Shown here one piece after another: positions 1-64,000 of a stretch of DNA of 64,000 nt. This DNA comes from Halorussus salinus. Lineage in GTDB: Archaea; Halobacteriota; Halobacteria; Halobacteriales; Haladaptataceae. Both the position numbers and the translations under genes were made by a program. The notes beneath the pieces were generated by a model. It searched no databases. It saw only the letters and a program-made list of their open reading frames with translations, and had not been told where the DNA came from. Every line of letters starts with the position of its first letter. Position 1 is the first letter of the stretch. The stretch is from the NCBI RefSeq assembly GCF_004765815.2, contig NZ_ML974127.1, forward strand, positions 1,280,927 through 1,344,926. Direction: 5' to 3'.

Positions 1-285
1 CTCGCTGTTGAGGATGCCGTTGCCGGTCACGGGACCGAGCGTCTCCTGAAACGCCTCGCCCTTGACGTAGTTCTGGTTGTTCTGCACGAGGACGCGTTCG
101 ATGTGGTCGGGGTCCGCGAGGTGGTACATCCACCCGCCGGGAAGCTTCCACCGCACCACGTCGCCGTACTCTCGGTGCATCCGACGCTCGAAGTCGAACG
201 GGTCGCGGGCGTACTCGGGCAGACTCCCCACCACGGGGAGGCCGTCGGGACCCGGCGGCGTTCGTGCGGGCGCTCGCTTCGTCAT
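1..285 (-). CDS. Cytochrome P450, N-terminal fragment (runs off the window)
   Basis: Only the first 95 codons are inside the window; the reading frame is still open at base 1. The product begins with the proline-rich hinge typical of class P450 monooxygenases (PPGPDGLPVVGSLPEY, residues 11-26), followed by a helix-A/beta-1 like stretch with YGDVVRWKLPGG and an NQNYVKGEAF segment, as in archaeal and bacterial soluble P450s. The heme-binding cysteine loop would lie outside the window, so substrate and activity cannot be judged. There is no membrane anchor before the hinge, which suggests a cytosolic enzyme. The gene diverges from the zinc-ribbon gene to its right. Confidence 0.8.
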   Translation of the reverse strand, partial: MTKRAPARTPPGPDGLPVVGSLPEYARDPFDFERRMHREYGDVVRWKLPGGWMYHLADPDHIERVLVQNNQNYVKGEAFQETLGPVTGNGILNSE

Positions 286-464
286 GACTCCGGTTAGGCC
301 GTCCAGACCCAAGTAGACCGCGTTAGAAACGTGCTACAACCGCGACGTTGTTTCTCCGAAATACGATAGCTTCGGTTCGGTCCGAACCGACGGCGACCGA
401 CTCCGCGAACTCCGACTCGACAGTCACCACAAAACTCATGCCATCGGTCCGACAATCCCCGCCG

Positions 465-689
465 ATGCCCTCCCAACACGATACCCACGGAGACGACGGC
501 TGTCCGAAGTGCGGTCACACCGAGACCGACGTGGGGACCATCTCCACGACTGGCGGCGGTCTCTCGAAGATGTTCGACATCCAGACCAACGAGTTTCAGG
601 TCGTCTCGTGTCTGAACTGCGGCTACTCCGAACTGTATCGGGACACCGGTTCGACGGGAAGCGACATCGTGGACGTGTTCCTCGGCTGA
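465..689 (+). CDS. Small zinc-ribbon protein (DUF2082-like predicted nucleic-acid-binding protein)
   Basis: A 74-residue protein with two CxxC knuckles, CPKC near residues 12-15 and CLNC near 47-50, separated by a conserved TTGGGLSKMFDIQ segment. That arrangement matches the Zn-ribbon family known as DUF2082 (COG3478). Four cysteines should bind one zinc. The family is predicted to bind nucleic acid, but its role is not established. The start at 465 gives the usual family length; an upstream in-frame ATG at 438 would add nine residues. The gene is transcribed away from the P450 gene, and a small membrane-anchored ORF follows on the same strand after 39 bases. Confidence 0.8.
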   Translation: MPSQHDTHGDDGCPKCGHTETDVGTISTTGGGLSKMFDIQTNEFQVVSCLNCGYSELYRDTGSTGSDIVDVFLG

Positions 690-728
690 GACGCCGCGAC
701 GGTCCGCGCCACCATCCCCGAGTTCACC

Positions 729-1007
729 ATGACCGAAATCGCAATCCTGCTGTTCTTTCTGCTCGTGAGCGTCGGCGGCGGCCTCCTGTTGTGGAAGGCG
801 GTGGACGCCGAGAAACACCAGCGCCGGACGATGGACCGCGAGTCGGCCGAGCGCGCGGCGCGTCGAGACACCGAGGAGCGAGCGACCGCCCGCGAGTCCG
901 CCGAACGCGCGGCCGAACGCGACACCGACGAACGCACGACGTGGCGCGACACCGCAGAAGGCCGGGCCGGACGCGACGAGGACGACGACGAGCGCCGCGG
1001 ATTCTGA
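729..1007 (+). CDS. Hypothetical membrane-anchored protein with charged tail
   Basis: A 92-residue ORF. Residues about 4-22 form one hydrophobic segment (IAILLFFLLVSVGGGLLLW). The rest is a highly charged Arg/Glu/Asp helix with a repeated RESAERAA(R/E)RDT(E/D)ER pattern, so it probably forms a membrane-tethered helical or coiled-coil tail. I do not recognise the family. The hydrophobic start followed by a polar repeat argues against a chance ORF, although long shadow frames exist on the other strand of this G+C-rich stretch. It lies just downstream of the zinc-ribbon gene and converges with the lipoprotein gene on the minus strand. Confidence 0.5.
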   Translation: MTEIAILLFFLLVSVGGGLLLWKAVDAEKHQRRTMDRESAERAARRDTEERATARESAERAAERDTDERTTWRDTAEGRAGRDEDDDERRGF

Positions 1008-1013
1008 CGACCC

Positions 1014-1841
1014 TCACTCCGCGTCACCGTCGTCCGCGCCGCGGCAGACCGCCGCGGACTTTCCTTCGACCGAAATCGGGTCGCCGTCGAGTCGGTACCG
1101 GAAGGTGTACGACGCGCTCCCGCCCGAGGCGTGCAGGACCGCGATAGCTCCTCGTCGTTCGTCGCCGCCGCAGTCGGCCGCGTCGATTCCGTCGGGGAAC
1201 GCGAACGGCGCGTAGGTCGTCTCGAACGGGGCGACTTCGCCGGGCGACACCACGAGGTCGCTTCTGGACGGCGAGAGCGGGCGGTTCGGGCCGACACCGA
1301 CGACGCCGGGGCCGAGGTCGAACGACGACCGGTCGAACGAATCGCTCTGCACGTCCACCGCCGGGTTCGGCACGTCGCCGGAGATACCGACGAAGCGGAC
1401 GAGGAGGGGCGCGTCGCCCTGATTCGCGACCGCGAATCGGGCGCGACCGTCGGGGAGCGCGTCCACGCCGTCCACGTAGCCGTGGACTCGCTCCGGTATC
1501 CAGCGGGTCGTCCGGCCGTCGGGGGTCTCGGCGCGCACGTGGAGCGACCGGCCGACGTAGGTCTCCATCCGGTCGGGAAACACGACGCGGAAGCGCGCCT
1601 CGCCCGGCGGACGGTCCACCGTCGCGTACTCCTCGCCGGTCGCCGAATTGTAGAGGACGGCCCGCTCCACGTCGGCGTCGTCGCGGAACTCCACGACGAG
1701 GTGCGGGCCTTCGAATCGGTGGCTCTCGAACACCGCGGATTCGGTCGGCGGGTCGGCAACGAAGGGGAGCGAGTCGGTGCATCCGGCAGTCAGGAGGGCG
1801 GTGCCGGTCGCGAGCGCGCGGAGGAGCGGGCGGCGGTTCAT
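1014..1841 (-). CDS. Putative Tat-exported lipoprotein of unknown function
   Basis: A 275-residue protein whose N terminus has the twin arginine (NRRPLLRAL) and a lipobox ending in LTAGC, with Cys21 as the predicted lipidated residue. This is the usual haloarchaeal route for anchoring a protein outside the membrane. The remainder looks like beta-rich, immunoglobulin-like domains, and two late cysteines could form a disulfide. I recognise no catalytic motif. The gene ends seven bases from the convergent small membrane ORF. It follows the 343-residue membrane-protein gene in the same direction after about 40 bases, so the two may be co-transcribed. Confidence 0.7.
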   Translation of the reverse strand: MNRRPLLRALATGTALLTAGCTDSLPFVADPPTESAVFESHRFEGPHLVVEFRDDADVERAVLYNSATGEEYATVDRPPGEARFRVVFPDRMETYVGRSLHVRAETPDGRTTRWIPERVHGYVDGVDALPDGRARFAVANQGDAPLLVRFVGISGDVPNPAVDVQSDSFDRSSFDLGPGVVGVGPNRPLSPSRSDLVVSPGEVAPFETTYAPFAFPDGIDAADCGGDERRGAIAVLHASGGSASYTFRYRLDGDPISVEGKSAAVCRGADDGDAE

Positions 1842-1880
1842 GACGGTGGCCAGTCGCGCTCGGGGTAAGTAACCTCGGGG

Positions 1881-2912
1881 TCACTCCTCGCTGTACTCCT
1901 GCCGGAGGACGAACGGCCCGATGGCGAGGGTGTGCTTGGCGACCACGACGATGCGCAGGATGTAGGTCAGGAAGATGAGGAACGGCGCGAGCGTGAGCGT
2001 GAACGCCGCACCGACGACCCACGTGACGATTGGGATGCCGAGCGTAGCGCCGCCGAACGTCTTCGCGCCGACGAACGCGAGCATCGTCCCCGCCACCGTG
2101 AGCGCCGGGACCGCGGCGTAGAGGATGTACCGCGAGAGGTCGATGAGTTCCCACTGGAAGTAGAGCGTCTTGATGTGTTCGCGCGCCGGGCCGAACATCG
2201 TCAGGGCGGTCTCCAACTGCTGGAACGCCTCCTGCTGGTCGTCGTCCAGACTCTCGTCGAACTCGTCGGTCAGGCGCTCGATCTGGTATATCTTCCACGA
2301 GTAGTTGTAGTCGAGCGCGGCGTTCAGGACCCCGAACGTTCCGAACTGCGCGCTTTCGAGCTTTTCGAGCGCCTTGTCCGCGTTGTTCCGAAGGCTGTCC
2401 AGCAGTTCCCCGACCTGCTGGCGCAACTCGTCGGCGTCGCTGTCGGCGAGTTCCGCCTCCAGCGCGTCGGCCCGGCGCTTGTTCACGTTCAGCAGTTGCC
2501 CGAGGAACGCCGCGGGGTCGGCCTCCGGGGCCTCCTCGAACAGTTCGGTCGCGTAGGTCCGGAAGTCCATTGCGTCGCTCATCCGCTGGCGCTGGTCGCC
2601 CAGCGGCCCGTTCTCCTGAGAGATGACGAGTTGGCTGATGGTGACGACCAGCGTGGTCCCGGTAACGACGGTGCCGATCATGGTCGAGAACATCGTCTCG
2701 ACGGTGTCCGCGGACCGAATCGTGGTCTGCAACGACGGGAACGCGACCGTGCTGACGAGGAGGAACGTCGCGAAGATGCCCCCAGCGACCACGCCCGCCG
2801 CGGCGAGTCGGTTCCCGTCCAGCAGGAACCACTCCGCGGGGCGGTTCAAGTCGATGCGGTCGGCGAGCGTGTTGGGCGAGCGGATTTCGTCTCCCTCGCC
2901 GGACTCACTCAT
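1881..2912 (-). CDS. Membrane protein of unknown function with central helical domain
   Basis: A 343-residue protein with two N-terminal transmembrane segments (about residues 36-60 and 72-98), a long soluble helical region rich in Glu, Asp and Leu (about 110-245), and two or three C-terminal segments (about 250-335). No enzyme motif is visible. The layout resembles conserved haloarchaeal integral-membrane proteins without assigned function. Its ATG overlaps the end of the upstream DUF4177-type gene by eight bases (ATGAGTGA), so the two are very likely translationally coupled. Confidence 0.7.
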   Translation of the reverse strand: MSESGEGDEIRSPNTLADRIDLNRPAEWFLLDGNRLAAAGVVAGGIFATFLLVSTVAFPSLQTTIRSADTVETMFSTMIGTVVTGTTLVVTISQLVISQENGPLGDQRQRMSDAMDFRTYATELFEEAPEADPAAFLGQLLNVNKRRADALEAELADSDADELRQQVGELLDSLRNNADKALEKLESAQFGTFGVLNAALDYNYSWKIYQIERLTDEFDESLDDDQQEAFQQLETALTMFGPAREHIKTLYFQWELIDLSRYILYAAVPALTVAGTMLAFVGAKTFGGATLGIPIVTWVVGAAFTLTLAPFLIFLTYILRIVVVAKHTLAIGPFVLRQEYSEE

Positions 2913-3165
2913 CGTCGTCCTCCGGGGTCGTCTCGCTTCGGTCCGCGGCGTCGGTCGCGTTCTCCTCGGCGTCCGCGGTCGCGGGTCTTCGGAAGACGAG
3001 GAGCTTGGTCCCGCCGCCCACGTAGTCGATGGTCTCGTCGAGTTCCCACCCTTCGGCGGCCATCTCGTCGAGGAGTCCGCTCGGGTCCCGGACCTCCTTC
3101 TTCGAGGGTTCTCGGGGCGGCTGGACGACGCGATACTCCCAGCGAGTCGTCGTGTCGGCGGTCAT
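2905..3165 (-). CDS. DUF4177-like small protein
   Basis: An 86-residue protein with the DUF4177 pattern: an N-terminal WEYRVVQ strand, a helix containing LLDEMAAEGWELDETIDY, and a short KLLVFRR strand, followed by an acidic tail rich in Asp, Glu and Thr. DUF4177 proteins are small alpha/beta proteins of unknown function. The start chosen at 3165 is the methionine directly before the family core; longer ATG starts upstream would add unrelated low-complexity sequence. The stop overlaps the start of the following membrane-protein gene. Confidence 0.7.
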   Translation of the reverse strand: MTADTTTRWEYRVVQPPREPSKKEVRDPSGLLDEMAAEGWELDETIDYVGGGTKLLVFRRPATADAEENATDAADRSETTPEDDDE

Positions 3166-3260
3166 CGAGGAATACGACGAGCGTGAGCGGGCTAAGGGTG
3201 ACGGCCCGGAGTGCAGTCCGCACGACCCGGCCGCGGCCCGGTCTCGGGGGCCACGGACCG

Positions 3261-4310
3261 CTACGAGCCGAGACCTCGCTCGCCGACTACCCATCGAAGG
3301 CCGACGAACGCGACCAGCGAGACGGCCAGATAGGCGACGACCGAGAGGTGCGTGATACGGGTCGGACTCCCGATGGCGAGCTTCGCCACCGCGTTGGCGG
3401 GCGACTCCGGCAGGAGGTAGGTCGAACTGAACACGACCAGCACGCCCATCGAGAAGAGGAACTGGGCCTGCTTGCGCTCGCGGAACGCCAGCGCCGCGGT
3501 CGCGCCCATCGTGACCACGCCGACCGCGAAGCCGGTCACGAGGAGCAGAATTTCCAGCGGATTCGCTATCTGCGTCCCGCGGAACGACAACAGCGCCAGC
3601 CACGCGCCCGCCTGCACCGGCGCGAGGACCCCCATCGCCAGTAGCTTCCCGTCCACGATGTCGGTCGCGGTCAGGGGCGTCACCCGGAGGAGTTCGAGGG
3701 TCCCGCGGTCGTACTCCTCGGCGATGGCGTCCACCGCGATGGAGCCGCTGACGAACACCGGCAGAAAAGTCAGCAGGGGCACCAACACGGTGTAGGTGAA
3801 CCCGAAGTAGGGGCTGGACGAGGCGTCGGGCGGGAGTTCGACCGGTTGGCGCTCCAAGCTGGAACTGAGCCGGTCGCGCTCGTGGCGCTCGAACGCCTCC
3901 AGCACGCCCTTGATTTGGGTCACGACGAGCGTGGTCCGGACGTTGCCGTCGGGCGCTATCGCCCGGACCTGCGCCCTGCCGTCGGCGGTCCGCGACACCG
4001 CGAGGACGGCGTGAATCTCACCCCTGTCGAACGCGCGCATCGCGGCCGCCTCCTCGCCGTACTCGACCGCGCGCCAGCCGTCGCGCTCCTCGATTATCGG
4101 CGCGAGGTCGTCGCCAGCCTCGCCGGTCACGCCGAACTCCACGACGAAGCCGTTCGAGACCGAACCGGGGTCGTACAGCGAGACCAGTCCGACGGCGAGG
4201 AACGACGAGAACGCCGCGACGAACAACTGGATGAGGATGGCCAGCACGATGGTCTTCTCGCTCCGGAGCGACGCCAACTCGCGCTTGGCGACCGTGAGGC
4301 GCTTACCCAA
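3261..4310 (-). CDS. ABC-2 type transporter permease
   Basis: A 349-residue permease with one N-terminal transmembrane helix, a large extracytoplasmic loop (about residues 45-160) and five C-terminal helices. The EYDRGTLELLRVTPLTATDIVDGK segment after the second helix is the characteristic cytoplasmic coupling stretch of the ABC-2/NatB-type permeases. The gene overlaps the end of the upstream permease-protease gene by eight bases, and the ATPase gene precedes that. The three genes should therefore encode one ABC exporter with two different permease subunits. The substrate cannot be read from the sequence. Confidence 0.85.
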   Translation of the reverse strand: MGKRLTVAKRELASLRSEKTIVLAILIQLFVAAFSSFLAVGLVSLYDPGSVSNGFVVEFGVTGEAGDDLAPIIEERDGWRAVEYGEEAAAMRAFDRGEIHAVLAVSRTADGRAQVRAIAPDGNVRTTLVVTQIKGVLEAFERHERDRLSSSLERQPVELPPDASSSPYFGFTYTVLVPLLTFLPVFVSGSIAVDAIAEEYDRGTLELLRVTPLTATDIVDGKLLAMGVLAPVQAGAWLALLSFRGTQIANPLEILLLVTGFAVGVVTMGATAALAFRERKQAQFLFSMGVLVVFSSTYLLPESPANAVAKLAIGSPTRITHLSVVAYLAVSLVAFVGLRWVVGERGLGS

Positions 4311-6189
4311 GGATACTCACCACCGTTAGGTTGTAGACCGCGTGAAGGAGCGTCGCCGCGACCAGCGTCCCGGCGTACCAGTTGCGGTCTCTGGTCGCTC
4401 CGGCGGCGGTCATCGTCGCCGTGACGGTGTGGAGCGCCAGCGGCGTGAGGAACAGCGCGACCAGCGCCAGCGGCGAGGTCTCGATGCCCAAGCCCGTCAC
4501 GGTGCCGAAGGCGGCGCGGCCGAGGTCCAAGTTCGGCAACCCGACCAACTGGGCGACCGCGGTCGCCTTCTCGCCGAGGAAGAAGCCCAGTCCCGAGAGG
4601 AACCCCAGAATCGCGGCCGACCGGAACGTCCGCTCGAACCGGGAGTGGGCGAACCCGGCGTAGACGTGGACCGACTTGGCGACCTCCTCGACCAACGCGA
4701 TGGCGACCAGCAGGACCGGCATCGACAGCGAGAGCGGGAGCGCGAACAGGAGCGCGACCACCAGCAACTCGCCGACGAAGACGAACGGAATCGAGAGCGC
4801 GCTGACCTTCGCGATGGAGCGCCGCCCCGAAATCTGTCCGTCGAGCGCGTCGAGGAACTTCAGCGGGACCGGCCGCTGGGTGAACATGTCCTCCTCGCGG
4901 TAGACGCCCGCGCCGAGCGCGAACAGCGCGCCAGCAGAGAGGTAGAGCGGTCCCGTCGAGAAGGCGTACTCGCCGAGCGAGAAGGCGGTCCCGCGGAGGG
5001 CCTTCACGACGAGCGTCAGCGGCGAAATCGCCGCGACCGGATGAACGTTGGTGAAGATGGCGGGGACGAACGCGTAGGAGGTTAGGAACACCGAGAGCGT
5101 GACCGTGACGAAGGTCAACTCCTTGAACGACCGGGCGAACATCCCGCCGACGAACGCCGACGAGAGGAACAGCAAGGCGATGGGGACCACCGCCGAGACC
5201 GACTTCGCCGCGGTGGAGGCGACCGACAGCGCGCCGTCGGCCGCAGGGGTCAGGACCGCGATGCCGACCGCCGTGACCGAGGCGATGGCGACCATCCCCG
5301 CGAAGTACGGCAGGGTCTTGCCCGCGATGATGTCGCCGCGCGAGACCGGCGAGACCAACAGGAGTTCGCCGCGCTCGTTGACGCGCTCGTCCAGAATCGT
5401 GGAGGCGTAGGCCTGAATCACGAAGTTCATCGGCAGGACGAACGCGAACGCCAACACCAGCGACTCGAAGGGGAACGGCGGCGCGATGTCCGCGGGGGTG
5501 CCTCCTCGGGCGTTGCCCCCGAACAGCGACCCGCCGCCGCCACCGACCGAGGGCGCGCCGAGGGCACCGTCGTTCGCGTCTCCGCTCTCCCCACCCGCAC
5601 CCGACCCCGCCGAGGAGGTCCCGGACCCGCCGTCGCCGCTGGAACCGTCACCGCCGCCCGAGCTACCGCCGAGGCGCTTCTCGCCAGCGCGGGTCGTCCG
5701 GGTCTCCGGGCCGCCCGACCCGCCGACTTGGAGACCGCTCTGCTCCTCGTAGCGGACCGAGACCGAGACCGGAAACGCGGCGGCCGTGTCCGATTCGTCG
5801 GCCATCAGGCGGTCGTTGTACCGCGAGACCGACTTCCGGAACTCCGAGAGGGCGGCGGTACCCTTGTCGGTCGCGTCGGCCCGAATCTGGCCGGAGGCGC
5901 AGTTCGGCGTGGACTCGGCGCAGACCAGCACGTCCGACCCCTCGTCCCTCGGCGCGACCGCGACGAAGGTCGGGTCGTTCGTCACCACGTCGTGGTACGG
6001 ACTGTCCGACGAGACGCCGACGCGGTAGATGCCGTCGTTCAGGGTGACGCCCTCGCTGGCGACCAGCGGGGTGAGCGCGCCCACTGCGAGGAGGACGACG
6101 AGACCGACCGCGACCGTCCGGCGGTCGAGTTGCCCGACGTTCTTCGAGACTTCCCAGCGCGCGATGCGGAGGGTCTTGCGCAACTTCAC
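4303..6189 (-). CDS. ABC-2 permease fused to a PrsW-like intramembrane protease
   Basis: A 628-residue fusion. Residues 1-430 look like an ABC-2 permease: a first helix near 26-44, an extracytoplasmic region containing a Gly/Ser linker (about 156-232), then helices with an ERGELLLVSPVSRGDIIAGK coupling loop near 272-291. Residues about 460-628 carry PrsW-type motifs within membrane helices: Glu501-Glu502 and Lys505 (EEVAK), a Gly-Glu pair near 539-540, His587, and HAVYN at 616-620. PrsW proteases are membrane metalloproteases that cleave anti-sigma factors in bacteria. Here the protease may act on the exporter or its cargo, which is inference. The start overlaps the ATPase stop by four bases (ATGA). 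Confidence 0.8.
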   Translation of the reverse strand: MKLRKTLRIARWEVSKNVGQLDRRTVAVGLVVLLAVGALTPLVASEGVTLNDGIYRVGVSSDSPYHDVVTNDPTFVAVAPRDEGSDVLVCAESTPNCASGQIRADATDKGTAALSEFRKSVSRYNDRLMADESDTAAAFPVSVSVRYEEQSGLQVGGSGGPETRTTRAGEKRLGGSSGGGDGSSGDGGSGTSSAGSGAGGESGDANDGALGAPSVGGGGGSLFGGNARGGTPADIAPPFPFESLVLAFAFVLPMNFVIQAYASTILDERVNERGELLLVSPVSRGDIIAGKTLPYFAGMVAIASVTAVGIAVLTPAADGALSVASTAAKSVSAVVPIALLFLSSAFVGGMFARSFKELTFVTVTLSVFLTSYAFVPAIFTNVHPVAAISPLTLVVKALRGTAFSLGEYAFSTGPLYLSAGALFALGAGVYREEDMFTQRPVPLKFLDALDGQISGRRSIAKVSALSIPFVFVGELLVVALLFALPLSLSMPVLLVAIALVEEVAKSVHVYAGFAHSRFERTFRSAAILGFLSGLGFFLGEKATAVAQLVGLPNLDLGRAAFGTVTGLGIETSPLALVALFLTPLALHTVTATMTAAGATRDRNWYAGTLVAATLLHAVYNLTVVSILG

Positions 6190-7073
6190 GGTCGGCCCTC
6201 CACGTCGGGGGAGTCGTCGGCGAGGTCGAGGAAGATGTCTTCGAGGCTCGGGGTGTGGGTCTCGATGTCGGCGACCTCGCCGCCAGCCTGTTCGGCGAGT
6301 TCGCGGGTCTCCTCGACGGCGTCCATGCTCTCGACGGTGCGCCGGAAGCGGCCGTTCTCCGTCACGGCGTCGGGGACCTCGACGGTCGTGTAGACGCGGT
6401 ACTCGGTCCGGCCGTGTTCCTCGCGGATGGTCTCGACGCTCCCGCGGGCGACGATGCGGCCGTCGTTCATCACCGCCACGCGGTCGCAGATGCTCTCGAC
6501 GTGAAAGAGGTTGTGCGCGCTGAACACGACCGTCTTGCCCGACTCGGCCAACTCGCGGGTGAACTCGATGATGTAGTTCGTGGTGAGGGGGTCGAGTCCG
6601 CTCGCGGGTTCGTCGTATATCAGCACGTCGGGGTCGTTGACCAGCGAGCGCGCGATGGCGACCTTCCGGGTCATCCCCTTCGACATGTCGCCGATTTTGC
6701 GGTCGCGGTGGTCGAGTTCGAGGCGGTCCAAGGTGTCGTGGATGCGCGACTCGGCCGCCTCGCTCGGCACGTCGTAGAGGTCCGCGAAGAACCGCAGGTA
6801 GGAGACGGCGGTCATGTCCTCGTAGAGGGGCGACTCCTCGGGGAGGAAACCGAGGCGCGTTCGCATCTCGGGGTCTTGGGCGTCGTAGCCAGCCACGGTG
6901 GCCGACCCCGAAGTCGGTTCGACCAGTCCGGAGAGCATCTTCAGCGTCGTGGTCTTGCCCGCGCCGTTGGGGCCGATGACGCCGAACACCTCGCCCTCGG
7001 GAACCGAGAAGCTACTGCCCTCGACGGCGGTGAATCCGCCGTACTCCTTCCGCAGATTCTCGACTTCTATCAT
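6186..7073 (-). CDS. ABC transporter ATP-binding protein
   Basis: A 295-residue ABC ATPase with Walker A GPNGAGKTT at residues 34-42, the signature-region motif SKGMTRKVAIARSL, Walker B VLIYDEP and a switch His in FSAHNLFHVE. The motif order and the short C-terminal extension match the NatA/CcmA type that pairs with ABC-2 permeases. The start is placed at the ATG before IEVENLRKEYGG, which is the usual family N terminus; the 28 residues an upstream ATG would add look unrelated. It is the first gene of the exporter operon. One copy of the TTTAAGT-hairpin repeat lies upstream on the opposite strand. Confidence 0.9.
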   Translation of the reverse strand: MIEVENLRKEYGGFTAVEGSSFSVPEGEVFGVIGPNGAGKTTTLKMLSGLVEPTSGSATVAGYDAQDPEMRTRLGFLPEESPLYEDMTAVSYLRFFADLYDVPSEAAESRIHDTLDRLELDHRDRKIGDMSKGMTRKVAIARSLVNDPDVLIYDEPASGLDPLTTNYIIEFTRELAESGKTVVFSAHNLFHVESICDRVAVMNDGRIVARGSVETIREEHGRTEYRVYTTVEVPDAVTENGRFRRTVESMDAVEETRELAEQAGGEVADIETHTPSLEDIFLDLADDSPDVEGRP

Positions 7074-7131
7074 CTGACAGTCGGGTGTGTTCGCCGGGGG
7101 AACTTGATTTTGTGGTGTGTGCAGGCGACAT

Positions 7132-7205
7132 TTTCGTTTAAGTGCTTCTGGCGACAAGGGATAGATACGAGGGAAGACGGCCTCGTTCTGCCGAACGCTA
7201 CTTCG
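7132..7205 (+). repeat. TTTAAGT-hairpin repeat, copy 1
   Basis: Starts with TTTCGTTTAAGTGCTTCTGG and runs through GATAGATACGAGG. It matches copy 2 (8822-8895) at 72 of 74 positions; the differences are at 7190 and 7203. The section 7137-7190 is identical to copy 4 on the minus strand. TTTAAGT (7137-7143) resembles a haloarchaeal TATA box. About 25 bases on lies an inverted repeat, ACGAGG/CCTCGT with an eight-base loop. Copy 1 points at the lipoprotein hydrolase gene that starts at 7316. A promoter with a 5' hairpin is the simplest reading. Confidence 0.85.
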
Positions 7206-7315
7206 ACCAGCCGCAGGTTCGACTTCCGACCGAACTCCGATTCGATTCCGATTCGACCGAACGACTATTCTACGAGACGCCAGTCTTTACGTCGCCTCGG
7301 GGCGTCGTCCCGACG

Positions 7316-8797
7316 ATGACGTGGAATCGCCGCGACCTGCTCTCGGCGGCCGCGACCGCCGGAACCGCGGCGTTCGCGGGGTGTTCCGGCGGCGGGCGCG
7401 ACGGCCGCGAGGAGACCACCACTCCCGACGAGACCGGAACGCCGCAACTCCGAGTGCCCGACCGCACGCTCGTCGGCCGACCCGCCGAGGTCCGACTCGC
7501 CGGATTCCCCCCGAAAACCGAGGTCGCGTTCGACGCGAGCGCGACCGACTCGCGGGGCGTCGAATTCGCGGCCTCGTGGTCGCTCCGGACCGACGACGAG
7601 GGCGCGGCGTCGCTCGCCGGGCGGGTCTCCTCGAAGCCGACCGGCGCGGCCGGGTCGAGCGACTGGACCGCGATGGGACGTGGGTTCGAGTCGCCCGACG
7701 ACCCGGCCGTCGAGATGCTCCTCGGGCGAGTCTCGCCGCGGGAGGGCGCGTCGCCGACGCCGAGTCACTTTCTCCTCGGCGAGGAGGGCGCAGTGGACGT
7801 GACGCTCACCGCGAGCGTCGGGGGCGAGCGCCGGGCCTCGGCGACCACCACCCGCGTCGCCACCGACGCGGAGGTGTCGCGCCAGCGGGTCGAGGAGTCG
7901 GACCTCGTGGCGTGGCTCTACGAACCCCCGGATGCGGGGTCGGGCCGGGAGAGCGACGACGAGTCCCGGAGCGACGACCCGACCCCGGCCGTCGTCACGC
8001 TCCACGGCTCGCACGCGCTGGTGCCCCACGCGCTGAGTCGGACGCTGGCGAGTCACGGCTACGCCACGCTCGCGCTCCAGTACGCCGGGGCCGAGGGGTT
8101 GCCGGAGTCGGTCGCGGACGTGCCGGTCGAGTACTTCCGGCGCGCGACGCACTGGCTGACCGACCGCGGGGGCGTCGCCGACGAGCGCGTCGGCTACGTC
8201 GGTATCTCGCGGGGCGTCGAAGCGGCGTTGCTGGCGGGCGCGCAGTTCGAGGGCCGGACGGCGGTCGTCGGCTTCAGCGGCGGAGGCGTCTTCGGGCCGA
8301 GCGTGAACGCCACTGCGACCGCCTACACCGACTGGGCTTCGGCGTGGACCGAGGAGGGCGAACCCCTCGCGGACGCCGCGGCGGTCCGGACCGTCTTCTC
8401 CGCGGCGCGCGACGCCGGAGACGAGTGCGAGACGGTCGCCTGCGTCCCCGAGAAAGTGGCGGAGTGGGTCGGCGAGTCGGTGCAGGAGCGCGCCGTGATT
8501 CCGGCCGAGGAGGTCGACGGACCGATTCTCCTGCTCGCTGGGACCGACGACGCGACGTGGCCCGCCGGGGCGCTGTCGTCGCTGGCCATCGACCGACTGA
8601 ACCGGCGCGGCCACGACGCGCCGTACCGACTCCGCGCCTACGATGGCGCGGGCCACGTCTTCGGCCTGCCGTACCGCGACTACACCGGCGAGGCGACGGG
8701 ACCGCAGTACGGCGGGTCGCCCTCGGCGAACGCGGCCGCGGCGGCGAACTCGTGGCCGGTGGTGCTTCGGTATCTCCGGGCGGGACTGCGGGAGTAG
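7316..8797 (+). CDS. Tat-exported lipoprotein with acyl-CoA thioesterase/BAAT-like hydrolase fold
   Basis: A 493-residue protein. The N terminus has a Tat-type motif (NRRDLLSAAAT) and a lipobox ending at Cys23. Residues about 45-210 resemble the N-terminal beta-sandwich of acyl-CoA thioester hydrolase/bile-acid-CoA:amino-acid N-acyltransferase (BAAT). The remainder is an alpha/beta-hydrolase domain with nucleophile elbow GISRG, a likely acidic residue in LAGTDDATWP and a C-terminal histidine in GAGHVFGLPY. Substrate is unknown; outside the membrane CoA esters are unlikely, so an ester or peptide substrate is possible. The start is the ATG that gives the export signal. The gene is flanked by direct copies 1 and 2 of the repeat. 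Confidence 0.8.
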   Translation: MTWNRRDLLSAAATAGTAAFAGCSGGGRDGREETTTPDETGTPQLRVPDRTLVGRPAEVRLAGFPPKTEVAFDASATDSRGVEFAASWSLRTDDEGAASLAGRVSSKPTGAAGSSDWTAMGRGFESPDDPAVEMLLGRVSPREGASPTPSHFLLGEEGAVDVTLTASVGGERRASATTTRVATDAEVSRQRVEESDLVAWLYEPPDAGSGRESDDESRSDDPTPAVVTLHGSHALVPHALSRTLASHGYATLALQYAGAEGLPESVADVPVEYFRRATHWLTDRGGVADERVGYVGISRGVEAALLAGAQFEGRTAVVGFSGGGVFGPSVNATATAYTDWASAWTEEGEPLADAAAVRTVFSAARDAGDECETVACVPEKVAEWVGESVQERAVIPAEEVDGPILLLAGTDDATWPAGALSSLAIDRLNRRGHDAPYRLRAYDGAGHVFGLPYRDYTGEATGPQYGGSPSANAAAAANSWPVVLRYLRAGLRE

Positions 8798-8821
8798 TCG
8801 GACTCGCTCCTCCATTTCGGA

Positions 8822-8895
8822 TTTCGTTTAAGTGCTTCTGGCGACAAGGGATAGATACGAGGGAAGACGGCCTCGTTCTACCGAACGCTACTCCG
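8822..8895 (+). repeat. TTTAAGT-hairpin repeat, copy 2
   Basis: Begins 24 bases after the stop of the hydrolase gene and matches copy 1 at 72 of 74 positions. It includes the TATA-like TTTAAGT and the ACGAGG/CCTCGT inverted repeat. It points rightward, but the next gene on that side runs on the other strand, so it does not drive a recognisable gene. This suggests either a tiny RNA or a duplicated, non-functional promoter. Confidence 0.85.
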
Positions 8896-8963
8896 CCAGA
8901 CGGTAGTCTCTCGTTTCGGTGAGAGTGGACGGAAAATCGCTGTCGCCGTCGCTACGTCGGTCT

Positions 8964-9024
8964 CCGTTTAAGTTCTTCTAGCGACAACGGGTAGATACGA
9001 GGAAGATTCGCTCGCGTTTTTGCG
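8964..9024 (+). repeat. TTTAAGT-hairpin repeat, copy 3 (diverged)
   Basis: A diverged copy in the same orientation as copies 1 and 2. It keeps TTTAAGT, CTTCT, GCGACAA and TAGATACGAGG at the same spacing. The inverted repeat has changed to CGAG, nine bases, then CTCG, so pairing is kept although the bases of the loop and arm differ. A five-T run (9017-9021) follows the hairpin, which could end transcription in archaea. No plus-strand gene follows. The wider gene-free gap 8798-9088 otherwise shows nothing recognisable. Confidence 0.75.
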
Positions 9025-9088
9025 CTTTCTGCGTACTCACGTTCCGTAGCAATCTCTCCGCGAGTCCCGTCCGGTCTCCCCGGAGTCG

Positions 9089-9832
9089 CTACTCCTCGTG
9101 AGCCTCGTCTGCCCGGCGAGCGTCGAGGCTCGGCAGGTTCGGGTCGCGGTGGGGGTTCCGACCGTAGACCGCCTCTCCGAGTTGCTGGTCGTCGAGTTGG
9201 TCTTTCAGCGTGCGCCGGAGTCGGTTGAGGCTGGTCACGTCGAGACCGTGTTTCTCCACGAGGTCCGAGAACTGCTGTTCGTCGGTGATGGAGCGGAACT
9301 GGTCGTAGAGGTCGCCGAGGCGCTCGGGCGGGAGTTGGCCGATCCACTCGTCGTCGTGGAGTCCGAGGTAGTGTTCGCGCTCGCGGTCCACGACGTGGCG
9401 GATGACGACCAGCGCGACCTTCGGAATCGCGCGCTGGCTCCCGAACGCGGTCAAGTCGAGGTCCGACATGATGCCGACCACGCGGTCGCGCTGCCACGGC
9501 GTCAGCGAGAGGTCGTTACAGAGCGCGTGGGAGATGCGGAGTTTGTCGAGGCGGTGCATCCGCGCGCTGTGGCCCGCCATCGCCGAGTGGCGCTCCTCGT
9601 GCATCCGGCGGACGCTCTCGGAGAGGTCGGCGTCGGGCGATTCGGCGCGCCCGATTTGGGTCGCGCTCGGCGTGACTGGTCCCCACTGGCGGACCGTCTG
9701 GTCGCGCTGGAGGTCCGCACGAGCGACCGCCCCGTCTCCGGGACGCTGGCTGAGCGGTCGGTCGGCGTCTCGGTCGTCGTTCGTCCCCGACTGCCACGTC
9801 GGCAGCGAGTCCGTCCACCCCTCGGTCATCAC
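9089..9832 (-). CDS. rpoeps: Haloarchaeal RNA polymerase subunit epsilon-like protein
   Basis: A 247-residue soluble acidic protein. The core (about residues 60-230) includes WGPVTPSATQIGRAESPD, LTPWQRDRVVGIMSDLDL and FGSQRAIPKVALVVIRHVVD. I associate this pattern with proteins annotated in haloarchaea as DNA-directed RNA polymerase subunit epsilon. The helical LTPWQRDRV...AIPKVALVVIRHV segment also resembles one cyclin-like repeat of TFB. It has no membrane segment or zinc ligands. The assignment rests on family memory, not on a search. Two adjacent ATGs (9832 and 9829) could start it. An identical copy of the TTTAAGT-hairpin element sits about 85-140 bases upstream and points into it. Confidence 0.6.
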   Translation of the reverse strand: MMTEGWTDSLPTWQSGTNDDRDADRPLSQRPGDGAVARADLQRDQTVRQWGPVTPSATQIGRAESPDADLSESVRRMHEERHSAMAGHSARMHRLDKLRISHALCNDLSLTPWQRDRVVGIMSDLDLTAFGSQRAIPKVALVVIRHVVDREREHYLGLHDDEWIGQLPPERLGDLYDQFRSITDEQQFSDLVEKHGLDVTSLNRLRRTLKDQLDDQQLGEAVYGRNPHRDPNLPSLDARRADEAHEE

Positions 9833-9915
9833 TCGGCCGTACTCGGCGGGGATAGTTCAAAGATGCGCCTCTCGGAAGCGTGACAGGACGCATGGCTAGT
9901 CGAAATCGACTTCTA

Positions 9916-9969
9916 CAGAACGAGGCCGTCTTCCCTCGTATCTATCCCTTGTCGCCAGAAGCACTTAAA
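9916..9969 (-). repeat. TTTAAGT-hairpin repeat, copy 4 (inverted)
   Basis: On the minus strand, 54 bases identical to 7137-7190 of copy 1, running from the TATA-like TTTAAGT through the ACGAGG/CCTCGT inverted repeat to CGTTCTG. It points at the epsilon-like gene starting at 9832, so a transcript would begin near 9940 with the hairpin close to its 5' end. A second small palindrome, AGTCGA-AA-TCGACT, lies at 9898-9911 in the putative leader. Confidence 0.85.
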
Positions 9970-10030
9970 GAGAGCAGAGTGCTGACGCATCGAGTGCGGT
10001 CGGTCGCGCACGACCGCGCTCGCCGTCGTC

Positions 10031-10633
10031 CTACTCGCCGTCGTAGAACTCCGCGCGCAGGTCGTCGTCGTCCAGCGTCCCCGCGGTGTCCGAGAGTTGG
10101 GTGCGGAGGTCCGCTAGCTCCTCGGTGAGTTGCGCGTACTCGTCGTTGGCGTCGAGTTCCTCCGGACTCTTCTTCGTCTCCAAGGCGGCCTTCTTGTTCG
10201 CCAGCGAGAGGAACCGCTGCATCTGGCTGTCGTAGGTCGAGCGTTTCAGCAGGGTCTCGACCGTTTCGAGGAGTTCGTCGGCCTCCGAGACCGGCTTTTC
10301 GAGGTAGGCGTCGAAGCCGAGTTCGAGGATGTCGAAGTCGGGTTCGACCGCCGAGACCAGCGCCACCCGGCAGTTGAGTCCCTGTTCGTGAATCCGAGCC
10401 AGTACGTCCTCCCCCGAGAGGTTCGGCATTCGGCGGTCGAGGAGGACCACGTCTACCTCCTCGTCCAGCTTTTCGAGGGCTTCGGACCCGCTGTAGGCCG
10501 TGCGGACGTTGTAGTCGTCTTCCAGCCACTGGGCGTAGGCGTCGGTTATCGGCTGCTCGTCGTCGACGATCAGCACTGTAGCGTCGTTGGGCATACTTAC
10601 GATGTCGCTCGCGCTCTGTGATGAGTCACTCAT
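10031..10633 (-). CDS. HalX-domain response regulator
   Basis: A 200-residue two-part protein. Residues about 18-135 are a receiver domain: acidic pair in IVDDEQ, predicted phospho-acceptor Asp66 in LLDRRMP, Ser94 at the switch position and Lys113 in YLEKPV. The C-terminal part (about 135-195) is the helical HalX domain, with the DSQMQRFLSLANKKAALE...SPEELDANDEYAQL pattern. HalX regulators are specific to haloarchaea and lack a standard DNA-binding domain; the output is unknown. No histidine kinase is adjacent. A shorter start at 10594 would still give the full receiver domain. Confidence 0.9.
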   Translation of the reverse strand: MSDSSQSASDIVSMPNDATVLIVDDEQPITDAYAQWLEDDYNVRTAYSGSEALEKLDEEVDVVLLDRRMPNLSGEDVLARIHEQGLNCRVALVSAVEPDFDILELGFDAYLEKPVSEADELLETVETLLKRSTYDSQMQRFLSLANKKAALETKKSPEELDANDEYAQLTEELADLRTQLSDTAGTLDDDDLRAEFYDGE

Positions 10634-10726
10634 ACTCCCTCGATGTTAAACTGGCGTCTCGCGGCGAGTTCGACGGCTCGCCGACACGATTCGTCGGTCG
10701 GTCGTTCGGTCGCCGATAGCGTCGGG

Positions 10727-11836
10727 TCATCCGTCGGTGGTCTCCTGTTCGAACGGCGATTTGGCGGTTTCGGGTTCGTAGCCGCTCAGGAAGACGAGGT
10801 TGCCCCGGCCGACCTGTACGCGGGTGATGAGACCCTTCTCCTCCATCTTCGATAGCTTCCGGCTGACCGTGGACTTCGACCAGTCGGTCTCCTCGGTCAC
10901 GTCGGCCTGTTTCATCCGGCCGCCGTAGCGCGTCAGCAGTTCGCGGATGCGGTCCTCGTCGGTCAGCATTGCCTCCTCGGGGAACTGCTCGACTTCGGAC
11001 TCGCGCACCGACTGGTCGTCCGAGGAGTTCGACTCGACGGTCTCGCTCCCGGCCGACGGTGACTCGGCGGCGTCGGCGGGTCCGGTGCCATCGAGGTCGT
11101 CCGACCCCGAAAACAGATTCGACACCGAGTTCAGCACCGACGAGAACAGGCCGTCTCCGGCGTCGGGCACCGATACGTCGGTGTCGTGGGACTGGACGTG
11201 GTCGCTGGTCGCGCTCCGGTCGCCGTAGGTCTCCGCGACCGACCACTCCCGGCCGTCGTCGCCCACCTCGACTACGGCGTCGAACAGCGTCTTCAGCGTG
11301 TTGATGGTCTCCTCGTCGTGGATGTCCGGGTCCATGTGGTAGAACCCGATGGCGTCGGCCGCCTGCACGCGGTGGGTGAGGATGTGGAGGTACCGGAACG
11401 CCGTGTCGAAATCGACGTACTCCAAGAGGACCGTCAGCGTCTGGACCGACACGAGCGTCTGATTGCCGTTGCCCTCCCATCGCGTCAACTGTTCGCTCAG
11501 GGGCGCGATGATGTCCATCGGTTGGTTCGGGTCCACCCGCGCGACCGACACGTTCGGCGGGGCCTCGGTTCCGTCGGGTCCCTCGTCGGTCTCGACCGTG
11601 TTGGCGTGGATGAACGCCAGTTCCGCCGGGAGGTCGCCGACGTTCGTCTGCCAGTCCGAAATCCACGTCTCCGGCGGCGGCGTGTAGGTCACCGCCGCGA
11701 CGTTCGCCCGCGCCGGGTCCGTCGTCGAGGCCAGCAGTTCGAGACACGCGCGATTCCCCGTGGGCGTCAACGGTGCCAGTAGGAGGACGTTCGAAGACTC
11801 GTTCAGTTGCCGCTTGTCCGATGTGTCGATATTCAT
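10727..11836 (-). CDS. DUF7504-like RecA-fold protein with C-terminal winged helix
   Basis: A 369-residue protein. The N-terminal half (about residues 10-190) resembles degenerate KaiC/RecA-like haloarchaeal proteins: LLLAPLTPTGNRACLELL at the P-loop position lacks the usual GK(T/S), and strands include TLVSVQTLTVLLEYV. An acidic Ser/Asp-rich linker (about 200-290) leads to a winged-helix domain with RIRELLTRYGGRMKQADV and STVSRKLSKMEEKGLI, likely binding DNA. It may sense an input through the N domain and regulate transcription. The start at 11836 (MNIDTSDKRQL) is chosen for family fit; an upstream ATG at 11884 adds 16 residues. Confidence 0.75.
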   Translation of the reverse strand: MNIDTSDKRQLNESSNVLLLAPLTPTGNRACLELLASTTDPARANVAAVTYTPPPETWISDWQTNVGDLPAELAFIHANTVETDEGPDGTEAPPNVSVARVDPNQPMDIIAPLSEQLTRWEGNGNQTLVSVQTLTVLLEYVDFDTAFRYLHILTHRVQAADAIGFYHMDPDIHDEETINTLKTLFDAVVEVGDDGREWSVAETYGDRSATSDHVQSHDTDVSVPDAGDGLFSSVLNSVSNLFSGSDDLDGTGPADAAESPSAGSETVESNSSDDQSVRESEVEQFPEEAMLTDEDRIRELLTRYGGRMKQADVTEETDWSKSTVSRKLSKMEEKGLITRVQVGRGNLVFLSGYEPETAKSPFEQETTDG

Positions 11837-11985
11837 TCGTTGTGAGTCATGGTTCGTTGTTTCCGACCCCGTCGTGGGAGACACCCCGAAGCATCGTGAG
11901 TCGGAGAGGGCTACGCCGCCCTAGATATTAAGGAGTTTGCCATCGAGTGAAATGCCGAACTCGCTCCCACCGCGGTTCTTTGTTT

Positions 11986-12003
11986 CTATGTGTATAAACA
12001 TAG
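11986..12003. promoter_or_regulatory. Palindrome enclosing a TATA-like core
   Basis: CTATGT, then GTATAA, then ACATAG: perfect six-base arms around a TATA-like centre, in the gap between two divergent genes. The surrounding bases are clearly A+T-richer than the neighbouring coding DNA. It could be a promoter with a built-in operator for either gene. A second TATA-like GTTTAAACC lies at about 12040-12048 ahead of the GlmU-like gene. Confidence 0.5.
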
Positions 12004-12121
12004 CCCGGAGGTAAAATCCCCCGGTATGACGGGTAACGGTGTTTAAACCAGCGCCCCACTACGGAGACGCAGCGCCACCGACTCCGAGAGACTGAAACCG
12101 GTGGCTTCCGAAGGGCGAGCC

Positions 12122-13303
12122 ATGCAAGCAGTGCTTCTGGCCGCGGGCGAGGGGACCAGAATCCGACCGCTGTCGGCGTCGCTCCCGAAACCGATGCTCC
12201 CGGTCGCCGACCGACCGCTGGTCGCCCACGCCGCGGATGCCGCGGTAGACGCTGGCGCGGACGAACTCGTCGTCGTGGTCGGCTACGAGGCCGAGGAGGT
12301 CCGGGGGTACTTCGGCGACGAGTACCGCGGCGTGCCGGTCCGCTACGCGGTCCAAAGCGAACGGGCCGGGACCGCCGACGCGGTCCGGGCCGCGCGCGAA
12401 CTCCTCGACGGCGCGTTCGCGGTGCTGAACGGCGACAACCTCTACGACCCCGACGCGGTGGCCGACCTCTTCGCGTCGGGTCCCGCCGTCGCCGCGGTCC
12501 GCGTCGAGGAGCCTTCGAACTACGGCGTCCTCTCCGCGGAGGAGGGCGTCGTCACCGACATCGTGGAGAAGCCCGCGGACCCGCCGACGAATCTGGCCAA
12601 CGCGGGAGCCTACGTCTTCCCCGCGGCGGCCCGCGAGTGGCTGGACGTGCCCGAGAGCGAGCGCGGCGAACACGAGATTACCGACGTGGTGGCCCGCGCT
12701 ATCGAGGAGTACGACGTGGGCTACGCCGCGATGGACCGCTGGCTCGACGTGGGGCGGCCGTGGGAACTGCTGGAAGCCAACGAGTGGAAACTCGGCGAGT
12801 TGGACCGCGACGTGCGCGGCGAGGTCCACGACGAGGCCGACCTCCGCGGCCCGGTCGTGGTCGAGGAGGGCGCAACCATCGACGCGGGCGTCGTTATCGA
12901 GGGTCCCGCGCTGGTGCGCTCGGGCGCGAGCGTCGGGCCGAACGCCTACGTGAGAGGAGCGACCCTCCTCGGCGAGGAGGCCCACGTCGGCCACAGCGTC
13001 GAAATCAAGAACAGCGTCGTCGGCGCGGGCACCCACGTCGCGCACCTGAGCTACGTCGGCGACAGCGTGCTGGGCCGGGACGTGAACTTCGGCGCGGGCA
13101 CGAACGTCGCCAATCTGCGCCACGACGGCGAGGCGGTCCGCCACACCGTCAAGGGCGAGCGCGTCTTGACCGGCCGCCGGAAGTTCGGCGTCGTGGTCGG
13201 CGACGACGCCAAGACGGCCATCGACACGAGCCTGAACGCGGGCGTGACCCTCTCGGAGGGCGCGACGACGACGCCCGGCGAAGTCGTGACGCGAGACAAG
13301 TAG
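12122..13303 (+). CDS. GlmU-like sugar-1-phosphate nucleotidylyltransferase with left-handed beta-helix domain
   Basis: A 393-residue protein. Residues 1-230 form a nucleotidyltransferase domain with the signature LLAAGEGTRIRPLS (about 5-18), KPMLPVADRP, FAVLNGDNLY and VEKPADPP. Residues about 235-390 have hexapeptide repeats of a left-handed beta-helix with GHSVEIKNSVVG and HLSYVGDSVLG, the acetyltransferase-type region. The family makes UDP-N-acetylglucosamine or related nucleotide sugars used for glycans. It is monocistronic here. The start at 12122 places the signature at the very N terminus; the upstream in-frame ATG is less likely. Confidence 0.85.
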   Translation: MQAVLLAAGEGTRIRPLSASLPKPMLPVADRPLVAHAADAAVDAGADELVVVVGYEAEEVRGYFGDEYRGVPVRYAVQSERAGTADAVRAARELLDGAFAVLNGDNLYDPDAVADLFASGPAVAAVRVEEPSNYGVLSAEEGVVTDIVEKPADPPTNLANAGAYVFPAAAREWLDVPESERGEHEITDVVARAIEEYDVGYAAMDRWLDVGRPWELLEANEWKLGELDRDVRGEVHDEADLRGPVVVEEGATIDAGVVIEGPALVRSGASVGPNAYVRGATLLGEEAHVGHSVEIKNSVVGAGTHVAHLSYVGDSVLGRDVNFGAGTNVANLRHDGEAVRHTVKGERVLTGRRKFGVVVGDDAKTAIDTSLNAGVTLSEGATTTPGEVVTRDK

Positions 13304-13366
13304 AATCGACCTGCGACCGTTCAATTACTCTTTGGCTCGAATTTTACCCTCTTGCCCGGCGCGTGC

Positions 13367-13389
13367 TGGCGCGAGTTCATCTCGCGCCA
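13367..13389. repeat. G+C-rich hairpin beside GCGGT-rich element (locus 1)
   Basis: Perfect nine-base arms TGGCGCGAG and CTCGCGCCA enclose the loop TTCAT. It lies 64 bases after the GlmU-like stop, between convergent genes, so it may act as a terminator-side structure. It precedes a GCGGT-rich tract; similar pairings of hairpin and tract occur at two other places in the window. Confidence 0.7.
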
Positions 13390-13450
13390 AGCCGCGCGAG
13401 GGATGAGCAACGCAGGTCGAAGACCGAGTAGCGCAGTCGGTTGGGGAGGC

Positions 13451-13567
13451 GTGTGGCTGTCGCGGTGCGGTTGCGGTGCGGCAAACTCCTGTGTATCGGC
13501 ATCAGTGCGGTTCGCGGCTGTGGTCGCGGTACTATTGCGGTTCGCGGTCGTGGATGCTGTGCGGTCG
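13451..13567 (+). repeat. GCGGT-rich element, locus 1
   Basis: A non-coding stretch built from variants of GTGCGGTTGCGGT and GTTCGCGG. Its order of landmarks (GTGCGGTTGCGGT, AACTCCT, TCGGC, AGTGC, GTTCGCGG) is shared with locus 2 at about 44416-44466, so the two are related and not simply alike in composition. The full gap 13304-13652 contains no convincing gene. Confidence 0.75.
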
Positions 13568-13652
13568 CTCGTCAAAATGTCGAGCGTAATTCGCAACCCG
13601 AGGAGTCCGCTTCCGTGCTTCCTCCCGAAAAAGACGTGTCCAAAAACCCCGC

Positions 13653-14081
13653 TCACCGACTCACTTTGGCCGTGTGCCACGCGTTCGCCGCCAACGCCTC
13701 GAACGCCTCTTTCCCCGCCTCCGAAAGCGGATACTCACCGTGGTAGGGGTCGGGGTCCCCCTCCACGCCCGTCACGCTCCGAATCGCGTCGGCCAGCGAC
13801 TCGTAGTTGTCGCCAACGATGTCCTGCACGAGGACGGGCATCCCGGCGCGCTCGCAGAGTTCGCGCGCGGCCTCGCGGCCGACGTAGACGCACTCCTCGC
13901 GGCCGTCCACGAGGACGAGCGCGAAGGGCGTCTCGCCGAACTGCGCTTCGAGGAGCCGTCGGGCTGGCTCGTCGTCCCACGCGATAGCGCCGACGCCGTC
14001 CAGTCGCCGGAGCGCAGTGGCCGCCGCCGAGCAGAACGGGCACTCGCCGTCGTAGACGAGAACTGCGTGGTAGTCGGTCAT
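13653..14081 (-). CDS. DCC family thiol-disulfide oxidoreductase (DUF393)
   Basis: A 142-residue protein with a YDGECPFC motif at residues 10-17, where Cys14 and Cys17 form a CPFC active-site-like pair, plus the AIAWDDEPARRLL and EECVYVGREAARELCERAG segments of the DUF393/DCC family. The family has a thioredoxin-like core and is predicted to act in thiol-disulfide exchange; its substrate is unknown. No signal sequence, so cytosolic. It converges with the GlmU-like gene across the locus 1 element and follows the ferredoxin gene after about 120 bases. Confidence 0.85.
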   Translation of the reverse strand: MTDYHAVLVYDGECPFCSAAATALRRLDGVGAIAWDDEPARRLLEAQFGETPFALVLVDGREECVYVGREAARELCERAGMPVLVQDIVGDNYESLADAIRSVTGVEGDPDPYHGEYPLSEAGKEAFEALAANAWHTAKVSR

Positions 14082-14202
14082 AGCCGTCCGTACGGCCGCT
14101 GGCGGTAAAACGGCGGTGGCGAGGCCGACGAGCGACGCCCGGAATGGCGATTCGACGCGCGTTCAGCGCGGTGAAGTCGTGCGTCCGGGCGGCGAACGCT
14201 CG

Positions 14203-14565
14203 TCACCGCTTCGACCGGCCCGGCGGCTTGTCGTGTTCCGCGCGGTGGTCCAGCATCTCGTCGTACTGGCAGGCCCGAATCCGGAGGTCCGACCGGGGCT
14301 TGGCGGTACAGGGGAGGATGAGGTCGGCCTCCTCGTCCTCGTCGTAGTACCGGCGAGCGTCCGATTGGTCCACCTCGCCGTCGAGCAGTTTCGCGGCGCA
14401 GGTGGTACACCACCCCTGCTGGCAGTCGGCGGGGAGCCAGACGCCCTCGCTCCGCGCGGCCGAGAGGAGGTATTCGGTCTCGGGAACCTCGATTTCGACG
14501 GTCTCCCCGGCCTGCTCGATATCGGCCTCCTCGGGGACCTCGATTTCGACGGTGTGGCTACTCAC
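14203..14565 (-). CDS. 2Fe-2S ferredoxin, plant type
   Basis: A 120-residue protein with cysteines 48, 53, 56 and 86 in the CX4CX2CX29C spacing that binds a [2Fe-2S] cluster. The N terminus contains a repeated VEIEVPE segment (residues 6-11 and 23-28). It lacks the long acidic insertion near the N terminus seen in the classical 129-residue halophilic ferredoxin, so it is probably one of the additional small ferredoxins. It carries electrons in the cytosol; the partner enzyme is not evident. The gene stands alone, upstream of the DCC gene on the same strand. Confidence 0.9.
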   Translation of the reverse strand: MSSHTVEIEVPEEADIEQAGETVEIEVPETEYLLSAARSEGVWLPADCQQGWCTTCAAKLLDGEVDQSDARRYYDEDEEADLILPCTAKPRSDLRIRACQYDEMLDHRAEHDKPPGRSKR

Positions 14566-14751
14566 GGTCGGGATTACGGGCCAGCGGGGATGAACGTGAC
14601 GGCTACGAATCTCCTGACGAGCGGGGTTTCGGGGCGGGAGCAGTCCGGAACCGACTACCGGAATCGTCGTATCGAACGCCTCGAAAGCCCCCGCCCACTC
14701 GTGTGACCGCGAGCTGGCGGCCCCTTTCAGTCCACCCGGACGGGTAGTCTC

Positions 14752-14807
14752 GTCAATCGAGCGTCTACCGTGGCGGTCGGTCAGTCGAGCGTCTGCCGGT
14801 GGCTCGC
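14752..14807. repeat. Imperfect 28-base tandem repeat in a gene-free gap
   Basis: GTCAATCGAGCGTCTACCG at 14752 recurs as GTCAGTCGAGCGTCTGCCG at 14780. The repeat sits in the gap 14566-14912, where I find no convincing gene. On the minus strand both copies read like a short peptide end with a stop codon (one reads QTLD then TGA), but no gene leads into them. Confidence 0.5.
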
Positions 14808-14912
14808 GTCGTGAGCAGTTCGTCGGGAGAAAGCGTCGCCGGGCCGGTCCCGGTGGTCCGCGTCACCGAGCGCGCGCCGGTCGCCCGAGTCGTCGGAATC
14901 GGTCGCGAGTCG

Positions 14913-15575
14913 CTACGCCGAGTCGTTGAACCGCCGGTTGGTCGAGAGCGGCGCGTCGCCGGGTTCCCCGCGGACGAAGTGGCCCGCCGGGTTGATTTCG
15001 CCGTCGCGCTCCATGCTGAGGAGTTCCACGAACCACGCCTCGTGTTCGATCTCCTCCTGCAAGATGCGACTCGCCATGTCGTAGGTCCGCGGGTCCTTGC
15101 CTTGGGTCATGTCGCAGATTTCGCTCCACGTCCGGATGGCGCATCGCTCGGCCTCCAACAGCACTTCGAGGACGCTCTCGGCGTCGAGTTGCTCGATGTT
15201 GTCCGGTGCGTCACCGCCCATCGGCACCGGCAACTCGGCGTGCGGGCACGACGCTCGCTCCATGAACGTCCCGATGTCGTTCGGGAGCGACCCGCCGAGT
15301 TCGTAGACGCGCGGCGCGACCAACTCGAAGTGCGCGCGGTCTTCGAGGCGCGCGTCCTCCGCTATCTCCTTGTAATCCTCGTGGCCCGCGAGGTGCATCC
15401 GGAGGTTGGTGTAGTAGTAGTACGTCGAGAACTCCGCGCCGATGGCGTCGATGAGCCGTTCGCGAAGCTCCTCGGGTTCGAGGCCGCGCTCGCGTAGCGA
15501 CTCCATCCCCACTCGCATACTGGTATCGCCCGGTTCGTACTCGCCTGCGCCGTGTCGTCGGTCGTCGTCTGCCAT
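14913..15575 (-). CDS. Ferritin-like (four-helix di-iron) protein
   Basis: A 220-residue all-helical protein. Candidate metal ligands are spread as in ferritin-like proteins: Glu in [10 protein letters not shown], an ExxxH pattern in [10 protein letters not shown], Glu in [12 protein letters not shown], and [11 protein letters not shown] near the C terminus. That fits a four-helix bundle with a di-iron site. It is longer than DpsA-type proteins and may store iron or protect against oxidants; the exact role is unknown. The start at 15575 follows a hydrophilic leader and is preferred to an upstream ATG that would add 41 unrelated residues. It diverges from the helicase gene. Confidence 0.75.
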
Positions 15576-15748
15576 TATGTTCTCCCCCGCAAGCAACGAC
15601 GGCTTTCGGACCCTTAACAATTCTTCCCAGATTACGAACATCGTTTCGAGTTCCCGGAATCGAAGTAACCGACGAGCCGAGGAGACGACGCCCTCCACTT
15701 TCGCTCCGCGGCGAAAGGGGTTAGGGACCCCGACCCTATCGCCGACTC

Positions 15749-18088
15749 GTGGACGAGACCATCGACTGGCTCCGGGGCCGACCGTACTACGACGGGCAGG
15801 TGGAAGCCCACCGGACCCTCCTCGGCAGGGACGGCGACTTCGCGGATATCGACCTCGAAGGCCGACTGGAGAGCGCGCTCGAATCGCGGGGCATCGACCG
15901 CCTCTACCGCCACCAAGTCGAGGCCGTCGAGGAGGTCCGCCGAGGCGGGAACGTCGTCGTCGCCACCCCGACCGCGAGCGGCAAGAGCCTCGCGTACACG
16001 GTCCCGGCCTTCGAGCGCGCGATGGACCACGGCGGGCGCACCCTCTACGTCGCGCCCCAGAACGCGCTCATCAACGACCAAGACGAGACCCTCTCGGGCC
16101 TCGCCCGCGACTTGGGCTTCGGCAGTCGCGTCTCCGTCGAGCAGTACACCGGTCGCCTGAGCAAGTCCGAGAAGCGCGACGTGCGGGACCGCCGACCCAC
16201 CGTCGTCCTGACGAATCCCGATATGCTCCACTACGCGCTCCTGCCGCACGCACACCGCCTTTGGGACTGGTTCTTCAAGGGACTCGAAACGGTCGTGCTG
16301 GACGAAGTTCACGAGTACCGCGGCGTCTTCGGGAGCCACGTCGCGCTCGTCCTGCGCCGACTCCGGCGCATCTGCGACCGGTTCGACGCCGACCCGGAGT
16401 TCGTCTGCTGTTCGGCGACCATCGGCAACCCCGTCGAACACGCCGCGGGCGTGACCGGGACCCCCGAATCGTCGTTTCGGCTGATAGACGAGGACGTGAG
16501 CGACACCGGGCCGACCCACTGGGTGCTGTGGAACCCGCCGGAGTACGAGACCCCGCAGGCCGGGACCTCGGGCCAGCGCCGGTCGAACCACGCCGAGACC
16601 AAGCGCCTGTTCGCCGACCTCGTGTCGAAGGACTACCAGACGCTCACCTTCACTCGCGCTCGGCAGGCCGCCGAGCAGTGGGCGATGGAGAGCGCGAAGG
16701 CGCTCCGCGAGCGCGGCCGAGGAGACCTCGCGCCCGACGTGACGGCGTATCAGGCCGCGCTGGGCGACGACCGGCGGAAGGAAATCGAGGAGGGCCTGCA
16801 GAGCGGCGAGGTCCGTGGCGTCTGGAGTACCAACGCTTTGGAACTCGGCGTGGACATCGGCGGTCTCGACGCGGTACTGCTCGACGGCTACCCCGGCACG
16901 CGGATGGCGGCGTTCCAGCAGGCCGGGCGCGCGGGCCGGGGGACCGACCCGAGTCTCGTCGCGCTCGTCGCTGGCGAGGACCAGTTGGACCAGTACCTGA
17001 TGGCCAACCCCGACGAGTTCTTCGCAGGGGACCCCGAGCGGGCGGTCGTCAACCCCGCGAACGACCAACTCCTGCCCGACCACGTGCTGTCGGCGGCCCG
17101 CGAAACGTGGCTCTCGCCCGAGGACCGCGAGTACTTCGGCGAGGAGTTCCCCGACCTCGTGAACCGCCTCGAACGCGAGGGCCTGCTCGACCAGCGCATC
17201 ACCGACGACGGCCTGCGCTGGACCTACGACGGCGACGGCAGTCCCCAACACGAGATGAGTCTGCGCTCCATCGACGACCGCGAGGTCAATTTGCTCGACA
17301 GGCGAAACGGCGACACCATCGCCAGCCTCCCCTTCGAGGACGCGCTGACCGACGCCCACCCCGGCGCTATCTACCACCATCAGGGCCAGTCCTACGAGGT
17401 CGTGGACTTGGATCTGAACAAGGAAGTCGCGGAACTCTCCCCGACGTGGGCCGACTACCACACCAAGGTCCTCCACGAGAAAGAGATCACCGTCGAGGAG
17501 GACATCCGCGAGAAGCGCCTCGAAACCCGCGAGGAGGTCCCGGTCCGGTTCGCCGAGGTGACGATGCGCAAGCAGATTACCGGCTTCGAGCGCCGGGACC
17601 GCTCGGGCGAGACGCTGGCCCGCGAGTCGCTGGACCTCCCGGAAGTCTCGCTCCGGACCAAGGCGCTGTACTTCACGGTGCCCCGCGAAGTCGAGCGCGC
17701 GATGCGCGAGCGGGGCGACTTCGCGGGCGGCATCCACGCCGCCGAACACGGCATGATTTCGCTCTTTCCGCTCGAACTGCTCTGCGACCGCGGCGACATC
17801 GGCGGCCTCTCGACACCGATGCACCCACACACCGGGAAGAGTACCATCTTCATCTACGACGGCTACCCCGGCGGCGTCGGACTGGTCCGAGAGGGCTACG
17901 AGACTGTCGCGGACCTGATGAGCCAAACCGCCGCGATGATAGGGGCCTGCGACTGCGAGTCGGCGGGCGGGTGTCCCGCCTGCGTCCAGTCGCCCCACTG
18001 CGGGAACGCCAACGACCCGCTGGACAAGGAACGGGCACGGTTCCTGTTGGAGAAACTGACCGACGGCGATTCCGATGAGACGGAGTAG
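15749..18088 (+). CDS. DEAD/DEAH-box helicase with C-terminal DUF1998-type cysteine cluster (MrfA/Hrq1-like)
   Basis: A 779-residue superfamily 2 helicase. Q-motif-like [10 protein letters not shown] (51-60), Walker [10 protein letters not shown] (72-80), DEVH box (185-188), motif III region CCSATIGN, and motifs V-VI in [16 protein letters not shown] and QQAGRAGRG. The C-terminal 250 residues contain the zinc-binding cluster [20 protein letters not shown] typical of DUF1998. MrfA and Hrq1 of this family are 3'-5' helicases in DNA repair, including crosslink repair. Translation starts with GTG at 15749. Transcribed alone. Confidence 0.9.
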
Positions 18089-18126
18089 TCGGGGACCGAC
18101 CGTGGTCGTAGCTCGTTGCCCCCAAA

Positions 18127-18145
18127 ATAAAAATATATACGATAT
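18127..18145 (+). promoter_or_regulatory. A+T-rich promoter for the 18164 gene
   Basis: AAAATATATACGATATAAC centred about 28 bases before the GTG at 18164. The spacing fits a TATA box directing a leaderless transcript. Confidence 0.6.
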
Positions 18146-18163
18146 AACTAGAAACGTGAGTCC

Positions 18164-18904
18164 GTGTCTTCGAAACTTAGTATTAGACGTTCGTTGAGTT
18201 ACGGAGTCGATAAACTCGCCACGCGCGGCGGGGCGACTCTCGTCGCCGCGTACGTACTCTTCCAAGTCGTCACGCAGGTCGTCTTTCAATCGCTGTTCAT
18301 CGAGGCGTTCGACAGCGTCCTCGACAGCGGCCAACTGTCACAATCGTATCCGCTCGCCCTCGAACTACCGATGACCGTCAGTGCCGTGTTCACTGCCGCG
18401 CTCGTCCTCGCCGGTACCGCCCTCGGAATAGTCGCGATGCGCGCGCTGTACGCGGACATCGACGCCGTGCCGACCGCAGACCACACCCGTCGGCTCGCGC
18501 GGACCGTCGGCGTCGTACTCGTCGTCGGCATCCTCGTGTTCGTAGCGACGTTCGTCGGCTTCGTCTTCTTGGTCCTCCCCGGACTCTTCCTCGCGGTCAG
18601 CTTCGTGTTCGCCGCCCTCGTGGCCGCCGTCGAGGACGCCGGAGTCGGAGCCTCGTTCAAACGGAGCTGGGAACTCGCGTCCGGCAACCGCCTCCGTCTG
18701 TTCGCCCTCGGCGTCGTCGTCGCTATCGCTTCCGGAATCGTCGGTGCCGTCGGAGGCCTGTTCGGAGTCGTCGATCCGCTCGTCGGGGCGCTTCTGACCG
18801 GAGCCACCACCGGCCTCGCCTCGGTGTTCAACGCCGCGGCACTCGTCGGTGCGTATCGTCAACTCGTGAACGAAGACGGTGTCGCCGCGTCCGCCGCGGC
18901 GTAG
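18164..18904 (+). CDS. Haloarchaeal multi-pass membrane protein (DUF7847-like)
   Basis: A 246-residue protein with about six transmembrane segments (roughly residues 20-45, 72-92, 112-150, 182-205, 210-235). The layout, an EDAGVGASFKRSWELASGNR helix between two hydrophobic pairs, resembles the glycerophosphodiesterase membrane-domain-like proteins common in haloarchaea. No catalytic motif is visible, and the function is unknown. GTG start, supported by the A+T-rich promoter immediately upstream. The next gene on the same strand starts 62 bases later behind its own TATA-like AATTAAGTC. Confidence 0.65.
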   Translation: MSSKLSIRRSLSYGVDKLATRGGATLVAAYVLFQVVTQVVFQSLFIEAFDSVLDSGQLSQSYPLALELPMTVSAVFTAALVLAGTALGIVAMRALYADIDAVPTADHTRRLARTVGVVLVVGILVFVATFVGFVFLVLPGLFLAVSFVFAALVAAVEDAGVGASFKRSWELASGNRLRLFALGVVVAIASGIVGAVGGLFGVVDPLVGALLTGATTGLASVFNAAALVGAYRQLVNEDGVAASAAA

Positions 18905-18966
18905 ATTATCGGGCGTGAGAAGCGGACCACAAAATTAAGTCACCCCCTTCACAATTCTCGACCGAT

Positions 18967-19359
18967 ATGGACGAGGACCTCGACGCAGTCCGAGAGCGCA
19001 AGAAGCGCGCGCTCGCACAGGAGAAGGGCCTCGGTGCGCCAGCCTCGCCGGTCTACGTCGATGGCTCGCAGAACTTCGACCGGACGGTGACCGCTCACGA
19101 AGTCGTGTTGGTCCACTACTACGCCGACGGCGGCGCGGGCCAGCGGCTCCACCCCGTCGTGGAGTCGGTCGCGCGCGAGACGTTCGCGGCGGTGGCGAAA
19201 GTCAACGTCGTCCACCACCAGAAGTTGGCCTTGGAGCGGGGCGTCGAGGCGACGCCCGCCTTCGAGGTGTACGCCGACGGCGAGTGCCAAGAGCGCGTCC
19301 GAGGGCACGTCGAGAAAGACGAACTGGTGGAGTTGGTCGGCGAGCACACGTCGTTTTGA
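18967..19359 (+). CDS. Thioredoxin-fold protein lacking the CxxC motif
   Basis: A 130-residue protein with thioredoxin-like order: VVLVHYYADGGAGQRLHPVVE where thioredoxins have the active-site loop, VAKVNVVHHQKLALERGVEATPAFEVYADG with the cis-Pro region (ATPAF), and a C-terminal helix. The CGPC dipeptide region is replaced by GAGQ, so classical redox chemistry is not possible. Such proteins may act as scaffolds or chaperones. The last cysteine, in DGECQE, is away from the active site. A TATA-like AATTAAGTC about 27 bases upstream of the ATG suggests a leaderless transcript. Confidence 0.75.
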   Translation: MDEDLDAVRERKKRALAQEKGLGAPASPVYVDGSQNFDRTVTAHEVVLVHYYADGGAGQRLHPVVESVARETFAAVAKVNVVHHQKLALERGVEATPAFEVYADGECQERVRGHVEKDELVELVGEHTSF

Positions 19360-19444
19360 ATCCGACCGAATCGGCCTCGGCTTCCTCGATCTACCCGCGA
19401 CAGCCGCGGCTCCATCGAGTTCTCACTTCCGACCGAAACTCCTT

Positions 19445-19458
19445 TTAGGCCAGCCTAA
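19445..19458. promoter_or_regulatory. DtxR/IdeR-like palindrome 1
   Basis: TTAGG-CCAG-CCTAA, a perfect palindrome with five-base arms. It resembles the core of metal-dependent repressor boxes of the DtxR/IdeR/SirR kind. Its centre is 20 bases from that of the second box, about two helical turns, so two dimers could bind the same face. Confidence 0.75.
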
Positions 19459-19464
19459 TTCAGA

Positions 19465-19478
19465 TTAGGTTAGCCTAA
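19465..19478. promoter_or_regulatory. DtxR/IdeR-like palindrome 2
   Basis: TTAGG-TTAG-CCTAA, perfect five-base arms, ending three bases before the ATG at 19482. It is closer to the bacterial iron-box half (TTAGGTTAG) than box 1. Binding here would block the promoter or transcription start of the cluster, so repression by metal-loaded regulator is expected. This is inference from the motif. Confidence 0.8.
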
Positions 19479-19481
19479 ACC

Positions 19482-19928
19482 ATGCCCGACTCCCTCGACG
19501 CCATCCGCCGCGAAATCGCCGACCTCGCCGCCGAGGAGGGCGATTTCTACGTCGCGTGTGCCGACACGGACGAGCGCCCCGCGCCGCTCTCGGGCCGCCG
19601 GTTCCCCACCGAGGAGGCGGCCTCCTCGGCGGCGGCCCTCGCGCGCTCGTATCGCGAACTCCTGCGCGAGTCCGACCCGAACCTCCCCGAGCGTCGCCTC
19701 TCGGTGTACGAGCGGGCCGACGACCCCCCGACGGCGGTCTCGACCCGCAAGCGCACCGAGGAGACCCGCGAGAACGGCCTGCCCCGGACCTCGCGGTCGG
19801 TGACGCTCTCGGGCGATTGTGAGTCCGAGTGGCTCCGGATGGACAACGCGCCGCTGGTCCACGTCCGGAGCGACGGCGAACCGCTCCCCGACGACGCGGT
19901 AGAGCGCCAACTCGAATCGAAGCTATGA
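19482..19928 (+). CDS. Uncharacterised protein, first gene of an iron-box cluster
   Basis: A 148-residue soluble protein. The N terminus (DSLDAIRREIADLAAEEGDFYVACADT) and the C-terminal SRSVTLSGDCESEWLRMDNAPLVHVRSDGE are shared with the product of the gene at 20819, so the two are paralogues. I do not recognise a fold or catalytic motif; the central part is Arg/Thr-rich and probably flexible. Its start is just three bases after the second palindrome. The stop overlaps the next start (ATGA). Probably one of the unnamed haloarchaeal DUF75xx families. Confidence 0.75.
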   Translation: MPDSLDAIRREIADLAAEEGDFYVACADTDERPAPLSGRRFPTEEAASSAAALARSYRELLRESDPNLPERRLSVYERADDPPTAVSTRKRTEETRENGLPRTSRSVTLSGDCESEWLRMDNAPLVHVRSDGEPLPDDAVERQLESKL

Positions 19929-20740
19929 CCGACCAGTTCCCGACGAGAGGCGTGGAGGCGTCGCTCGACCGCCGGACGCCCGCGGCGATGGAGCGCGCGG
20001 CCAGCGAGCGCGACCGCATCGAGGAGAAGGTCGCGGCGTTCGGCGAGTTCCGCGAGCGGGTCGCGGACGTGCCGACCGACGCGAGCGGCCGCGGCAGTCG
20101 GAGCGCACAGTCGGGCCGGTCGGCCGGGGGCGCGCTGGCGGTGGGGACGACCGCGAGCAGTTCGACCGACAGCGCGGCGACGGTCCGCGAGGCGTTCGGC
20201 GAGACGGTCCTGCCCTACGCCGACGCCGACTCGATGCAGGAGGCGATGGCCGACGAACTGTCGCCGGAACTGACCGCGGCGCTCTCGCCCGCGGCGGGCG
20301 GATTCTCGACGGGCCTGAAGCGCCAACTGGTCTCGCGCGCCGACCAGCGCCGCAAGGAGTGTCGCCTGCTTGCCGACGGTATCGAGGGCGAGCGCGAGCG
20401 CGTTCGGGAGATTGCGGACGAACTGGACCGAATGCTCGACTGGCTCGCCACCGCCGACGAGACGCCGCTCCTCCAACTGGGTTTCGAGGAGCTACGGGCG
20501 CGCCACGACCGACTCGCCGAGTTCCGCGAGACCTGCGACCGACTGGCGGCCGAGCGACAGGCCGCGATTCGAGAGACCCGAAACGACGGTCTGACCGGGA
20601 TTCGGGAGGCCGAACTGATAGACCACCTCTACGGCGAGTTCGGCGACGACCATCCCGTGTTGGCCGACCTCGCGGAACTCGACGCGCTACTGGCCGACTG
20701 CCAGCGCGCGGTCCGGAAGCACCTCAGCGCGCGCGTCTGA
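19925..20740 (+). CDS. DUF7260-like helical protein of the iron-box cluster
   Basis: A 271-residue soluble protein, mainly helical. Residues about 15-50 and 150-270 have long charged heptad-like helices (ERDRIEEKVAAFGEFRERV; QRRKECRLLADGIEGERERVREIADELDRML). A Ser/Gly-rich stretch separates them. It resembles haloarchaeal DUF7260 proteins, of unknown function. No metal-ligand cluster or catalytic signature is visible. Its start overlaps the upstream stop by four bases, so the two are translationally coupled. Confidence 0.7.
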   Translation: MTDQFPTRGVEASLDRRTPAAMERAASERDRIEEKVAAFGEFRERVADVPTDASGRGSRSAQSGRSAGGALAVGTTASSSTDSAATVREAFGETVLPYADADSMQEAMADELSPELTAALSPAAGGFSTGLKRQLVSRADQRRKECRLLADGIEGERERVREIADELDRMLDWLATADETPLLQLGFEELRARHDRLAEFRETCDRLAAERQAAIRETRNDGLTGIREAELIDHLYGEFGDDHPVLADLAELDALLADCQRAVRKHLSARV

Positions 20741-20818
20741 CTCTTCTATCAGTTTTCCGGCCGATGCCGATTCCGAAACTGCTTACTCGGTCGGTTGAGG
20801 GCTGGCCACCGAGTCCCT

Positions 20819-21313
20819 ATGACAGACTCCCTCGAACACCTCCGCCAGCGGATAACCGACTTGACCGAGCCGGACGGCGATTTCGCCGTCGTCTGTCCGC
20901 TCTCGGGTAAGTGCCCGGTCCCCGTCCGCGGCGAGTCGTTCCCCGACGCAACCGCCGCCGAGGAGGCCGTGGACCTCGTGGTCGAGTACCGGAAACTCCT
21001 CCGGGAAGTGGACCCCTACCTCGAAAATATCCCCATCGTGGCTATCGAGCGAACCGCCGCGCCGCTCGCGCTCGACGCGCGGGAGCGGAGCGAGCGCGCA
21101 GGCGACGGCGCGAGCGGAACCGAGCGCGCGAGCGGGGCGTCCGGCCGTCGGCGTCCCGCCGCCCGGTCGGTCTCGCGGTCGGTGACGCTCTCGGGCGACG
21201 GCGACGCCGAGTGGCTCCGGATGGACGACGCGCCGGTCGTCCACGTCCGGCGCGACGGCGAACTGCTGGACGACGAGACGGTCTCCCGGCAACTCCGGGC
21301 CGCGTTTCGGTGA
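20819..21313 (+). CDS. Paralogue of the first iron-box-cluster protein
   Basis: A 164-residue protein matching the 19482 product at both ends: TDSLEHLRQRITDLTEPDGDF and SRSVTLSGDGDAEWLRMDDAPVVHVRRDGE. The middle part differs, with two cysteines in CPLSGKC and an Arg/Gly/Ser-rich linker. Function unknown. The gap of 78 bases before it carries no copy of the palindrome, so it may rely on read-through from the two upstream genes or on its own promoter. It converges with the membrane-protein gene to the right. Confidence 0.75.
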   Translation: MTDSLEHLRQRITDLTEPDGDFAVVCPLSGKCPVPVRGESFPDATAAEEAVDLVVEYRKLLREVDPYLENIPIVAIERTAAPLALDARERSERAGDGASGTERASGASGRRRPAARSVSRSVTLSGDGDAEWLRMDDAPVVHVRRDGELLDDETVSRQLRAAFR

Positions 21314-21338
21314 GAACTCCTCGGCTCTCCTCCGAGGA

Positions 21339-22358
21339 CTACCCCGCCTCGCGTATCTCGCGGCGCAGTTCCGGAATCAGGTCGAACTCCCGGTCGGCGT
21401 CTCCGAGGACCAACAGCGCGTGGTACCGCAGGTAGGTCCGAATCGGCACGAAGACCACCGCGAGGACGGCGACCAGAAGCACGACGTACGCCAGCACGAC
21501 GAGCGCGAGGAGGGCCACCGCGACCGGACTCGCCGCAACCGCGTCGAGGCCGCCGAACAGCGTGACGCCGACGACGCCGACGACCGCGACGGGAGCGACC
21601 AGTAGCGCACCGACGATGCCCCCGATTACGGAGGCGACCAGTCCCGCCGCGAGCGCGAGACCGACACGGACGAGCGCGTAGACGCCGAACTGCTTCCACT
21701 CGCGGGTCAGCGTCGGCCAGAAGCGCCGCCAGCCAGCGAGGACGCCGACGTTCTTCAGAATCATCACCGGGACGACGAAGTTGGCCGTGAAGGCGTCTAT
21801 CGCGGCGACCAGAATCCCGAGGAGAACGACCAGCGGAATCGACGCCACGAGGAGACCCACCGAGAGGTCGAGAGCGCCGGTTGCGAGTCCGACGACGCTC
21901 GCCACCAGTAGGAGCGCAGGGACGGTGACGAGCAGTCCGAGGACGACCCGGAAGCCGAACAGTCGGAGCGCGCGGCCGAAGTGCTGGCCCGCGTAGTCCC
22001 GAATTCGGACGTGTTGGCGGCGCAGACTCTCCACGAAGACGAACTCCATCACGGCCCCGACGAGGACGTAGAGCAGGCCGACGACGAGGCCGACCGCGAC
22101 CACGCCCAGCAGTATCGGGACGACCTCGCCGAACTCGGCCGGAACGTCGAGTTCGCCCGGTCCGGGAGCCATCCCCGGTCCGTCGGCGGGACTCCCCGTC
22201 GAACCCCCGACGCTGGCCGACGGGCCGCCACCGCCGCCGCTCCCGAGGAAGAAGACCACGACGGCGAGTTTGAGCCACTGGCGGGCGTCGAGCGGAGTGA
22301 GCAGGGATTTCGTGGCGTCGAGCGCGTCGTCCAGCGCCGCCACAGCGTACCACGACAT
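21339..22358 (-). CDS. Multi-pass membrane protein (DUF7544-like)
   Basis: A 339-residue protein with six or more transmembrane segments beginning at about residue 83. The N terminus has the pattern MSWYAVAALDDALDATKSLLTPLDARQWLKLAVVVFFLG followed by a Gly/Pro/Ser-rich loop. That N-terminal pattern and the RWRRFWPTLTREWKQF-like amphipathic segment resemble the haloarchaeal DUF7544 family, of unknown function. The C terminus (DREFDLIPELRREI) is cytosolic. No adjacent gene suggests a substrate. It is read convergently with the iron-box cluster. Confidence 0.7.
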   Translation of the reverse strand: MSWYAVAALDDALDATKSLLTPLDARQWLKLAVVVFFLGSGGGGGPSASVGGSTGSPADGPGMAPGPGELDVPAEFGEVVPILLGVVAVGLVVGLLYVLVGAVMEFVFVESLRRQHVRIRDYAGQHFGRALRLFGFRVVLGLLVTVPALLLVASVVGLATGALDLSVGLLVASIPLVVLLGILVAAIDAFTANFVVPVMILKNVGVLAGWRRFWPTLTREWKQFGVYALVRVGLALAAGLVASVIGGIVGALLVAPVAVVGVVGVTLFGGLDAVAASPVAVALLALVVLAYVVLLVAVLAVVFVPIRTYLRYHALLVLGDADREFDLIPELRREIREAG

Positions 22359-22412
22359 GCGCCGGACTACGACACCGACCGAGAAAACTGTCGGGGGAAA
22401 AACGGGTGTATC

Positions 22413-23183
22413 TCAGACCGAGGCCGCGTCGCCCAACCCGCCGTCGATGAGTTGGATGAGGACCGCCGCGATACCGGTCTTCGACGACCAGATGGCGGTC
22501 TCCTCCTCTAGCTCGGGGTCGTCGCGTCGGTCCCTGACGCTCAGGAGGACCGTCTCGGCGTCCACGACCACGACGCGGCCCACGGGGTCGTCGCCGTGGG
22601 GGTGGTCGGCCGGGAGTTGCATCACCGTCACGTCGCTGTCGGCGAACAGTTCGCCGAGCGCGGGGTCGCCGACCAACAGGACCTCGACGCCCGCGTCGGC
22701 CCGCTCGCGCAGGAGGTCGGCGAGGTCGTCGGTCAGACCGCGGGCGTCCCGGCCCACGCCGAAGACGACGCGGCGCTCGGCCTCGTCGATGAGTTGCTCG
22801 ACTCGGCCGTCGATGCTGGTCCGCCCGTGGACCGTCCAGATGTCCTCTCGCTCCTCGTCGCCCTCGCCGCGCTGCCTCCGGGCGGCTTCGAGGTAGTCGA
22901 AGGCCCGCTCTTGGGTGCGCTCGAACTCGCCGCGGAGGTGCGACTGCGCGGCGTCGAGGCTGACGGGCCGGTACTGGATGGGCTTGGACTGTTGGACCTC
23001 CACGAGACCGCGGTCTTGCAGCGACTCGGCCGCGCCGTAGACCTGCGAGCGGGGCACGTCGGTCGCCCGATGCACGTCGCGGGCGGTCCCCGTGCCGAGT
23101 CGCTGGAGCGCGGCGAACACCTTGGCCTCGTAGTTCGAGAGGCCGAGGTCTTCGAGCGCGTCGATGGCGTCGTCTTCGTCCAT
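22413..23183 (-). CDS. TrmB-family transcriptional regulator
   Basis: A 256-residue protein. Residues about 5-75 are the TrmB winged-helix domain: LGLSNYEAKVFAALQRLGTGTARDVHRATDVPRSQVYGAAESLQDRGLVEV. The second half has the phospholipase-D-like TrmB ligand fold (EDIWTVHGRTSIDGRVEQLIDEAERRVVFGV). The family usually senses sugars, but small regulators next to exporters are common. The ATG shares one base with the stop of the RND gene (TGATG), so the regulator is translated with the exporter it probably controls. A perfect palindrome upstream of the RND gene is a candidate binding site. Confidence 0.85.
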   Translation of the reverse strand: MDEDDAIDALEDLGLSNYEAKVFAALQRLGTGTARDVHRATDVPRSQVYGAAESLQDRGLVEVQQSKPIQYRPVSLDAAQSHLRGEFERTQERAFDYLEAARRQRGEGDEEREDIWTVHGRTSIDGRVEQLIDEAERRVVFGVGRDARGLTDDLADLLRERADAGVEVLLVGDPALGELFADSDVTVMQLPADHPHGDDPVGRVVVVDAETVLLSVRDRRDDPELEEETAIWSSKTGIAAVLIQLIDGGLGDAASV

Positions 23184-26100
23184 CAGTCCTCGCTCACCTC
23201 CGTCCCCGCGCTCTGGGTGACCGCCGAACTCGGGTCCGCGGCGGTGGCCTCGCCCGGCCCGAGGTAGCGCGTCCACAGCACCAGCAGACTCGGGAGGACG
23301 AGGACGCTGGCGAGGAACGCGTAGACGATGGTCAGTCCGGTGATGATGCCGAACTGCTGGAGCGCGGGCAGGATGGCGAACGCGAGGACGCCGAACCCGC
23401 CGACCGTGGTCGCCGCGCTACCGAGGAGCGCGCCGCCGGTCCCGGTGACGCTCTCGCGCATGGCGGCCCAGATGGTGTCGCGCCGCCCGAGTTCCATCGT
23501 GTAGCGCTCGCTGAGGTGGATGCTGTAGGCCACCCCGAGACCGACCGTGAGGCTCGTAATCATCCCCGTCAGGACGTTGAACGGCATCCCCAGCAGGTAC
23601 ATCGTCCCGAGAATCCACGAGACGCTGAACGCCACCGGGAGCAGGGTGATGGCTCCCAAGGTGGCGCTCCCGTGAGCGATGCGGTAGGCTATCATCAGGA
23701 ACGCGAACGTCGCGCCCAGCGTGATGAGCAGGCTCTGGATGACCGTATCGAGCAACTGCTTCTGGACGATTTCGAAGACGATGGGTTGGCCCGTCGCGGT
23801 CGCGGTCAGGCCGTCGCCGTTCACGTTCGCGGCGATGTCGCGCATCTCGGTCGTGACCGTCGAGGAGGACGCGCCCCCTTTCACGGAGACGACCATGCGC
23901 GCGGCCTCGTACTCCCCGTCTTGGCGGACGAGGACGCCCTTCGCCTCTTGGGGCGCGACGGCGAACAGTTCGTCGAAAACCTGCTCAACGTTCTGCTCGG
24001 GCACGCCGTCACCGTCGGTGTCGGCGGCCGCGAGCGTCGCGTTGAACGACTCGTTCTGCGCGGCCGCGCGCTCCATCACCGAGAGCGGACTCCGAATCTG
24101 TGGCTCGCCGTTCGAGAGGACGACCACGACCTCCTCCTTCCCGGCCGCGGTGTCTTTCGCCCGCTGTAGCTTTTCGAGCGCGTCCGGCGTCGCCACGTCG
24201 CCCTCTACGAGAATTTGGGCCTGCGAATCCTGTCGCAGGAAATTGTCGTTGACGTATTCGAGGTTCGCCTTCGCGGTGTAGGTGCCGGGCGCGAACGGTT
24301 CGGGCAGGTCCTTCATCCAGTCGGCCGGGTCCTCCGCGAGGAAGTCCGTCTGCGAGAAGCTGGTATCGACCTGCGTCGCGCCGTACGCGCCGCCAGCCGA
24401 GAGGACCAGCGTCAGCGCGATGACGACGAAGGGAGCCTTCCGGGCGGCGACCGACCCGACCGAGAGCAGCGAGCCGAGCGCGCCGCCGCCGGTCCCGAAC
24501 GCCCGCTTCTTGCGGTCGAAGCCGCGGGCTTCGAGGAGACCGTCGATTTCGACTTTCAGCGCGGGAATCAGGCCGCCGAAGACGACCAGCGCCGCGAGGA
24601 TGCCGACCGAACTCACGATACCGAAGTCCTGAATCGGCGGCAGGGGGCTGACGAGGTTCGACATGAAGCCGATGACCGTCGTCGCGGTCACCCAGACGAG
24701 CGCCACGCCGACGCTCGCGAGCGCGACCGACATGCCCTCCCGGACGCTCTCGCCGTCGTGTTCCTCGCGCTCCTCGCGGTGGCGCATGAACACGTGGATG
24801 GCGTAGTCGATGGAGAGGCCGATGAGCAGGACCGGCACCGCGATGAAGATCTGGTTGAACGTGATGTCGAACCAGCCCATGAAGCCGAACGTCCAGACGA
24901 GGACCGCGACGATGCCGAACACGCCCAACAGGATGTCCAGCAGGTCACGGTAGGCGATTATCAGCGTCAGGACGACGAACAGCAGGGCCATCGGGCCGAC
25001 GATGGCGATGCTGTCTGCCATCGACTGGTTGGTCTCCTCGCTGATGATGCCCGACCCGAACACCAACACCTCGCGGTCGAGGTCCTGTTTTGCGATCTGC
25101 TGCATCGCGGTCTGGGACTCGACGATGGTGTCGGAGGCCATGCTCTGGACCGACTGCCCGCCCTGTTGCTGGAACACGACGAGCATCGTCGCGTCGGCCT
25201 CGGTGCTACCGGGCTCGTAGGAAGTCGGCATGAACGCGAACGCCTGACTCGACGGGCCGGAACCGCCCTCGCTCAGGACGGTGCCGACCGCCGACTCCAC
25301 CTCGGAGTCGTTCATCGACTCCAACTGGGCGACCTGCTCGGAGAGGGTCGGTGCGGACGCGTTTTGCAACTGCTGGCGCTGTTCCTGCAACTGCTGGCCC
25401 TCCTCGGCGAGTTGCTGGCCGCGCTCGCGCAGGTCGGCCCCGCGCTGTTGGAGCTGTCGGAACTCGTCGGCCAACACGCCCTGCGTGCCCAGTTGGTACA
25501 CTTGCCCGAACTGCGACCGAATCTCGCCCGCGCGCTGGCGGTAGGTGGACTGGTTGATGTCGCCCTGCTGGAACGAAGCGTTGAGTCGGTCGAGTCGCTG
25601 CTGGAGGCCCCGAACCTGCTCGAAGGCCCGTACGTACGTCGCCGACTGGTTCGCGCTCAGGTTCCCGGTCGCGGCGGTCCGGACCTGCCGGAGTCGCGTC
25701 TCCAACTGCTCGGACCGCTGGCTGTACGTGGAGTCGTTGAGTTGGCCCTGCTGGTACGACGCGTTGAGGCGGTCGTAGCGGGCCTGCAACTCGCGAGTCC
25801 GGTTCAGCGTCGTACTCAGTCGCGCGGCGGTCCGGTTGAGTTGCCGACTCCGCTCTCGAAGCTCGGTCCGCGACTCGTTGAGCGCCTGCGTGCGCTCTCG
25901 GAGTTTCGCGCCCTGCTTGCGGAGTTCCGTCGCCTGCTCCTGTCGGATGGCGACCGTGGCGACGATGTTGGCGACGCCGGTCGTCGGCGTCCCGTTCACC
26001 AGCGTCCGGTTGACGGTGGCGTTGCTCCGCAACGCCTGCTGGAGTCGCAGGCTCTCGATGAGCGCCCCTTTCGAGAGGACGTTGCCCTCCTCGTCGCGGA

Positions 26101-26323
26101 CGATGAGTTGGACCGTCGTCTGATTCTCGTCGCCCGACGAGAAGTTGGAGTTGATGTAGTCCAACTTCTCTGCGGCCGTGCTGTCGCTCTGGAACTGGTC
26201 GAGCGACGACGACTGGTCCACCATTGGCGCGCCCGCCCCGACCAGCACGGTCAGCACGAGGAGGACGGCGATAATCGGACGGCTGTACTCCGTGACGGCG
26301 GCGAAGAGGTCGCTGGCGTTCAC
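23183..26323 (-). CDS. RND-superfamily (MMPL-type) exporter with long extracytoplasmic coiled coil
   Basis: A 1,046-residue membrane protein with two MMPL/RND halves, each with six or so transmembrane segments after a large extracytoplasmic loop. The first loop (about residues 35-400) includes a Gln/Arg-rich helical stretch (128-325) with an internal repeat: YDRLNASYQQGQLNDSTYSQ (183-202) and LDRLNASFQQGDINQSTYRQ (244-263). The core has GLSIDYAIHVFMRHREE and GLGVAYSIHLSERYTME, the conserved half-site motifs. Such proteins often export lipids or hydrophobic compounds. It is the first gene of an operon with a TrmB regulator, downstream of a palindrome. Confidence 0.85.
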   Translation of the reverse strand: MNASDLFAAVTEYSRPIIAVLLVLTVLVGAGAPMVDQSSSLDQFQSDSTAAEKLDYINSNFSSGDENQTTVQLIVRDEEGNVLSKGALIESLRLQQALRSNATVNRTLVNGTPTTGVANIVATVAIRQEQATELRKQGAKLRERTQALNESRTELRERSRQLNRTAARLSTTLNRTRELQARYDRLNASYQQGQLNDSTYSQRSEQLETRLRQVRTAATGNLSANQSATYVRAFEQVRGLQQRLDRLNASFQQGDINQSTYRQRAGEIRSQFGQVYQLGTQGVLADEFRQLQQRGADLRERGQQLAEEGQQLQEQRQQLQNASAPTLSEQVAQLESMNDSEVESAVGTVLSEGGSGPSSQAFAFMPTSYEPGSTEADATMLVVFQQQGGQSVQSMASDTIVESQTAMQQIAKQDLDREVLVFGSGIISEETNQSMADSIAIVGPMALLFVVLTLIIAYRDLLDILLGVFGIVAVLVWTFGFMGWFDITFNQIFIAVPVLLIGLSIDYAIHVFMRHREEREEHDGESVREGMSVALASVGVALVWVTATTVIGFMSNLVSPLPPIQDFGIVSSVGILAALVVFGGLIPALKVEIDGLLEARGFDRKKRAFGTGGGALGSLLSVGSVAARKAPFVVIALTLVLSAGGAYGATQVDTSFSQTDFLAEDPADWMKDLPEPFAPGTYTAKANLEYVNDNFLRQDSQAQILVEGDVATPDALEKLQRAKDTAAGKEEVVVVLSNGEPQIRSPLSVMERAAAQNESFNATLAAADTDGDGVPEQNVEQVFDELFAVAPQEAKGVLVRQDGEYEAARMVVSVKGGASSSTVTTEMRDIAANVNGDGLTATATGQPIVFEIVQKQLLDTVIQSLLITLGATFAFLMIAYRIAHGSATLGAITLLPVAFSVSWILGTMYLLGMPFNVLTGMITSLTVGLGVAYSIHLSERYTMELGRRDTIWAAMRESVTGTGGALLGSAATTVGGFGVLAFAILPALQQFGIITGLTIVYAFLASVLVLPSLLVLWTRYLGPGEATAADPSSAVTQSAGTEVSED

Positions 26324-26370
26324 GGGCGACCCCTCCGCGCGACGGTTCGTCGTTGCATGTCTGGCACTGT

Positions 26371-26389
26371 TGTTAGTAGCCTACTAACA
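26371..26389. promoter_or_regulatory. Perfect palindromic operator upstream of the RND-TrmB operon
   Basis: TGTTAGTAG, one C, CTACTAACA: nine-base arms with no mismatch. It ends 48 bases before the exporter start. The A+T-rich palindrome in G+C-rich DNA strongly suggests a dimeric repressor or activator site. The TrmB regulator of the same operon is the natural candidate, which is inference. Confidence 0.8.
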
Positions 26390-26452
26390 GCGCGAGCATA
26401 AACCCACGGGATTCGGAGTCGTCGGCCGGAAGCGACGAGCTAGAAGACTCGA

Positions 26453-26667
26453 TTCACGCCGATAGTCGAGTTCGTCGGAATCGGCTACGTCCGAACGTCG
26501 CGGTCGGCGAACTCGTGGACCAGTTTCGAAAAGAGCGACGGGAACTCGCGCTCGTCACCGACGACGAGACGGTCGTCGGGATGGTCACCCCGACGGACGC
26601 CTTCGAGACGACGGGTGAACTCGAAGACCCCTTCGACGACGGTCGAGCGCCCGACGCGACCGCCTGA
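26453..26667 (+). pseudogene. Remnant of a CBS-domain protein (C-terminal part)
   Basis: The plus frame from 26377 to the TGA at 26665-26667 is open but has no usable start. Translation gives NVAVGELVDQFRKERRELAL then VTDDETVVGMVTPTDAFETT and GELEDPFD. That is the second half of a CBS pair as seen at the C terminus of haloarchaeal site-2-protease or hemolysin-like proteins. Everything upstream, including most of the protein, is missing: the sequence runs straight into the operator region of the RND operon. It is best explained as the leftover end of a deleted gene. Confidence 0.7.
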
Positions 26668-26710
26668 GACTGGGATGACCGCCCGAGACCGAGGAGAATC
26701 GCGTGGCCGG

Positions 26711-27496
26711 TTAGCCCTGCACCGTGCCGGTGGCGAGGTCTTTCAACTTCCCTTCGACCGTGTAGCTCGGCGTCTCGACTTCGATGGTCGAGTCCGGGCC
26801 GACCTCGTGGAACTTGAGGTGGAGTTCGTAGCTCCCGGCGTCGGAGATGTCGGTCGATTCCATCTGTCCGCTCGGGCGGTGGCGAGCCCACGCGTTCTCG
26901 CCCGCGAGCGAGGCCTCGGCCTCGCCGCTGATGACCCAGCTCTTGGGCTTGCTGGTCACGTTACTGCCCCGCATCGGGTAGCCCTTGTCGTGCCAGTCCC
27001 AGAAGCCTTCGTCGATGACGTAGACGTTCTCGTAGCCCGCGTTGATGAGTTGTGACGCGCGGATGGACGAGAGGTGGTGGGGACAGCCACAGTAACAGAC
27101 GATGAGGTCGTCCTTGGGCCAGTCCATCACGGGGTCGTTGTTGGCGCGTCGCTTCTCGGAGGCCTGACTCAGCACCGCGCCGTAGATGTGGGACTTCCCG
27201 TAGGACTTCTTCCCGCGGGCGTCGGCGATGCGGGCCTCGCCGCGCTTGTACCAGTAGTGAACCACGTCGATGGGTGCCAGCGGCACCTGCACCCCGTTTT
27301 CCTCGACCGTGTCGAACGACGAGGTGTCGATGCTTCGCTCGGCCGGTTGGTCGTCGAACGCGGGCGGGTAGCCGTCGGTGTCGCCGTCGGTCGGCGTCGC
27401 CGATAGCTTCGCACCGCTCCCCCCGCCGCCGCCGAGACATCCGGCAGTTGCCGAGAGCGCCGCCACGCTACTGGTCAAGAAGGTTCGTCGTTTCAT
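26711..27496 (-). CDS. Tat lipoprotein with rhodanese-like domain
   Basis: A 261-residue protein with twin arginines (KRRTFLTSS) and a lipobox with Cys20. A rhodanese-like core follows: DVVHYWYKRGEARIADARGKKSYGKSHIYGA near 78-110, then the active loop VCYCGCPHHLSSIRASQLINAGYENVYVIDEGFWDW. The catalytic position is cysteine-rich (CYCGC), which differs from the usual CxxG(x)R loop. The C-terminal beta-rich region (about 200-261) resembles a small immunoglobulin-like module. It acts at the outer membrane face, probably in sulfur transfer or as a binding protein. A TATA-like AATTAATATC lies about 30 bases upstream. Confidence 0.85.
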   Translation of the reverse strand: MKRRTFLTSSVAALSATAGCLGGGGGSGAKLSATPTDGDTDGYPPAFDDQPAERSIDTSSFDTVEENGVQVPLAPIDVVHYWYKRGEARIADARGKKSYGKSHIYGAVLSQASEKRRANNDPVMDWPKDDLIVCYCGCPHHLSSIRASQLINAGYENVYVIDEGFWDWHDKGYPMRGSNVTSKPKSWVISGEAEASLAGENAWARHRPSGQMESTDISDAGSYELHLKFHEVGPDSTIEVETPSYTVEGKLKDLATGTVQG

Positions 27497-27522
27497 CTGT
27501 GCGTACTCTTAGCAAATGACGA

Positions 27523-27535
27523 GATATTAATTTTA
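27523..27535 (-). promoter_or_regulatory. TATA-like promoter of the rhodanese lipoprotein gene
   Basis: On the minus strand AAAATTAATATCTC is centred about 32 bases before the ATG at 27496. The position fits a short-leader or leaderless transcript. Confidence 0.5.
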
Positions 27536-27631
27536 CCGTATCGGTATACGGAGTTAGAACGCGGAAAATTAGTCCAGCGGGTCGGCGAACGTATGTCCCC
27601 TTCCGGACGCTGCGGCGGGTCGTCAACCGGA

Positions 27632-28159
27632 CTACTCGACCGAGATGGCCCGGTCACAGAGGTCCCGGAATCGGCCGAACGTCTCGTCGGTGACGGCCTC
27701 CCGAACCGTACAGTAGGCACCGCGGGCCTGCTTCTCGCGGGCGTTCGAGACCACCGAGTCGAACAGTCGAAACACCTGCTCCTCGCGGCCGTACATCAGC
27801 AGGACGTTCACGTTGTCCACGACGACCCACCCGCCGCGCGTGACGTACTCCATCGCCTTCGAGAGTCGGATGCTGATACCGGTCAGGTCGCTGGGGTCTA
27901 CCGGGTCGGTCGTCCAGAGCGGACCGGCATACTCGGTCGGCGACCCCGTGACCGGGACGACGCCGACCTTCTCGGGGTCGCCCCCGCGGCGTTCGACCAG
28001 CGACTCGACCTTGCCCGGCGCGGCCGTGGCCGAGACGACCAGCAGATTCTCGAACGCGTCGTCCGGCAGGGTGGTCAGCGGCGACCCCATCGAGGGCACC
28101 GACACCAGCGCCTGCTCGCCGGGGTCTACCCGGATGGGGCCGTCAGTCGTCCCCGGCAC
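27632..28159 (-). CDS. DUF7504-like RecA-fold protein
   Basis: A 175-residue protein with strands and helices like the N-terminal half of the 10727 product: NLLVVSATAAPGKVESLVERRG in the P-loop position, GISIRLSKAMEYVTRGGWVVVDNVNVLLMYG, and a C-terminal EKQARGAYCTVREAV segment. No intact Walker A is present, so ATPase activity is doubtful. It lacks the winged helix. Three genes (28517, 28143, 27632) overlap each other in one direction and should form an operon coding for two small membrane proteins and this soluble partner, perhaps a membrane-linked signalling unit. Confidence 0.65.
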   Translation of the reverse strand: MPGTTDGPIRVDPGEQALVSVPSMGSPLTTLPDDAFENLLVVSATAAPGKVESLVERRGGDPEKVGVVPVTGSPTEYAGPLWTTDPVDPSDLTGISIRLSKAMEYVTRGGWVVVDNVNVLLMYGREEQVFRLFDSVVSNAREKQARGAYCTVREAVTDETFGRFRDLCDRAISVE

Positions 28160-28520
28160 TCTCGAACCCTCCGGTGGCGTCGTCGGGGTCGTCGTCGGGG
28201 GTACCGTCCCCGGTCGGTCGCCCGACTTCGTGGCCGTCGAGGCGCAGGAACGGCCGGGCGAACTGCCAGACGCCAGCGGCCGCCAGCACCGACGCCACGA
28301 AGTCGAACGCCGACGAGACCAACGACATCCCGAGCGGTACCGACGCGACGTACGACACCGTCAACGAGAGGAACGCTCCGCCGAGGAGCAACAGTCCTCG
28401 CGTGTGGGCGACGTTCCGAGCGTACGCGACCACGGGGTAGACGAGGAGCGCACTCGTGAGGACCAGCATCGTCGTCTGGGCGACGAAGACGAACGAATTG
28501 AGGTCACTCATCCCGGTCAT
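28143..28520 (-). CDS. Small membrane protein (DUF7521-like)
   Basis: A 125-residue protein with three transmembrane segments (about residues 8-32, 42-62 and 68-88) and a hydrophilic acidic tail. It resembles the DUF7521 haloarchaeal membrane proteins, as does its neighbour. The gene overlaps the upstream gene by four bases (ATGA) and the downstream DUF7504-like gene by 17 bases, so all three are tightly coupled. Function unknown. Confidence 0.65.
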   Translation of the reverse strand: MTGMSDLNSFVFVAQTTMLVLTSALLVYPVVAYARNVAHTRGLLLLGGAFLSLTVSYVASVPLGMSLVSSAFDFVASVLAAAGVWQFARPFLRLDGHEVGRPTGDGTPDDDPDDATGGFESAGDD

Positions 28521-28801
28521 AGCTTCCTCCGTTCGGTGAGCAAGACGAGGACGTGCGCCGCCGACACGAGCGCGGCCATCGTCGCCACCGCCGACACGAC
28601 GAGTTCGTAGAGGGGCGGCACCGACACCCCGAGGGCCGCGTTCGCGTTCAACCCGACGTACGCGAGCAGGACCACCGGAATCGGTCGCAACACCGACCCG
28701 AAGGGCGCTCCTCGGAATCCGCGGGCCGCGACGACCGCCAGCGGAAACGTCCCCGCGAGTACGAGTATCGTCGCCAGCGCGAGTACGCGTTCGACTACCA
28801 T
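28517..28801 (-). CDS. Small membrane protein (DUF7521-like), operon leader
   Basis: A 94-residue protein with three hydrophobic segments (about 4-25, 37-55 and 62-86) and a short basic end (LLTERRKL). It resembles the following gene product in size and topology. The start at 28801 is the ATG just before the first hydrophobic segment; a longer ORF start would add soluble sequence. It is the first gene of the three-gene operon. Function unknown. Confidence 0.6.
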   Translation of the reverse strand: MVVERVLALATILVLAGTFPLAVVAARGFRGAPFGSVLRPIPVVLLAYVGLNANAALGVSVPPLYELVVSAVATMAALVSAAHVLVLLTERRKL

Positions 28802-28924
28802 TCGCCCCCGGATTTTCGCTCCCGGATTAAATAACCCGCCGGTGCCCCCGCAGCGACTGTCGTGACTGAGATTTGGCATACCGAACCGAAGAAAAATAAC
28901 GGACGATTCCTAAGCGACTGATAG

Positions 28925-29302
28925 ATGGATTCGGAACTGGAAAAACTGGTAGATGCCCTCGAAAGTTCTGTCGGTGATAGCCTGCGTGGCGTCTTTTACG
29001 GCGACTTCCGCCATCGGGAGTACTCGATAGCGTACGCGTCTGAGTCGGCCACAGACGACTACTCGGCCGACCAGATCGGCGAGATCGTAGACGACGTAGT
29101 ATTCGAAAAGTTACATAGCGGCCGGAAAGACGACCTCCACGAACCGCTCGGGGACTACACCGCTTCGGTCGAAGTGTTCGAGGAGGGCGTCAACGTCATC
29201 CTGCTGGGCTACGACGACGTGCCGACTATCTTCGTCGGGATGGACGGCGACGTGGCGAACCTCACCCCCGCCCTCGAAGCGGTCCGAGACGTACTCGAAT
29301 AG
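28925..29302 (+). CDS. Small acidic protein (DUF7522-like)
   Basis: A 125-residue soluble, very acidic protein. Alternating strand-helix segments (LRGVFYGDFRHREYSIAYAS; SVEVFEEGVNVILLGYDD; PTIFVGMDGD) resemble haloarchaeal DUF7522 proteins, of unknown function. The upstream 50 bases are A+T-rich (GAAGAAAAATAACGG). Most notable is its 3' end: the last 23 bases, including the stop codon, are tandemly repeated downstream. Confidence 0.6.
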   Translation: MDSELEKLVDALESSVGDSLRGVFYGDFRHREYSIAYASESATDDYSADQIGEIVDDVVFEKLHSGRKDDLHEPLGDYTASVEVFEEGVNVILLGYDDVPTIFVGMDGDVANLTPALEAVRDVLE

Positions 29303-29366
29303 CGGTCCGAGACGTACTGAAATAGCAGGTCGAGACGTGCCGAAATAGCGGTTCGGGACGTGCTGG
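29281..29366 (+). repeat. 23-base tandem repeat of a gene 3' end
   Basis: The unit GGTCCGAGACGTACTCGAAT plus AGC covers the last codons and stop of the DUF7522-like gene (29281-29303). It recurs at 29304-29326, 29327-29349 (three changes or so) and partly at 29350-29366. The downstream copies are non-coding and slightly diverged. Confidence 0.85.
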
Positions 29367-29378
29367 CGGTGGAACTAC

Positions 29379-29921
29379 CTACTCGTCGCCACGGTCTTCC
29401 CACTCGTGATCCAAGACGCCGAAGTACCGCATATCGACGTACTCGCCGCCGGTGAACGCCTCGTCTCGGTGGACGCCCTCCTCCTCGAACCCCAACTTCT
29501 CCCAGATGCGGGCCGACGCCGGGTTGGTGGCGAGGACCCGCGCCATCACGCGGTGCATCCGGAGTTCGCGGAAGGCGAAGTCGGTCAGCAGGCGCGAGGC
29601 CTCGGTGCCGTACCCCTCGCCGTGGTACTCGGGCGCGAGCCACAGGCCGAGTTCGCAGTGGCCCGACCGCTGGTCGATGTCGTGAAGTCCGACGACGCCA
29701 GTCATCTCGCCGTCGGCACAGACCGCGAGGTTCACGTCCTCCTGATTCGAGATTCGCTCCTCGAAGTACTCCCGTTCCTGTTCGGCGTTGATGGGAAAGG
29801 CGGTCGTCAGACCCTCACGGACCGCGGGGTCGTTGATGGTGTCGCGCATGAACTCAACGTCGTCCTCCTCGACGGTTCGGAGGGTGACGGTCTCTCCTCG
29901 GAGGAACACTGCGCCGGGCAT
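29379..29921 (-). CDS. GNAT family acetyltransferase (RimJ/RimL type)
   Basis: A 180-residue N-acetyltransferase. Typical segments are VTLRTVEEDDVEFMRDTINDP near the N terminus, GVVGLHDIDQRSGHCELGLWL, the acetyl-CoA loop region YHGEGYGTEASRLLTDFAF and RVLATNPASARIWEKLGFEEEG. The order matches Acetyltransf_3 proteins that modify ribosomal protein N termini or small molecules. The start at 29921 is chosen for family length; the upstream ATG adds nine residues. The gene converges with the DUF7522-like gene, with the tandem repeat between them. Confidence 0.85.
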   Translation of the reverse strand: MPGAVFLRGETVTLRTVEEDDVEFMRDTINDPAVREGLTTAFPINAEQEREYFEERISNQEDVNLAVCADGEMTGVVGLHDIDQRSGHCELGLWLAPEYHGEGYGTEASRLLTDFAFRELRMHRVMARVLATNPASARIWEKLGFEEEGVHRDEAFTGGEYVDMRYFGVLDHEWEDRGDE

Positions 29922-30041
29922 ACTCGTCGGTATTCGAGGAGAGACCATAACGGATGGGGTAGTGCGGTAGCGGTTGGCACAGCGGGCAGATTCCGACTCG
30001 GCGCACGAATCGCTTTAGGCCTCCGCGACGAACGACGAGCC

Positions 30042-31073
30042 ATGCGCACGGCAGTCCTGAGCGAACCGGGCGAACTCGCGGTCGAGGAGCGCCCCGACCC
30101 CGACCCGGCACCCGACGAGGTGCTGGTCGCGGTCGGCGAGGTCGGCATCTGCGGGTCGGACCTCCACTACTACGAACACGGCCGAATCGGCGACTACGTG
30201 GTCGAAGACCCCTTGATTTTGGGGCACGAGAGCGCGGGCGAGGTGGTCGCGGTCGGCGACGAGGTGTCCGGCCTCGAATCCGGGGATAGGGTGGCGCTCG
30301 AACCGGGCGTCCCCTGCCGCCGCTGTGCCCACTGCAAGCGCGGCGAGTACAACCTCTGTCCCGACGTGACCTTCATGGCGACGCCGCCGGACGACGGCGC
30401 GTTCGCCGAGTACGTCGCGTGGCCCGCCGACTTCGCCTACCGACTTCCACCCGACGTATCGACCCGCGAGGGCGCGCTCTGCGAACCGCTCAGTGTCGGC
30501 GTCCACGTCGCGCGCCGCGGCGACATCGGCGTCGGCGACTCGGTGCTGATTACCGGCGCGGGACCCATCGGCCTGCTGGCGATGGAGGCCGCTCGTGCCG
30601 CCGGAGCGACCCGAATCTTCGTGTCCGACGTGGTGGAGAGCAAACTTGACCGGGCCGAGGAGCGCGGCGCGGACGCGACCATCGACCCCCGCGAGGAGGA
30701 CCTCGGCGAAGCGGTCGCTCGGCACACCGGCGGCGAAGGTGTCGATGTCGTCGTGGAAGCCTCCGGCGCGGAGTCGGCAATCGCTGGGTCGCTCGACGCG
30801 GTGCGGCGCGGGGGCACCGTCGTCTTCGTCGGTCTCGCCGACGAAGCCGAGGTGCCCCTCGACGTACTGGACATCGTAGACAACGAACTCGACGTTCGCG
30901 GGTCGTTTCGCTACCGGAACACCTACCCCGCGGCCATCGACCTGCTGGCCGACGGCGAGGTGGACGTGGAAGGCATCGTGGACTTCGAGATGGGTCTCGG
31001 GGAGGTAGACGCCGCGTTCCGGCGCGCGATGGACCCCGAGACGGTGAAAGGGATGGTGACGATAGAAGAGTAG
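30042..31073 (+). CDS. Zinc-dependent alcohol/polyol dehydrogenase (sorbitol dehydrogenase-like)
   Basis: A 343-residue medium-chain dehydrogenase. Catalytic zinc ligands Cys37, His62 and Glu63; structural zinc cysteines 92, 95, 98 and 106; NAD-binding GAGPIG motif near 167-172. The HYYEHGRIGDYVVEDPLILGHE pattern is typical of the sorbitol/xylitol dehydrogenase branch, which oxidises polyols with NAD. Substrate is not proven. It diverges from the GNAT gene and converges with the phosphotransacetylase-like gene after 12 bases. Confidence 0.85.
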   Translation: MRTAVLSEPGELAVEERPDPDPAPDEVLVAVGEVGICGSDLHYYEHGRIGDYVVEDPLILGHESAGEVVAVGDEVSGLESGDRVALEPGVPCRRCAHCKRGEYNLCPDVTFMATPPDDGAFAEYVAWPADFAYRLPPDVSTREGALCEPLSVGVHVARRGDIGVGDSVLITGAGPIGLLAMEAARAAGATRIFVSDVVESKLDRAEERGADATIDPREEDLGEAVARHTGGEGVDVVVEASGAESAIAGSLDAVRRGGTVVFVGLADEAEVPLDVLDIVDNELDVRGSFRYRNTYPAAIDLLADGEVDVEGIVDFEMGLGEVDAAFRRAMDPETVKGMVTIEE

Positions 31074-31085
31074 GTACTCGTCTGC

Positions 31086-32216
31086 CTACTCGGCGTCGTC
31101 TTCGTCGCCCGACGAACCGCCGTCACCGACCGCATCGGTCTCGCCGTCGCCGACGATGGCCTCCACGTCGGCGTGGTCGTGGAGGAGTTCGGCCATCGTC
31201 TCGACCGTCTCGGCGTCGCGCGTGCGACCGCTCCGAATCACGTCCTCGGCGCGCTCGACGGTCGTCAGCGTGTCCGACTGGACCAGTAGGACCGGTACGC
31301 CCTTCTCCTCGGCCTTGCCGATGACCGCGCCCGGCGGGCGGTAGCCCCCGGTCAGGATGAGACACTTCACGCCCGGCGCTTCCAGCGCGACGCGCTGGAG
31401 GTCGGGGCGGTCCCCGCCGGTGATGAGCGCGGCGTCCTTCGTCCGACGGAGGTGTCGCAGGGCCGAGTCGCCCGACATCGCGCCGACGAGGAACCGCTCC
31501 ACGAAGGCGTCGCCCGGCGCGCTGTTCAACTGCTCGGCCGATAGCTCCTCGGCGAGTCCGTCCACGGTCACGCCAGCGAGTTTCTGCTCGCGCGGGACGA
31601 CCCCCAGTACGGGGACTCCTCGGCCTTCGAGGAAGGGGACGACTTCGGTGTCGAGGCCGTCGAAGTTGCCCTCTTGGACGGCGTTGAACAGGACGCCGAG
31701 GAGTCGGTCGTCGCCGCCCGACCGCACGTCCTCGGCGGCGGCGGCCAGCACGTCGTCCACGTCGCCAGCCTGCGAGTACTTCGAGAGGAGCAGGACCTCG
31801 GCGTCCAGCAGGTCGGCGACTTCGGGGTCGGTCAGGCCCACGATGCCGCCCGTGGTGAGTTTCCCGCCGCCCTCGATTATCATCAGGTCCTTCTCCTCGG
31901 CCAGACTGTCGAAGCTCTCGCGGACCTGCTCGCGGAGTTCGTCGGGGTCCTCGCGGCCCTTGATGGCCTGCTCGATGAAGGTGGGCGAGTAGACGACCGG
32001 TTCGAGGTCGTGCATCTCGGCGTCCAAGCCGAGGAGTTCCCGCGCCAGCATCGGGTCCTCGTCTAAGGTCTTGCCGACGTTGCTCTGGAGTCGGGTTCCC
32101 TTGGGTTTCATGTAGCCGACCGAGAGGCCGCGCTCGGCGGCCAACTCGGCCAGCGCGAGCGCGACCGCGGTCTTGCCTGTACTCTCTTCGGTCGCGGTTA
32201 CGAGTATCGTTTTCAT
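31086..32216 (-). CDS. Phosphotransacetylase-family protein (BioD-like plus DRTGG domain)
   Basis: A 376-residue protein. The N-terminal part (1-210) has a BioD-type P-loop (VTATEESTGKTAVALALA) and EGGGKLTTGGIVGL; the middle (about 220-330) has a DRTGG-like domain, AMSGDSALRHLRRTKDAALITGGDRPDLQ. That pairing matches proteins annotated as phosphotransacetylase family in archaea, without the catalytic Pta domain. An acidic tail follows. It starts 13 bases after the stop of the ADP-forming acetyl-CoA synthetase gene, so the two are an operon in acetate/acetyl-CoA metabolism, most likely in a regulatory or accessory role. Confidence 0.8.
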   Translation of the reverse strand: MKTILVTATEESTGKTAVALALAELAAERGLSVGYMKPKGTRLQSNVGKTLDEDPMLARELLGLDAEMHDLEPVVYSPTFIEQAIKGREDPDELREQVRESFDSLAEEKDLMIIEGGGKLTTGGIVGLTDPEVADLLDAEVLLLSKYSQAGDVDDVLAAAAEDVRSGGDDRLLGVLFNAVQEGNFDGLDTEVVPFLEGRGVPVLGVVPREQKLAGVTVDGLAEELSAEQLNSAPGDAFVERFLVGAMSGDSALRHLRRTKDAALITGGDRPDLQRVALEAPGVKCLILTGGYRPPGAVIGKAEEKGVPVLLVQSDTLTTVERAEDVIRSGRTRDAETVETMAELLHDHADVEAIVGDGETDAVGDGGSSGDEDDAE

Positions 32217-32229
32217 GATTCGGTAATCC

Positions 32230-34389
32230 TCATAGTTCGTCGGTGTCCACGGTCAGTCGCACGTCCACGGCCTGCACGCCGTCGGGTCCCGCGACGAGGG
32301 GGTTCACGTCGAGTTCCAGAATCGCGGGGAAGTCGGTCACGAGTTGCGAGAGGCGCTGGAGGCTCTCCACGATGGCCTCGCGGTCGGCGGGGTCCCGACC
32401 CCGCGCCCCGCGCAGGAGCGGTGCCGACCGAATCCCCTCGACCATCTCTCCGGCCTCGCGCTCGCTCACGGGCGCGACGCGGGTCTCGGTGTCCTCCAGA
32501 ATCTCCACGAAGATGCCCCCGAGTCCGAACAGCAGGAGCGGGCCGAACTGCGGGTCGCGGTTCATCCCGATGATGGTCTCGGTGCCCGAGTCGAGGTCCA
32601 CCATCTCCTGCACTTGGACGCCAAGAATCTCGGCGTCGGGTTGGTAGTTCCGGGCGCGAGTCACGAGGTCCTCGTAGGCGTCGTACACGTCCTCGGGCGC
32701 GACGCCGACCTTCACGCCGCCGATGTCGGACTTGTGCAGGATGTCCGGAGAGACGATTTTCATCACCACGTCGCCCGCGATGTCTTGGGCGGCGGCGACG
32801 GCCTCCTCGGGGTCCTCGGCGATGGTGCCCTCGGGCGTCGGAATCCCGTAGGCGTCCAGCAGGTCCATCGCCTCCACGCCGAGGCGGTTGTCGCCGCGCT
32901 CCTCGGCGCGGGCGAGGATGTCCTCGGCGCGTTCGCGGTCCACGTCGAACTCCGCTGGCTCGTCGTAGTCGCGCTGGCTGATGGTCCGGTAGCGCGAGAG
33001 CGCGTCGAGGCTCCGGACCGCGCGGGCCGGGTCGAAGTAGTTCGGGATGCCGCCCTCGCGCAGTTTCTCCTTGGCGGACTCGGTGCGCTCGCCGCCCATC
33101 AGGACGGCGGCGACCGGCTTGCCGTGTTCGGCCTGTAGGTCGGTGATGGACTCGGCGAGGTCGTCGAAGTCGATGACGGCCGTGGGTGCAGACAGGACCA
33201 CCGCACACCCGACGTTCTCGTCGGCCAAGGCGATGTCGAGGGCCTCCTCGAATCGCTCGATGTCGGCGTCCCCGATGGCGTCGATTGGGTTGTAGATGTT
33301 GGCCTCCTCGGGCATCGCCTCGGAGAGTTCGGCCAAGGTCTCGTCGGTGAACGACGCCAGTGAGAGGTTCGAGTCGCCCACCGCGTCGGTGGTCATGACG
33401 CCGGGACCGCCCGCGTTCGTCACGATGGCCACGTCGTCGGACTCGGGAAGCGGTTGGCCCGACAGAATCTGAGCGAAGTCGAACAGCTCTTGGACGTTCT
33501 CGACGCGGAGGACCCCGGCCTGCTCCAGTCCGGCCTCGTAGGCCTGCTCGCTCCCCGCGAGCGTACCAGTGTGCGACGAGACGGCCTGCGCGCCCGCCTC
33601 GGTGCGTCCGGATTTCACCATCACGATGGGCGTGTCGTCGGTCGTCTCGCGCGCGGCGTCGATGAACTCCTCGCCGTTCTCGACGCCCTCCAAGTAGCCC
33701 AAGATAACGTCGGTGTCGGGGTCGTCGCCCCACGCGTCCACGAAGTCTGTCTCGTCTAACACGGCCTTGTTGCCCAGCGACACCACGTCCTTGAAGCCGA
33801 TGCCCTCGTCGTTGGCCCAGTCGAGGACCGCGGTGATGAACGCGCCCGACTGGCTCATGAAGGAGATAGAACCCGAGAGCGCGTTTTCGGGGCCGAAGGT
33901 GGCGTTGAGTCCGGTCGGCGTACTCATCACGCCGAGGCTGTTCGGGCCGACGAGGTTGAGGTCGTACTGCTGGGCGACCTCGGTCAGTTCCTGCTCCCGA
34001 CTCGCGCCCTCGCTCCCGGTCTCGCCGAACCCGGCGGTGATGACCACCACGTTGCGCACGTCGGCCTCGCCGCACTGGCGGACCGCATCGACGGCAATCG
34101 ACGGCGGCACGACGATGACGGCGAGGTTCAGTTCACCCGGTACGGAGTCCACGTCGGGGTAGCAGTCCAACCCCAGCACGTCGTCGTAGTTGGGGTTCAC
34201 CGGAACGGTCTCGCCCGCGAAGTCGGCCTGCAAGTTCTGCGTAATCGCACGACCGATGGACCCGTCGCTCTCGGTCGCGCCGATTACGGCGACTCGCTCG
34301 GGCGCGAACAGTCCCGACAACCCTCCTGTATTCTCGTCCACGCCCGAAAGTTGGCCCGATTCGCGCTTAAAAGTGGTGTCCCGTTTCAT
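32230..34389 (-). CDS. acd: Acetate-CoA ligase (ADP-forming)
   Basis: A 719-residue fused enzyme that converts acetyl-CoA, ADP and phosphate to acetate, ATP and CoA. Order: CoA-binding domain (FAPERVAVIGATESDGSIG), succinyl-CoA-ligase-like domain with the probable phospho-histidine in VSSHTGTLAG, then an ATP-grasp domain at the C terminus (DVVMKIVSPDILHKSDIGGVKVG). In haloarchaea the alpha and beta parts are fused as here. The start at 34389 is the ATG before the conserved hydrophilic N terminus; an earlier ATG adds eight residues. It precedes the phosphotransacetylase-like gene. Confidence 0.9.
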   Translation of the reverse strand: MKRDTTFKRESGQLSGVDENTGGLSGLFAPERVAVIGATESDGSIGRAITQNLQADFAGETVPVNPNYDDVLGLDCYPDVDSVPGELNLAVIVVPPSIAVDAVRQCGEADVRNVVVITAGFGETGSEGASREQELTEVAQQYDLNLVGPNSLGVMSTPTGLNATFGPENALSGSISFMSQSGAFITAVLDWANDEGIGFKDVVSLGNKAVLDETDFVDAWGDDPDTDVILGYLEGVENGEEFIDAARETTDDTPIVMVKSGRTEAGAQAVSSHTGTLAGSEQAYEAGLEQAGVLRVENVQELFDFAQILSGQPLPESDDVAIVTNAGGPGVMTTDAVGDSNLSLASFTDETLAELSEAMPEEANIYNPIDAIGDADIERFEEALDIALADENVGCAVVLSAPTAVIDFDDLAESITDLQAEHGKPVAAVLMGGERTESAKEKLREGGIPNYFDPARAVRSLDALSRYRTISQRDYDEPAEFDVDRERAEDILARAEERGDNRLGVEAMDLLDAYGIPTPEGTIAEDPEEAVAAAQDIAGDVVMKIVSPDILHKSDIGGVKVGVAPEDVYDAYEDLVTRARNYQPDAEILGVQVQEMVDLDSGTETIIGMNRDPQFGPLLLFGLGGIFVEILEDTETRVAPVSEREAGEMVEGIRSAPLLRGARGRDPADREAIVESLQRLSQLVTDFPAILELDVNPLVAGPDGVQAVDVRLTVDTDEL

Positions 34390-34522
34390 CGCGGCGGGAA
34401 TCGACGAGTACAACCGCGACCTACTCGGTCACAATCGACGCCATCCGGCGTGAAACTGAGATTATTTACTCACATCCGAAATCAAAAATCCGGAGTACAG
34501 CCCCCGAGGAGCGCGTAAATGG

Positions 34523-34535
34523 TGCATAATTATAC
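34523..34535 (+). promoter_or_regulatory. TATA box of pckA
   Basis: TGCATAATTATAC centred about 31 bases before the ATG at 34560. The position fits a leaderless transcript, common in haloarchaea. Confidence 0.6.
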
Positions 34536-34559
34536 GTCCGGGTACTCTGTCTCCACTCG

Positions 34560-36098
34560 ATGTCAGAATCCGGGAAGACAGTTCGGTCGCTGGAGACAGC
34601 ACTCCCCGACCCTGTCGAAGCGGGCAACGTACTCTACGACCCGTCGCTGGACCGACTCCGCGAGTTCTCCTCGCATCTGGAAACGACCACCGAGTTCGGG
34701 TCGCCGTCGTACGTCAGCGACGAGCGGTCGCGCAACGCCGACCGGACGAAGAACGCCGTGGACGACGAGTTCGGCCCGGCCGACTACGCGCGCGTCGAGG
34801 AGGCCGTCGAAGCCGCCAGCGAGCGCGAGATGGTCTGCGTGGACCGCCGGATGGGCCGCCACCCCGACCACTCGTACGTCTGTCGGCTCCTCGTCACGAA
34901 GGAGTACGCTCGCATCGCGCTGGCGTGGTCGAAGCTCTTCGAGCCGGTCGAGAGCGGCGACGCCGACGGCGCGGACGCCGCGCCGGACCCGGACTTCGTG
35001 ACGGTACAAGTGCCCGACGCCGACGAGACCGCCATCCGCGTCCTGCCCGACGAGGGCGTCACCGCGGTCCTCGGGAGCGACTACACCGGCGAGGCCAAGA
35101 AGTCGTTCCTCCGACTGTTCATGTACTACGCGAAACAGCAGGGCGGCCTCGGTCTCCACGCCGGGAGCAAGCGCGTGCGCTTGCGAGACGACGCAGGCGA
35201 CTTGAAGGAAGTCGGCCAAGCGTTCCTCGGCCTGTCGGCGACCGGCAAGTCCACCCTGACCGCCCACGGCCTCTGGCTCGACGAGGAATTGGGCGAGGAG
35301 GCCACGATGCTCCAAGACGACGTGTGCGCGCTCCGCCCGGACGGAGCCATCGCCGGGAGCGAGGGCAACGGGCTCTACGTCAAGACCATCGGACTCGACG
35401 CCGACGAGCAACCCGCGATGCACGACGCCGTGACCGACGAGTCGGCGGTCTTGGAGAACGTGGACGTGGCCGACGACGGGACGGTCGATTTCGACAGCGA
35501 CCGCCACACCTCGAACGGGCGCGCGGTCATCGAGCGCGAGCAGTTGTCGTCGGCGGGCGAGGACATCGACCTCGACGGCGTAGACCAGATTTTCTTCATC
35601 ACCCGCAACCCCGTGATGCCGCCGGTCGCCAAACTGACCCCCGAGGAGGCCGCCGCGGCGTTCATGCTCGGCGAGTCGGTCCAGACCAGCGCGGGCGACC
35701 CCTCGAAGGCGGGCGAGTCCATCCGCGTCGTCGGGACCAACCCGTTCATCGTCGGGTCGAAGGGCGAGGAGGGCAACCGCTTCCGGGACCTCGTGGCCGA
35801 CCTCGACGTGGACTGCTTCGTCCTCAACACCGGGGACCTCGGCGGCCGCGACGTGGGCGTCGAGGAGTCCGTGACGCTACTGCGGGAAATCGCCCGCGGG
35901 ACCGTCGAGTGGACCGACGACGAGGCGACGGGCATGACGGTCCCGAGCGAGGTGCCGGGGATGGACGTGTCCGAGTACGACGCGGCCGCGAACGTCGCAA
36001 ATCTGGACGAGAAACTGGCGAAACTCCGGACCGAGCGCCGCACCCACCTCCGCACCTTCGAGGAGTTGGACGACGACATCGAGGACGCGGTGTACTGA
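34560..36098 (+). CDS. pckA: Phosphoenolpyruvate carboxykinase (ATP)
   Basis: A 512-residue enzyme that makes phosphoenolpyruvate from oxaloacetate and ATP, the entry step of gluconeogenesis. Diagnostic parts: SDYTGEAKKSFLRLFMYYAK (about 173-192) and the P-loop GLSATGKST (224-232), both typical of the ATP-dependent type, followed by DDVCALRPDGAI and the GLYVKTIGLD region. An ATP-type enzyme here matches a growth mode on peptides or acetate. It diverges from the acetate-CoA ligase gene, and the adjacency of acetate, PEP and trehalose genes gives this block a carbon-metabolism theme. Confidence 0.9.
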   Translation: MSESGKTVRSLETALPDPVEAGNVLYDPSLDRLREFSSHLETTTEFGSPSYVSDERSRNADRTKNAVDDEFGPADYARVEEAVEAASEREMVCVDRRMGRHPDHSYVCRLLVTKEYARIALAWSKLFEPVESGDADGADAAPDPDFVTVQVPDADETAIRVLPDEGVTAVLGSDYTGEAKKSFLRLFMYYAKQQGGLGLHAGSKRVRLRDDAGDLKEVGQAFLGLSATGKSTLTAHGLWLDEELGEEATMLQDDVCALRPDGAIAGSEGNGLYVKTIGLDADEQPAMHDAVTDESAVLENVDVADDGTVDFDSDRHTSNGRAVIEREQLSSAGEDIDLDGVDQIFFITRNPVMPPVAKLTPEEAAAAFMLGESVQTSAGDPSKAGESIRVVGTNPFIVGSKGEEGNRFRDLVADLDVDCFVLNTGDLGGRDVGVEESVTLLREIARGTVEWTDDEATGMTVPSEVPGMDVSEYDAAANVANLDEKLAKLRTERRTHLRTFEELDDDIEDAVY

Positions 36099-36140
36099 CT
36101 TCGGCTGCCCCGTTTCCGTCGGAACGCGCCCTCAGCCGAA

Positions 36141-36785
36141 TTAGTTTCTGTCGGATAAATCCAAATCCAAATCCGTGTCGAAGAAGATGCTGGAGATGGC
36201 GTTTTCCCGGACGTACACGAACGCTCCGTTGGTAATTCTATCGGTGATTCGACCATCTTCCCGGCGGATAGTCTGTGGATACACCAGCAGTAAGTCCCGC
36301 ATGTCGTTGGTCGTCCCGATAGCTCCGAGGTAGCCCTGGATTTCGTCGCCAGCGTCGGTATTAACGCGGACTTCGATAGGTTCCTCCGCGTTTCTCGCTT
36401 TCTTCATGAGGTAGTTCCACGTCGGTTCCGGAATATCCTTGCTGAGTTCCCTGATGTTTCGATTTCGGACGACCGTGCCGGACACGACGCCGAGACCGCT
36501 AGCGACGAGCAAAAGTAACGGAAACGCGACAGCGAGCGATTCTATCGTCAGAACCACGTTCGGCCAAACCAGACGCGATTGTGTAATAGACGTGAGAGTC
36601 GTATAGAGGAAGTAGAGAACCGAGATCGAGACCCCGCTCCCCAAGAGACTCCAGAGTGTCTTCTCGAACCGTTTGAGCGGAATCGTGACGTGTCCGATGA
36701 GTCGAGCGGTCGCGTAGGCGACGTACCCCGGAACGAGACTCAAGAAGACTACGATGACCTGTACGGTCGGCGCGGTCACAGCCAT
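36141..36785 (-). CDS. DUF6338-like membrane protein
   Basis: A 214-residue protein with two or three N-terminal transmembrane segments (about residues 8-28, 44-66, 78-102) and a C-terminal soluble part containing IEVRVNTDAGDEIQGYLGAIG and ENAISSIFFDTDLDLD. The layout matches the DUF6338 family, whose function is unknown. Base composition is clearly less G+C-rich and codon choice less biased than that of flanking genes, suggesting transfer. A 42-codon ORF lies ten bases upstream in the same direction. Confidence 0.65.
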   Translation of the reverse strand: MAVTAPTVQVIVVFLSLVPGYVAYATARLIGHVTIPLKRFEKTLWSLLGSGVSISVLYFLYTTLTSITQSRLVWPNVVLTIESLAVAFPLLLLVASGLGVVSGTVVRNRNIRELSKDIPEPTWNYLMKKARNAEEPIEVRVNTDAGDEIQGYLGAIGTTNDMRDLLLVYPQTIRREDGRITDRITNGAFVYVRENAISSIFFDTDLDLDLSDRN

Positions 36786-36795
36786 AAAAGAATGC

Positions 36796-36924
36796 TCAAT
36801 CGTCCGCTTCGGCCTTTTCTTCTTCAGTCTGCTCGTCTGCTTCTTCCCGTGGGTCGGAATCCGGGGTATCAGAAACGTACAATCGGGCGACGAAATCGGA
36901 AATCCCGTTCGAGTAATGTAACAT
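36796..36924 (-). CDS. Short acidic ORF upstream of the DUF6338-like gene
   Basis: A 42-codon ORF: MLHYSNGISDFVARLYVSDT (the first 20 residues), then PDSDPREEADEQTEEEKAEA and DD. The acid-rich end suits a halophile protein, and ten bases separate it from the DUF6338-like gene. A TATA-like AATATTTATACT lies about 32 bases upstream of its ATG, so transcription would start at or near the ATG. It could be a partner of the membrane protein. It is too short for a firm call. Confidence 0.5.
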   Translation of the reverse strand: MLHYSNGISDFVARLYVSDTPDSDPREEADEQTEEEKAEADD

Positions 36925-36949
36925 CCCGTTACACTATACTAGCCCGACA

Positions 36950-36964
36950 TAGTATAAATATTAT
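36950..36964 (-). promoter_or_regulatory. TATA-like promoter of the DUF6338 cluster
   Basis: On the minus strand AATATTTATACT in an A+T-rich stretch (36930-36990) about 32 bases before the short ORF. Spacing supports a leaderless transcript covering the short ORF and the DUF6338-like gene. Confidence 0.6.
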
Positions 36965-36998
36965 CCCAATTTAAATTAATAAGTCTAGGTGGGCCGGT

Positions 36999-37220
36999 TC
37001 AGTGTGATTTCCGCGAGCAGGTGTCCACGCCCAACAGCGCGTAGAGGCCGCAAAACTGCGTGGCGGCGTTGAACAGGAGCGCCGCGCCCGCCACGATTCC
37101 GACGATGCCGAGACCGCTGTAACCGAGGAGCATCCCGCCGCCCGCCAGCGCGAGCAACGCGACCCCGAGGACTGCGCGAGCGATTCTGTCCCACTTGCCG
37201 ACGTTGCGCGTGAGTGGCAT
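36999..37220 (-). CDS. YgaP-like inner membrane protein (DUF2892)
   Basis: A 73-residue protein with the DUF2892 opening (TRNVGKWDRIARAVLG) and two transmembrane segments (about 15-33 and 36-54) followed by NAATQFCGLYALLGVDTC. The family includes the membrane part of YgaP, usually fused to rhodanese in bacteria; here it stands alone. Two cysteines near the end are typical. Function is not established. Confidence 0.85.
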   Translation of the reverse strand: MPLTRNVGKWDRIARAVLGVALLALAGGGMLLGYSGLGIVGIVAGAALLFNAATQFCGLYALLGVDTCSRKSH

Positions 37221-37290
37221 ACCTCCGTCTCGGGACCGGAGACAGTTAACTCTACGTCGGACCGAAGCGCCGAGCGCCGGTTCGCGGCGG

Positions 37291-37400
37291 TCATTCGTCC
37301 GCCGACTCGTGCGCTCGCCGGACTGACCGCGCTAACTCCTCGCGGTCAGTCGTCCGCCGACTCGTGTGCTCGCCGGACTGACCGCGCTAGCTCCTCGCGG
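37291..37400 (-). repeat. 55-base tandem duplication of a gene 3' end
   Basis: 37346-37400 codes for the last residues (ELARSVRRAHESADD) and stop of the DUF123 protein. 37291-37345 is a nearly identical copy just downstream, with about four changes (for example GCGCTCG/GTGCTCG and CTAACTC/CTAGCTC). The period is 55 bases, so the copy is not in the same frame. Confidence 0.85.
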
Positions 37401-37774
37401 TCGGGCGCGAACGTCAGATGCGACTCGCAGTCGCAGTCCGACGCCCCGAGACCGGCGACCGATTCGGTCGCGCCGTCGCCCTCCTCGACTTCTCGGCTGA
37501 CCTCGCACTCCACATCCGCGCTCGCTGTTTTCACCACGTCCGCGATTCGACTCGCCGGGTGGCCCAGTAGGTAATCGACGTGCCAGTGGCGCGCGTCGCG
37601 CTCCCCGGCGGCGAGTTCGCGGTGGCGCTCGACGCGGGCGAACCCGCCGGTCCCGAACGCGCTCCCGGTGTAGGCGTACCACCCCGCGGACAGGTCGCGC
37701 TCGCCCGCCGCGCCGAACGCGACGCTGGCCGGGGCGTCGAGTTCTACGAGCAAGGTATAGGTTCCTTTCGACAT
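37346..37774 (-). CDS. DUF123 (GIY-YIG-like) protein
   Basis: A 142-residue protein with the DUF123 pattern: GTYTLLVELDAPASVAFGAAGERDLSAGWYAYTGSAFG at the N terminus, then RVERHRELAAGERDARHWHVDYLLGHP. DUF123 proteins have a fold related to GIY-YIG nucleases and are often near or fused to endonuclease III, but activity is not proven. Later cysteines (CDCES) may bind metal. The start at 37774 is the ATG directly before the family core. Its last 55 bases are tandemly duplicated downstream. Confidence 0.8.
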   Translation of the reverse strand: MSKGTYTLLVELDAPASVAFGAAGERDLSAGWYAYTGSAFGTGGFARVERHRELAAGERDARHWHVDYLLGHPASRIADVVKTASADVECEVSREVEEGDGATESVAGLGASDCDCESHLTFAPDREELARSVRRAHESADD

Positions 37775-37807
37775 TGTCTGTCTATTCTCTAGCAACTAGC
37801 AGTCACT

Positions 37808-38224
37808 TTAGAGGTGCGAGACGACCAGTCCGACCGCGATGGCGAGCATCGTGACGCCGTTCAGCGCGACCGACTGCTTGTGGTACTGGGCGAAGGCGTC
37901 GTCGCCAGCCTCCTCCATCTTCGGGATGAGGACCTGCCGCGCGTAGAGGTTCAGCGCCACGCCGACCAGCGGGAGCGCCGCGAGGAGAACCCCGTCGTAG
38001 GGGCCAACGCCGTGGACCAGTGCCGCGGCGAACGCGACGAAACCCAGCGCCGTCCCGAACGAGTAGTACTTCGGGAAGATGGCGTTGACGACTCGTCCGG
38101 CGTCGTCGCCCAACACGTCGAAGGTCGTCGGCGCGCCGACGAACGAGAAGAAGACGATGCTCCCGAGCCAGACGCCGAGGCTCGCGTCCAGTAGGGTGGC
38201 GAGCGCAGTTTCGAGGAGACCCAT
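37808..38224 (-). CDS. DUF4149-like membrane protein
   Basis: A 138-residue protein with four transmembrane segments (about residues 8-30, 46-68, 76-94 and 117-136) and the DUF4149 segment LGVWLGSIVFFSFVGAPTTFDVLG, in which a conserved motif ends the first helix. Function unknown. The start at 38224 gives a direct entry into the first helix. Confidence 0.75.
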   Translation of the reverse strand: MGLLETALATLLDASLGVWLGSIVFFSFVGAPTTFDVLGDDAGRVVNAIFPKYYSFGTALGFVAFAAALVHGVGPYDGVLLAALPLVGVALNLYARQVLIPKMEEAGDDAFAQYHKQSVALNGVTMLAIAVGLVVSHL

Positions 38225-38320
38225 GCGCGAGGCTTTGGACGCGCGGAAAATCAAGGATTCGGAAGCGGTGGCGGTTTCGGAAAACCGAACCTCGGCGAGT
38301 CGGAGCGGCCGAGAGTCGCA

Positions 38321-38671
38321 TCAGTCCCGGTGTGCGGCCCTCGACGCGAGGAGCAAGAAGGCGACGACCCCGACTTGCGACACGACGATGGGAGCGGTCG
38401 TGGCGTCACCGTGACCGAAGTGGTCGGCGAGCGCCAGCGGACTCACGCTCAGGCCAAACAGGCCGACCGCGTAGCCGAGTCTGTCCGCTCGCTCCTCGAA
38501 CTGTAGGCTCCGCCCGAACAACGAGAGGTCGAACGCGGCGTAGAAGTACGCGGCCCCGAAGTACACCGCCGCGAGTCCCAGCGCGACGAACCAGTCGGCG
38601 ACGAGAAACAGGTGCGTCCCGACGCCGACCAGCGACCCGCAGAGCGCGGCGAGCGGGAGCGACCGGTCCAT
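38321..38671 (-). CDS. Hypothetical membrane protein
   Basis: A 116-residue protein with about four hydrophobic segments (6-24, 28-48, 66-82 and 92-108). I recognise no family. It starts 65 bases before the stop of the YbaK gene in the same direction, so it may be read with it. Charged ends (MDRS... and AAHRD) support a real protein. Confidence 0.6.
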   Translation of the reverse strand: MDRSLPLAALCGSLVGVGTHLFLVADWFVALGLAAVYFGAAYFYAAFDLSLFGRSLQFEERADRLGYAVGLFGLSVSPLALADHFGHGDATTAPIVVSQVGVVAFLLLASRAAHRD

Positions 38672-38736
38672 GTCGGCAGTACCGAGCGTCGTCGGAAAGG
38701 CTTACCGGTCGTTTCGCCGGTCCGTCGCGCGACCGG

Positions 38737-39213
38737 TCACTCCGCCACGTCCGCGACCTCCGCGTCGGACAACTCCCGAAGCGTCTCCGGGTCGATGGGG
38801 AAGACCGCTTCCGGGGTCCCCGCGGCGGCCCACACCGTCTCGAACTCCGTCAGCGTCCGGTCGAGATACACCGGCACGTCGGCGTCGTGGCAGAACGGCG
38901 GCACGCCGCCGATGGACCACCCGAGCGCGGCCTTGATTTCCCCGGCGTCGGCCATCGCCACGTCGCTCTCCGTGAGGTCGAGAAGCCCCGCGAGTTTCGC
39001 CTCGCTCACGCGGTTCGCGCCGCTGGTCACGACCACGACGAGTCGGTCGTCGGCCCGCATGGCGATGCTACTGGCTATCTGGGCCACGTCGCAGCCGACG
39101 GCCTCGGCGGCGTCCGCGGCGGTCTTGGTCCCCTCGGGGAACTCCTCCACGTCCACCTCGAATCCGTACTCGCGTGCGGCGCGGTCGGCGAACTCCTCGG
39201 CTCGCTCGTGCAT
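38737..39213 (-). CDS. YbaK/EbsC-type aminoacyl-tRNA deacylase
   Basis: A 158-residue protein of the YbaK/ProX fold. Key stretches: EFPEGTKTAADAAEAVGCDVAQIASSI with the conserved Lys, VVVVTSGANRVSEAKLAGLL, and the conserved GWSIGGVPPFCHD loop. The family hydrolyses mischarged tRNA (for example Cys- or Ala-tRNA for proline) and keeps translation accurate. Cytosolic. The start at 39213 matches usual family length; an ATG seven codons earlier (39234) is possible. Confidence 0.85.
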   Translation of the reverse strand: MHERAEEFADRAAREYGFEVDVEEFPEGTKTAADAAEAVGCDVAQIASSIAMRADDRLVVVVTSGANRVSEAKLAGLLDLTESDVAMADAGEIKAALGWSIGGVPPFCHDADVPVYLDRTLTEFETVWAAAGTPEAVFPIDPETLRELSDAEVADVAE

Positions 39214-39355
39214 GGCCGTGAGTTGTGATGCCACGGGTCAAATATCTCCGGGTCGAGGTGAGACTCGCTCTCGGAGCGGATTCGGGTCCGAATCCGGGAC
39301 AGCCCGGACGACCGCTACGCCCGCCGGTTTCGTTCGGGACTCCCGCGGCGTCGGC

Positions 39356-39895
39356 TCACCCGCCGACTCCGGCCTCGTCGGTTCCCGGCGCGGACTCGAC
39401 GCCCGCAATCGCGGCGTACACCCCGCCGAGCAGGACGCCGTAGACCAGATGCGCCACGCCGAGGACGACCGGGAACGTGAACTCGCCGACCAGTCCCGGA
39501 ATCGGGAGGAGCGGCACCGGTAACTCCGTCGCACCGACCGCGTTCAGACCGACCGGGAGCAGGAACCCGCCGGTGAACACGCCGAGCGCCGCGCCGTAGC
39601 CCAGTCCGAGGCCGACGAGTTCGGTCGCCGTCGTCGTGTACTCGGCCAGTAGCGGTCGGGAGACCACCGCGACGAAGACTAGCGCGAAGACGACGCTGTT
39701 GAACAGGTGCGCGACCCACCCCGCGAGAACCGTCGGGTAGCCGTAGAGCGCGCCGACCAGCGCCATCGTGCCCGCGCCGAACTGGACGACCAGTCCCATC
39801 CCCACTCCGGCGACGAGTCCGGCGACGACGCCGCCGCCCCACGTTCTGAGCCACCGCGGCCGCGCTACGGTCGATGCTGTCGGTTCTGCTGTCAT
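39356..39895 (-). CDS. Multi-pass membrane protein of unknown function
   Basis: A 179-residue protein with about five transmembrane segments (about 22-44, 50-72, 88-112, 118-132, 140-165). It looks like the haloarchaeal family annotated as histidine-kinase-associated or DUF6789-type membrane proteins: small, glycine-rich helices with GGGVVAGLVAGVGMGL at the first segment. No catalytic motif. A monocistronic gene. Confidence 0.6.
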   Translation of the reverse strand: MTAEPTASTVARPRWLRTWGGGVVAGLVAGVGMGLVVQFGAGTMALVGALYGYPTVLAGWVAHLFNSVVFALVFVAVVSRPLLAEYTTTATELVGLGLGYGAALGVFTGGFLLPVGLNAVGATELPVPLLPIPGLVGEFTFPVVLGVAHLVYGVLLGGVYAAIAGVESAPGTDEAGVGG

Positions 39896-39992
39896 CGTCC
39901 TCCGGACCGACTCTCGACGCGCAGCGATTTAGATGCTTGCTAACGTTTCACAATACCGTCGAATCGGTCGGCGTGCGACGAACGCGCGGTCG

Positions 39993-41387
39993 TCAGTCGG
40001 TCCCCGACTCGCTCCCCGACGAGGGCGATTCGTTGCCCGACGAAGCCGATTCACTCCTCGGTGAGGACGACTCGCTCCCGTCGGCCCCGGCCCCCGAATC
40101 GCCCGCCGAGAGTCCGCGGAGCGCGACCACCGCGGCCGCGCCGACAGCGACTAATCCGCCCGCGACGGCGAACGCGACGCCGTAGCCGAAGTTAGCGGCC
40201 CAGCCGCCGAGCAGACCGCCGACGCCGCCCGCCGCGGCCACCAGCGCGGCGTGGACGCCCAGCGCCTCCCCGCGGACCGACGGCGGAGCGAACCGCGTCA
40301 CCAGTCCGGTTCCCGTGACGGCGATGACCGCCCACGTCACCCCGAGGAGGGCGAAGACGACCCCGCTCGCGGTCAGGCCGACCACGCCCGCCGCGGTGCC
40401 GACGACTGCGACCGCGGGGAAGGCCGCGGCCCTGACGCCGAGCGCGCCGCTCTGGAACAGTCGGGCGTCGAAGCGGTCGCTCAACTCCCCGACAGCGCCG
40501 TAGCACAGCGCCGACGCGAGACTCGTCGCGAGGTAGAGACCGAAGGTGGCGTCGCCGCCGTAGCCCGCCGTCGAGAGGTACGCCGGGAGCGGTGCCCAGA
40601 ACGCGGCGAACCCGGTCGAGAACAGCGCGACCGCGAGGAAGTACGCCGTCAAGCGCGGCGTGAACCGCGCGAGGAGCCGTCGGGGGCGAATCCCGAGCGT
40701 CGTCCAGTAGAGCCGATTCGGCGTGAACGGGAACGTCGCGGTCTTGGCGTTGCGCCGACTCCGCGAGAGGAGTCGGGCGATTCGTCTGCGCTCGCTCCGC
40801 CCGAGTTCGGTCGCCGCCGCCGGGACCGACGGCACCCACCTCGCGGCCGCCGCCGCCGAGACCGCCGCGAGCGCCCCGCAGACCGCGAACAGCCAGCGAC
40901 GGGCCGCGAGCGGCGAGGCGAACACCGGCGCGAGGACGCCGAGCCAGACGGTGCCGAGGACCAGACCGCCCGCCCAGCCGTACCCCTGATACGTGTTCAG
41001 TTCGGCGATGCGGCGCGACCACGCCGACTCCGGCGCGTCGGCCACGACCAGCAGAGTCAACACCGGGCCGCCCGCGGCGGAGACGAACCAGAGGAGGGCG
41101 TTGAGCGCGAGGACCGCGTTCACCGACTCGACCAGCGGAATCGCGCCGAGCGAGGCCGCGACGCCGACCAGACTCCCGACGACGACCGCTCGGCGGTTCG
41201 CGGTCCGGTCGGCCACCCGACCCCACAGGAGCGCGCCGGGCGTGCCCAACAGCGCCGCGCTTGCCGCGAGCAGGCCGAGCGCCACGGGGTCGCCCCCCAA
41301 TGCGACGACGTACAGCGGAACGAGAAGCGAGGCCGCGCCGAGCGCGACCGACCCGAGTCCCCACGCGTACAGCCAACGGAGTTCCAT
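39993..41387 (-). CDS. Major facilitator superfamily transporter
   Basis: A 464-residue carrier with twelve predicted transmembrane segments. The loop between helices two and three has GRVADRTANRRAVVVGSL, the MFS motif A, and a related loop in the second half has GELSDRFDARLF. A long cytoplasmic loop near residues 195-250 and a Ser/Glu-rich tail at the end. Substrate is unknown. It follows the trehalose-6-phosphate synthase gene after 40 bases in the same direction, so it may transport a sugar, but this is inference. Confidence 0.85.
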   Translation of the reverse strand: MELRWLYAWGLGSVALGAASLLVPLYVVALGGDPVALGLLAASAALLGTPGALLWGRVADRTANRRAVVVGSLVGVAASLGAIPLVESVNAVLALNALLWFVSAAGGPVLTLLVVADAPESAWSRRIAELNTYQGYGWAGGLVLGTVWLGVLAPVFASPLAARRWLFAVCGALAAVSAAAAARWVPSVPAAATELGRSERRRIARLLSRSRRNAKTATFPFTPNRLYWTTLGIRPRRLLARFTPRLTAYFLAVALFSTGFAAFWAPLPAYLSTAGYGGDATFGLYLATSLASALCYGAVGELSDRFDARLFQSGALGVRAAAFPAVAVVGTAAGVVGLTASGVVFALLGVTWAVIAVTGTGLVTRFAPPSVRGEALGVHAALVAAAGGVGGLLGGWAANFGYGVAFAVAGGLVAVGAAAVVALRGLSAGDSGAGADGSESSSPRSESASSGNESPSSGSESGTD

Positions 41388-41427
41388 CGGAAAAATCCAC
41401 GAAAGCCCGTCACGTAAAACCCCGGAA

Positions 41428-42969
41428 TCAGGCGGATTCGGCGCTGTCGTCCCGGAGCGCGGCGACGGTCGTGAAGATGTCGTCCATCCACGCGTCCAAG
41501 TCGTAGGCGGTCACGAGTTGGCGCATCTGGCGCATCCGGTTGCGCCGTTCTTGGGGCGAGTCGGTTATCGTCCGGTGGATGGTGTCGGCGAACTCCTCGG
41601 TTGCGTAGGGGTTGATGGTGTAGGCGTAGTCGCCCAGCGTCTCGTCCACGCCCGCGAAGTCCGAGAGGACCAGCGCGCCCTCGTTGTCCAGTTGGGCCGC
41701 GACGTACTCCTCGGCGACGAGGTTCATCCCGTCCCGGACCGAACTCACCAGCGCGAGGTCGGCGTGCCGGTAGAGACCGTACAGCGCCGCCGCCGGAAGC
41801 ATCTCGGTGACGCTGACCACGGGCTTCCAGTCGTCGGTCCCGAACCGCTCGTTGACGCGCTCGGCGACTGCCGAGACCTCTCGCTGTAGCTCCTGATACG
41901 CCGGAATCTCGCTTCGGCTCTCGCTTGCCTTCTGGACGTAGACGAACTCGCCGCGGTACTCCGGATGCTCGTCGAGGAAGTACTCGATGGCGCGGATGCG
42001 CTCGGGGATGCCCTTCGTGTAGTCGAGGCGGTCCACGCCGACGGCGACGACGGCGTCGTCGGCGATGGCGCGCTCCTCGCGGAACTCGTCCCAGAACCGG
42101 TCTGCCTCGTCACTCCCCGCCAATCGCTCGATGCGCTCGGCGTCCACGCCCATCGGGAACGGTTTGACGAGCGTCGGCGAGTCGCCCCGGTGGACCACGC
42201 CAGCGTCCCAGTCCACCACCGCGTCGTCGAAGCAGGCTTGGACGCCTTCGAGGAACTGCGCGCAGAACCGGCCGACGTGGAAGCCCAGCAGGTCGTTGGC
42301 CAGCAATCCCTCCATCAGTTGCTCGCTCTGCGGACAGACCCGAAAGTCGTCCCACGTCGGCCACGGGATGTGCCAGAAGTGCGCCAGCGTCACGTCGTCG
42401 CCGCGCCGGTCCCGGACCATCTTCGGCGCGAGACCGAAGTGGTAGTCCTGAAACCAGACCAGCGACCCCGACTCGGCCTCCCGACTCGCCGCCTCGGCGA
42501 ACCGCTCGTTGACCTCGCGGTAGCGGTGCCAGAATCGGGGTTCGTAGGTGATGCGCCCGCGGTCGCTGTGACAGAGCGGCCACAGCACTTGGTTGCTGTA
42601 GCCGTAGTAGTACTCCTCTATCTCGTCGTCGTCCAACCAGATTCGCTTGAGGGTGTAGGAGGGGTCCTCGGGCGGGACGCGAACGCGGTCCTCGTCGTCC
42701 ACGACCTCGCGGTCGGCGTCGCCGTCGCCCCACGCTATCCACGTCCCGGACGCCCGTTGCATCACGGGGTCGAGACCCGCGGTGAGGCCGCCGACGGGCC
42801 GGTCCACGACTATCTCGTCGCCGTCGTAGGAGTGGCTGTAGGGTTCCCGGTTCGAGACGACGAGGAGGCCCTCAGTCGGGGCCGCGCCGCCGCCCTCGTC
42901 GTCGGTCGGTCGCTCGTCCGTCGATTGCCGGTCGGTCGCTCGGTCGTCGCTCGATTGGTCGCCTGTCAT
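41428..42969 (-). CDS. otsA: Trehalose-6-phosphate synthase (OtsA-type GT20)
   Basis: A 513-residue glycosyltransferase family 20 enzyme that joins a nucleotide-activated glucose to glucose-6-phosphate. Characteristic segments: LLVVSNREPYSHSY, VGGLTAGLDPVM, VWFQDYHFGLAPKMVRDR, GVDRLDYTKGIPERIRAIE, and SSVRDGMNLVAEEYVAAQ near the C terminus. Trehalose is a compatible solute in some halophiles. The start at 42969 precedes an acidic Asp/Thr-rich leader typical of haloarchaeal enzymes. No OtsB phosphatase gene is in the window; the flanking genes are an MFS carrier and a PfkB kinase. Confidence 0.9.
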   Translation of the reverse strand: MTGDQSSDDRATDRQSTDERPTDDEGGGAAPTEGLLVVSNREPYSHSYDGDEIVVDRPVGGLTAGLDPVMQRASGTWIAWGDGDADREVVDDEDRVRVPPEDPSYTLKRIWLDDDEIEEYYYGYSNQVLWPLCHSDRGRITYEPRFWHRYREVNERFAEAASREAESGSLVWFQDYHFGLAPKMVRDRRGDDVTLAHFWHIPWPTWDDFRVCPQSEQLMEGLLANDLLGFHVGRFCAQFLEGVQACFDDAVVDWDAGVVHRGDSPTLVKPFPMGVDAERIERLAGSDEADRFWDEFREERAIADDAVVAVGVDRLDYTKGIPERIRAIEYFLDEHPEYRGEFVYVQKASESRSEIPAYQELQREVSAVAERVNERFGTDDWKPVVSVTEMLPAAALYGLYRHADLALVSSVRDGMNLVAEEYVAAQLDNEGALVLSDFAGVDETLGDYAYTINPYATEEFADTIHRTITDSPQERRNRMRQMRQLVTAYDLDAWMDDIFTTVAALRDDSAESA

Positions 42970-43136
42970 GTCGAAAAGTCGGAGGTTGCGAGTCGGGGGT
43001 TCGAGGCCGGTCCGGCCGCGGTCGGTGAGCGCATGGACGTACAGCAACGACGTACAGCGTCTTTTCGTTTTGGGTGCGAAAGCCGGGACTTCGGCCGATT
43101 CTCGCCCGCCCGTCCGTTGGCAACCTCGGGGCGTCC

Positions 43137-44138
43137 TCACTCCCGGAACCGCCGGACCTCCTCGCGCGTCGGTAACGCCGTCATCGCGCCCGGCGCGGTA
43201 GTCGTGACCGCCGCCACCGCGTTGGCGAACCCGAGGAGGTCCGAGAGCGAGAGGTCGGTCGGGTCCGCTCGCCCGCTCGCTCGCTCGCCGGTTCCGGTGG
43301 CGAACGCGGCCAGCGCCCCGGCGGTGAAGGCGTCGCCCGCGCCGGTGGTGTCTTCGACCGACTCGACCTCGTAGCCGCCGTGGGAGGCCGCGCCGGACCC
43401 CCACGGGGCCGCGTCGGTCGAGCGGGCGAACGCCCCCGCGTCGCCGAGCGTCAGCAGGACGGTGTGGGGTCCGGCGTCTGAGACCGCCGCGGCGAGGTCT
43501 TCGGGCGATTCGCCGGAGAATCCGGCCGCGTCGAGGTCTTCCGGCGTAGCCTTCACCACGTCGGCGTACCGGAGCATCTCGCGGACCTCCTCGGCGAACT
43601 CGTCGTCGGAGTCCCACAACTCCGGGCGGGCGTTCGGGTCGAAGACCACGGTGCAGTCGCGCTCGGTCGCGCGCTCTGCGAGGTCGAGCGTAGCCGCGCG
43701 GCCGGGGTCGGCCGCCAGCATCACGCCGCCGACGTAGACCCACGACACCGAGTCCAACGCCTCGTCGGGAACCCCGCCGGGTTCGACGCGCGTGTCGGCG
43801 GTTCCGTCGCGGTAGAAGGTGAACGCGCGGTCGGCGTCGGCGTCGTGGCTGACGAACGCCAGCGCGGTCTTGGCGTCGGAATCGCGCTCGACGAACCGGT
43901 CGGGGACGCCGAACGACGCTAGCGTCTCCGCGAGGAGGTCGCCGAAGGGGTCCTCGCCCACGCGAGTCCAGAACCACGGGGAGGCGTCGAGTCGCGCCAG
44001 CGCGACCGCGACGTTGGCGGGCGCGCCGCCAGCGCGCCGCGAGAAGTTCTCGACGCCCGCGAGCGGGCCGGGGCTGTCGGGCAGGAAGTCTATCAGGGCT
44101 TCGCCAGCGACGAGGAGTTCGGGGTCGGAGTCGGTCAT
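43137..44138 (-). CDS. PfkB-family carbohydrate kinase
   Basis: A 333-residue sugar kinase of the ribokinase fold. N-terminal GEALIDFLPDSPGPLAG and GGAPANVAVALARLD; C-terminal signature DTTGAGDAFTAGALAAFA with the catalytic Asp in GAGD. Fructokinase is the closest guess from the overall pattern; 2-keto-3-deoxygluconate kinase cannot be excluded. The start at 44138 is the second ATG. It is read with the trehalose-6-phosphate synthase gene in the same direction after about 165 bases. Confidence 0.85.
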   Translation of the reverse strand: MTDSDPELLVAGEALIDFLPDSPGPLAGVENFSRRAGGAPANVAVALARLDASPWFWTRVGEDPFGDLLAETLASFGVPDRFVERDSDAKTALAFVSHDADADRAFTFYRDGTADTRVEPGGVPDEALDSVSWVYVGGVMLAADPGRAATLDLAERATERDCTVVFDPNARPELWDSDDEFAEEVREMLRYADVVKATPEDLDAAGFSGESPEDLAAAVSDAGPHTVLLTLGDAGAFARSTDAAPWGSGAASHGGYEVESVEDTTGAGDAFTAGALAAFATGTGERASGRADPTDLSLSDLLGFANAVAAVTTTAPGAMTALPTREEVRRFRE

Positions 44139-44313
44139 GCGTTCGACCATTCGGCGGCGCGCCGAAAAGGATTCGTCGGTGGCAATCGTCGCCGACGCCC
44201 CGACCGCGAACGAGGCCGCCAGCTATCGACGCGCGAACTGTTACAGCCACGGAGACGCGAACTGTCACCGACCACCGAATCGCGTATCTTCGCAGACCAC
44301 GGGATGCGCCGCG

Positions 44314-44345
44314 TCTGCGCTCGCGCAGAACTGCGCGAGCGCAGA
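44314..44345. repeat. Perfect long palindrome beside GCGGT-rich element (locus 2)
   Basis: The 14-base arms CTGCGCTCGCGCAG and CTGCGCGAGCGCAG are separated by only AA; a further T-A pair makes 15 bases. It lies in the gap between the sugar isomerase and sugar kinase genes, which run in the same direction. It is much stronger than a normal terminator hairpin and could form a cruciform. Confidence 0.8.
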
Positions 44346-44364
44346 TGCACGCGGGGAGGTTCGG

Positions 44365-44490
44365 GGCGCGGTGCTGTGCGGTTCGCGGTTGCGGTGCTGT
44401 GCAGTTGTGGTCGCGGTGCGGTTGCGGTAACTCCTTTTTGTCGGCGACAGTGCAGTTCGCGGTCGCGGTGCAGTTCGCGTCGCAGTAGTT
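44365..44490 (+). repeat. GCGGT-rich element, locus 2
   Basis: Variants of GTGCTGTGCGG, GGTTGCGGT and GCAGTTCGCGG. The inner part shares ordered landmarks with locus 1 (GTGCGGTTGCGGT, AACTCCT, TCGGC, AGTGC, GTTCGCGG). Non-coding; it fills most of the gap 44139-44549 between two genes. Confidence 0.75.
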
Positions 44491-44549
44491 CCGCTGTTCA
44501 AGACTGCAACTGACGTTCTCGACTCGTCAGACGCTCCCGACCGGTTCGA

Positions 44550-45332
44550 TTACTTTTCGAAGCGCCCGAGAACGTCGTCCAGATACTCCTTGCTCACGCC
44601 GATGTAGCCGTACTCCAGCGTGAACACCTCCAACGAGAGCGTCCCCGCCCAGTCGTCGGGGAGCGCGCCCAGTACCTCCTCGAAGTCGATGGTGCCCGAG
44701 CCGAACGGCAAATGTTCGTCTTGGGCCTTCCGGGTGTCGTTGAGGTGAAAGTGCGAGATGCGGTCGGCGTGGCGGGCCACGAACTCCGCCATCTCGGCCG
44801 AGTCGAGTCCGTCCACGCGAGCGTGGCCCGTGTCGAGGGTCATCGCGGCCTCGGTGTCGGCGAGGAGGTCCGGGAAGTTGCCGGTCGAGAAGGCTCCTCG
44901 GGGGATGTTCTCGAAGCAGACCTCGAACTCGTCGGGCGTTTCGGCGTCCACCTCGCGCACCGAATCGAGGAGTATCTCCCGGAGGTCGGCGTCGTCCCAC
45001 GCGGGACCCCACGCCTTCGAGGAGGCGTGGGCGACGCCCTTCTCCGCGCCCATCTCGGCGGCGGTCTCGCTCGCGGCGACGAGTTCCCGAATCGCGCCCT
45101 CGCGGACGTGTTCGTAGGTCGAACCGATGTCGAGCGCGAACGGGAGGTGGACCAGCAGGTCGAGGTCCCGGTCGGCGGCCGCCTCGCGGACCGCCGCGGG
45201 GTCGAGGCGCTGGCGCTCGTGGTCGCCGTCCATCAGCAGTTCCACGAAGTCGAACTCCAACTCGGCGGCCACGTCGAAGGCCGTCTCGTAGTCCATCCCG
45301 AGTTGGGTGACGAAGCCGGTTCGCTCGTTCAT
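44550..45332 (-). CDS. Sugar phosphate isomerase/epimerase (AP endonuclease 2-like TIM barrel)
   Basis: A 260-residue TIM-barrel protein. Residues such as Glu in FDFVELLMDGD, VHLPFALDIG, FENIPRG, TLDTGHARVDG and SHFHLNDTR fit the xylose-isomerase-like family with metal ligands Glu, Asp, His and Glu. Substrate is unknown. The start at 45332 gives the usual family entry (FVTQLGMDYE). It precedes the sugar kinase gene in the same direction, with the GCGGT-rich element in the 411-base gap. Confidence 0.8.
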   Translation of the reverse strand: MNERTGFVTQLGMDYETAFDVAAELEFDFVELLMDGDHERQRLDPAAVREAAADRDLDLLVHLPFALDIGSTYEHVREGAIRELVAASETAAEMGAEKGVAHASSKAWGPAWDDADLREILLDSVREVDAETPDEFEVCFENIPRGAFSTGNFPDLLADTEAAMTLDTGHARVDGLDSAEMAEFVARHADRISHFHLNDTRKAQDEHLPFGSGTIDFEEVLGALPDDWAGTLSLEVFTLEYGYIGVSKEYLDDVLGRFEK

Positions 45333-45496
45333 GGCGGAGCGACGACCGCCGGACGGTAGTGGTTTTCGGGGCGCGAGCGAGCGTCGCGGACGAGGCGAGA
45401 CGCCGCGAGGTCCGCGGACTCTCCGACTGTGAGCCGTGGGTTCTCGAACTCCGGCCCGTGGACTCTTGGGGACTCGCGGCCTCACTACCAGAGGAG

Positions 45497-46150
45497 ATGA
45501 CGGGGGACTCTTCGCCAGCACCGCGCGGGGACTCGGCCGAGGCCGGGGGAGAATCGGAACCCGACGAGAGCGGCGGCGACGGCGTGACTCGCCGGGCGTT
45601 CGTCCGCACGAGCGGCGCGGCCGCGGGGATGGGCGCGAGCGCCCTCCTCGCCGACGACGCCGCGGCCCAGACACAGACCTACCGGTTCGGCGGCGAGGTG
45701 GCGGCGTGGCAGGGTCGCGCACCGGCCGCAATCGAGGGGCAGTCGAACCCGACCGTCGAGTTGGAGGCGGGCCGAGAGTACGAGTTCTGGTTCGAGAACC
45801 TCGACGGCCAACCGCACAACATCGTGATTCAGGACGCCGACGGGAACGCCATCGTCGAGAGCGAACTCGTCTCCGAGGAGGGCGCGACCGCCTCGGTGAC
45901 GTTCACCGCGACGCCAGCGATGACCACCTACATCTGTACGGTCCACCCGACCACGATGGTCGGCGACCTGACCGTGACCGGGCAGGCGGAGGGCGGCGGC
46001 GAGAGCGGCGGCCTCTTCGGCACGCTCCCGTTCGGCGCGCTGGTCGTCCTCGGCGTCATCGCGCTGGCGCTCGTCTCGCCGGTGCTGTTCGCGCTGTTCC
46101 TCTTCTCGCGCGGCGGCAGCGGCGGGGACGAAACGACGACCAGAACGTAG
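45497..46150 (+). CDS. Halocyanin-like blue-copper protein with C-terminal anchor
   Basis: A 217-residue protein. Tat motif TRRAFVRTSG (31-40), then a cupredoxin domain with copper ligands His107, Cys147, His150 and Met154 (in PHNIVIQD and YICTVHPTTM). A Gly/Glu linker is followed by a transmembrane segment (about 178-204) ending in a charged tail. It should sit on the outer face and transfer electrons in respiration. The start at 45497 is the ATG before an acidic leader; earlier in-frame ATGs give less typical N termini. Confidence 0.8.
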   Translation: MTGDSSPAPRGDSAEAGGESEPDESGGDGVTRRAFVRTSGAAAGMGASALLADDAAAQTQTYRFGGEVAAWQGRAPAAIEGQSNPTVELEAGREYEFWFENLDGQPHNIVIQDADGNAIVESELVSEEGATASVTFTATPAMTTYICTVHPTTMVGDLTVTGQAEGGGESGGLFGTLPFGALVVLGVIALALVSPVLFALFLFSRGGSGGDETTTRT

Positions 46151-46226
46151 TCAAGCGGTCGTTTCCCGACTTCAAGCCGCGACGACCGCGTGGGGCGTTA
46201 TTGTCCCTCGGCACGGAGACGAGGGC

Positions 46227-49052
46227 ATGAAAACCACCGCCCTGCTGGTGGTCGGACTGGTGGTCACGGCGGGCCTCCTCCCCGCGGTCGGCCCGCCCGG
46301 AAGCGGACCGACTGCCGAAAGCGGACTGGACACCGAAAGCGGACCGGCCGTCGGAAGCGGACCGACCGCCGGAAGTGGACTGACCGCTGGAATCGGGCCG
46401 ACCGCCGGAATCGGGCCGACCGCCGGACTCGGCTCGGCGGTCGCACGCGCCCAAGACGAGGGCACGGTCGTCGGTCGCCCGAACCTCGAACTCTCGGCGA
46501 CCGAGAACCGATTCGGACCGGGCGAGCAGGCCGTCTTCGAGGTGTTCGTCTCGAACAACGGCGACCTCGACCGCGGCGGTCCCTCCGAGTTCGAGGAGCG
46601 CGTCACGACCGCGCGGAACGTCCGACTGGACATCGACGAGGAGAGACTACCGGACGAACTCGCGGGCGAGCTACAGGTCGAGACCGGCGAGGTCTTCGCC
46701 GGGAGCGTCCCGGAGGGCGTCTCGGGACCCTTCGGGTTCAACGTCGAGATTTCCGAGTCCGTCGAACCCGGAACCTACGAGATTCCGGTCGAAGTGACCT
46801 ACGACTACACCAGTTTCGTGCGCTACGGGCCGAACCGCGCGCCGGAGTACGGCGACAACCAGCGAACCCAGACCGCCTACTTCGAGGTCGTCGTCGAGGA
46901 CCGCCCGCAGTTCGACGTTCGCGCGCAGAACCTCACCCCGATAACGGCGGGCGACACCGCGACCTACCGACTCGAAGTCACGAACGAGGGAACATCGCCC
47001 GCGACCGACGCTCGCGTCCAGTTGTCGGTCGCCAACTCCTCGGTCTTCTTCGGCGGGGGAGACAACCCCCAACAGCAGACCAGCGTCTTCTTCCGGCGTA
47101 TCGACCCCGGCGAGACCGAGACGTTCACCGTCTCGGTCGGTGCGAGTCAGGACACCGCGCCCGGCACGTACCTCGCCGACGCCTCGGTCTCGTACACGAA
47201 CCCCCGAGGAGTCCGCGAGCGGTCCAGACCGCTCACGTTCGGGGTCGCCGTCGGGGGTGAGCAGACCTTCGCGGTCAGGGATGTCTTCAGCACGCTCCGG
47301 GTCGGCGAGACCGGCGTGGTCAGCGGCCGCCTCGTCAACACCGGCGAGACCAACGTCTCGGAGGCGGTGGTCGTCGTCGGTGGCGACAACCCCAACTTCC
47401 GGCCCCGCGAGACCGAGTTCGCGGTCGGGGACCTCGCGGCGGGCGAGTCGGCCAACTTCTCGTTCCGCATCGACACCGCGAACGGGACCGACGCCGGGCC
47501 GCGGCGCATCCCGTTCCGAGTCCAGTACCGCAACGCCGAGGGCGACCAGCGGACCAGCGACCCCATCGACGTGCCGGTCGCGGTCGCGCGCGAGCAGACC
47601 TTCGACGTGGCCGCGACCGCCTCCGGACTGCTGGCGGGCGACAGGGGGACCGTCTCGGGGACCGTCGTCAACACGGGCGAGACCAACGTCTCGGACGCGG
47701 TGGTCGTCCTCCAGACGCAGGACTCGGGACTCCAACCGATAGAACGCGAGTTCGCGGTCGGGGACCTCCCGCCCAACGCGTCGGCGAACTTCGCGTTCGA
47801 GGTGGCGGTGCCCAACGAGTCGAACCCCGGCGTCCGGCCCGTCTCGTTCCGGATTCGCTACCGGAACGCCGACAACGAGATTCGCTACTCCGAATCGTTC
47901 GACGCCGCGGTGTCGGTCGCGGGCGAGCGCACCTTCGCGGTCCGGGACGTGAGCGCCGACATACAGGTCGCCGACTCGGGGACGGTTTCGGGGACGGTCG
48001 TCAACACCGCCGACGTGCCGGTCTCGAACGCGGTGGTCGTCTTCGGCGGCGGTTCGGGCCTCGTCCCCCGCGAGCAGGAGGTCGCGGTCGGCGACCTCGA
48101 CCCCGGCGAGGAGACCGCCTTCCAGTTCACCGTGGACGTGCCCAACACCTCCGACCCCGGCCCCCGACAGGCGACGTTCTTCGTGCGCTACCGGAACCGG
48201 AACGGCGACCTGCGACTCAGCGAGGGTCTCGACGCTCGCGTCGTCGTCGGCGACGAACAGACCTTCGGCGTCGAGAACGTCACGGGCACGCTCCGGGTGG
48301 GCGAGACCGGCGAAATCGCCGGACAGGTCACGAACCGAGGAGCGCGCGCGGTCTCGAACGCGGTCCTCGTCCTCCAGACGAACAACCCGAATCTGGACGC
48401 CCGCGAGACCGAGTACGCGCTCGGTCGCCTCGGCCCGAACGAGTCGGTCCCCTTCGAGTACACTATCGACGTGAACGGCGAGGCCGAACCCGGCCCGCGG
48501 CAGGTCAGTTACCGCGTGCGCTACCGGAACCGCGACGGCGACCTGCGGGTCAGCGACGCGATAGACGCCCGTATCGCGGTCGCCCCCGAGCGCGACGAGT
48601 TCCGGGTCGAACCGGTCAACGCGTCGCTCCCGGTCGGCGGTTCCGAGGTCATCGAGGTCCGGGTGACCAACACCGCCAACCAGACGCTCCGGGACGTGGA
48701 GGCGAAACTGTTCGCCAGCGACCCCCTGTCCAGCGACAACGACGAGGCGTTCGTCTCCCGACTCGACGCGGGCGAGTCCACGACCATGAAATTCCGGGTC
48801 GCCGCGGCGGGCGGGTCGATTCCGAAGGTCTACCCCGTCTCGGTCGATTTCACCTACGAGGACGCGCGCGGCGACACGGTACTCTCCGACACCTACCGCG
48901 TGCCGGTCGAAGTGACCGAGCGCCAGCGCCGCGGACTGGGCCTCCCGACCGGCGGCATCTCGCCGATACTGGTCGGTCTCGGCGTCGCGGTGGTCCTGCT
49001 GGGCGCGCTGGTCTGGTGGAAACAGGAGGCCATCGCGCGACTCCTCCCGTGA
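46227..49052 (+). CDS. Large surface protein with tandem CARDB/COG1361-type domains
   Basis: A 941-residue secreted protein. A signal peptide (residues 1-25) is followed by a low-complexity run of Gly/Pro/Thr/Ala hexamers (about 26-70). Then come about seven repeats, each close to 110 residues, with recurring FAVRDV, GETGVVSGRLVNTGETNVS, AVGDLAAGESANFSFRID and FRVQYRNAEGD patterns, typical of CARDB-like beta-sandwiches. A C-terminal transmembrane segment (about 911-930) anchors it. Probably a surface or adhesion structure or an exporter partner. It starts a block of cell-surface genes. Confidence 0.75.
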   Translation: MKTTALLVVGLVVTAGLLPAVGPPGSGPTAESGLDTESGPAVGSGPTAGSGLTAGIGPTAGIGPTAGLGSAVARAQDEGTVVGRPNLELSATENRFGPGEQAVFEVFVSNNGDLDRGGPSEFEERVTTARNVRLDIDEERLPDELAGELQVETGEVFAGSVPEGVSGPFGFNVEISESVEPGTYEIPVEVTYDYTSFVRYGPNRAPEYGDNQRTQTAYFEVVVEDRPQFDVRAQNLTPITAGDTATYRLEVTNEGTSPATDARVQLSVANSSVFFGGGDNPQQQTSVFFRRIDPGETETFTVSVGASQDTAPGTYLADASVSYTNPRGVRERSRPLTFGVAVGGEQTFAVRDVFSTLRVGETGVVSGRLVNTGETNVSEAVVVVGGDNPNFRPRETEFAVGDLAAGESANFSFRIDTANGTDAGPRRIPFRVQYRNAEGDQRTSDPIDVPVAVAREQTFDVAATASGLLAGDRGTVSGTVVNTGETNVSDAVVVLQTQDSGLQPIEREFAVGDLPPNASANFAFEVAVPNESNPGVRPVSFRIRYRNADNEIRYSESFDAAVSVAGERTFAVRDVSADIQVADSGTVSGTVVNTADVPVSNAVVVFGGGSGLVPREQEVAVGDLDPGEETAFQFTVDVPNTSDPGPRQATFFVRYRNRNGDLRLSEGLDARVVVGDEQTFGVENVTGTLRVGETGEIAGQVTNRGARAVSNAVLVLQTNNPNLDARETEYALGRLGPNESVPFEYTIDVNGEAEPGPRQVSYRVRYRNRDGDLRVSDAIDARIAVAPERDEFRVEPVNASLPVGGSEVIEVRVTNTANQTLRDVEAKLFASDPLSSDNDEAFVSRLDAGESTTMKFRVAAAGGSIPKVYPVSVDFTYEDARGDTVLSDTYRVPVEVTERQRRGLGLPTGGISPILVGLGVAVVLLGALVWWKQEAIARLLP
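46298..46437 (+). repeat. 18-base coding minisatellite in the surface-protein gene
   Basis: Two exact copies of GGAATCGGGCCGACCGCC (46389-46406 and 46407-46424) among more diverged 12- to 18-base units. It codes for repeats like GIGPTA directly after the signal peptide. The number of units may vary by slippage. Confidence 0.8.
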
Positions 49053-49147
49053 GCGCGGAGCGGGTCGGGAGCCGCGACCCACTGGGAGCGTCGCCCCGCC
49101 GCGGCCGCCACGAACTTCTTGAGCGGGCGCGTCGATAGACTGGTCGA

Positions 49148-50377
49148 ATGGGCGACCGGAATCGGCGACGACACCGCGCACAGACCGCGCTCGTAGTGGG
49201 GGCCGCGCTCCTCGGACTCCTCGCCGTGTTCGCGGTGTTCACGGTGTCCGGGGTGTTCGCGGCCGGGACCGCGACGCCGGGCGACCGACAGGATTCGGCG
49301 GTCGGTCACTCCTCGGCGGTCGGTCAGTTCCCGACGGGTAGCCACTCCTCGACGGTCGCCGACCGCGGCCAGCAGACCACCACCGACGCCGACGGGAGCG
49401 GCGACAATGGGAGCGACGCCAGCGAGACCGACGACAACGTGAACGACACCAACGCGACTGACGCCGACGCGACCGACACCGCCGACCCGACCGCCCCGAC
49501 GTTCGACGCCACGGTCTTCCGGGATATCGCGGGACAGGTCGCGGTCGAGGACGGAGCCGTGGCGGTCCGCGGGACCGCGACCGGGACCGACGAGGTGCTG
49601 GTCGCGCTGTTCGACCGCCGAGGGCGGGTCGCCACCGAACTCGTCCCGGTGGACGACGACGGCGCGTTCGAGGAGGACGACCTCGAACTCGTCACCGACG
49701 ACGGGACGCCGCTGGCCGAGGGGCGAGTCGTGGCGACGGTCCTCGCCGCCGGGCGGGACGAGGAGGTCGGCGACGGCGAGGTCGGGAACGCGAGTCGCGC
49801 CGACCTCCGAGCGTTCGAGGCCGCGTTCCGCGAGACGGTCGGCCAGCGGTCGGGCGGCCGCCCCATCTCGCGGACCCAACGGCAGTTGGTCGAACTCTAC
49901 TACGACCAGACCGTCGAGGACTCGGGGAGCGACGACCTCCTGCTGGCCGAGGAGTTCGTCTACACCGACGCGCGCACGAGCATCCAACAGGTCGTCGCCC
50001 AGTCGGCGGCGAACGCGACGGGAAGCGTCGAGTCGATTCGCGTCGGCGACACCGTGGTCGTCCGCGGCCTGACGAACCTCCGACCGGACGACAACACGAT
50101 TTTCGTCGAGGTGGTCGGCGGACCGAGCGCCGCGGCCTTCGACTTCGCGGCGACCGACTCGTGGGACACCGACGGCGTCTGGGAGGTTCGACTGGACTCC
50201 TCGGGCGTCGAACCGGGCGTCTACACCGTCGAAGCCGACGACGGCGCGTCGAGCGACAGCGTTCGCGTGCGAATCCTCCCGCGAGCGGCGAACGAGTCCC
50301 GGACTGCGACCCGGAACGCGAGTACCGCGGGTCCGCGGGCGGTCACGAGCGAGTCGTCCGTGGGCGGCCGCGAGTGA
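49148..50377 (+). CDS. BGTF-type surface-domain protein
   Basis: A 409-residue protein with a hydrophobic N-terminal signal/anchor (about 13-38), a Ser/Thr/Asp-rich linker (40-115) and a 250-residue domain with GQVAVEDGAVAVRGTATGTD, GAFEEDDLELVTDDG, RVGDTVVVRGLTNLRPDDN and GVEPGVYTVEADDG. The same module occurs in the S-layer glycoprotein at 51080, so the two proteins are related. No C-terminal anchor. It may bind to or be part of the cell envelope. Confidence 0.75.
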   Translation: MGDRNRRRHRAQTALVVGAALLGLLAVFAVFTVSGVFAAGTATPGDRQDSAVGHSSAVGQFPTGSHSSTVADRGQQTTTDADGSGDNGSDASETDDNVNDTNATDADATDTADPTAPTFDATVFRDIAGQVAVEDGAVAVRGTATGTDEVLVALFDRRGRVATELVPVDDDGAFEEDDLELVTDDGTPLAEGRVVATVLAAGRDEEVGDGEVGNASRADLRAFEAAFRETVGQRSGGRPISRTQRQLVELYYDQTVEDSGSDDLLLAEEFVYTDARTSIQQVVAQSAANATGSVESIRVGDTVVVRGLTNLRPDDNTIFVEVVGGPSAAAFDFAATDSWDTDGVWEVRLDSSGVEPGVYTVEADDGASSDSVRVRILPRAANESRTATRNASTAGPRAVTSESSVGGRE

Positions 50378-51079
50378 GTCGTCCGCGAGCGGTCCGCCAC
50401 TGTCGCCGGATTTTGCCGGTTTCTCGGTCTCGACGAGTCGTTCGGCGGGTAACGAACGTTTGCGAGTAGACTACGCGTTGTTACCGTCGATAGCCCGCAA
50501 CTAACTCGCCCTCGGGGGGTCCGAGAGGCCACAATCGCCGGATAACGCCATATAAGAGAGCGTCAGCATCATGTCCGAGGAGTCCGGCGACAGTCTCGTC
50601 CCGAGAACGACGTACCAGTTGAGATACCCTAACTCCTCTACTGTCGTATAGTTTCTCCGGCGACAGCTTCGTCGGGTTCATCGCCGTCGAAAAGCGGCGT
50701 AACACCGCGTTCTATGCCGGGGTTCGCTCTCGTCGCGCAGTGAAGCGGGTAGTTCGTTCGTTACGAGGTATGACCGTCTTCCGATACTACTGTCTGCCTA
50801 TCCGGAGTGGTGGCGCAGGATATTCTCGGCCTATGTGAGTAACTCAAGATACGGGACCGGTACTCACCACATTCCGGACGGTATTAGCCAATACTTACCG
50901 GCGGCCGCCGAAAACGGTCTTCGCTCTTTAAGAAGAAATCGGGCGTCTCGCTATTCGAGGTGAAAGCCGGAAACCGGCAGGGGTGTGAAACAGAGAGATT
51001 GGCAAATTCACGACACCGGAATGGGGGAACGTAGAACGAACAGCGATTGGGGTTTCCGAACTCCGAACGACAAGACAAA
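50378..51079. other. Long gene-free region upstream of the S-layer gene
   Basis: About 700 bases with no convincing gene. It holds a TATA-like CTTTAAGAA at about 50926-50934, a perfect 12-base palindrome CGGCGGCCGCCG (50899-50910), and a direct repeat of TCCGGCGACAG. S-layer genes in haloarchaea are strongly expressed and may have long leaders. A transcript from the TATA-like site would have a leader of about 120 bases. Confidence 0.5.
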
Positions 51080-54000
51080 ATGAGAATTCCGACACGAATA
51101 TCGAGAGAGAAAACGAGCGCCATCGTACTTTCGGCACTGCTGGTGCTGTCGATGGTCGCAGGCGTCACGGCCGCGGCCGACGTGCAGCGTGGCGGCGACC
51201 AAGCCACGTTCAATCCCGGCGTCGGCGGACCGAACGACGTTGTCGTCTCCGAGCAGAAACCGGTCGTCTTCCAAGGTGAAGACGACGTAGATTTCGTCGG
51301 AGAGAACGGACAGGACATCAACCCGTCGAACCTCATCGGCGTCTCGGGTAACGCGGAAGGCATTCCGCTCGAATCGCCGATTCCCGAGGACCAAGAACTC
51401 GGTCAGTACGCCGTCGACGGCCGCGCCGCGAACATCGGCGTGACCGTCCAGACGCCGCGCGTGACCGACCTCGAAGTCTTCAACGAGCGAGGCGTCGACG
51501 TGGAAGGCTCGACCGTCCAAGAGGACGAAACGCTCCTCATCAGCGGCGAGTGGAACTTCCAGCGCGCCGAAGACCTCTCGCTGGAAGTCAGCGACGAGGA
51601 CGGCAACGAGATCACCGGCGACGTGCTCACGCAGGTCGAGGACCTCTCGCAGGCCCAACTCGACCGACTACAGGGCCCGTACGCCGAGAACCCCGACCTC
51701 ATCGAGAACCCCGGCCAGCGCGGTACCGAGACCGGCATCGAGTACCTGCAAGGGCTGGGTCAGCTCAACGAGACCGAGGGTCAGCCTACGCAGGACCTCG
51801 AAGCCGCCTACTGGGCTATCGACCTGAGCGACCAGAACGCGGGCGACTACACCATCACCGTCGAGGGGTGGGACAACCTCGACTTCGGCGCGGCCACGCG
51901 CTCGACCACCATCTCGGTGACCGGTGACGAGAACGTCGTCCTCGACCTCGAAAACGACGACGCGACGCGCGGTCAGAACGTCCGGTACACCGTCCGGGGT
52001 TCGACCGCTGGCGCGACCCACATCGTCACCATCGAGGACACCGACTTCCGGAACAACCAAGTCGACGAGCGCGTCTTCCGCGACGTGGAGGACGTGATCG
52101 ACCGCGGTAGCCTCGACACCAACGACGACGGCGAGGCCGACCTCGCGTGGGCGCAGATCGAAGTGGACGACGACACCGGACTCGGCGTCGGCCAGATAGA
52201 CACCACGTACCTCGACGACACGAGCGTGGACGTGAACCTGTACGAGTCCGACCAGAACCTCTCGGACATCGCCGACGACCTCGGCGACACCGAGGACGAC
52301 TTCTCGCTGGACATCAGCGAGGGCGAACTCAACATCGACAGTCCCGCGGGCACCTACATCGCCGGTCAGGAAGTCGACGTGCGGGGCACCGCCGCGCCCG
52401 GCGTGGACGACGTGGCAGTGTACGTCCGCGACCAAGGCGACTGGGAACTCGTGGACATCAACGAGGACGGCGAGTTCAGCCAGCAGGACCTCATCAGCGT
52501 CGACGCCGACGGCGAGTGGGAGGAGCGCGACGTGACCCTCTCGCAAGCTAACGACATCCTGAGCATCCCCGGCCGCTACCGCTTGGGCGTCGTCGAGGCA
52601 GTGGACGTGACTCAGAACGGCGACATCGCCGAGACGCTGACGACCTCCGAGTTCAGCAGCGCGACCAGCGAACAGACCTCCATCATCGTCACCGAGCCGA
52701 CGCTCGGCGGCGGGTCGTCGCTGGCCGCGGCCTTCGGAGGCACTTCACCGATGGCACTCCAGAACCAACAGCAAAACGACACGGAGGGCGAGGACGCGAC
52801 CTACGTCTTCCAGACGTACAACCAGCAAGTCGCCGTCGAGGACGGCACCGTCGAGGTCACGGGCGTCGCGCCCGGTCTCGACGAGGTCCTCGTCGTGATG
52901 ATCGACTCGCGGGGCCGGACCGTCACCGAGACGGTCAGCGTCGACGACAACGACATCTTCGAGGAGGACGACATCGAACTCGTCACCCGCGAGGGACGCC
53001 AGCTCAATGAGGGCCAGATTCGGGGCATGGTCATCGGCCTCGGCCGGGACACCGTCGTCGGTGACGGCGTCCTGCCGGGCGTTGACGACGCCGACATCGC
53101 CGGACTCGAATCGTGGATCGCGACCTTCGGGACCGGACTGACCCAAGAGCAGGTCAGCGAACGCATCACCGACGAGACGACCGACGAAGCCGGTAGCGAC
53201 GACCTGACGCTGATGCAGACGTTCCGCTACGCCGACGCCGCGACCTCCGTCTCGGCCATCGTGCCGCAAGGAGAGGCGGAGGGCGAGCCGACGCCCAGTC
53301 TCCGGACCGACGTTCAGCCCATCGAAGTCGGGCAGGAAATCCTCGTCCGGGGCGTGACGAACCGGCGGCCCGACGACAACACCATCACCGTCGAGGTTAT
53401 CGACGGCCCGAGCGCCGCCGAGTTCGACTCGGCCGCGACCGACGAGTGGGGCCGCACGGGCGTCTGGTCGGTCAACCTGAGCGCCCAGAACGTCGAACCC
53501 GGCACCTACACGCTCGAAGTGGACGACGGTGACAACACCGACATCGTCCAGTTCGAGGTCGTGGAAGCCGGTGCTGGCCAGCAGGACGGCCAGCAAGACG
53601 ACCAGCAGAACGAGACGACGACGACCACGACCGCAGCGAACGAAACCGACGCAGGAGGCAACGAGACCACGACGACCACGACAGAGGGAAATGAGACCAC
53701 CGCGGCGGGGAACGAGACGACCCAAGTAGCCAACGAGACGGACGCCGCCGCGGGTAACCAAACCCAAGAAGAGGCACAGGCCGGAAACACGCTCGAAATC
53801 CAGAGCGAGGGAGAGACGCTGAACTACAGCATCTCCTTCGCCGGAACGGTCGAAGCAGTCGAGAATCAGACCGAGGAGACCGACGAGATTCAGGACTCGA
53901 CCGTGACCGGACAGGTCGGTGACGGCGACGACGCCGACGCCTACCAGTTCGTCGGTCGCGTGACCGACGTGTCCGCCGAGGGCGACCTGAACAACGCGAC

Positions 54001-54115
54001 GTTCCTCCTCGACGGCGAGGAGGTCTCGCCCGGCGACCTCCCGGACGCGACCGCCGAGAACTCCTCGATGGTCGCTCCGGCGGTCGTCCCGGTAGTCGCC
54101 GACGCGTCGGCCTGA
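51080..54115 (+). CDS. csg: S-layer glycoprotein (cell-surface glycoprotein)
   Basis: A 1,011-residue secreted protein. Signal peptide 1-31 ends near GVTAAADVQ. The mature protein is very acidic. Sections include DVQRGGDQATFNPGVGGPND, DENVVLDLENDDATRGQNVR and, near residues 575-830, the module shared with the 49148 product (GTVEVTGVAPGLDEV, DDIELVTREG, DDNTITVEVIDGPSAAEFD). A Thr/Asn-rich linker with many N-glycosylation sequons (about 843-897) follows. The last 110 residues form an extra acidic region that ends in VVPVVADASA. Unlike most haloarchaeal S-layer proteins it lacks a C-terminal PGF-CTERM motif and membrane segment. Confidence 0.8.
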   Translation: MRIPTRISREKTSAIVLSALLVLSMVAGVTAAADVQRGGDQATFNPGVGGPNDVVVSEQKPVVFQGEDDVDFVGENGQDINPSNLIGVSGNAEGIPLESPIPEDQELGQYAVDGRAANIGVTVQTPRVTDLEVFNERGVDVEGSTVQEDETLLISGEWNFQRAEDLSLEVSDEDGNEITGDVLTQVEDLSQAQLDRLQGPYAENPDLIENPGQRGTETGIEYLQGLGQLNETEGQPTQDLEAAYWAIDLSDQNAGDYTITVEGWDNLDFGAATRSTTISVTGDENVVLDLENDDATRGQNVRYTVRGSTAGATHIVTIEDTDFRNNQVDERVFRDVEDVIDRGSLDTNDDGEADLAWAQIEVDDDTGLGVGQIDTTYLDDTSVDVNLYESDQNLSDIADDLGDTEDDFSLDISEGELNIDSPAGTYIAGQEVDVRGTAAPGVDDVAVYVRDQGDWELVDINEDGEFSQQDLISVDADGEWEERDVTLSQANDILSIPGRYRLGVVEAVDVTQNGDIAETLTTSEFSSATSEQTSIIVTEPTLGGGSSLAAAFGGTSPMALQNQQQNDTEGEDATYVFQTYNQQVAVEDGTVEVTGVAPGLDEVLVVMIDSRGRTVTETVSVDDNDIFEEDDIELVTREGRQLNEGQIRGMVIGLGRDTVVGDGVLPGVDDADIAGLESWIATFGTGLTQEQVSERITDETTDEAGSDDLTLMQTFRYADAATSVSAIVPQGEAEGEPTPSLRTDVQPIEVGQEILVRGVTNRRPDDNTITVEVIDGPSAAEFDSAATDEWGRTGVWSVNLSAQNVEPGTYTLEVDDGDNTDIVQFEVVEAGAGQQDGQQDDQQNETTTTTTAANETDAGGNETTTTTTEGNETTAAGNETTQVANETDAAAGNQTQEEAQAGNTLEIQSEGETLNYSISFAGTVEAVENQTEETDEIQDSTVTGQVGDGDDADAYQFVGRVTDVSAEGDLNNATFLLDGEEVSPGDLPDATAENSSMVAPAVVPVVADASA

Positions 54116-54195
54116 CCCGGCGACTCCTCGGCCAGCATTCGACCGACCTTCGACGCGACTTTTTTCGCTACTCGATGTCGCCGCGAGTGGCGACG

Positions 54196-56748
54196 CTACT
54201 CCACCTTGCCGCGAGCGGCCGCGCCGTCCGACGAGTCCCGACCGGATGCCTCCGACTCGCCCGCCGCGTCGGCGCGGGAGCCTGCGCCCGTGAGTCGCGC
54301 CCAGACGACCAGCACCGAGGGCAGGACGAGTACCGACGCGATGTAGGAGTAGACGACGCTCAGTGCGGTGAGGAGGCCGAACTGTCCGATGGCGGGGAAC
54401 ACCGCGAGGACGAGGACGCCGATGCCGAAGACGGTCGTGAGCATGCTTCCCGTCAGCGCGCCGCCGGTCCCGGTGATAGTCCGCCGGAGCGCGACGAGGG
54501 GGTCGCGGTCCGCCACCGACGCGCCCTGCTCTTCCAGCTCGTCGGTGAACCGATGAACGACGTGGACCGAGTAGTCGATGCCGAGACCGATGGTGATAGC
54601 TAGCACGGTCGCGGTGAAGGCGTTGAGCGAGATGCCGACCAACCGCATCGTGGCCGCGAGCGCCGCGACGGTGACGACGATTGGCACGAGGTTGGCGACG
54701 CCGAGCGTCGGCCTGCCGACGAGAATCCCGTAGACCACCACGAGGAATATCGCGGTGCCAGCGAGCGCGACCGCGAGGCTGACGATGGCCGACTCGAAGA
54801 TGAGGTCCGCGATGGCCTGAAAGACGACGATGTTGCCCGTCGCGGTCGCCTCGAAGCGGTAGCGGTCCGCGACCCGGCGGGCGTCGGCCGTGACCTCGGC
54901 GTCGGGCGCGTCGGCCTCGACCGAGTAGACGACGCGGGCGCTCCGGCGGTCCTCGGTGAGGTACTGGCGCGCGAGGGCCTCGTACTGGGAGTCGAATACG
55001 GCGTCGTAGATGGTGGCGAGGTCGTCGTCCGGAATCCCGTTGCCGTCGCGGTCGTTGCGCGCGACGAGGCGGGCGAACTCGGGGTCCGTGGCCGCGAGCG
55101 ACTGGATGACCGTGACGATACTCCGTTCGCTCGCGCGGCCGTCCTCCACGACGAAGCTGTCCGGCGGGTCCGCGCCCGCCCGGTGGATGCTTTCGAGCGC
55201 GGTGTCGCGGGTCATCGGCCCCTCGACGTAGATTACCACCTCCTCGTCCTCGCCGGTCTCGAAGTTGTCTTCGAGGAAGTTGATGTCCCGCGTGACGGTG
55301 TACTCGCTCGGCCGGAACGGTTCGGGGAGCGCGAGGAGGTAGTCGGGGGTCTGTTCGGGCGGCAGGAACTCCTCTTGGGTGAAGGAGGTGTCCACGCCGG
55401 TCGCGTAGCCCGTCGCGCCAGCGGTGAGGAGGGCGGTGAGCAGGAGGAAGACGACGGGCGCGCGCCGGGCGATGCCGACGCCGCCGGTCAGCGCGCGCCC
55501 GAGCGACGACTCCTCGGAGCCGAGCGGCGTCTGGCTGAACGTCGGGATGGGGTACGTCTCGCGCGAGTAGTCGAGCAGGACCTTCGCGGCGGGCAGGAAC
55601 ACGCCGAAGATGAGCGCGGTGAAGACGATGCCGACGGACGCGACCACGCCGAAGTCCCGGATGGGAATCAGTTGGCTCGTCAGGTTCGACGCGAAGCCGA
55701 TGACCGAGGTGGTCGTGACGATGAAGAAGGCCACCAGCAGTTGGTCGGTCGCGGTCCGCATCGAGTCGGCGACGCCGAAGCCTTCGACGCGCTCCTCGCG
55801 GTAGCGGTTGACCGCGTGGATGCCGAAGTCGATGCCGACCGCAAGTAGGAGGGGCGGGACCGCGATGAGAATCTGGTTGAACGGAATGGACGCCCAGCCC
55901 ATGAAGCCGAACGTCCAGACGATTGCCATCACGAGCGCGACGATACCGAGCAGGAGGTCCGCGAGGTCCCGGTAGGCGACGACGAGGAAGAGGACGATGA
56001 GGACCGCCGCGGCGGGCACGACGACGAGCAGAGTGTCGCCGATGACCGACCCGAACTCGGCGTCGATGATGCCCGCGCCGAAGACGCGCACGTCGCCACC
56101 GGCCGAGGCGGTAATCGACTGCATCTCGCGCTGGATGGGCGTGAGCGGGTTCGACCCGGCGGCCTGCTCGTCTTCGGCGAGTTCGGGAATCGCGTGTTCG
56201 ACGACGGTAATCGACGACGAGGCCCGCGCGGACTGCGGATTGAAGTCCTCGCTGAGGAGCGTCCGGAACGAGGGGTTGTCGCGGGCGGCCCGCCGGACCG
56301 CGGCGTCGATGCGGGCGGGCGAGGCGCGTTCGACCGCCCGGCGTTGCTCCTCGGGCGTGGTCGCTTCGGGGTCCAAGGTCTGGGCGACGATGCTCGCGGG
56401 ACCGGTCGCGCCGATTACGCGAAGCTCCTCGCGCTCGGCGATGCGCTCCTGAATCGTGAGCATCCGGACGAGGCCCCGCTTCGAGAGGACGTTCTCGCCG
56501 GTGTGGATGAGTTGGGTCGTCGCGGTGCCCGCGCCGAAGGGCGGTTCGAACTCGCGGTTCACCGCGTCTAACGCCGTCTGCTCGGGCACGTCCTCGGCGA
56601 AGCTCTCGGTCCCGGCCTCCGTCGAGACCTGCGTCGCGCCGACCGCGAAGACGGCGGTCGCGACGAGGAAGACGGCGACGATTCTGCCCGGCCGGTTCAC
56701 GATGCGGTCGTCCAGCCAGTCGATGACGCGCTGGTAGTCGAGTGCCAC
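54196..56748 (-). CDS. RND-superfamily (MMPL-type) exporter, second in window
   Basis: An 850-residue membrane protein with two MMPL halves. N-terminal helix (about 22-40), a first extracytoplasmic loop with VSTEAGTESFAEDVPEQ, then transmembrane blocks containing AVGIDFGIHAVNRYREE and GLGIDYSVHVVHRFTDE. It lacks the long coiled coil of the first exporter (23183). No regulator gene is adjacent. Such proteins often move lipids or terpenoids; the position next to the S-layer gene might be related to the envelope. Confidence 0.85.
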   Translation of the reverse strand: MALDYQRVIDWLDDRIVNRPGRIVAVFLVATAVFAVGATQVSTEAGTESFAEDVPEQTALDAVNREFEPPFGAGTATTQLIHTGENVLSKRGLVRMLTIQERIAEREELRVIGATGPASIVAQTLDPEATTPEEQRRAVERASPARIDAAVRRAARDNPSFRTLLSEDFNPQSARASSSITVVEHAIPELAEDEQAAGSNPLTPIQREMQSITASAGGDVRVFGAGIIDAEFGSVIGDTLLVVVPAAAVLIVLFLVVAYRDLADLLLGIVALVMAIVWTFGFMGWASIPFNQILIAVPPLLLAVGIDFGIHAVNRYREERVEGFGVADSMRTATDQLLVAFFIVTTTSVIGFASNLTSQLIPIRDFGVVASVGIVFTALIFGVFLPAAKVLLDYSRETYPIPTFSQTPLGSEESSLGRALTGGVGIARRAPVVFLLLTALLTAGATGYATGVDTSFTQEEFLPPEQTPDYLLALPEPFRPSEYTVTRDINFLEDNFETGEDEEVVIYVEGPMTRDTALESIHRAGADPPDSFVVEDGRASERSIVTVIQSLAATDPEFARLVARNDRDGNGIPDDDLATIYDAVFDSQYEALARQYLTEDRRSARVVYSVEADAPDAEVTADARRVADRYRFEATATGNIVVFQAIADLIFESAIVSLAVALAGTAIFLVVVYGILVGRPTLGVANLVPIVVTVAALAATMRLVGISLNAFTATVLAITIGLGIDYSVHVVHRFTDELEEQGASVADRDPLVALRRTITGTGGALTGSMLTTVFGIGVLVLAVFPAIGQFGLLTALSVVYSYIASVLVLPSVLVVWARLTGAGSRADAAGESEASGRDSSDGAAARGKVE

Positions 56749-56778
56749 GGTGAGTCCCCGTTCCCCGTTCGCTCGTCT

Positions 56779-56797
56779 GCCGCGGTGTCACCGCGGC
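56779..56797. promoter_or_regulatory. Hairpin/palindrome upstream of the second RND gene
   Basis: GCCGCGGT, GTC, ACCGCGGC: perfect eight-base arms, 30 bases before the exporter start. It could be an operator or a leader hairpin. It bears no resemblance to the palindrome upstream of the first RND gene. Confidence 0.45.
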
Positions 56798-56970
56798 GGA
56801 GTACAGAGCGAGTAGCACGCCGAACCGCAAATACCCGGTGGTCAACTCGACGCGTGCGTTTCGATAACGGTAGCGCCACCCCGTGCGGCAGAATCGCCTC
56901 GCTGACGTTGCGCGTAGTTGGCAGGCGCGTGACGACAGCGCTTTTTGTTTCGACTCCGGCAGTCGGGAAC

Positions 56971-57252
56971 GTGATAGTCGAGTCGCTGTTCGCCGTCGCC
57001 GGAGTCGGGTCGATACTTCTCAGCGGACTGTTCTACTCACGATACGCGCGCACCGAGGGCGAACGAGCGCGACTGAATCGAAACTTCGCGTTCGGGACGG
57101 CGACTTCCGGTTGCTACCTCGTCGGCGAGTGGACGCTCCCGCTGGTCGGCTACGAGGGCGTCCTCCGGACCTACGAGGTCTTTCCGCTCTTCGGAACTGT
57201 AGTCGGCGTGTCGTTCGTCCTCTCGGTCGCTCGGGAGAGAGTGAACCGCTGA
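56971..57252 (+). CDS. Small membrane protein of unknown function
   Basis: A 93-residue protein with three hydrophobic segments (about 4-22, 42-57 and 66-86). The GTG at 56971 opens directly into the first segment; a GTG further upstream at about 56929 is possible. I recognise no family. It diverges from the RND gene and converges with the 101-residue gene at 57406. Confidence 0.55.
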   Translation: MIVESLFAVAGVGSILLSGLFYSRYARTEGERARLNRNFAFGTATSGCYLVGEWTLPLVGYEGVLRTYEVFPLFGTVVGVSFVLSVARERVNR

Positions 57253-57405
57253 GGAGTCCGCGGTTCGGCGACGGCAGTCTCCTCCGACGAGGAGTCGATA
57301 CGCGAGCAGTTCGCCACTGGTTTCGGGACGACCCATCCGACCGATGAGAAACAAATATACGCGCTTAAGCAATCTATAGGCACCTCAAACACTGGTCGAG
57401 GATTA

Positions 57406-57711
57406 TCAAAAGAACCGGCGGACGCTCCAGTACAGCCCCGACAGCAGATTCGCTATCTCCGCAATCGGCGAGAAGCCCGCGTCGGGGTTCTCGGCGCGCG
57501 CGAACTCCTCGGCCAGCGTCTCGGGCGTGACGTGACGCAGGTCGCCGGTGTGCGCGCGGCGCTCCTCGGCGTCAGTGACGCGGAGCAGTGCGATTTCGTC
57601 GCTCGCGCCGACGACGCGGTAGACGGGGCCGCCGCTCTCGCCGGGGTCGTCCGCGCTGGCGTCGTTCGAGTCGCCGCGCACCGGTCGGTAGTGGTCGCCG
57701 ACTTCGACCAT
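57406..57711 (-). CDS. Hypothetical soluble protein
   Basis: A 101-residue protein with a beta-rich N terminus (VEVGDHYRPVR... GPVYRVVGASDEIALLRVTD) and a helical end (ETLAEEFARAENPDAGFSP...LLSGLYWSVRRFF). I recognise no family. It resembles short haloarchaeal proteins of about 100 residues with a barrel-like start. It lies directly to the left of the locus 3 repeat region. Confidence 0.55.
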   Translation of the reverse strand: MVEVGDHYRPVRGDSNDASADDPGESGGPVYRVVGASDEIALLRVTDAEERRAHTGDLRHVTPETLAEEFARAENPDAGFSPIAEIANLLSGLYWSVRRFF

Positions 57712-57789
57712 TCGTGCGCCCGACTATTCCGTCGAGAACCGAATAGGTAGCGGAAATTCGGACGAGACGCGCGCGCGAAGTGCCGTCGC

Positions 57790-57906
57790 GGTGTTGTGCT
57801 GTGCGATTGCAGGGCGGTACGGTTGCGGTGCTGTGCGGTTTGCGGTGGCGGGGCGGTTGCGGTGCTGTGCGGTTTGCGGTGGCGGGGCGGTTGCGGTGCG
57901 GCTACC
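57790..57906 (+). repeat. GCGGT-rich element, locus 3, with 34-base tandem units
   Basis: CGGTTGCGGTGCTGTGCGG begins at 57820 and 57854, and CGGTTGCGGTGCGG begins at 57888: a 34-base period with two and a half units (intervening TTTGCGGTGGCGGGG). The units resemble the GTGCTGTGCGG and GGTTGCGGT words of locus 2. It fills part of the 374-base gap between a small gene and the cdc6 gene. Confidence 0.8.
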
Positions 57907-57957
57907 GGAGGCGAGGAGTGCGGTCGGGCTAGCGCGACGACCGCGAACGAGGAGAGA

Positions 57958-58073
57958 GCGCGGCGCTCCGCGCCGCGCGACGCGACGAGCGAGCGGACCA
58001 AGGGAGGACCAACGGGACGACCGCCGTGTTTTTCATGAACGTTTTGCAAGGGCGGCGCGTTCATGCGCCGCCC
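57958..58073. repeat. Two G+C-rich hairpins beside locus 3
   Basis: GCGCGGCGC-TCC-GCGCCGCGC at 57958-57978, and GGGCGGCGC-GTTCAT-GCGCCGCCC at 58050-58073, both with perfect nine-base arms. The second is 12 bases after the cdc6 stop, so it may help end that transcript. Its loop (GTTCAT) includes the TTCAT loop of the locus 1 hairpin. Confidence 0.7.
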
Positions 58074-58085
58074 GCAGCAAAAGGT

Positions 58086-59300
58086 TCAGAGGTAGCCTTT
58101 CACGCTCGCGTGGACGCCCATCGACTCGAACGTCTCTTCGAGGGCGTCCAAGACGACCGCGAGGTCCTGCTGGAGGTCGTACTCGCGGTACTTGCCGCCC
58201 GCCGACCCCTCGTTAATTTCCGTGACGTTGAGGATGCCGAGCATCGCGAGGTCGTCCAGATGCTCGCGGAGCCAGCGCGCCGTGAGCGAGTCCTTGCCCG
58301 CGGCGTCCGCCAAGGATTTGTACCGGGTGTAAATCTCGCGGGAGCGGGCGGGCGTGTCGCTCTCGGCTTCCAGCGTGGCGAGGGCGTAGACGACGAGGCG
58401 TTCGTGGTCGTTGAGGTCCGCGATGCCGCGGGCGACCTGCTCGCGTTCGAGGAGTTGCCGCCCGCGCCGGACGTGCTGTTCGGTGACCTCCTCGTCGTTC
58501 TGCTCGCGGGCGAGGTCGCCCGCTTTCAGGAGCAAGTCGAGGGCCTTGCGGGCGTCGCCGGACTCTTGGGCACCGAACGCGGCGCACAGCGGCACCACGT
58601 CGTCGGTCAGCACGTCGTCTTTGAACGCGACGTTCTTGCGCTGTTCGAGGACCGCGCGGAGTTCGTTGGCGTCGTACGTCGAGAAGGAGATGGCGCGCTC
58701 GCAGAGTGACGAGCGTACTTTCGGCGAGAGGGAGTCCCGAAAGGTGAGGTCGTTGCTGATGCCGATGAGTCCGATGCGGGCCTCGGTCAGATTCTCGTTC
58801 TCGCGGGCGCGGGAGAGTTGGTAGAGGATGGAGTCGTCCTTGAGGTGGTCGATTTCGTCCAGTACGATGAGGATGATGCCGCCCGCGTCGTCCAACTCCT
58901 GCCACATGATGTCGTAGACCTGCGACCGGGAGTAGCCGGTCTCGCTGATGTGGTTCGAGGGCGGTCGCATCGTGTTGACGAGGTTGCTGGCGACTCGGTA
59001 GGAGGAGTTCAGGCCGTCGCAGTTGATTATCTCGGTGCGAACGTCCAAGTCCTCGTACTCCTCGGCGTTGTCCTCTAGCTTGTTCAGGAGAAATCTGGTC
59101 GCGGCGGTCTTGCCGACGCCAGCCTTGCCGTAGAGAAAGATGTTGTCGGGTTGCTCGCCGTAGATGGCCGGTTGGAGCGCGCCGTGGTACTCCTCCAGTT
59201 CGTCGTCGCGTCCGACCAGCGTGTCGGGCGTGTAATCGTCCAACAGCGCCTCTCGATTGGTGTATGGAGAGTATTCCCTGACGAAATCGAAAGAGCCCAT
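58086..59300 (-). CDS. cdc6: Orc1/Cdc6 replication initiator
   Basis: A 404-residue AAA+ protein. Walker A GKAGVGKT (58-65), Walker B LIVLDEID (144-151), sensor 1 region LIGISNDL, and the C-terminal winged-helix domain (about 300-404) with ARSREIYTRYKSLADAAGKD. The family binds ORB repeats at archaeal origins and loads the MCM helicase. Directly upstream lie a pair of inverted 26-base ORB-like repeats with G-strings, so this protein most likely acts on its own origin. Haloarchaea have several paralogues; which one this is cannot be decided here. Confidence 0.9.
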   Translation of the reverse strand: MGSFDFVREYSPYTNREALLDDYTPDTLVGRDDELEEYHGALQPAIYGEQPDNIFLYGKAGVGKTAATRFLLNKLEDNAEEYEDLDVRTEIINCDGLNSSYRVASNLVNTMRPPSNHISETGYSRSQVYDIMWQELDDAGGIILIVLDEIDHLKDDSILYQLSRARENENLTEARIGLIGISNDLTFRDSLSPKVRSSLCERAISFSTYDANELRAVLEQRKNVAFKDDVLTDDVVPLCAAFGAQESGDARKALDLLLKAGDLAREQNDEEVTEQHVRRGRQLLEREQVARGIADLNDHERLVVYALATLEAESDTPARSREIYTRYKSLADAAGKDSLTARWLREHLDDLAMLGILNVTEINEGSAGGKYREYDLQQDLAVVLDALEETFESMGVHASVKGYL

Positions 59301-59351
59301 GGTACTCGTGGCCGAGTAGTGGGTCGGCCTTCAACTTGTCGAAACCACCCG

Positions 59352-59369
59352 TTCCGCTGATTCCGCTGA
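59352..59369 (+). repeat. TTCCGCTGA direct repeat in the origin region
   Basis: Two exact copies of TTCCGCTGA (59352-59360 and 59361-59369). The same word forms the core of the left ORB at 59412-59420, so this could be a weak or partial ORB between the cdc6 gene and the main repeat. Confidence 0.6.
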
Positions 59370-59396
59370 TTCATCTGAACGAGTTACTTAAGAAAC

Positions 59397-59422
59397 ACCC
59401 CCACCCCATCGTTCCGCTGAAT
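59397..59422 (+). repeat. Origin recognition box, left (ORB-L)
   Basis: ACCCCCACCCC followed by ATCGTTCCGCTGAAT. It matches the right box in inverted orientation at 24 of 26 positions. The C-run here is G-rich on the other strand, which matches the G-string described at the ends of halophile ORBs. Confidence 0.8.
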
Positions 59423-59605
59423 ATCGTGAGAGATGGGGAGGGGAGGGTAGCCGTGGGGAGGCCTCTAGAGATGAAAACCTTCTTGTCCTAGCCATAGAAA
59501 TAGTATCCGCAAACCAGTCAAAGTAGCCTATTTCGACTATCCACTGTACGAAAGGAACCGAACCGCACTGGCCTCGCGTTCACCCACCCCTACGGTCCCG
59601 AGGAG
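59423..59605. other. Putative duplex-unwinding region between inverted ORBs
   Basis: 183 bases between the two boxes. It begins with a G-rich stretch (about 59432-59461) and continues with A+T-richer sequence (for example 59474-59550) that contrasts with the coding DNA. Together with the flanking boxes and the cdc6 gene it forms a probable replication origin. Confidence 0.65.
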
Positions 59606-59631
59606 ATTCAGAGGAACGACGGGGTGGGGGT
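59606..59631 (-). repeat. Origin recognition box, right (ORB-R, inverted)
   Basis: Read on the minus strand: ACCCCCACCCC then GTCGTTCCTCTGAAT, differing from the left box at two of 26 positions. It is oriented toward the left box, the arrangement typical of archaeal origins. Confidence 0.8.
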
Positions 59632-59641
59632 ATTTATATAC
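59632..59641 (+). promoter_or_regulatory. TATA box adjoining ORB-R
   Basis: ATTTATATAC directly after ORB-R. A transcript from it would begin near 59660 and run through the GH5-like gene with a leader of about 140 bases. Confidence 0.55.
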
Positions 59642-59797
59642 CTCGCGGAACAGACGAAACAGCGGAAATGGTGGCTCCGCGTACCACGGTCCGACGTGGC
59701 GCACGCCTCGACACATCGAACGCCGAAACTCCCTCGATGGTTACCTGTCGTCCGACCCGACCGAACGCTTTTGTCTGCGGCTTCGCTCTCGCTCCTC

Positions 59798-61126
59798 GTG
59801 GACGACGACGGAACCCGAGAGCGAACAGCGGCCCGCCGAGACGACACCCTCCACGGAGGTCGGCGCGACACCCCCCGAGACGAGTCGCTTCGCGGAGTCC
59901 GCGGAGCGGTCTACCTTCCCCAAAAAGACTGGAACGCCTACCAGATGTGGGCGAACTACGAGAACGAGACCATCGAGCGCGAACTGAGCTACGCCGCCCG
60001 ACTCCGCCTGAACAGCGTCCGGGTTTTCGCGTCCTACGAGTACTGGCGCGAGGAGGGCCCCACCTTCTTCGCCCACGTCGAACACTTCCTGACGACCTGC
60101 AAAGAACGAGGTATCCAACCGGTCGTCGCGCTCTTCGAGGCTCCGCCGGAGGCACCGCCGACCGACGGGAATTTGCACGCGACCGACCCGGAGAACGCTT
60201 TCGGCGTCCACTCGCCGTCCCGCCCCGAAATCCTCCAACCGCGAAACTGGAGGGGCTACGACCGCTCGCCGATTCACTTCGCGCGGCGCTGGGCACAGGA
60301 GTACGCCGAAGACGACCGCCTGCTGGCGACCGAAATCATGAACGAACCCGGCGACGTGCAACCTCGCCGGGATTTCGTACTGGACGCGCTCGAAACCGTC
60401 CGAGACGCCGCGCCGGAGGCCACGCTCACGATGGGCACCAAGGACGTGCGCTTCGCCCGCGTCTACGACCGCGACGACGCGCTCGACGCCTACCAGTTCC
60501 ACATGAACCTCCCAAAGAATCGCGCGGCGGCCCGCGAGTACGTCGGCGACCAGCGCGCGCTCGCCGACGAAATCGCCGCCGAGGTCGCCGGACGCGACGC
60601 GCCGAAACCGCTCTGGTGTACCGAGTGGCAACGCACCCTCGAGGAGCCACCGTCCCGATTCGCGCCGAACCTCGCCAGCCTCGCGCCCACCATCCGCGAA
60701 CTCCACGACGCGGGAACCCTCGACGGCGACTTCTTCTGGAGCCTGATGCTCCGCCCGGCGTACCTCCGAAGGCCCCGCGAGAAGGGTCGCGTCAACGGCC
60801 TGTTCCACGAGGAGGGCGCGGTCTACTCCCTCCTCGACGCCGAGACCATCGCCGGGCGGGGACTCGACCTCCCGGACCGCCACGCCTTCCCCGACGCGTG
60901 GCGCGCGCATCGGTTTCCGTATCCCCGCGACGCGGAAGTCGCGCAGGTCGACGCCACGGACCGCGACGTGAACGCGGAAGTCGCGCAGACCGACGCCACG
61001 GACCGCGACTCGAAGGCGGCCGGACTCGGAACGGGCCGCGAGTCCGATCTTCGGAACTTACGCGAGGCGCTGTCGAAGCGAATCCGACGGACGTTCGGTC
61101 TCGACTCCGAGGAGGGCGACGAGTAG
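59798..61126 (+). CDS. Glycoside hydrolase, GH5-like TIM barrel
   Basis: A 442-residue protein if the GTG at 59798 is used. The barrel begins at GVRGAVYLPQKDWNAYQMW; likely acid/base Glu in TEIMNEPGD and nucleophile Glu in LWCTEWQ, in the order of clan A hydrolases (GH5 and relatives). No signal peptide, so possibly cytosolic. The C-terminal tail carries two copies of a 14-residue repeat (AEVAQ(V/T)DATDRD). Start is uncertain: the frame is open further upstream to the origin region, but has no ATG. It lies on the right side of the putative origin. Confidence 0.65.
   Translation: MDDDGTRERTAARRDDTLHGGRRDTPRDESLRGVRGAVYLPQKDWNAYQMWANYENETIERELSYAARLRLNSVRVFASYEYWREEGPTFFAHVEHFLTTCKERGIQPVVALFEAPPEAPPTDGNLHATDPENAFGVHSPSRPEILQPRNWRGYDRSPIHFARRWAQEYAEDDRLLATEIMNEPGDVQPRRDFVLDALETVRDAAPEATLTMGTKDVRFARVYDRDDALDAYQFHMNLPKNRAAAREYVGDQRALADEIAAEVAGRDAPKPLWCTEWQRTLEEPPSRFAPNLASLAPTIRELHDAGTLDGDFFWSLMLRPAYLRRPREKGRVNGLFHEEGAVYSLLDAETIAGRGLDLPDRHAFPDAWRAHRFPYPRDAEVAQVDATDRDVNAEVAQTDATDRDSKAAGLGTGRESDLRNLREALSKRIRRTFGLDSEEGDE
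60932..61015 (+). repeat. 42-base in-frame tandem repeat in the GH5-like gene
   Basis: GCGGAAGTCGCGCAG begins at 60932 and again at 60974; the two 42-base units (14 codons) are nearly identical. They sit in the tail after the catalytic barrel. Confidence 0.8.
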
Positions 61127-61185
61127 TCGGCCGGGAGCGCACCGACGACGAACAGTCACTCCGGAGCGTGCCGACGGCCCGGCGG

Positions 61186-61512
61186 TCAGTCCCGCTCGTC
61201 GTCCTCGCCGGGGAGTCGGCGGACTGCCTTCTCCCACCTGTCCTTGGCGGCCTGTCCGGGGTCGGCGAACGGGTCGTAGGTGATGTCCTCGGGCGTCCCG
61301 AGGTGCGTCCCTTCGTCGTCGCCGGTCGCCGTCCGCCAGAGGCCGACCACCGCCGCGACGGCCACCGACCCGAACAGGAACGCCAACGCGACGCTGGCGG
61401 TATCGTCGAGCGGAAGCGCCACGAAGACGAGGAGCAACGAGAGCGCGACCAGTTGGAACCCGCAGACGAGGAGTCCGAGCGAGCCGCCAGAAAATTCGAT
61501 ACTCCTCGCCAT
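61186..61512 (-). CDS. Small membrane protein of unknown function
   Basis: A 108-residue protein with two transmembrane segments (about 11-32 and 40-58) and a hydrophilic C-terminal half (GTHLGTPEDITYDPFADPGQAAKDRWEKAV...). Similar short proteins are common in haloarchaea, but I recognise no family. It converges with the GH5-like gene. A monocistronic gene. Confidence 0.6.
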   Translation of the reverse strand: MARSIEFSGGSLGLLVCGFQLVALSLLLVFVALPLDDTASVALAFLFGSVAVAAVVGLWRTATGDDEGTHLGTPEDITYDPFADPGQAAKDRWEKAVRRLPGEDDERD

Positions 61513-61650
61513 CTCGCTTTCGAGTAGTCCGACCGCAGACTAATACTTTTTCACGCGATTCCCACACGAATCGCCGAATCGGGTCACTGACGAGCGATTA
61601 CGCCACCACGACGATAGAAAAGAGACTCCAGCAGAGGAGCGCCGACCCGT

Positions 61651-61716
61651 CTACAGGACGATGCCTTTCTCGTGGAGCAACTTCTACAGGACGATGCTCT
61701 TCTTGCGGACCATCTC
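61651..61716 (-). repeat. 33-base tandem duplication of the aldehyde dehydrogenase 3' end
   Basis: The end of the gene (61684-61716) and the copy just downstream (61651-61683) share TCTACAGGACGATGC and similar following bases. On the minus strand the copy reads, in frame after the TAG stop, KLLHEKGIVL and a second TAG; the gene itself ends in RKKSIVL. Confidence 0.8.
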
Positions 61717-63114
61717 CTCGATGGTCGTGTGCAGGCCCTGCCGACCGATGCCCGAGGCCTTGTTCCCGCCGAAGGGGATGTCGCCGAGGCCGTGACTCGG
61801 GGCACCGTTGATGCGCACCGCTCCGGCGTCCAGCTCGTCGCTCAACTCCATCGCGCGGTCGTAGTCGCTCGTGAAGACGGCGGCGTCGAGCGCGAGGTCG
61901 CCCCGGTTCGCTATCTCGACGGCCTGCTCTTCGTCCTCGAAGGTCGTGACCGCCGCGACCGGACCGAACTGCTCCTCGTGGACGATGCGGGCGTCGTGGG
62001 GGACGTTCGCCAGTAGGGTCGGCTCGAAGTGAGCGCCGTCGCGCTCGCCGCCGCGAACGAGGTCCGCACCCTTCTCCACGGCGTCCTCGACTAGCTCCTC
62101 GACCCACTCGGCCTGCCCCTCGTTGATGAGCGGCCCCATCGTGGTGTCCTCCTCGAAGAGGTCGCCGGGTTGCCAGCTATCCATCTCGGCTTCCAGCAGG
62201 TCAACGATTTCGTCGTGAACCTCCTCGTGAGCCAACACTCGGCTCACCGCGGAACAGCGCTGTCCGGCGTACTTGAACGACCCTTTGGCGCACTGCCCGG
62301 CCACGTCGCCCAAATCGGCGTCGGGGAAGACGACCGCGGGCGCGTTCCCGCCCAGTTCCATGTGGAGATTGACCATGCCGCTCTCCTTGGCGACGTGCTT
62401 GCCCGCGCCGCTGGAACCGGTCATCGAGATGGCGTTCACGCGCTCGTCGCCCGAGAGAACGTCGCCGATGTCGCTCGCGTTGCCGGAGACGAAATTGAAC
62501 GCGCCGTCCGGCAGGTCCAACTCCGAGATTACGTCGGCCAGAATCGCGGCGCTGACCGGCGTGTCGCTCGCGGGCTTGAGGATTACCGAGTTCCCGGCGG
62601 CCATCGCGGGCGCGACCGACAGCGCGGTGGTCGAGACCGGGTAGTTGTACGGCGTAATCGCCAGCACGGTGCCGATTGGCTCGTGCTTGACGATGGCCTC
62701 CCAGCCCTCGTGTCCGGCGGTCGTGCCCTCGCGGAACTCGCCCTTGAGCGAGCGGGCCTCCTCCTTCGCGCGGCGGAACCGCTCGGCGGCGCTCTCGACC
62801 TCGCCGCGGGCCGACGAGATTGGCTTGCCCGCCTCGCGGACGATTACCTCCGCGAGTTCCTCCTTGCGCTCGAGCAGGCCCTCGGCGATGGCTTCGAGCC
62901 ATTCGACGCGCTGGGGGATGGTCGTCTCGCGCAGTTCCGACTGGGCGCGCTGTGCCGCCGCGAGCGCGTCGTCGGCCTGCTCGGGGCTGGCGGCCGCGAC
63001 CTGCGCGAACGACCCGCCGTCCGCGAGGTCGGTGACTTCGAGCACGTCGTCGGCCTCGTGCCATTCACCGTCGATGTAGAGGCGCTCCCGGCGCTGGAGT
63101 GGTTGTTGGGACAT
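61684..63114 (-). CDS. Aldehyde dehydrogenase (possibly GapN-type)
   Basis: A 476-residue NAD(P)-dependent aldehyde dehydrogenase. Cofactor loop VLAITPYNYPVSTTALSVAPAMAAGNSVILKP; catalytic Glu253 in MELGGNAP and catalytic Cys287 in GQRCSAVSR. The TPYNYP signature and length resemble the non-phosphorylating glyceraldehyde-3-phosphate dehydrogenase/succinate-semialdehyde group. The exact aldehyde is uncertain. Cytosolic. The start at 63114 (MSQQPLQRRERLYIDGEW) is chosen over an ATG two codons upstream. Its 3' end is duplicated in frame. Confidence 0.85.
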   Translation of the reverse strand: MSQQPLQRRERLYIDGEWHEADDVLEVTDLADGGSFAQVAAASPEQADDALAAAQRAQSELRETTIPQRVEWLEAIAEGLLERKEELAEVIVREAGKPISSARGEVESAAERFRRAKEEARSLKGEFREGTTAGHEGWEAIVKHEPIGTVLAITPYNYPVSTTALSVAPAMAAGNSVILKPASDTPVSAAILADVISELDLPDGAFNFVSGNASDIGDVLSGDERVNAISMTGSSGAGKHVAKESGMVNLHMELGGNAPAVVFPDADLGDVAGQCAKGSFKYAGQRCSAVSRVLAHEEVHDEIVDLLEAEMDSWQPGDLFEEDTTMGPLINEGQAEWVEELVEDAVEKGADLVRGGERDGAHFEPTLLANVPHDARIVHEEQFGPVAAVTTFEDEEQAVEIANRGDLALDAAVFTSDYDRAMELSDELDAGAVRINGAPSHGLGDIPFGGNKASGIGRQGLHTTIEEMVRKKSIVL

Positions 63115-63292
63115 ACACACCCCTTTGCGCTCCGCGGGTAAAATATTTACTCAAGAGCGGATTAACGACGATTATCGGTGTAGAATTCGCGGCGGCCTCC
63201 TCGTCCGTGCCTTTTCGACGGTTCGGTCCGAGGAGGCACCCCACCAGCGGTGACCCCCGACGCTTTTCTCGTCACGCTTCGAGTCGCCGGAC

Positions 63293-64000
63293 GTGACCGA
63301 GGAGCAGACCCACACCGAGACCCCAATCCACAGCGAGACCACGACCCGCGCACCACCGCCGACGGTCGCGGCCTGCCAGATGGCGGTCGCGGACCTCGAC
63401 GTGGCGGCGAACCTCGACGCCGTCTGCGAGCGCGTGACCGACCTCGCTCCGAACGCAGACCTCGCGCTCTTCCCCGAGTACGCCCTGACGGGATTCGTCG
63501 GCGACGAGCGAATCCACGACGCCGCGCTCGCGCGCGACGCCCCCGAACTCGGCCGACTGGCCGACCTCGCGGCCGCGACCGACACGGCGCTCCTCGTCGG
63601 GTTCGTCGAGGAGGCCGCCGACGAGTCCGGCGGGGGCCGCGAGTACTACAACGCCGCGGCGTACCTCGACCCGCACAGCGACCGCGGCGACGGCGAAGTC
63701 GGAGCCGAGACCGGGACCGATGCAGTCGAGACCACCGTCTACCGCAAGCGCCACCTCTGGGGCGACGAGGAGGCCCTCCTCGAACCGGGCGACGAGCGCG
63801 TCACGGTCGAGACGCCGGTCGGGACCGCGGCCCTGCTAACCTGCTTCGACCTCAACTTCGTCGGCGAGAGCGCGGCGTTCGCCACTCCGGACGTGGAGGC
63901 ACTGCTCGTCGTCGGCGCGTGGCCCGCGGCCCACAGCCAGAACTGGAAACTCCTCTTACGCGCCCGCGCGCTCGACGGGGTTCGCTGGGTCGTCGGTGCG
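63293..64000 (+). CDS. Carbon-nitrogen hydrolase (nitrilase superfamily), 5' part
   Basis: The first 236 codons of a gene that continues past the window. The catalytic triad is visible: Glu62 in FPEYALTGF, Lys152 in YRKRHLW and Cys184 in LTCFDLNF. The superfamily hydrolyses nitriles, amides or carbamoyl groups; the sub-group is not clear. It begins with GTG at 63293 after an A+T-poor gap; the N-terminal 24 residues are Thr/Pro-rich and not part of the fold. Confidence 0.85.
   Translation, partial: MTEEQTHTETPIHSETTTRAPPPTVAACQMAVADLDVAANLDAVCERVTDLAPNADLALFPEYALTGFVGDERIHDAALARDAPELGRLADLAAATDTALLVGFVEEAADESGGGREYYNAAAYLDPHSDRGDGEVGAETGTDAVETTVYRKRHLWGDEEALLEPGDERVTVETPVGTAALLTCFDLNFVGESAAFATPDVEALLVVGAWPAAHSQNWKLLLRARALDGVRWVVGA

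Follow-up and report, generated by a model that had tools for sequence, protein, structure and literature searches.

The first two genes of a three-gene cluster in a Halorussus genome almost certainly belong, as judged from sequence, to the haloarchaeal DtxR-type iron regulon, and the proteins that they encode, members of the Pfam families DUF7552 and DUF7260, are probably made in iron starvation. As to function, we tentatively suggest, with somewhat less than even confidence, that genes 1 and 2 constitute an iron-regulon operon whose products assist the ABC import of ferri-siderophores from the cytosolic side. All coordinates given below, unless prefixed by another handle, refer to the window, namely the whole 64-kb stretch of DNA that was analyzed.

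The gene cluster and its protein families

Gene 1, located on the forward strand at 19482-19928, encodes a protein of 148 residues in which a DUF7552 domain, delineated by residues 5 to 78 (PF24422, E-value of 7e-26, 90.7 bits), is followed by a C-terminal extension carrying EWLRMDNAPLVHVR. Gene 2 (19925-20740, forward strand) encodes a 271-residue protein that belongs to DUF7260 (PF23921, 4e-60, 203.7 bits) and that falls within the iron-box clade of the family tree. Gene 3 (20819-21313, forward strand) encodes a 164-residue DUF7552 paralogue of gene 1 (PF24422, 1e-22, 80.7 bits). The gathering cut-off is 27 bits for each family. Genes 1 and 2 share 4 bp (ATGA, 19925-19928), the start codon of the latter overlapping the stop codon of the former, and on the basis of this overlap they are treated as one regulated unit.

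The initial annotation described two paralogues sharing a C-terminal motif. Indeed, the products of genes 1 and 3 are 44% identical, and EWLRMD(N/D)AP(L/V)VHVR is common to both, but it is the N-terminal DUF7552 domain that defines the family. The EWLRMD motif is a feature of the Halorussus/Haladaptatus-type copies; it has no Pfam match and is restricted to that one lineage, and it was therefore set aside as a functional clue.

A third DUF7552 gene in the genome (C3:279984) is of the longer DUF7552-DUF7551 type and is preceded by a separate box, 15 bp from its ATG. The locus proteins and this long-type protein are members of DUF7552, DUF7551 (PF24420), and DUF7260 far above the cut-off. In a protein in which DUF7551 is fused to DUF7552 (L044, 829-1737), the alignment reveals near-invariant F-C-H and conserved L-C-L motifs in a predicted helical region; these motifs are candidate metal or heme ligands.

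Pfam attaches no function to the three families, and the link to iron and the division of DUF7260 into iron and non-iron groups come from the present data. Searches of PHROGs and NCBIfam gave no match for any of the three proteins, and no description of a role for DUF7552 or DUF7260 was found in the literature searched. The genes were thus correctly said to lack a recognized function, albeit within curated families.

Several neighboring genes may be noted. A thioredoxin-fold protein without redox cysteines, its CxxC region reading YADGGAG, is encoded at 18967-19359, and most Halorussus genomes retain its gene immediately ahead of the operon. Positions 14203-14565 and 14913-15647, 4-5 kb upstream, encode a 2Fe-2S ferredoxin-domain protein and an archaeal Dps, with no perfect box. 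The gene for an MMPL/RND-type permease, at 23183-26323, remains syntenic with the operon throughout Halorussus and its sister genus, and no box lies ahead of it. In Haloferax volcanii, the protein with the strongest increase under iron starvation was an RND-superfamily permease (PMC11349517).

Operator boxes and promoters

Box 1, TTAGGCCAGCCTAA, spans 19445-19458, and box 2, TTAGGTTAGCCTAA, spans 19465-19478. Each is an exact match to TTAGG-N4-CCTAA, and neither is assigned to a strand. They are spaced by 20 bp, and box 2 ends three bases ahead of the gene 1 ATG at 19482, exactly as initially described. Their likening to DtxR/IdeR-type sites also holds. Crystal structures and gel shifts have led to a redefinition of the 19-bp IdeR/DtxR consensus, TTAGGTTAGSCTAACCTAA, as the 14-bp site TTAGGNNNNCCTAA (PMC8464063), and the two boxes match the redefined site exactly. 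In addition, the first 14 of the 19 consensus bases, read from the 5' end, are exactly those of box 2. Previously characterized DtxR/IdeR operators share the 14-bp consensus and likewise lie over promoters of iron-uptake genes (PMC8464063), but they form one overlapping 19-bp site, whereas here two separate 14-bp boxes are positioned 20-21 bp apart.

Allowing up to one mismatch, boxes 1 and 2 are the only matches to the pattern in the window; shuffled versions of the window contained a mean of 0.14 such matches and never two. The exact pattern occurs 22 times in the complete 4.75-Mb haloarchaeal (Halorussus) genome versus four times for a reversed control pattern. Together, the shuffles and the genome-wide count rule out a chance origin for the boxes.

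The gene 1 core promoter, assigned from the haloarchaeal promoter consensus, consists on the forward strand of a BRE-like CCGAAAC at 19433-19439 and a TATA-like CTTTTAGG at 19442-19449, the latter overlapping box 1. Box 2 probably sits over the transcription start. This layout, with box 1 on the TATA-like element following the BRE-like CCGAAAC and box 2 on the expected start, is shared by the orthologue promoters of Halorussus and of the Haladaptatus-type genus. Elsewhere in the Halobacteria, the usual layout is a spacing of 35-36 bp, with one box on either side of the BRE/TATA region. Either layout would let a repressor exclude TBP/TFB.

Gene 3 is preceded by a box-free BRE/TATA-like element, CCGAAAC..CTTAC (20773-20786, forward strand, likewise assigned from the consensus), which was present ahead of all 11 of the orthologues examined. 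Gene 3 is thus probably driven by its own promoter, although read-through from genes 1 and 2 is possible. The initial annotation placed a three-gene cluster behind the operator. The three genes exist, but given the conserved, box-free promoter of gene 3, only genes 1 and 2 are clearly under the double operator, and the regulated cluster is reduced from three genes to two.

Conservation of the boxes and of the gene pair

DUF7552 is present in 52 of 99 related genomes. Both boxes are perfect ahead of every one of the 25 distinct gene 1 orthologues. None of the 20 specified bases changes in these promoters, in contrast to the four inner positions of each box, which do; the boxes are separated by 6 or 7 bp, and 2 or 3 bp remain before the ATG. 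Close kinship alone does not account for such conservation: the inner four bases and the flanks vary while the ten specified bases are fixed, and in other families the spacing differs and other genes intervene. Among the long-type DUF7552 genes, a perfect box lies within 200 bp in 24 of 38 distinct genes.

In the named genomes (Halobacteria), DUF7552 is encoded just upstream of DUF7260 at 31 of 52 loci, and a box occurs within 450 bp of the DUF7552/DUF7260 unit at 41 of the 52. Absence of the palindromes from orthologues, which the initial annotation had offered as a refutation of its proposal, is thus not what was observed. Most of the unboxed loci (L151, L154, L158, L166, L167, L192, L195) lie behind a boxed gene for a siderophore-binding protein or for DUF5059. 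L165 was mis-scored as unboxed, its gene being broken into pieces, and no box was seen at L169 or L194. In L158 and L167 the boxed DUF5059 gene is directly upstream of DUF7552/DUF7260, and the L158 copy contains a plastocyanin-type copper domain. The presence of DUF5059 in such an operon possibly reflects a replacement of iron by copper.

The iron regulon in the same genome

Most of the genomic boxes lie a short way, about 15-30 bp and sometimes more, ahead of the starts of iron genes. Those for siderophore synthesis include a class-III aminotransferase, a PLP decarboxylase, IucA/IucC, and a Lys/Orn N-oxygenase, and those for import include FhuD-like siderophore-binding lipoproteins, a FecCD permease, a FhuC ATPase, and an FbpABC-like importer. 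The suf genes are also preceded by a box. A few boxes stand ahead of genes that have no evident connection with iron (glutamine synthetase-like, sorbosone dehydrogenase-like, lipoate ligase-like, and glycosyltransferase-like). Perfect boxes of this kind are found at C1:302738 (sorbosone-dehydrogenase-like), at C1:1369136 (reversibly-glycosylated-polypeptide-like), and at C3:146179, before a gluconate-dehydrogenase-like/GMC oxidoreductase pair.

The genome encodes at least three clear DtxR-family regulators and several weaker ones, and the operator ahead of gene 1 is the one found at known iron-acquisition genes. The proposal that metal-dependent repression governs a system for times of scarcity, made initially from the placement and spacing of the boxes, is supported by the conservation of the boxes and by their recurrence at siderophore and iron ABC genes. 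The metal itself deserves comment. DtxR-family proteins include manganese sensors, and the boxes might answer to manganese or another metal that the proteins then serve. We consider this very improbable, and iron is favored, because the co-regulated genes that share the box are siderophore and iron genes. Furthermore, in Haloferax volcanii, all fhu operons are preceded by a ferR signal, and iron starvation raises the levels of several Fhu proteins (PMC11349517).

The regulator class and the targets, fhu operons and siderophore synthesis, are those of the known haloarchaeal FerR/Idr/SirR/TroR iron regulon, to which the DUF7552-DUF7260 unit of Halorussus is an addition from the present data. That regulon is reportedly treated by Schmid (2011), Leyn and Rodionov (2015), and Martinez-Pastor (2024), all cited in PMC11349517, and the membership of some DUF7552/DUF7260 homologues may already be tabulated in the published regulon papers.

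The DUF7260 family tree and gene neighborhoods

When 97 DUF7260 proteins are placed in a tree, 65 of the 66 rows of one clade that could be scored carry a box, and in the sister group 0 of 13 do so. The label allows a distance of as much as 3.5 kb upstream, and although most of the boxes lie 1.2 kb away or less, some of those counted may belong to a neighboring iron gene. The only exception in the boxed clade is L167, and here a gene located 3.7 kb upstream is boxed. The box label changes twice on the tree versus 13.2 times in shuffles, and none of 500 shuffles was as low. This division into iron and non-iron groups was found in no source available to us.

The signature of the iron clade, in the numbering of the window protein, is H194 and C259-Q-x3-R264-x-H266, whereas T94, E111, E156, R211-Q212, Y236, and P244 are common to the iron and non-iron groups. 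These residues bear on the closest rival to an importer controller, which is that the pair carries out an enzymatic or metallochaperone step, either taking iron from the ferri-siderophore by reduction or ligand release or carrying Fe(II). Such a step, which we regard as rather unlikely, would use the conserved His, Cys, and Glu residues of DUF7260 together with the near-invariant Cys of DUF7552. It is consistent with cytosolic proteins encoded within FhuD-containing operons, with the confinement of H194, C259, and H266 to the iron clade, and with the FAD/NAD(P) oxidoreductase gene that adjoins the pair at some loci (L154, L192). In Haloferax mediterranei a similar oxidoreductase gene is repressed together with FhuC/FecCD (PMC11218638), which also counts in its favor. 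However, no flavin, Fe-S, or heme-oxygenase family was matched, and C204 and C259 are substituted in some members of the iron clade. In addition, the non-iron clade likewise has E111, E156, R211-Q212, and Y236, and thus the core function of DUF7260 is not specific for iron.

The gene neighborhoods are informative. At L206 and L208, DUF7260 is encoded between FhuD and FecCD-FhuC. At five loci (L196, L200-L203), a box-less DUF7260 gene is divergent from a PstS-PstC-PstA-PstB set, and at one of these, L200, a PhoU_div gene following it was confirmed. The pst-linked proteins are possibly the phosphate counterpart of the iron module; most of the box-less DUF7260 genes examined are not beside pst. 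The recurrence of DUF7260 beside ABC importers of scarce nutrients, and the soluble, helical character of the protein, lead us to favor a controller or accessory role.

Against a role at an importer, the Haloferax neighbors are a repressor and a ferritin, with no transporter. The order in Haloferax and Halorubrum is DUF7260, a DtxR regulator gene, and a DpsA-like ferritin gene, which might suggest that the pair mobilizes stored iron as a starvation-induced partner of DpsA/ferritin, as might the Dps gene located 4 kb away in the window. In Haloferax volcanii the order acn, DUF6069, DUF7260, DtxR, DpsA suggests that the DUF7260 gene is HVO_0539, Idr being HVO_0538. Mobilization of stored iron we judge improbable given that Dps adjacency is observed at only about 10 of the 52 named loci, that the Dps gene in the window has no box, and that most of the neighbors are transporters.

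Structure predictions

The AlphaFold2 model of the gene 2 product has a mean pLDDT of 86.7 and is almost wholly helical, in keeping with the helical protein initially described between the paralogues. Its long helices are formed by residues 18-47, 129-177, 187-215, and 244-270. The last two are consecutive and expected to be antiparallel, an arrangement that might bring H194 close to H266, and C204 close to C259. A Foldseek search of the PDB with this model gave no match at E <= 0.001, the best E being 0.55. For DUF7552 the model has a mean pLDDT of 81.4 and a pTM of 0.56; the N-terminal domain, with a helix-strand-helix-strand topology, is fairly confident, and the C-terminal part is weaker. 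A fold search of the PDB with this model gave no match, nor did a sequence search for solved structures related to the locus proteins.

Several candidate identities were rejected. Like PhoU and PhoU_div, DUF7260 is helical and cytosolic, and its paralogues adjoin PstSCAB, but there is no match between them in sequence or fold: only DUF7260 itself matches the gene 2 product at E <= 0.1, and the only two PhoU-like Foldseek entries have E values of 3.4 and 6.2 with TM scores below 0.2. No ferritin-like domain was found by sequence or fold search, which argues against a Dps or ferritin, and no FhuF or flavin/SIP domain was found, which argues against a ferric-siderophore reductase of the FhuF/SIP type.

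That no functional homologue emerged from the sequence or fold searches is compatible with yet another explanation, namely that the boxes are real and the proteins act in starvation in a general way, for example as a transcription or growth regulator, without direct contact with iron or an importer. The DUF7260 paralogues in phosphate and other contexts, which retain the same core residues, are likewise compatible with it. We think it decidedly unlikely, however, as the iron clade is monophyletic, carries clade-specific residues, and is encoded inside ABC transporter operons.

Proposed mechanism and role

In the scheme that we tentatively favor, that of an accessory to the ferri-siderophore importer, a metal-loaded DtxR-family repressor of the FerR/Idr/TroR type would occupy both 14-bp boxes under iron-replete conditions; the metal sensed is probably iron, and the repressor would be one of the DtxR paralogues of the genome. 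With one box over the TATA element and the other over the start site, TBP/TFB would be blocked. When iron becomes scarce, the repressor would leave, and both cytosolic proteins would be made in a translationally coupled manner. PhoU controls the phosphate importer Pst, and DUF7260 may work in a similar manner without being a PhoU homologue, an analogy drawn from gene neighborhood only. It would serve as a helical adaptor that controls the importer or couples it to iron status. Candidate ligands for the iron signal are the iron-clade-specific H194 and H266 and also C204/C259, which are conserved in most members, and DUF7552 would act as the partner or delivery domain of DUF7260. A broader proposal, and an unlikely one at present, is that the DUF7260 proteins are archaeal nutrient-specific controllers of ABC importers with a fold absent from the PDB, the iron clade being DtxR-controlled with DUF7552 as its partner and others serving phosphate.

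Iron uptake in the haloarchaea is understood in terms of siderophore synthesis and Fhu importers. The DUF7552-DUF7260 pair, which lacks a solved relative, occurs widely as a component of the iron-box regulon, and it may bear on the release of iron in the cytosol or on the control of the importer. The two box layouts, one over the TATA element and the start and the other flanking the BRE/TATA region, provide a clean natural comparison for archaeal DtxR repression. Finally, the division of DUF7260 into an iron-boxed clade and box-less clades, with phosphate-importer neighbors among the latter, offers a concrete and testable lead.
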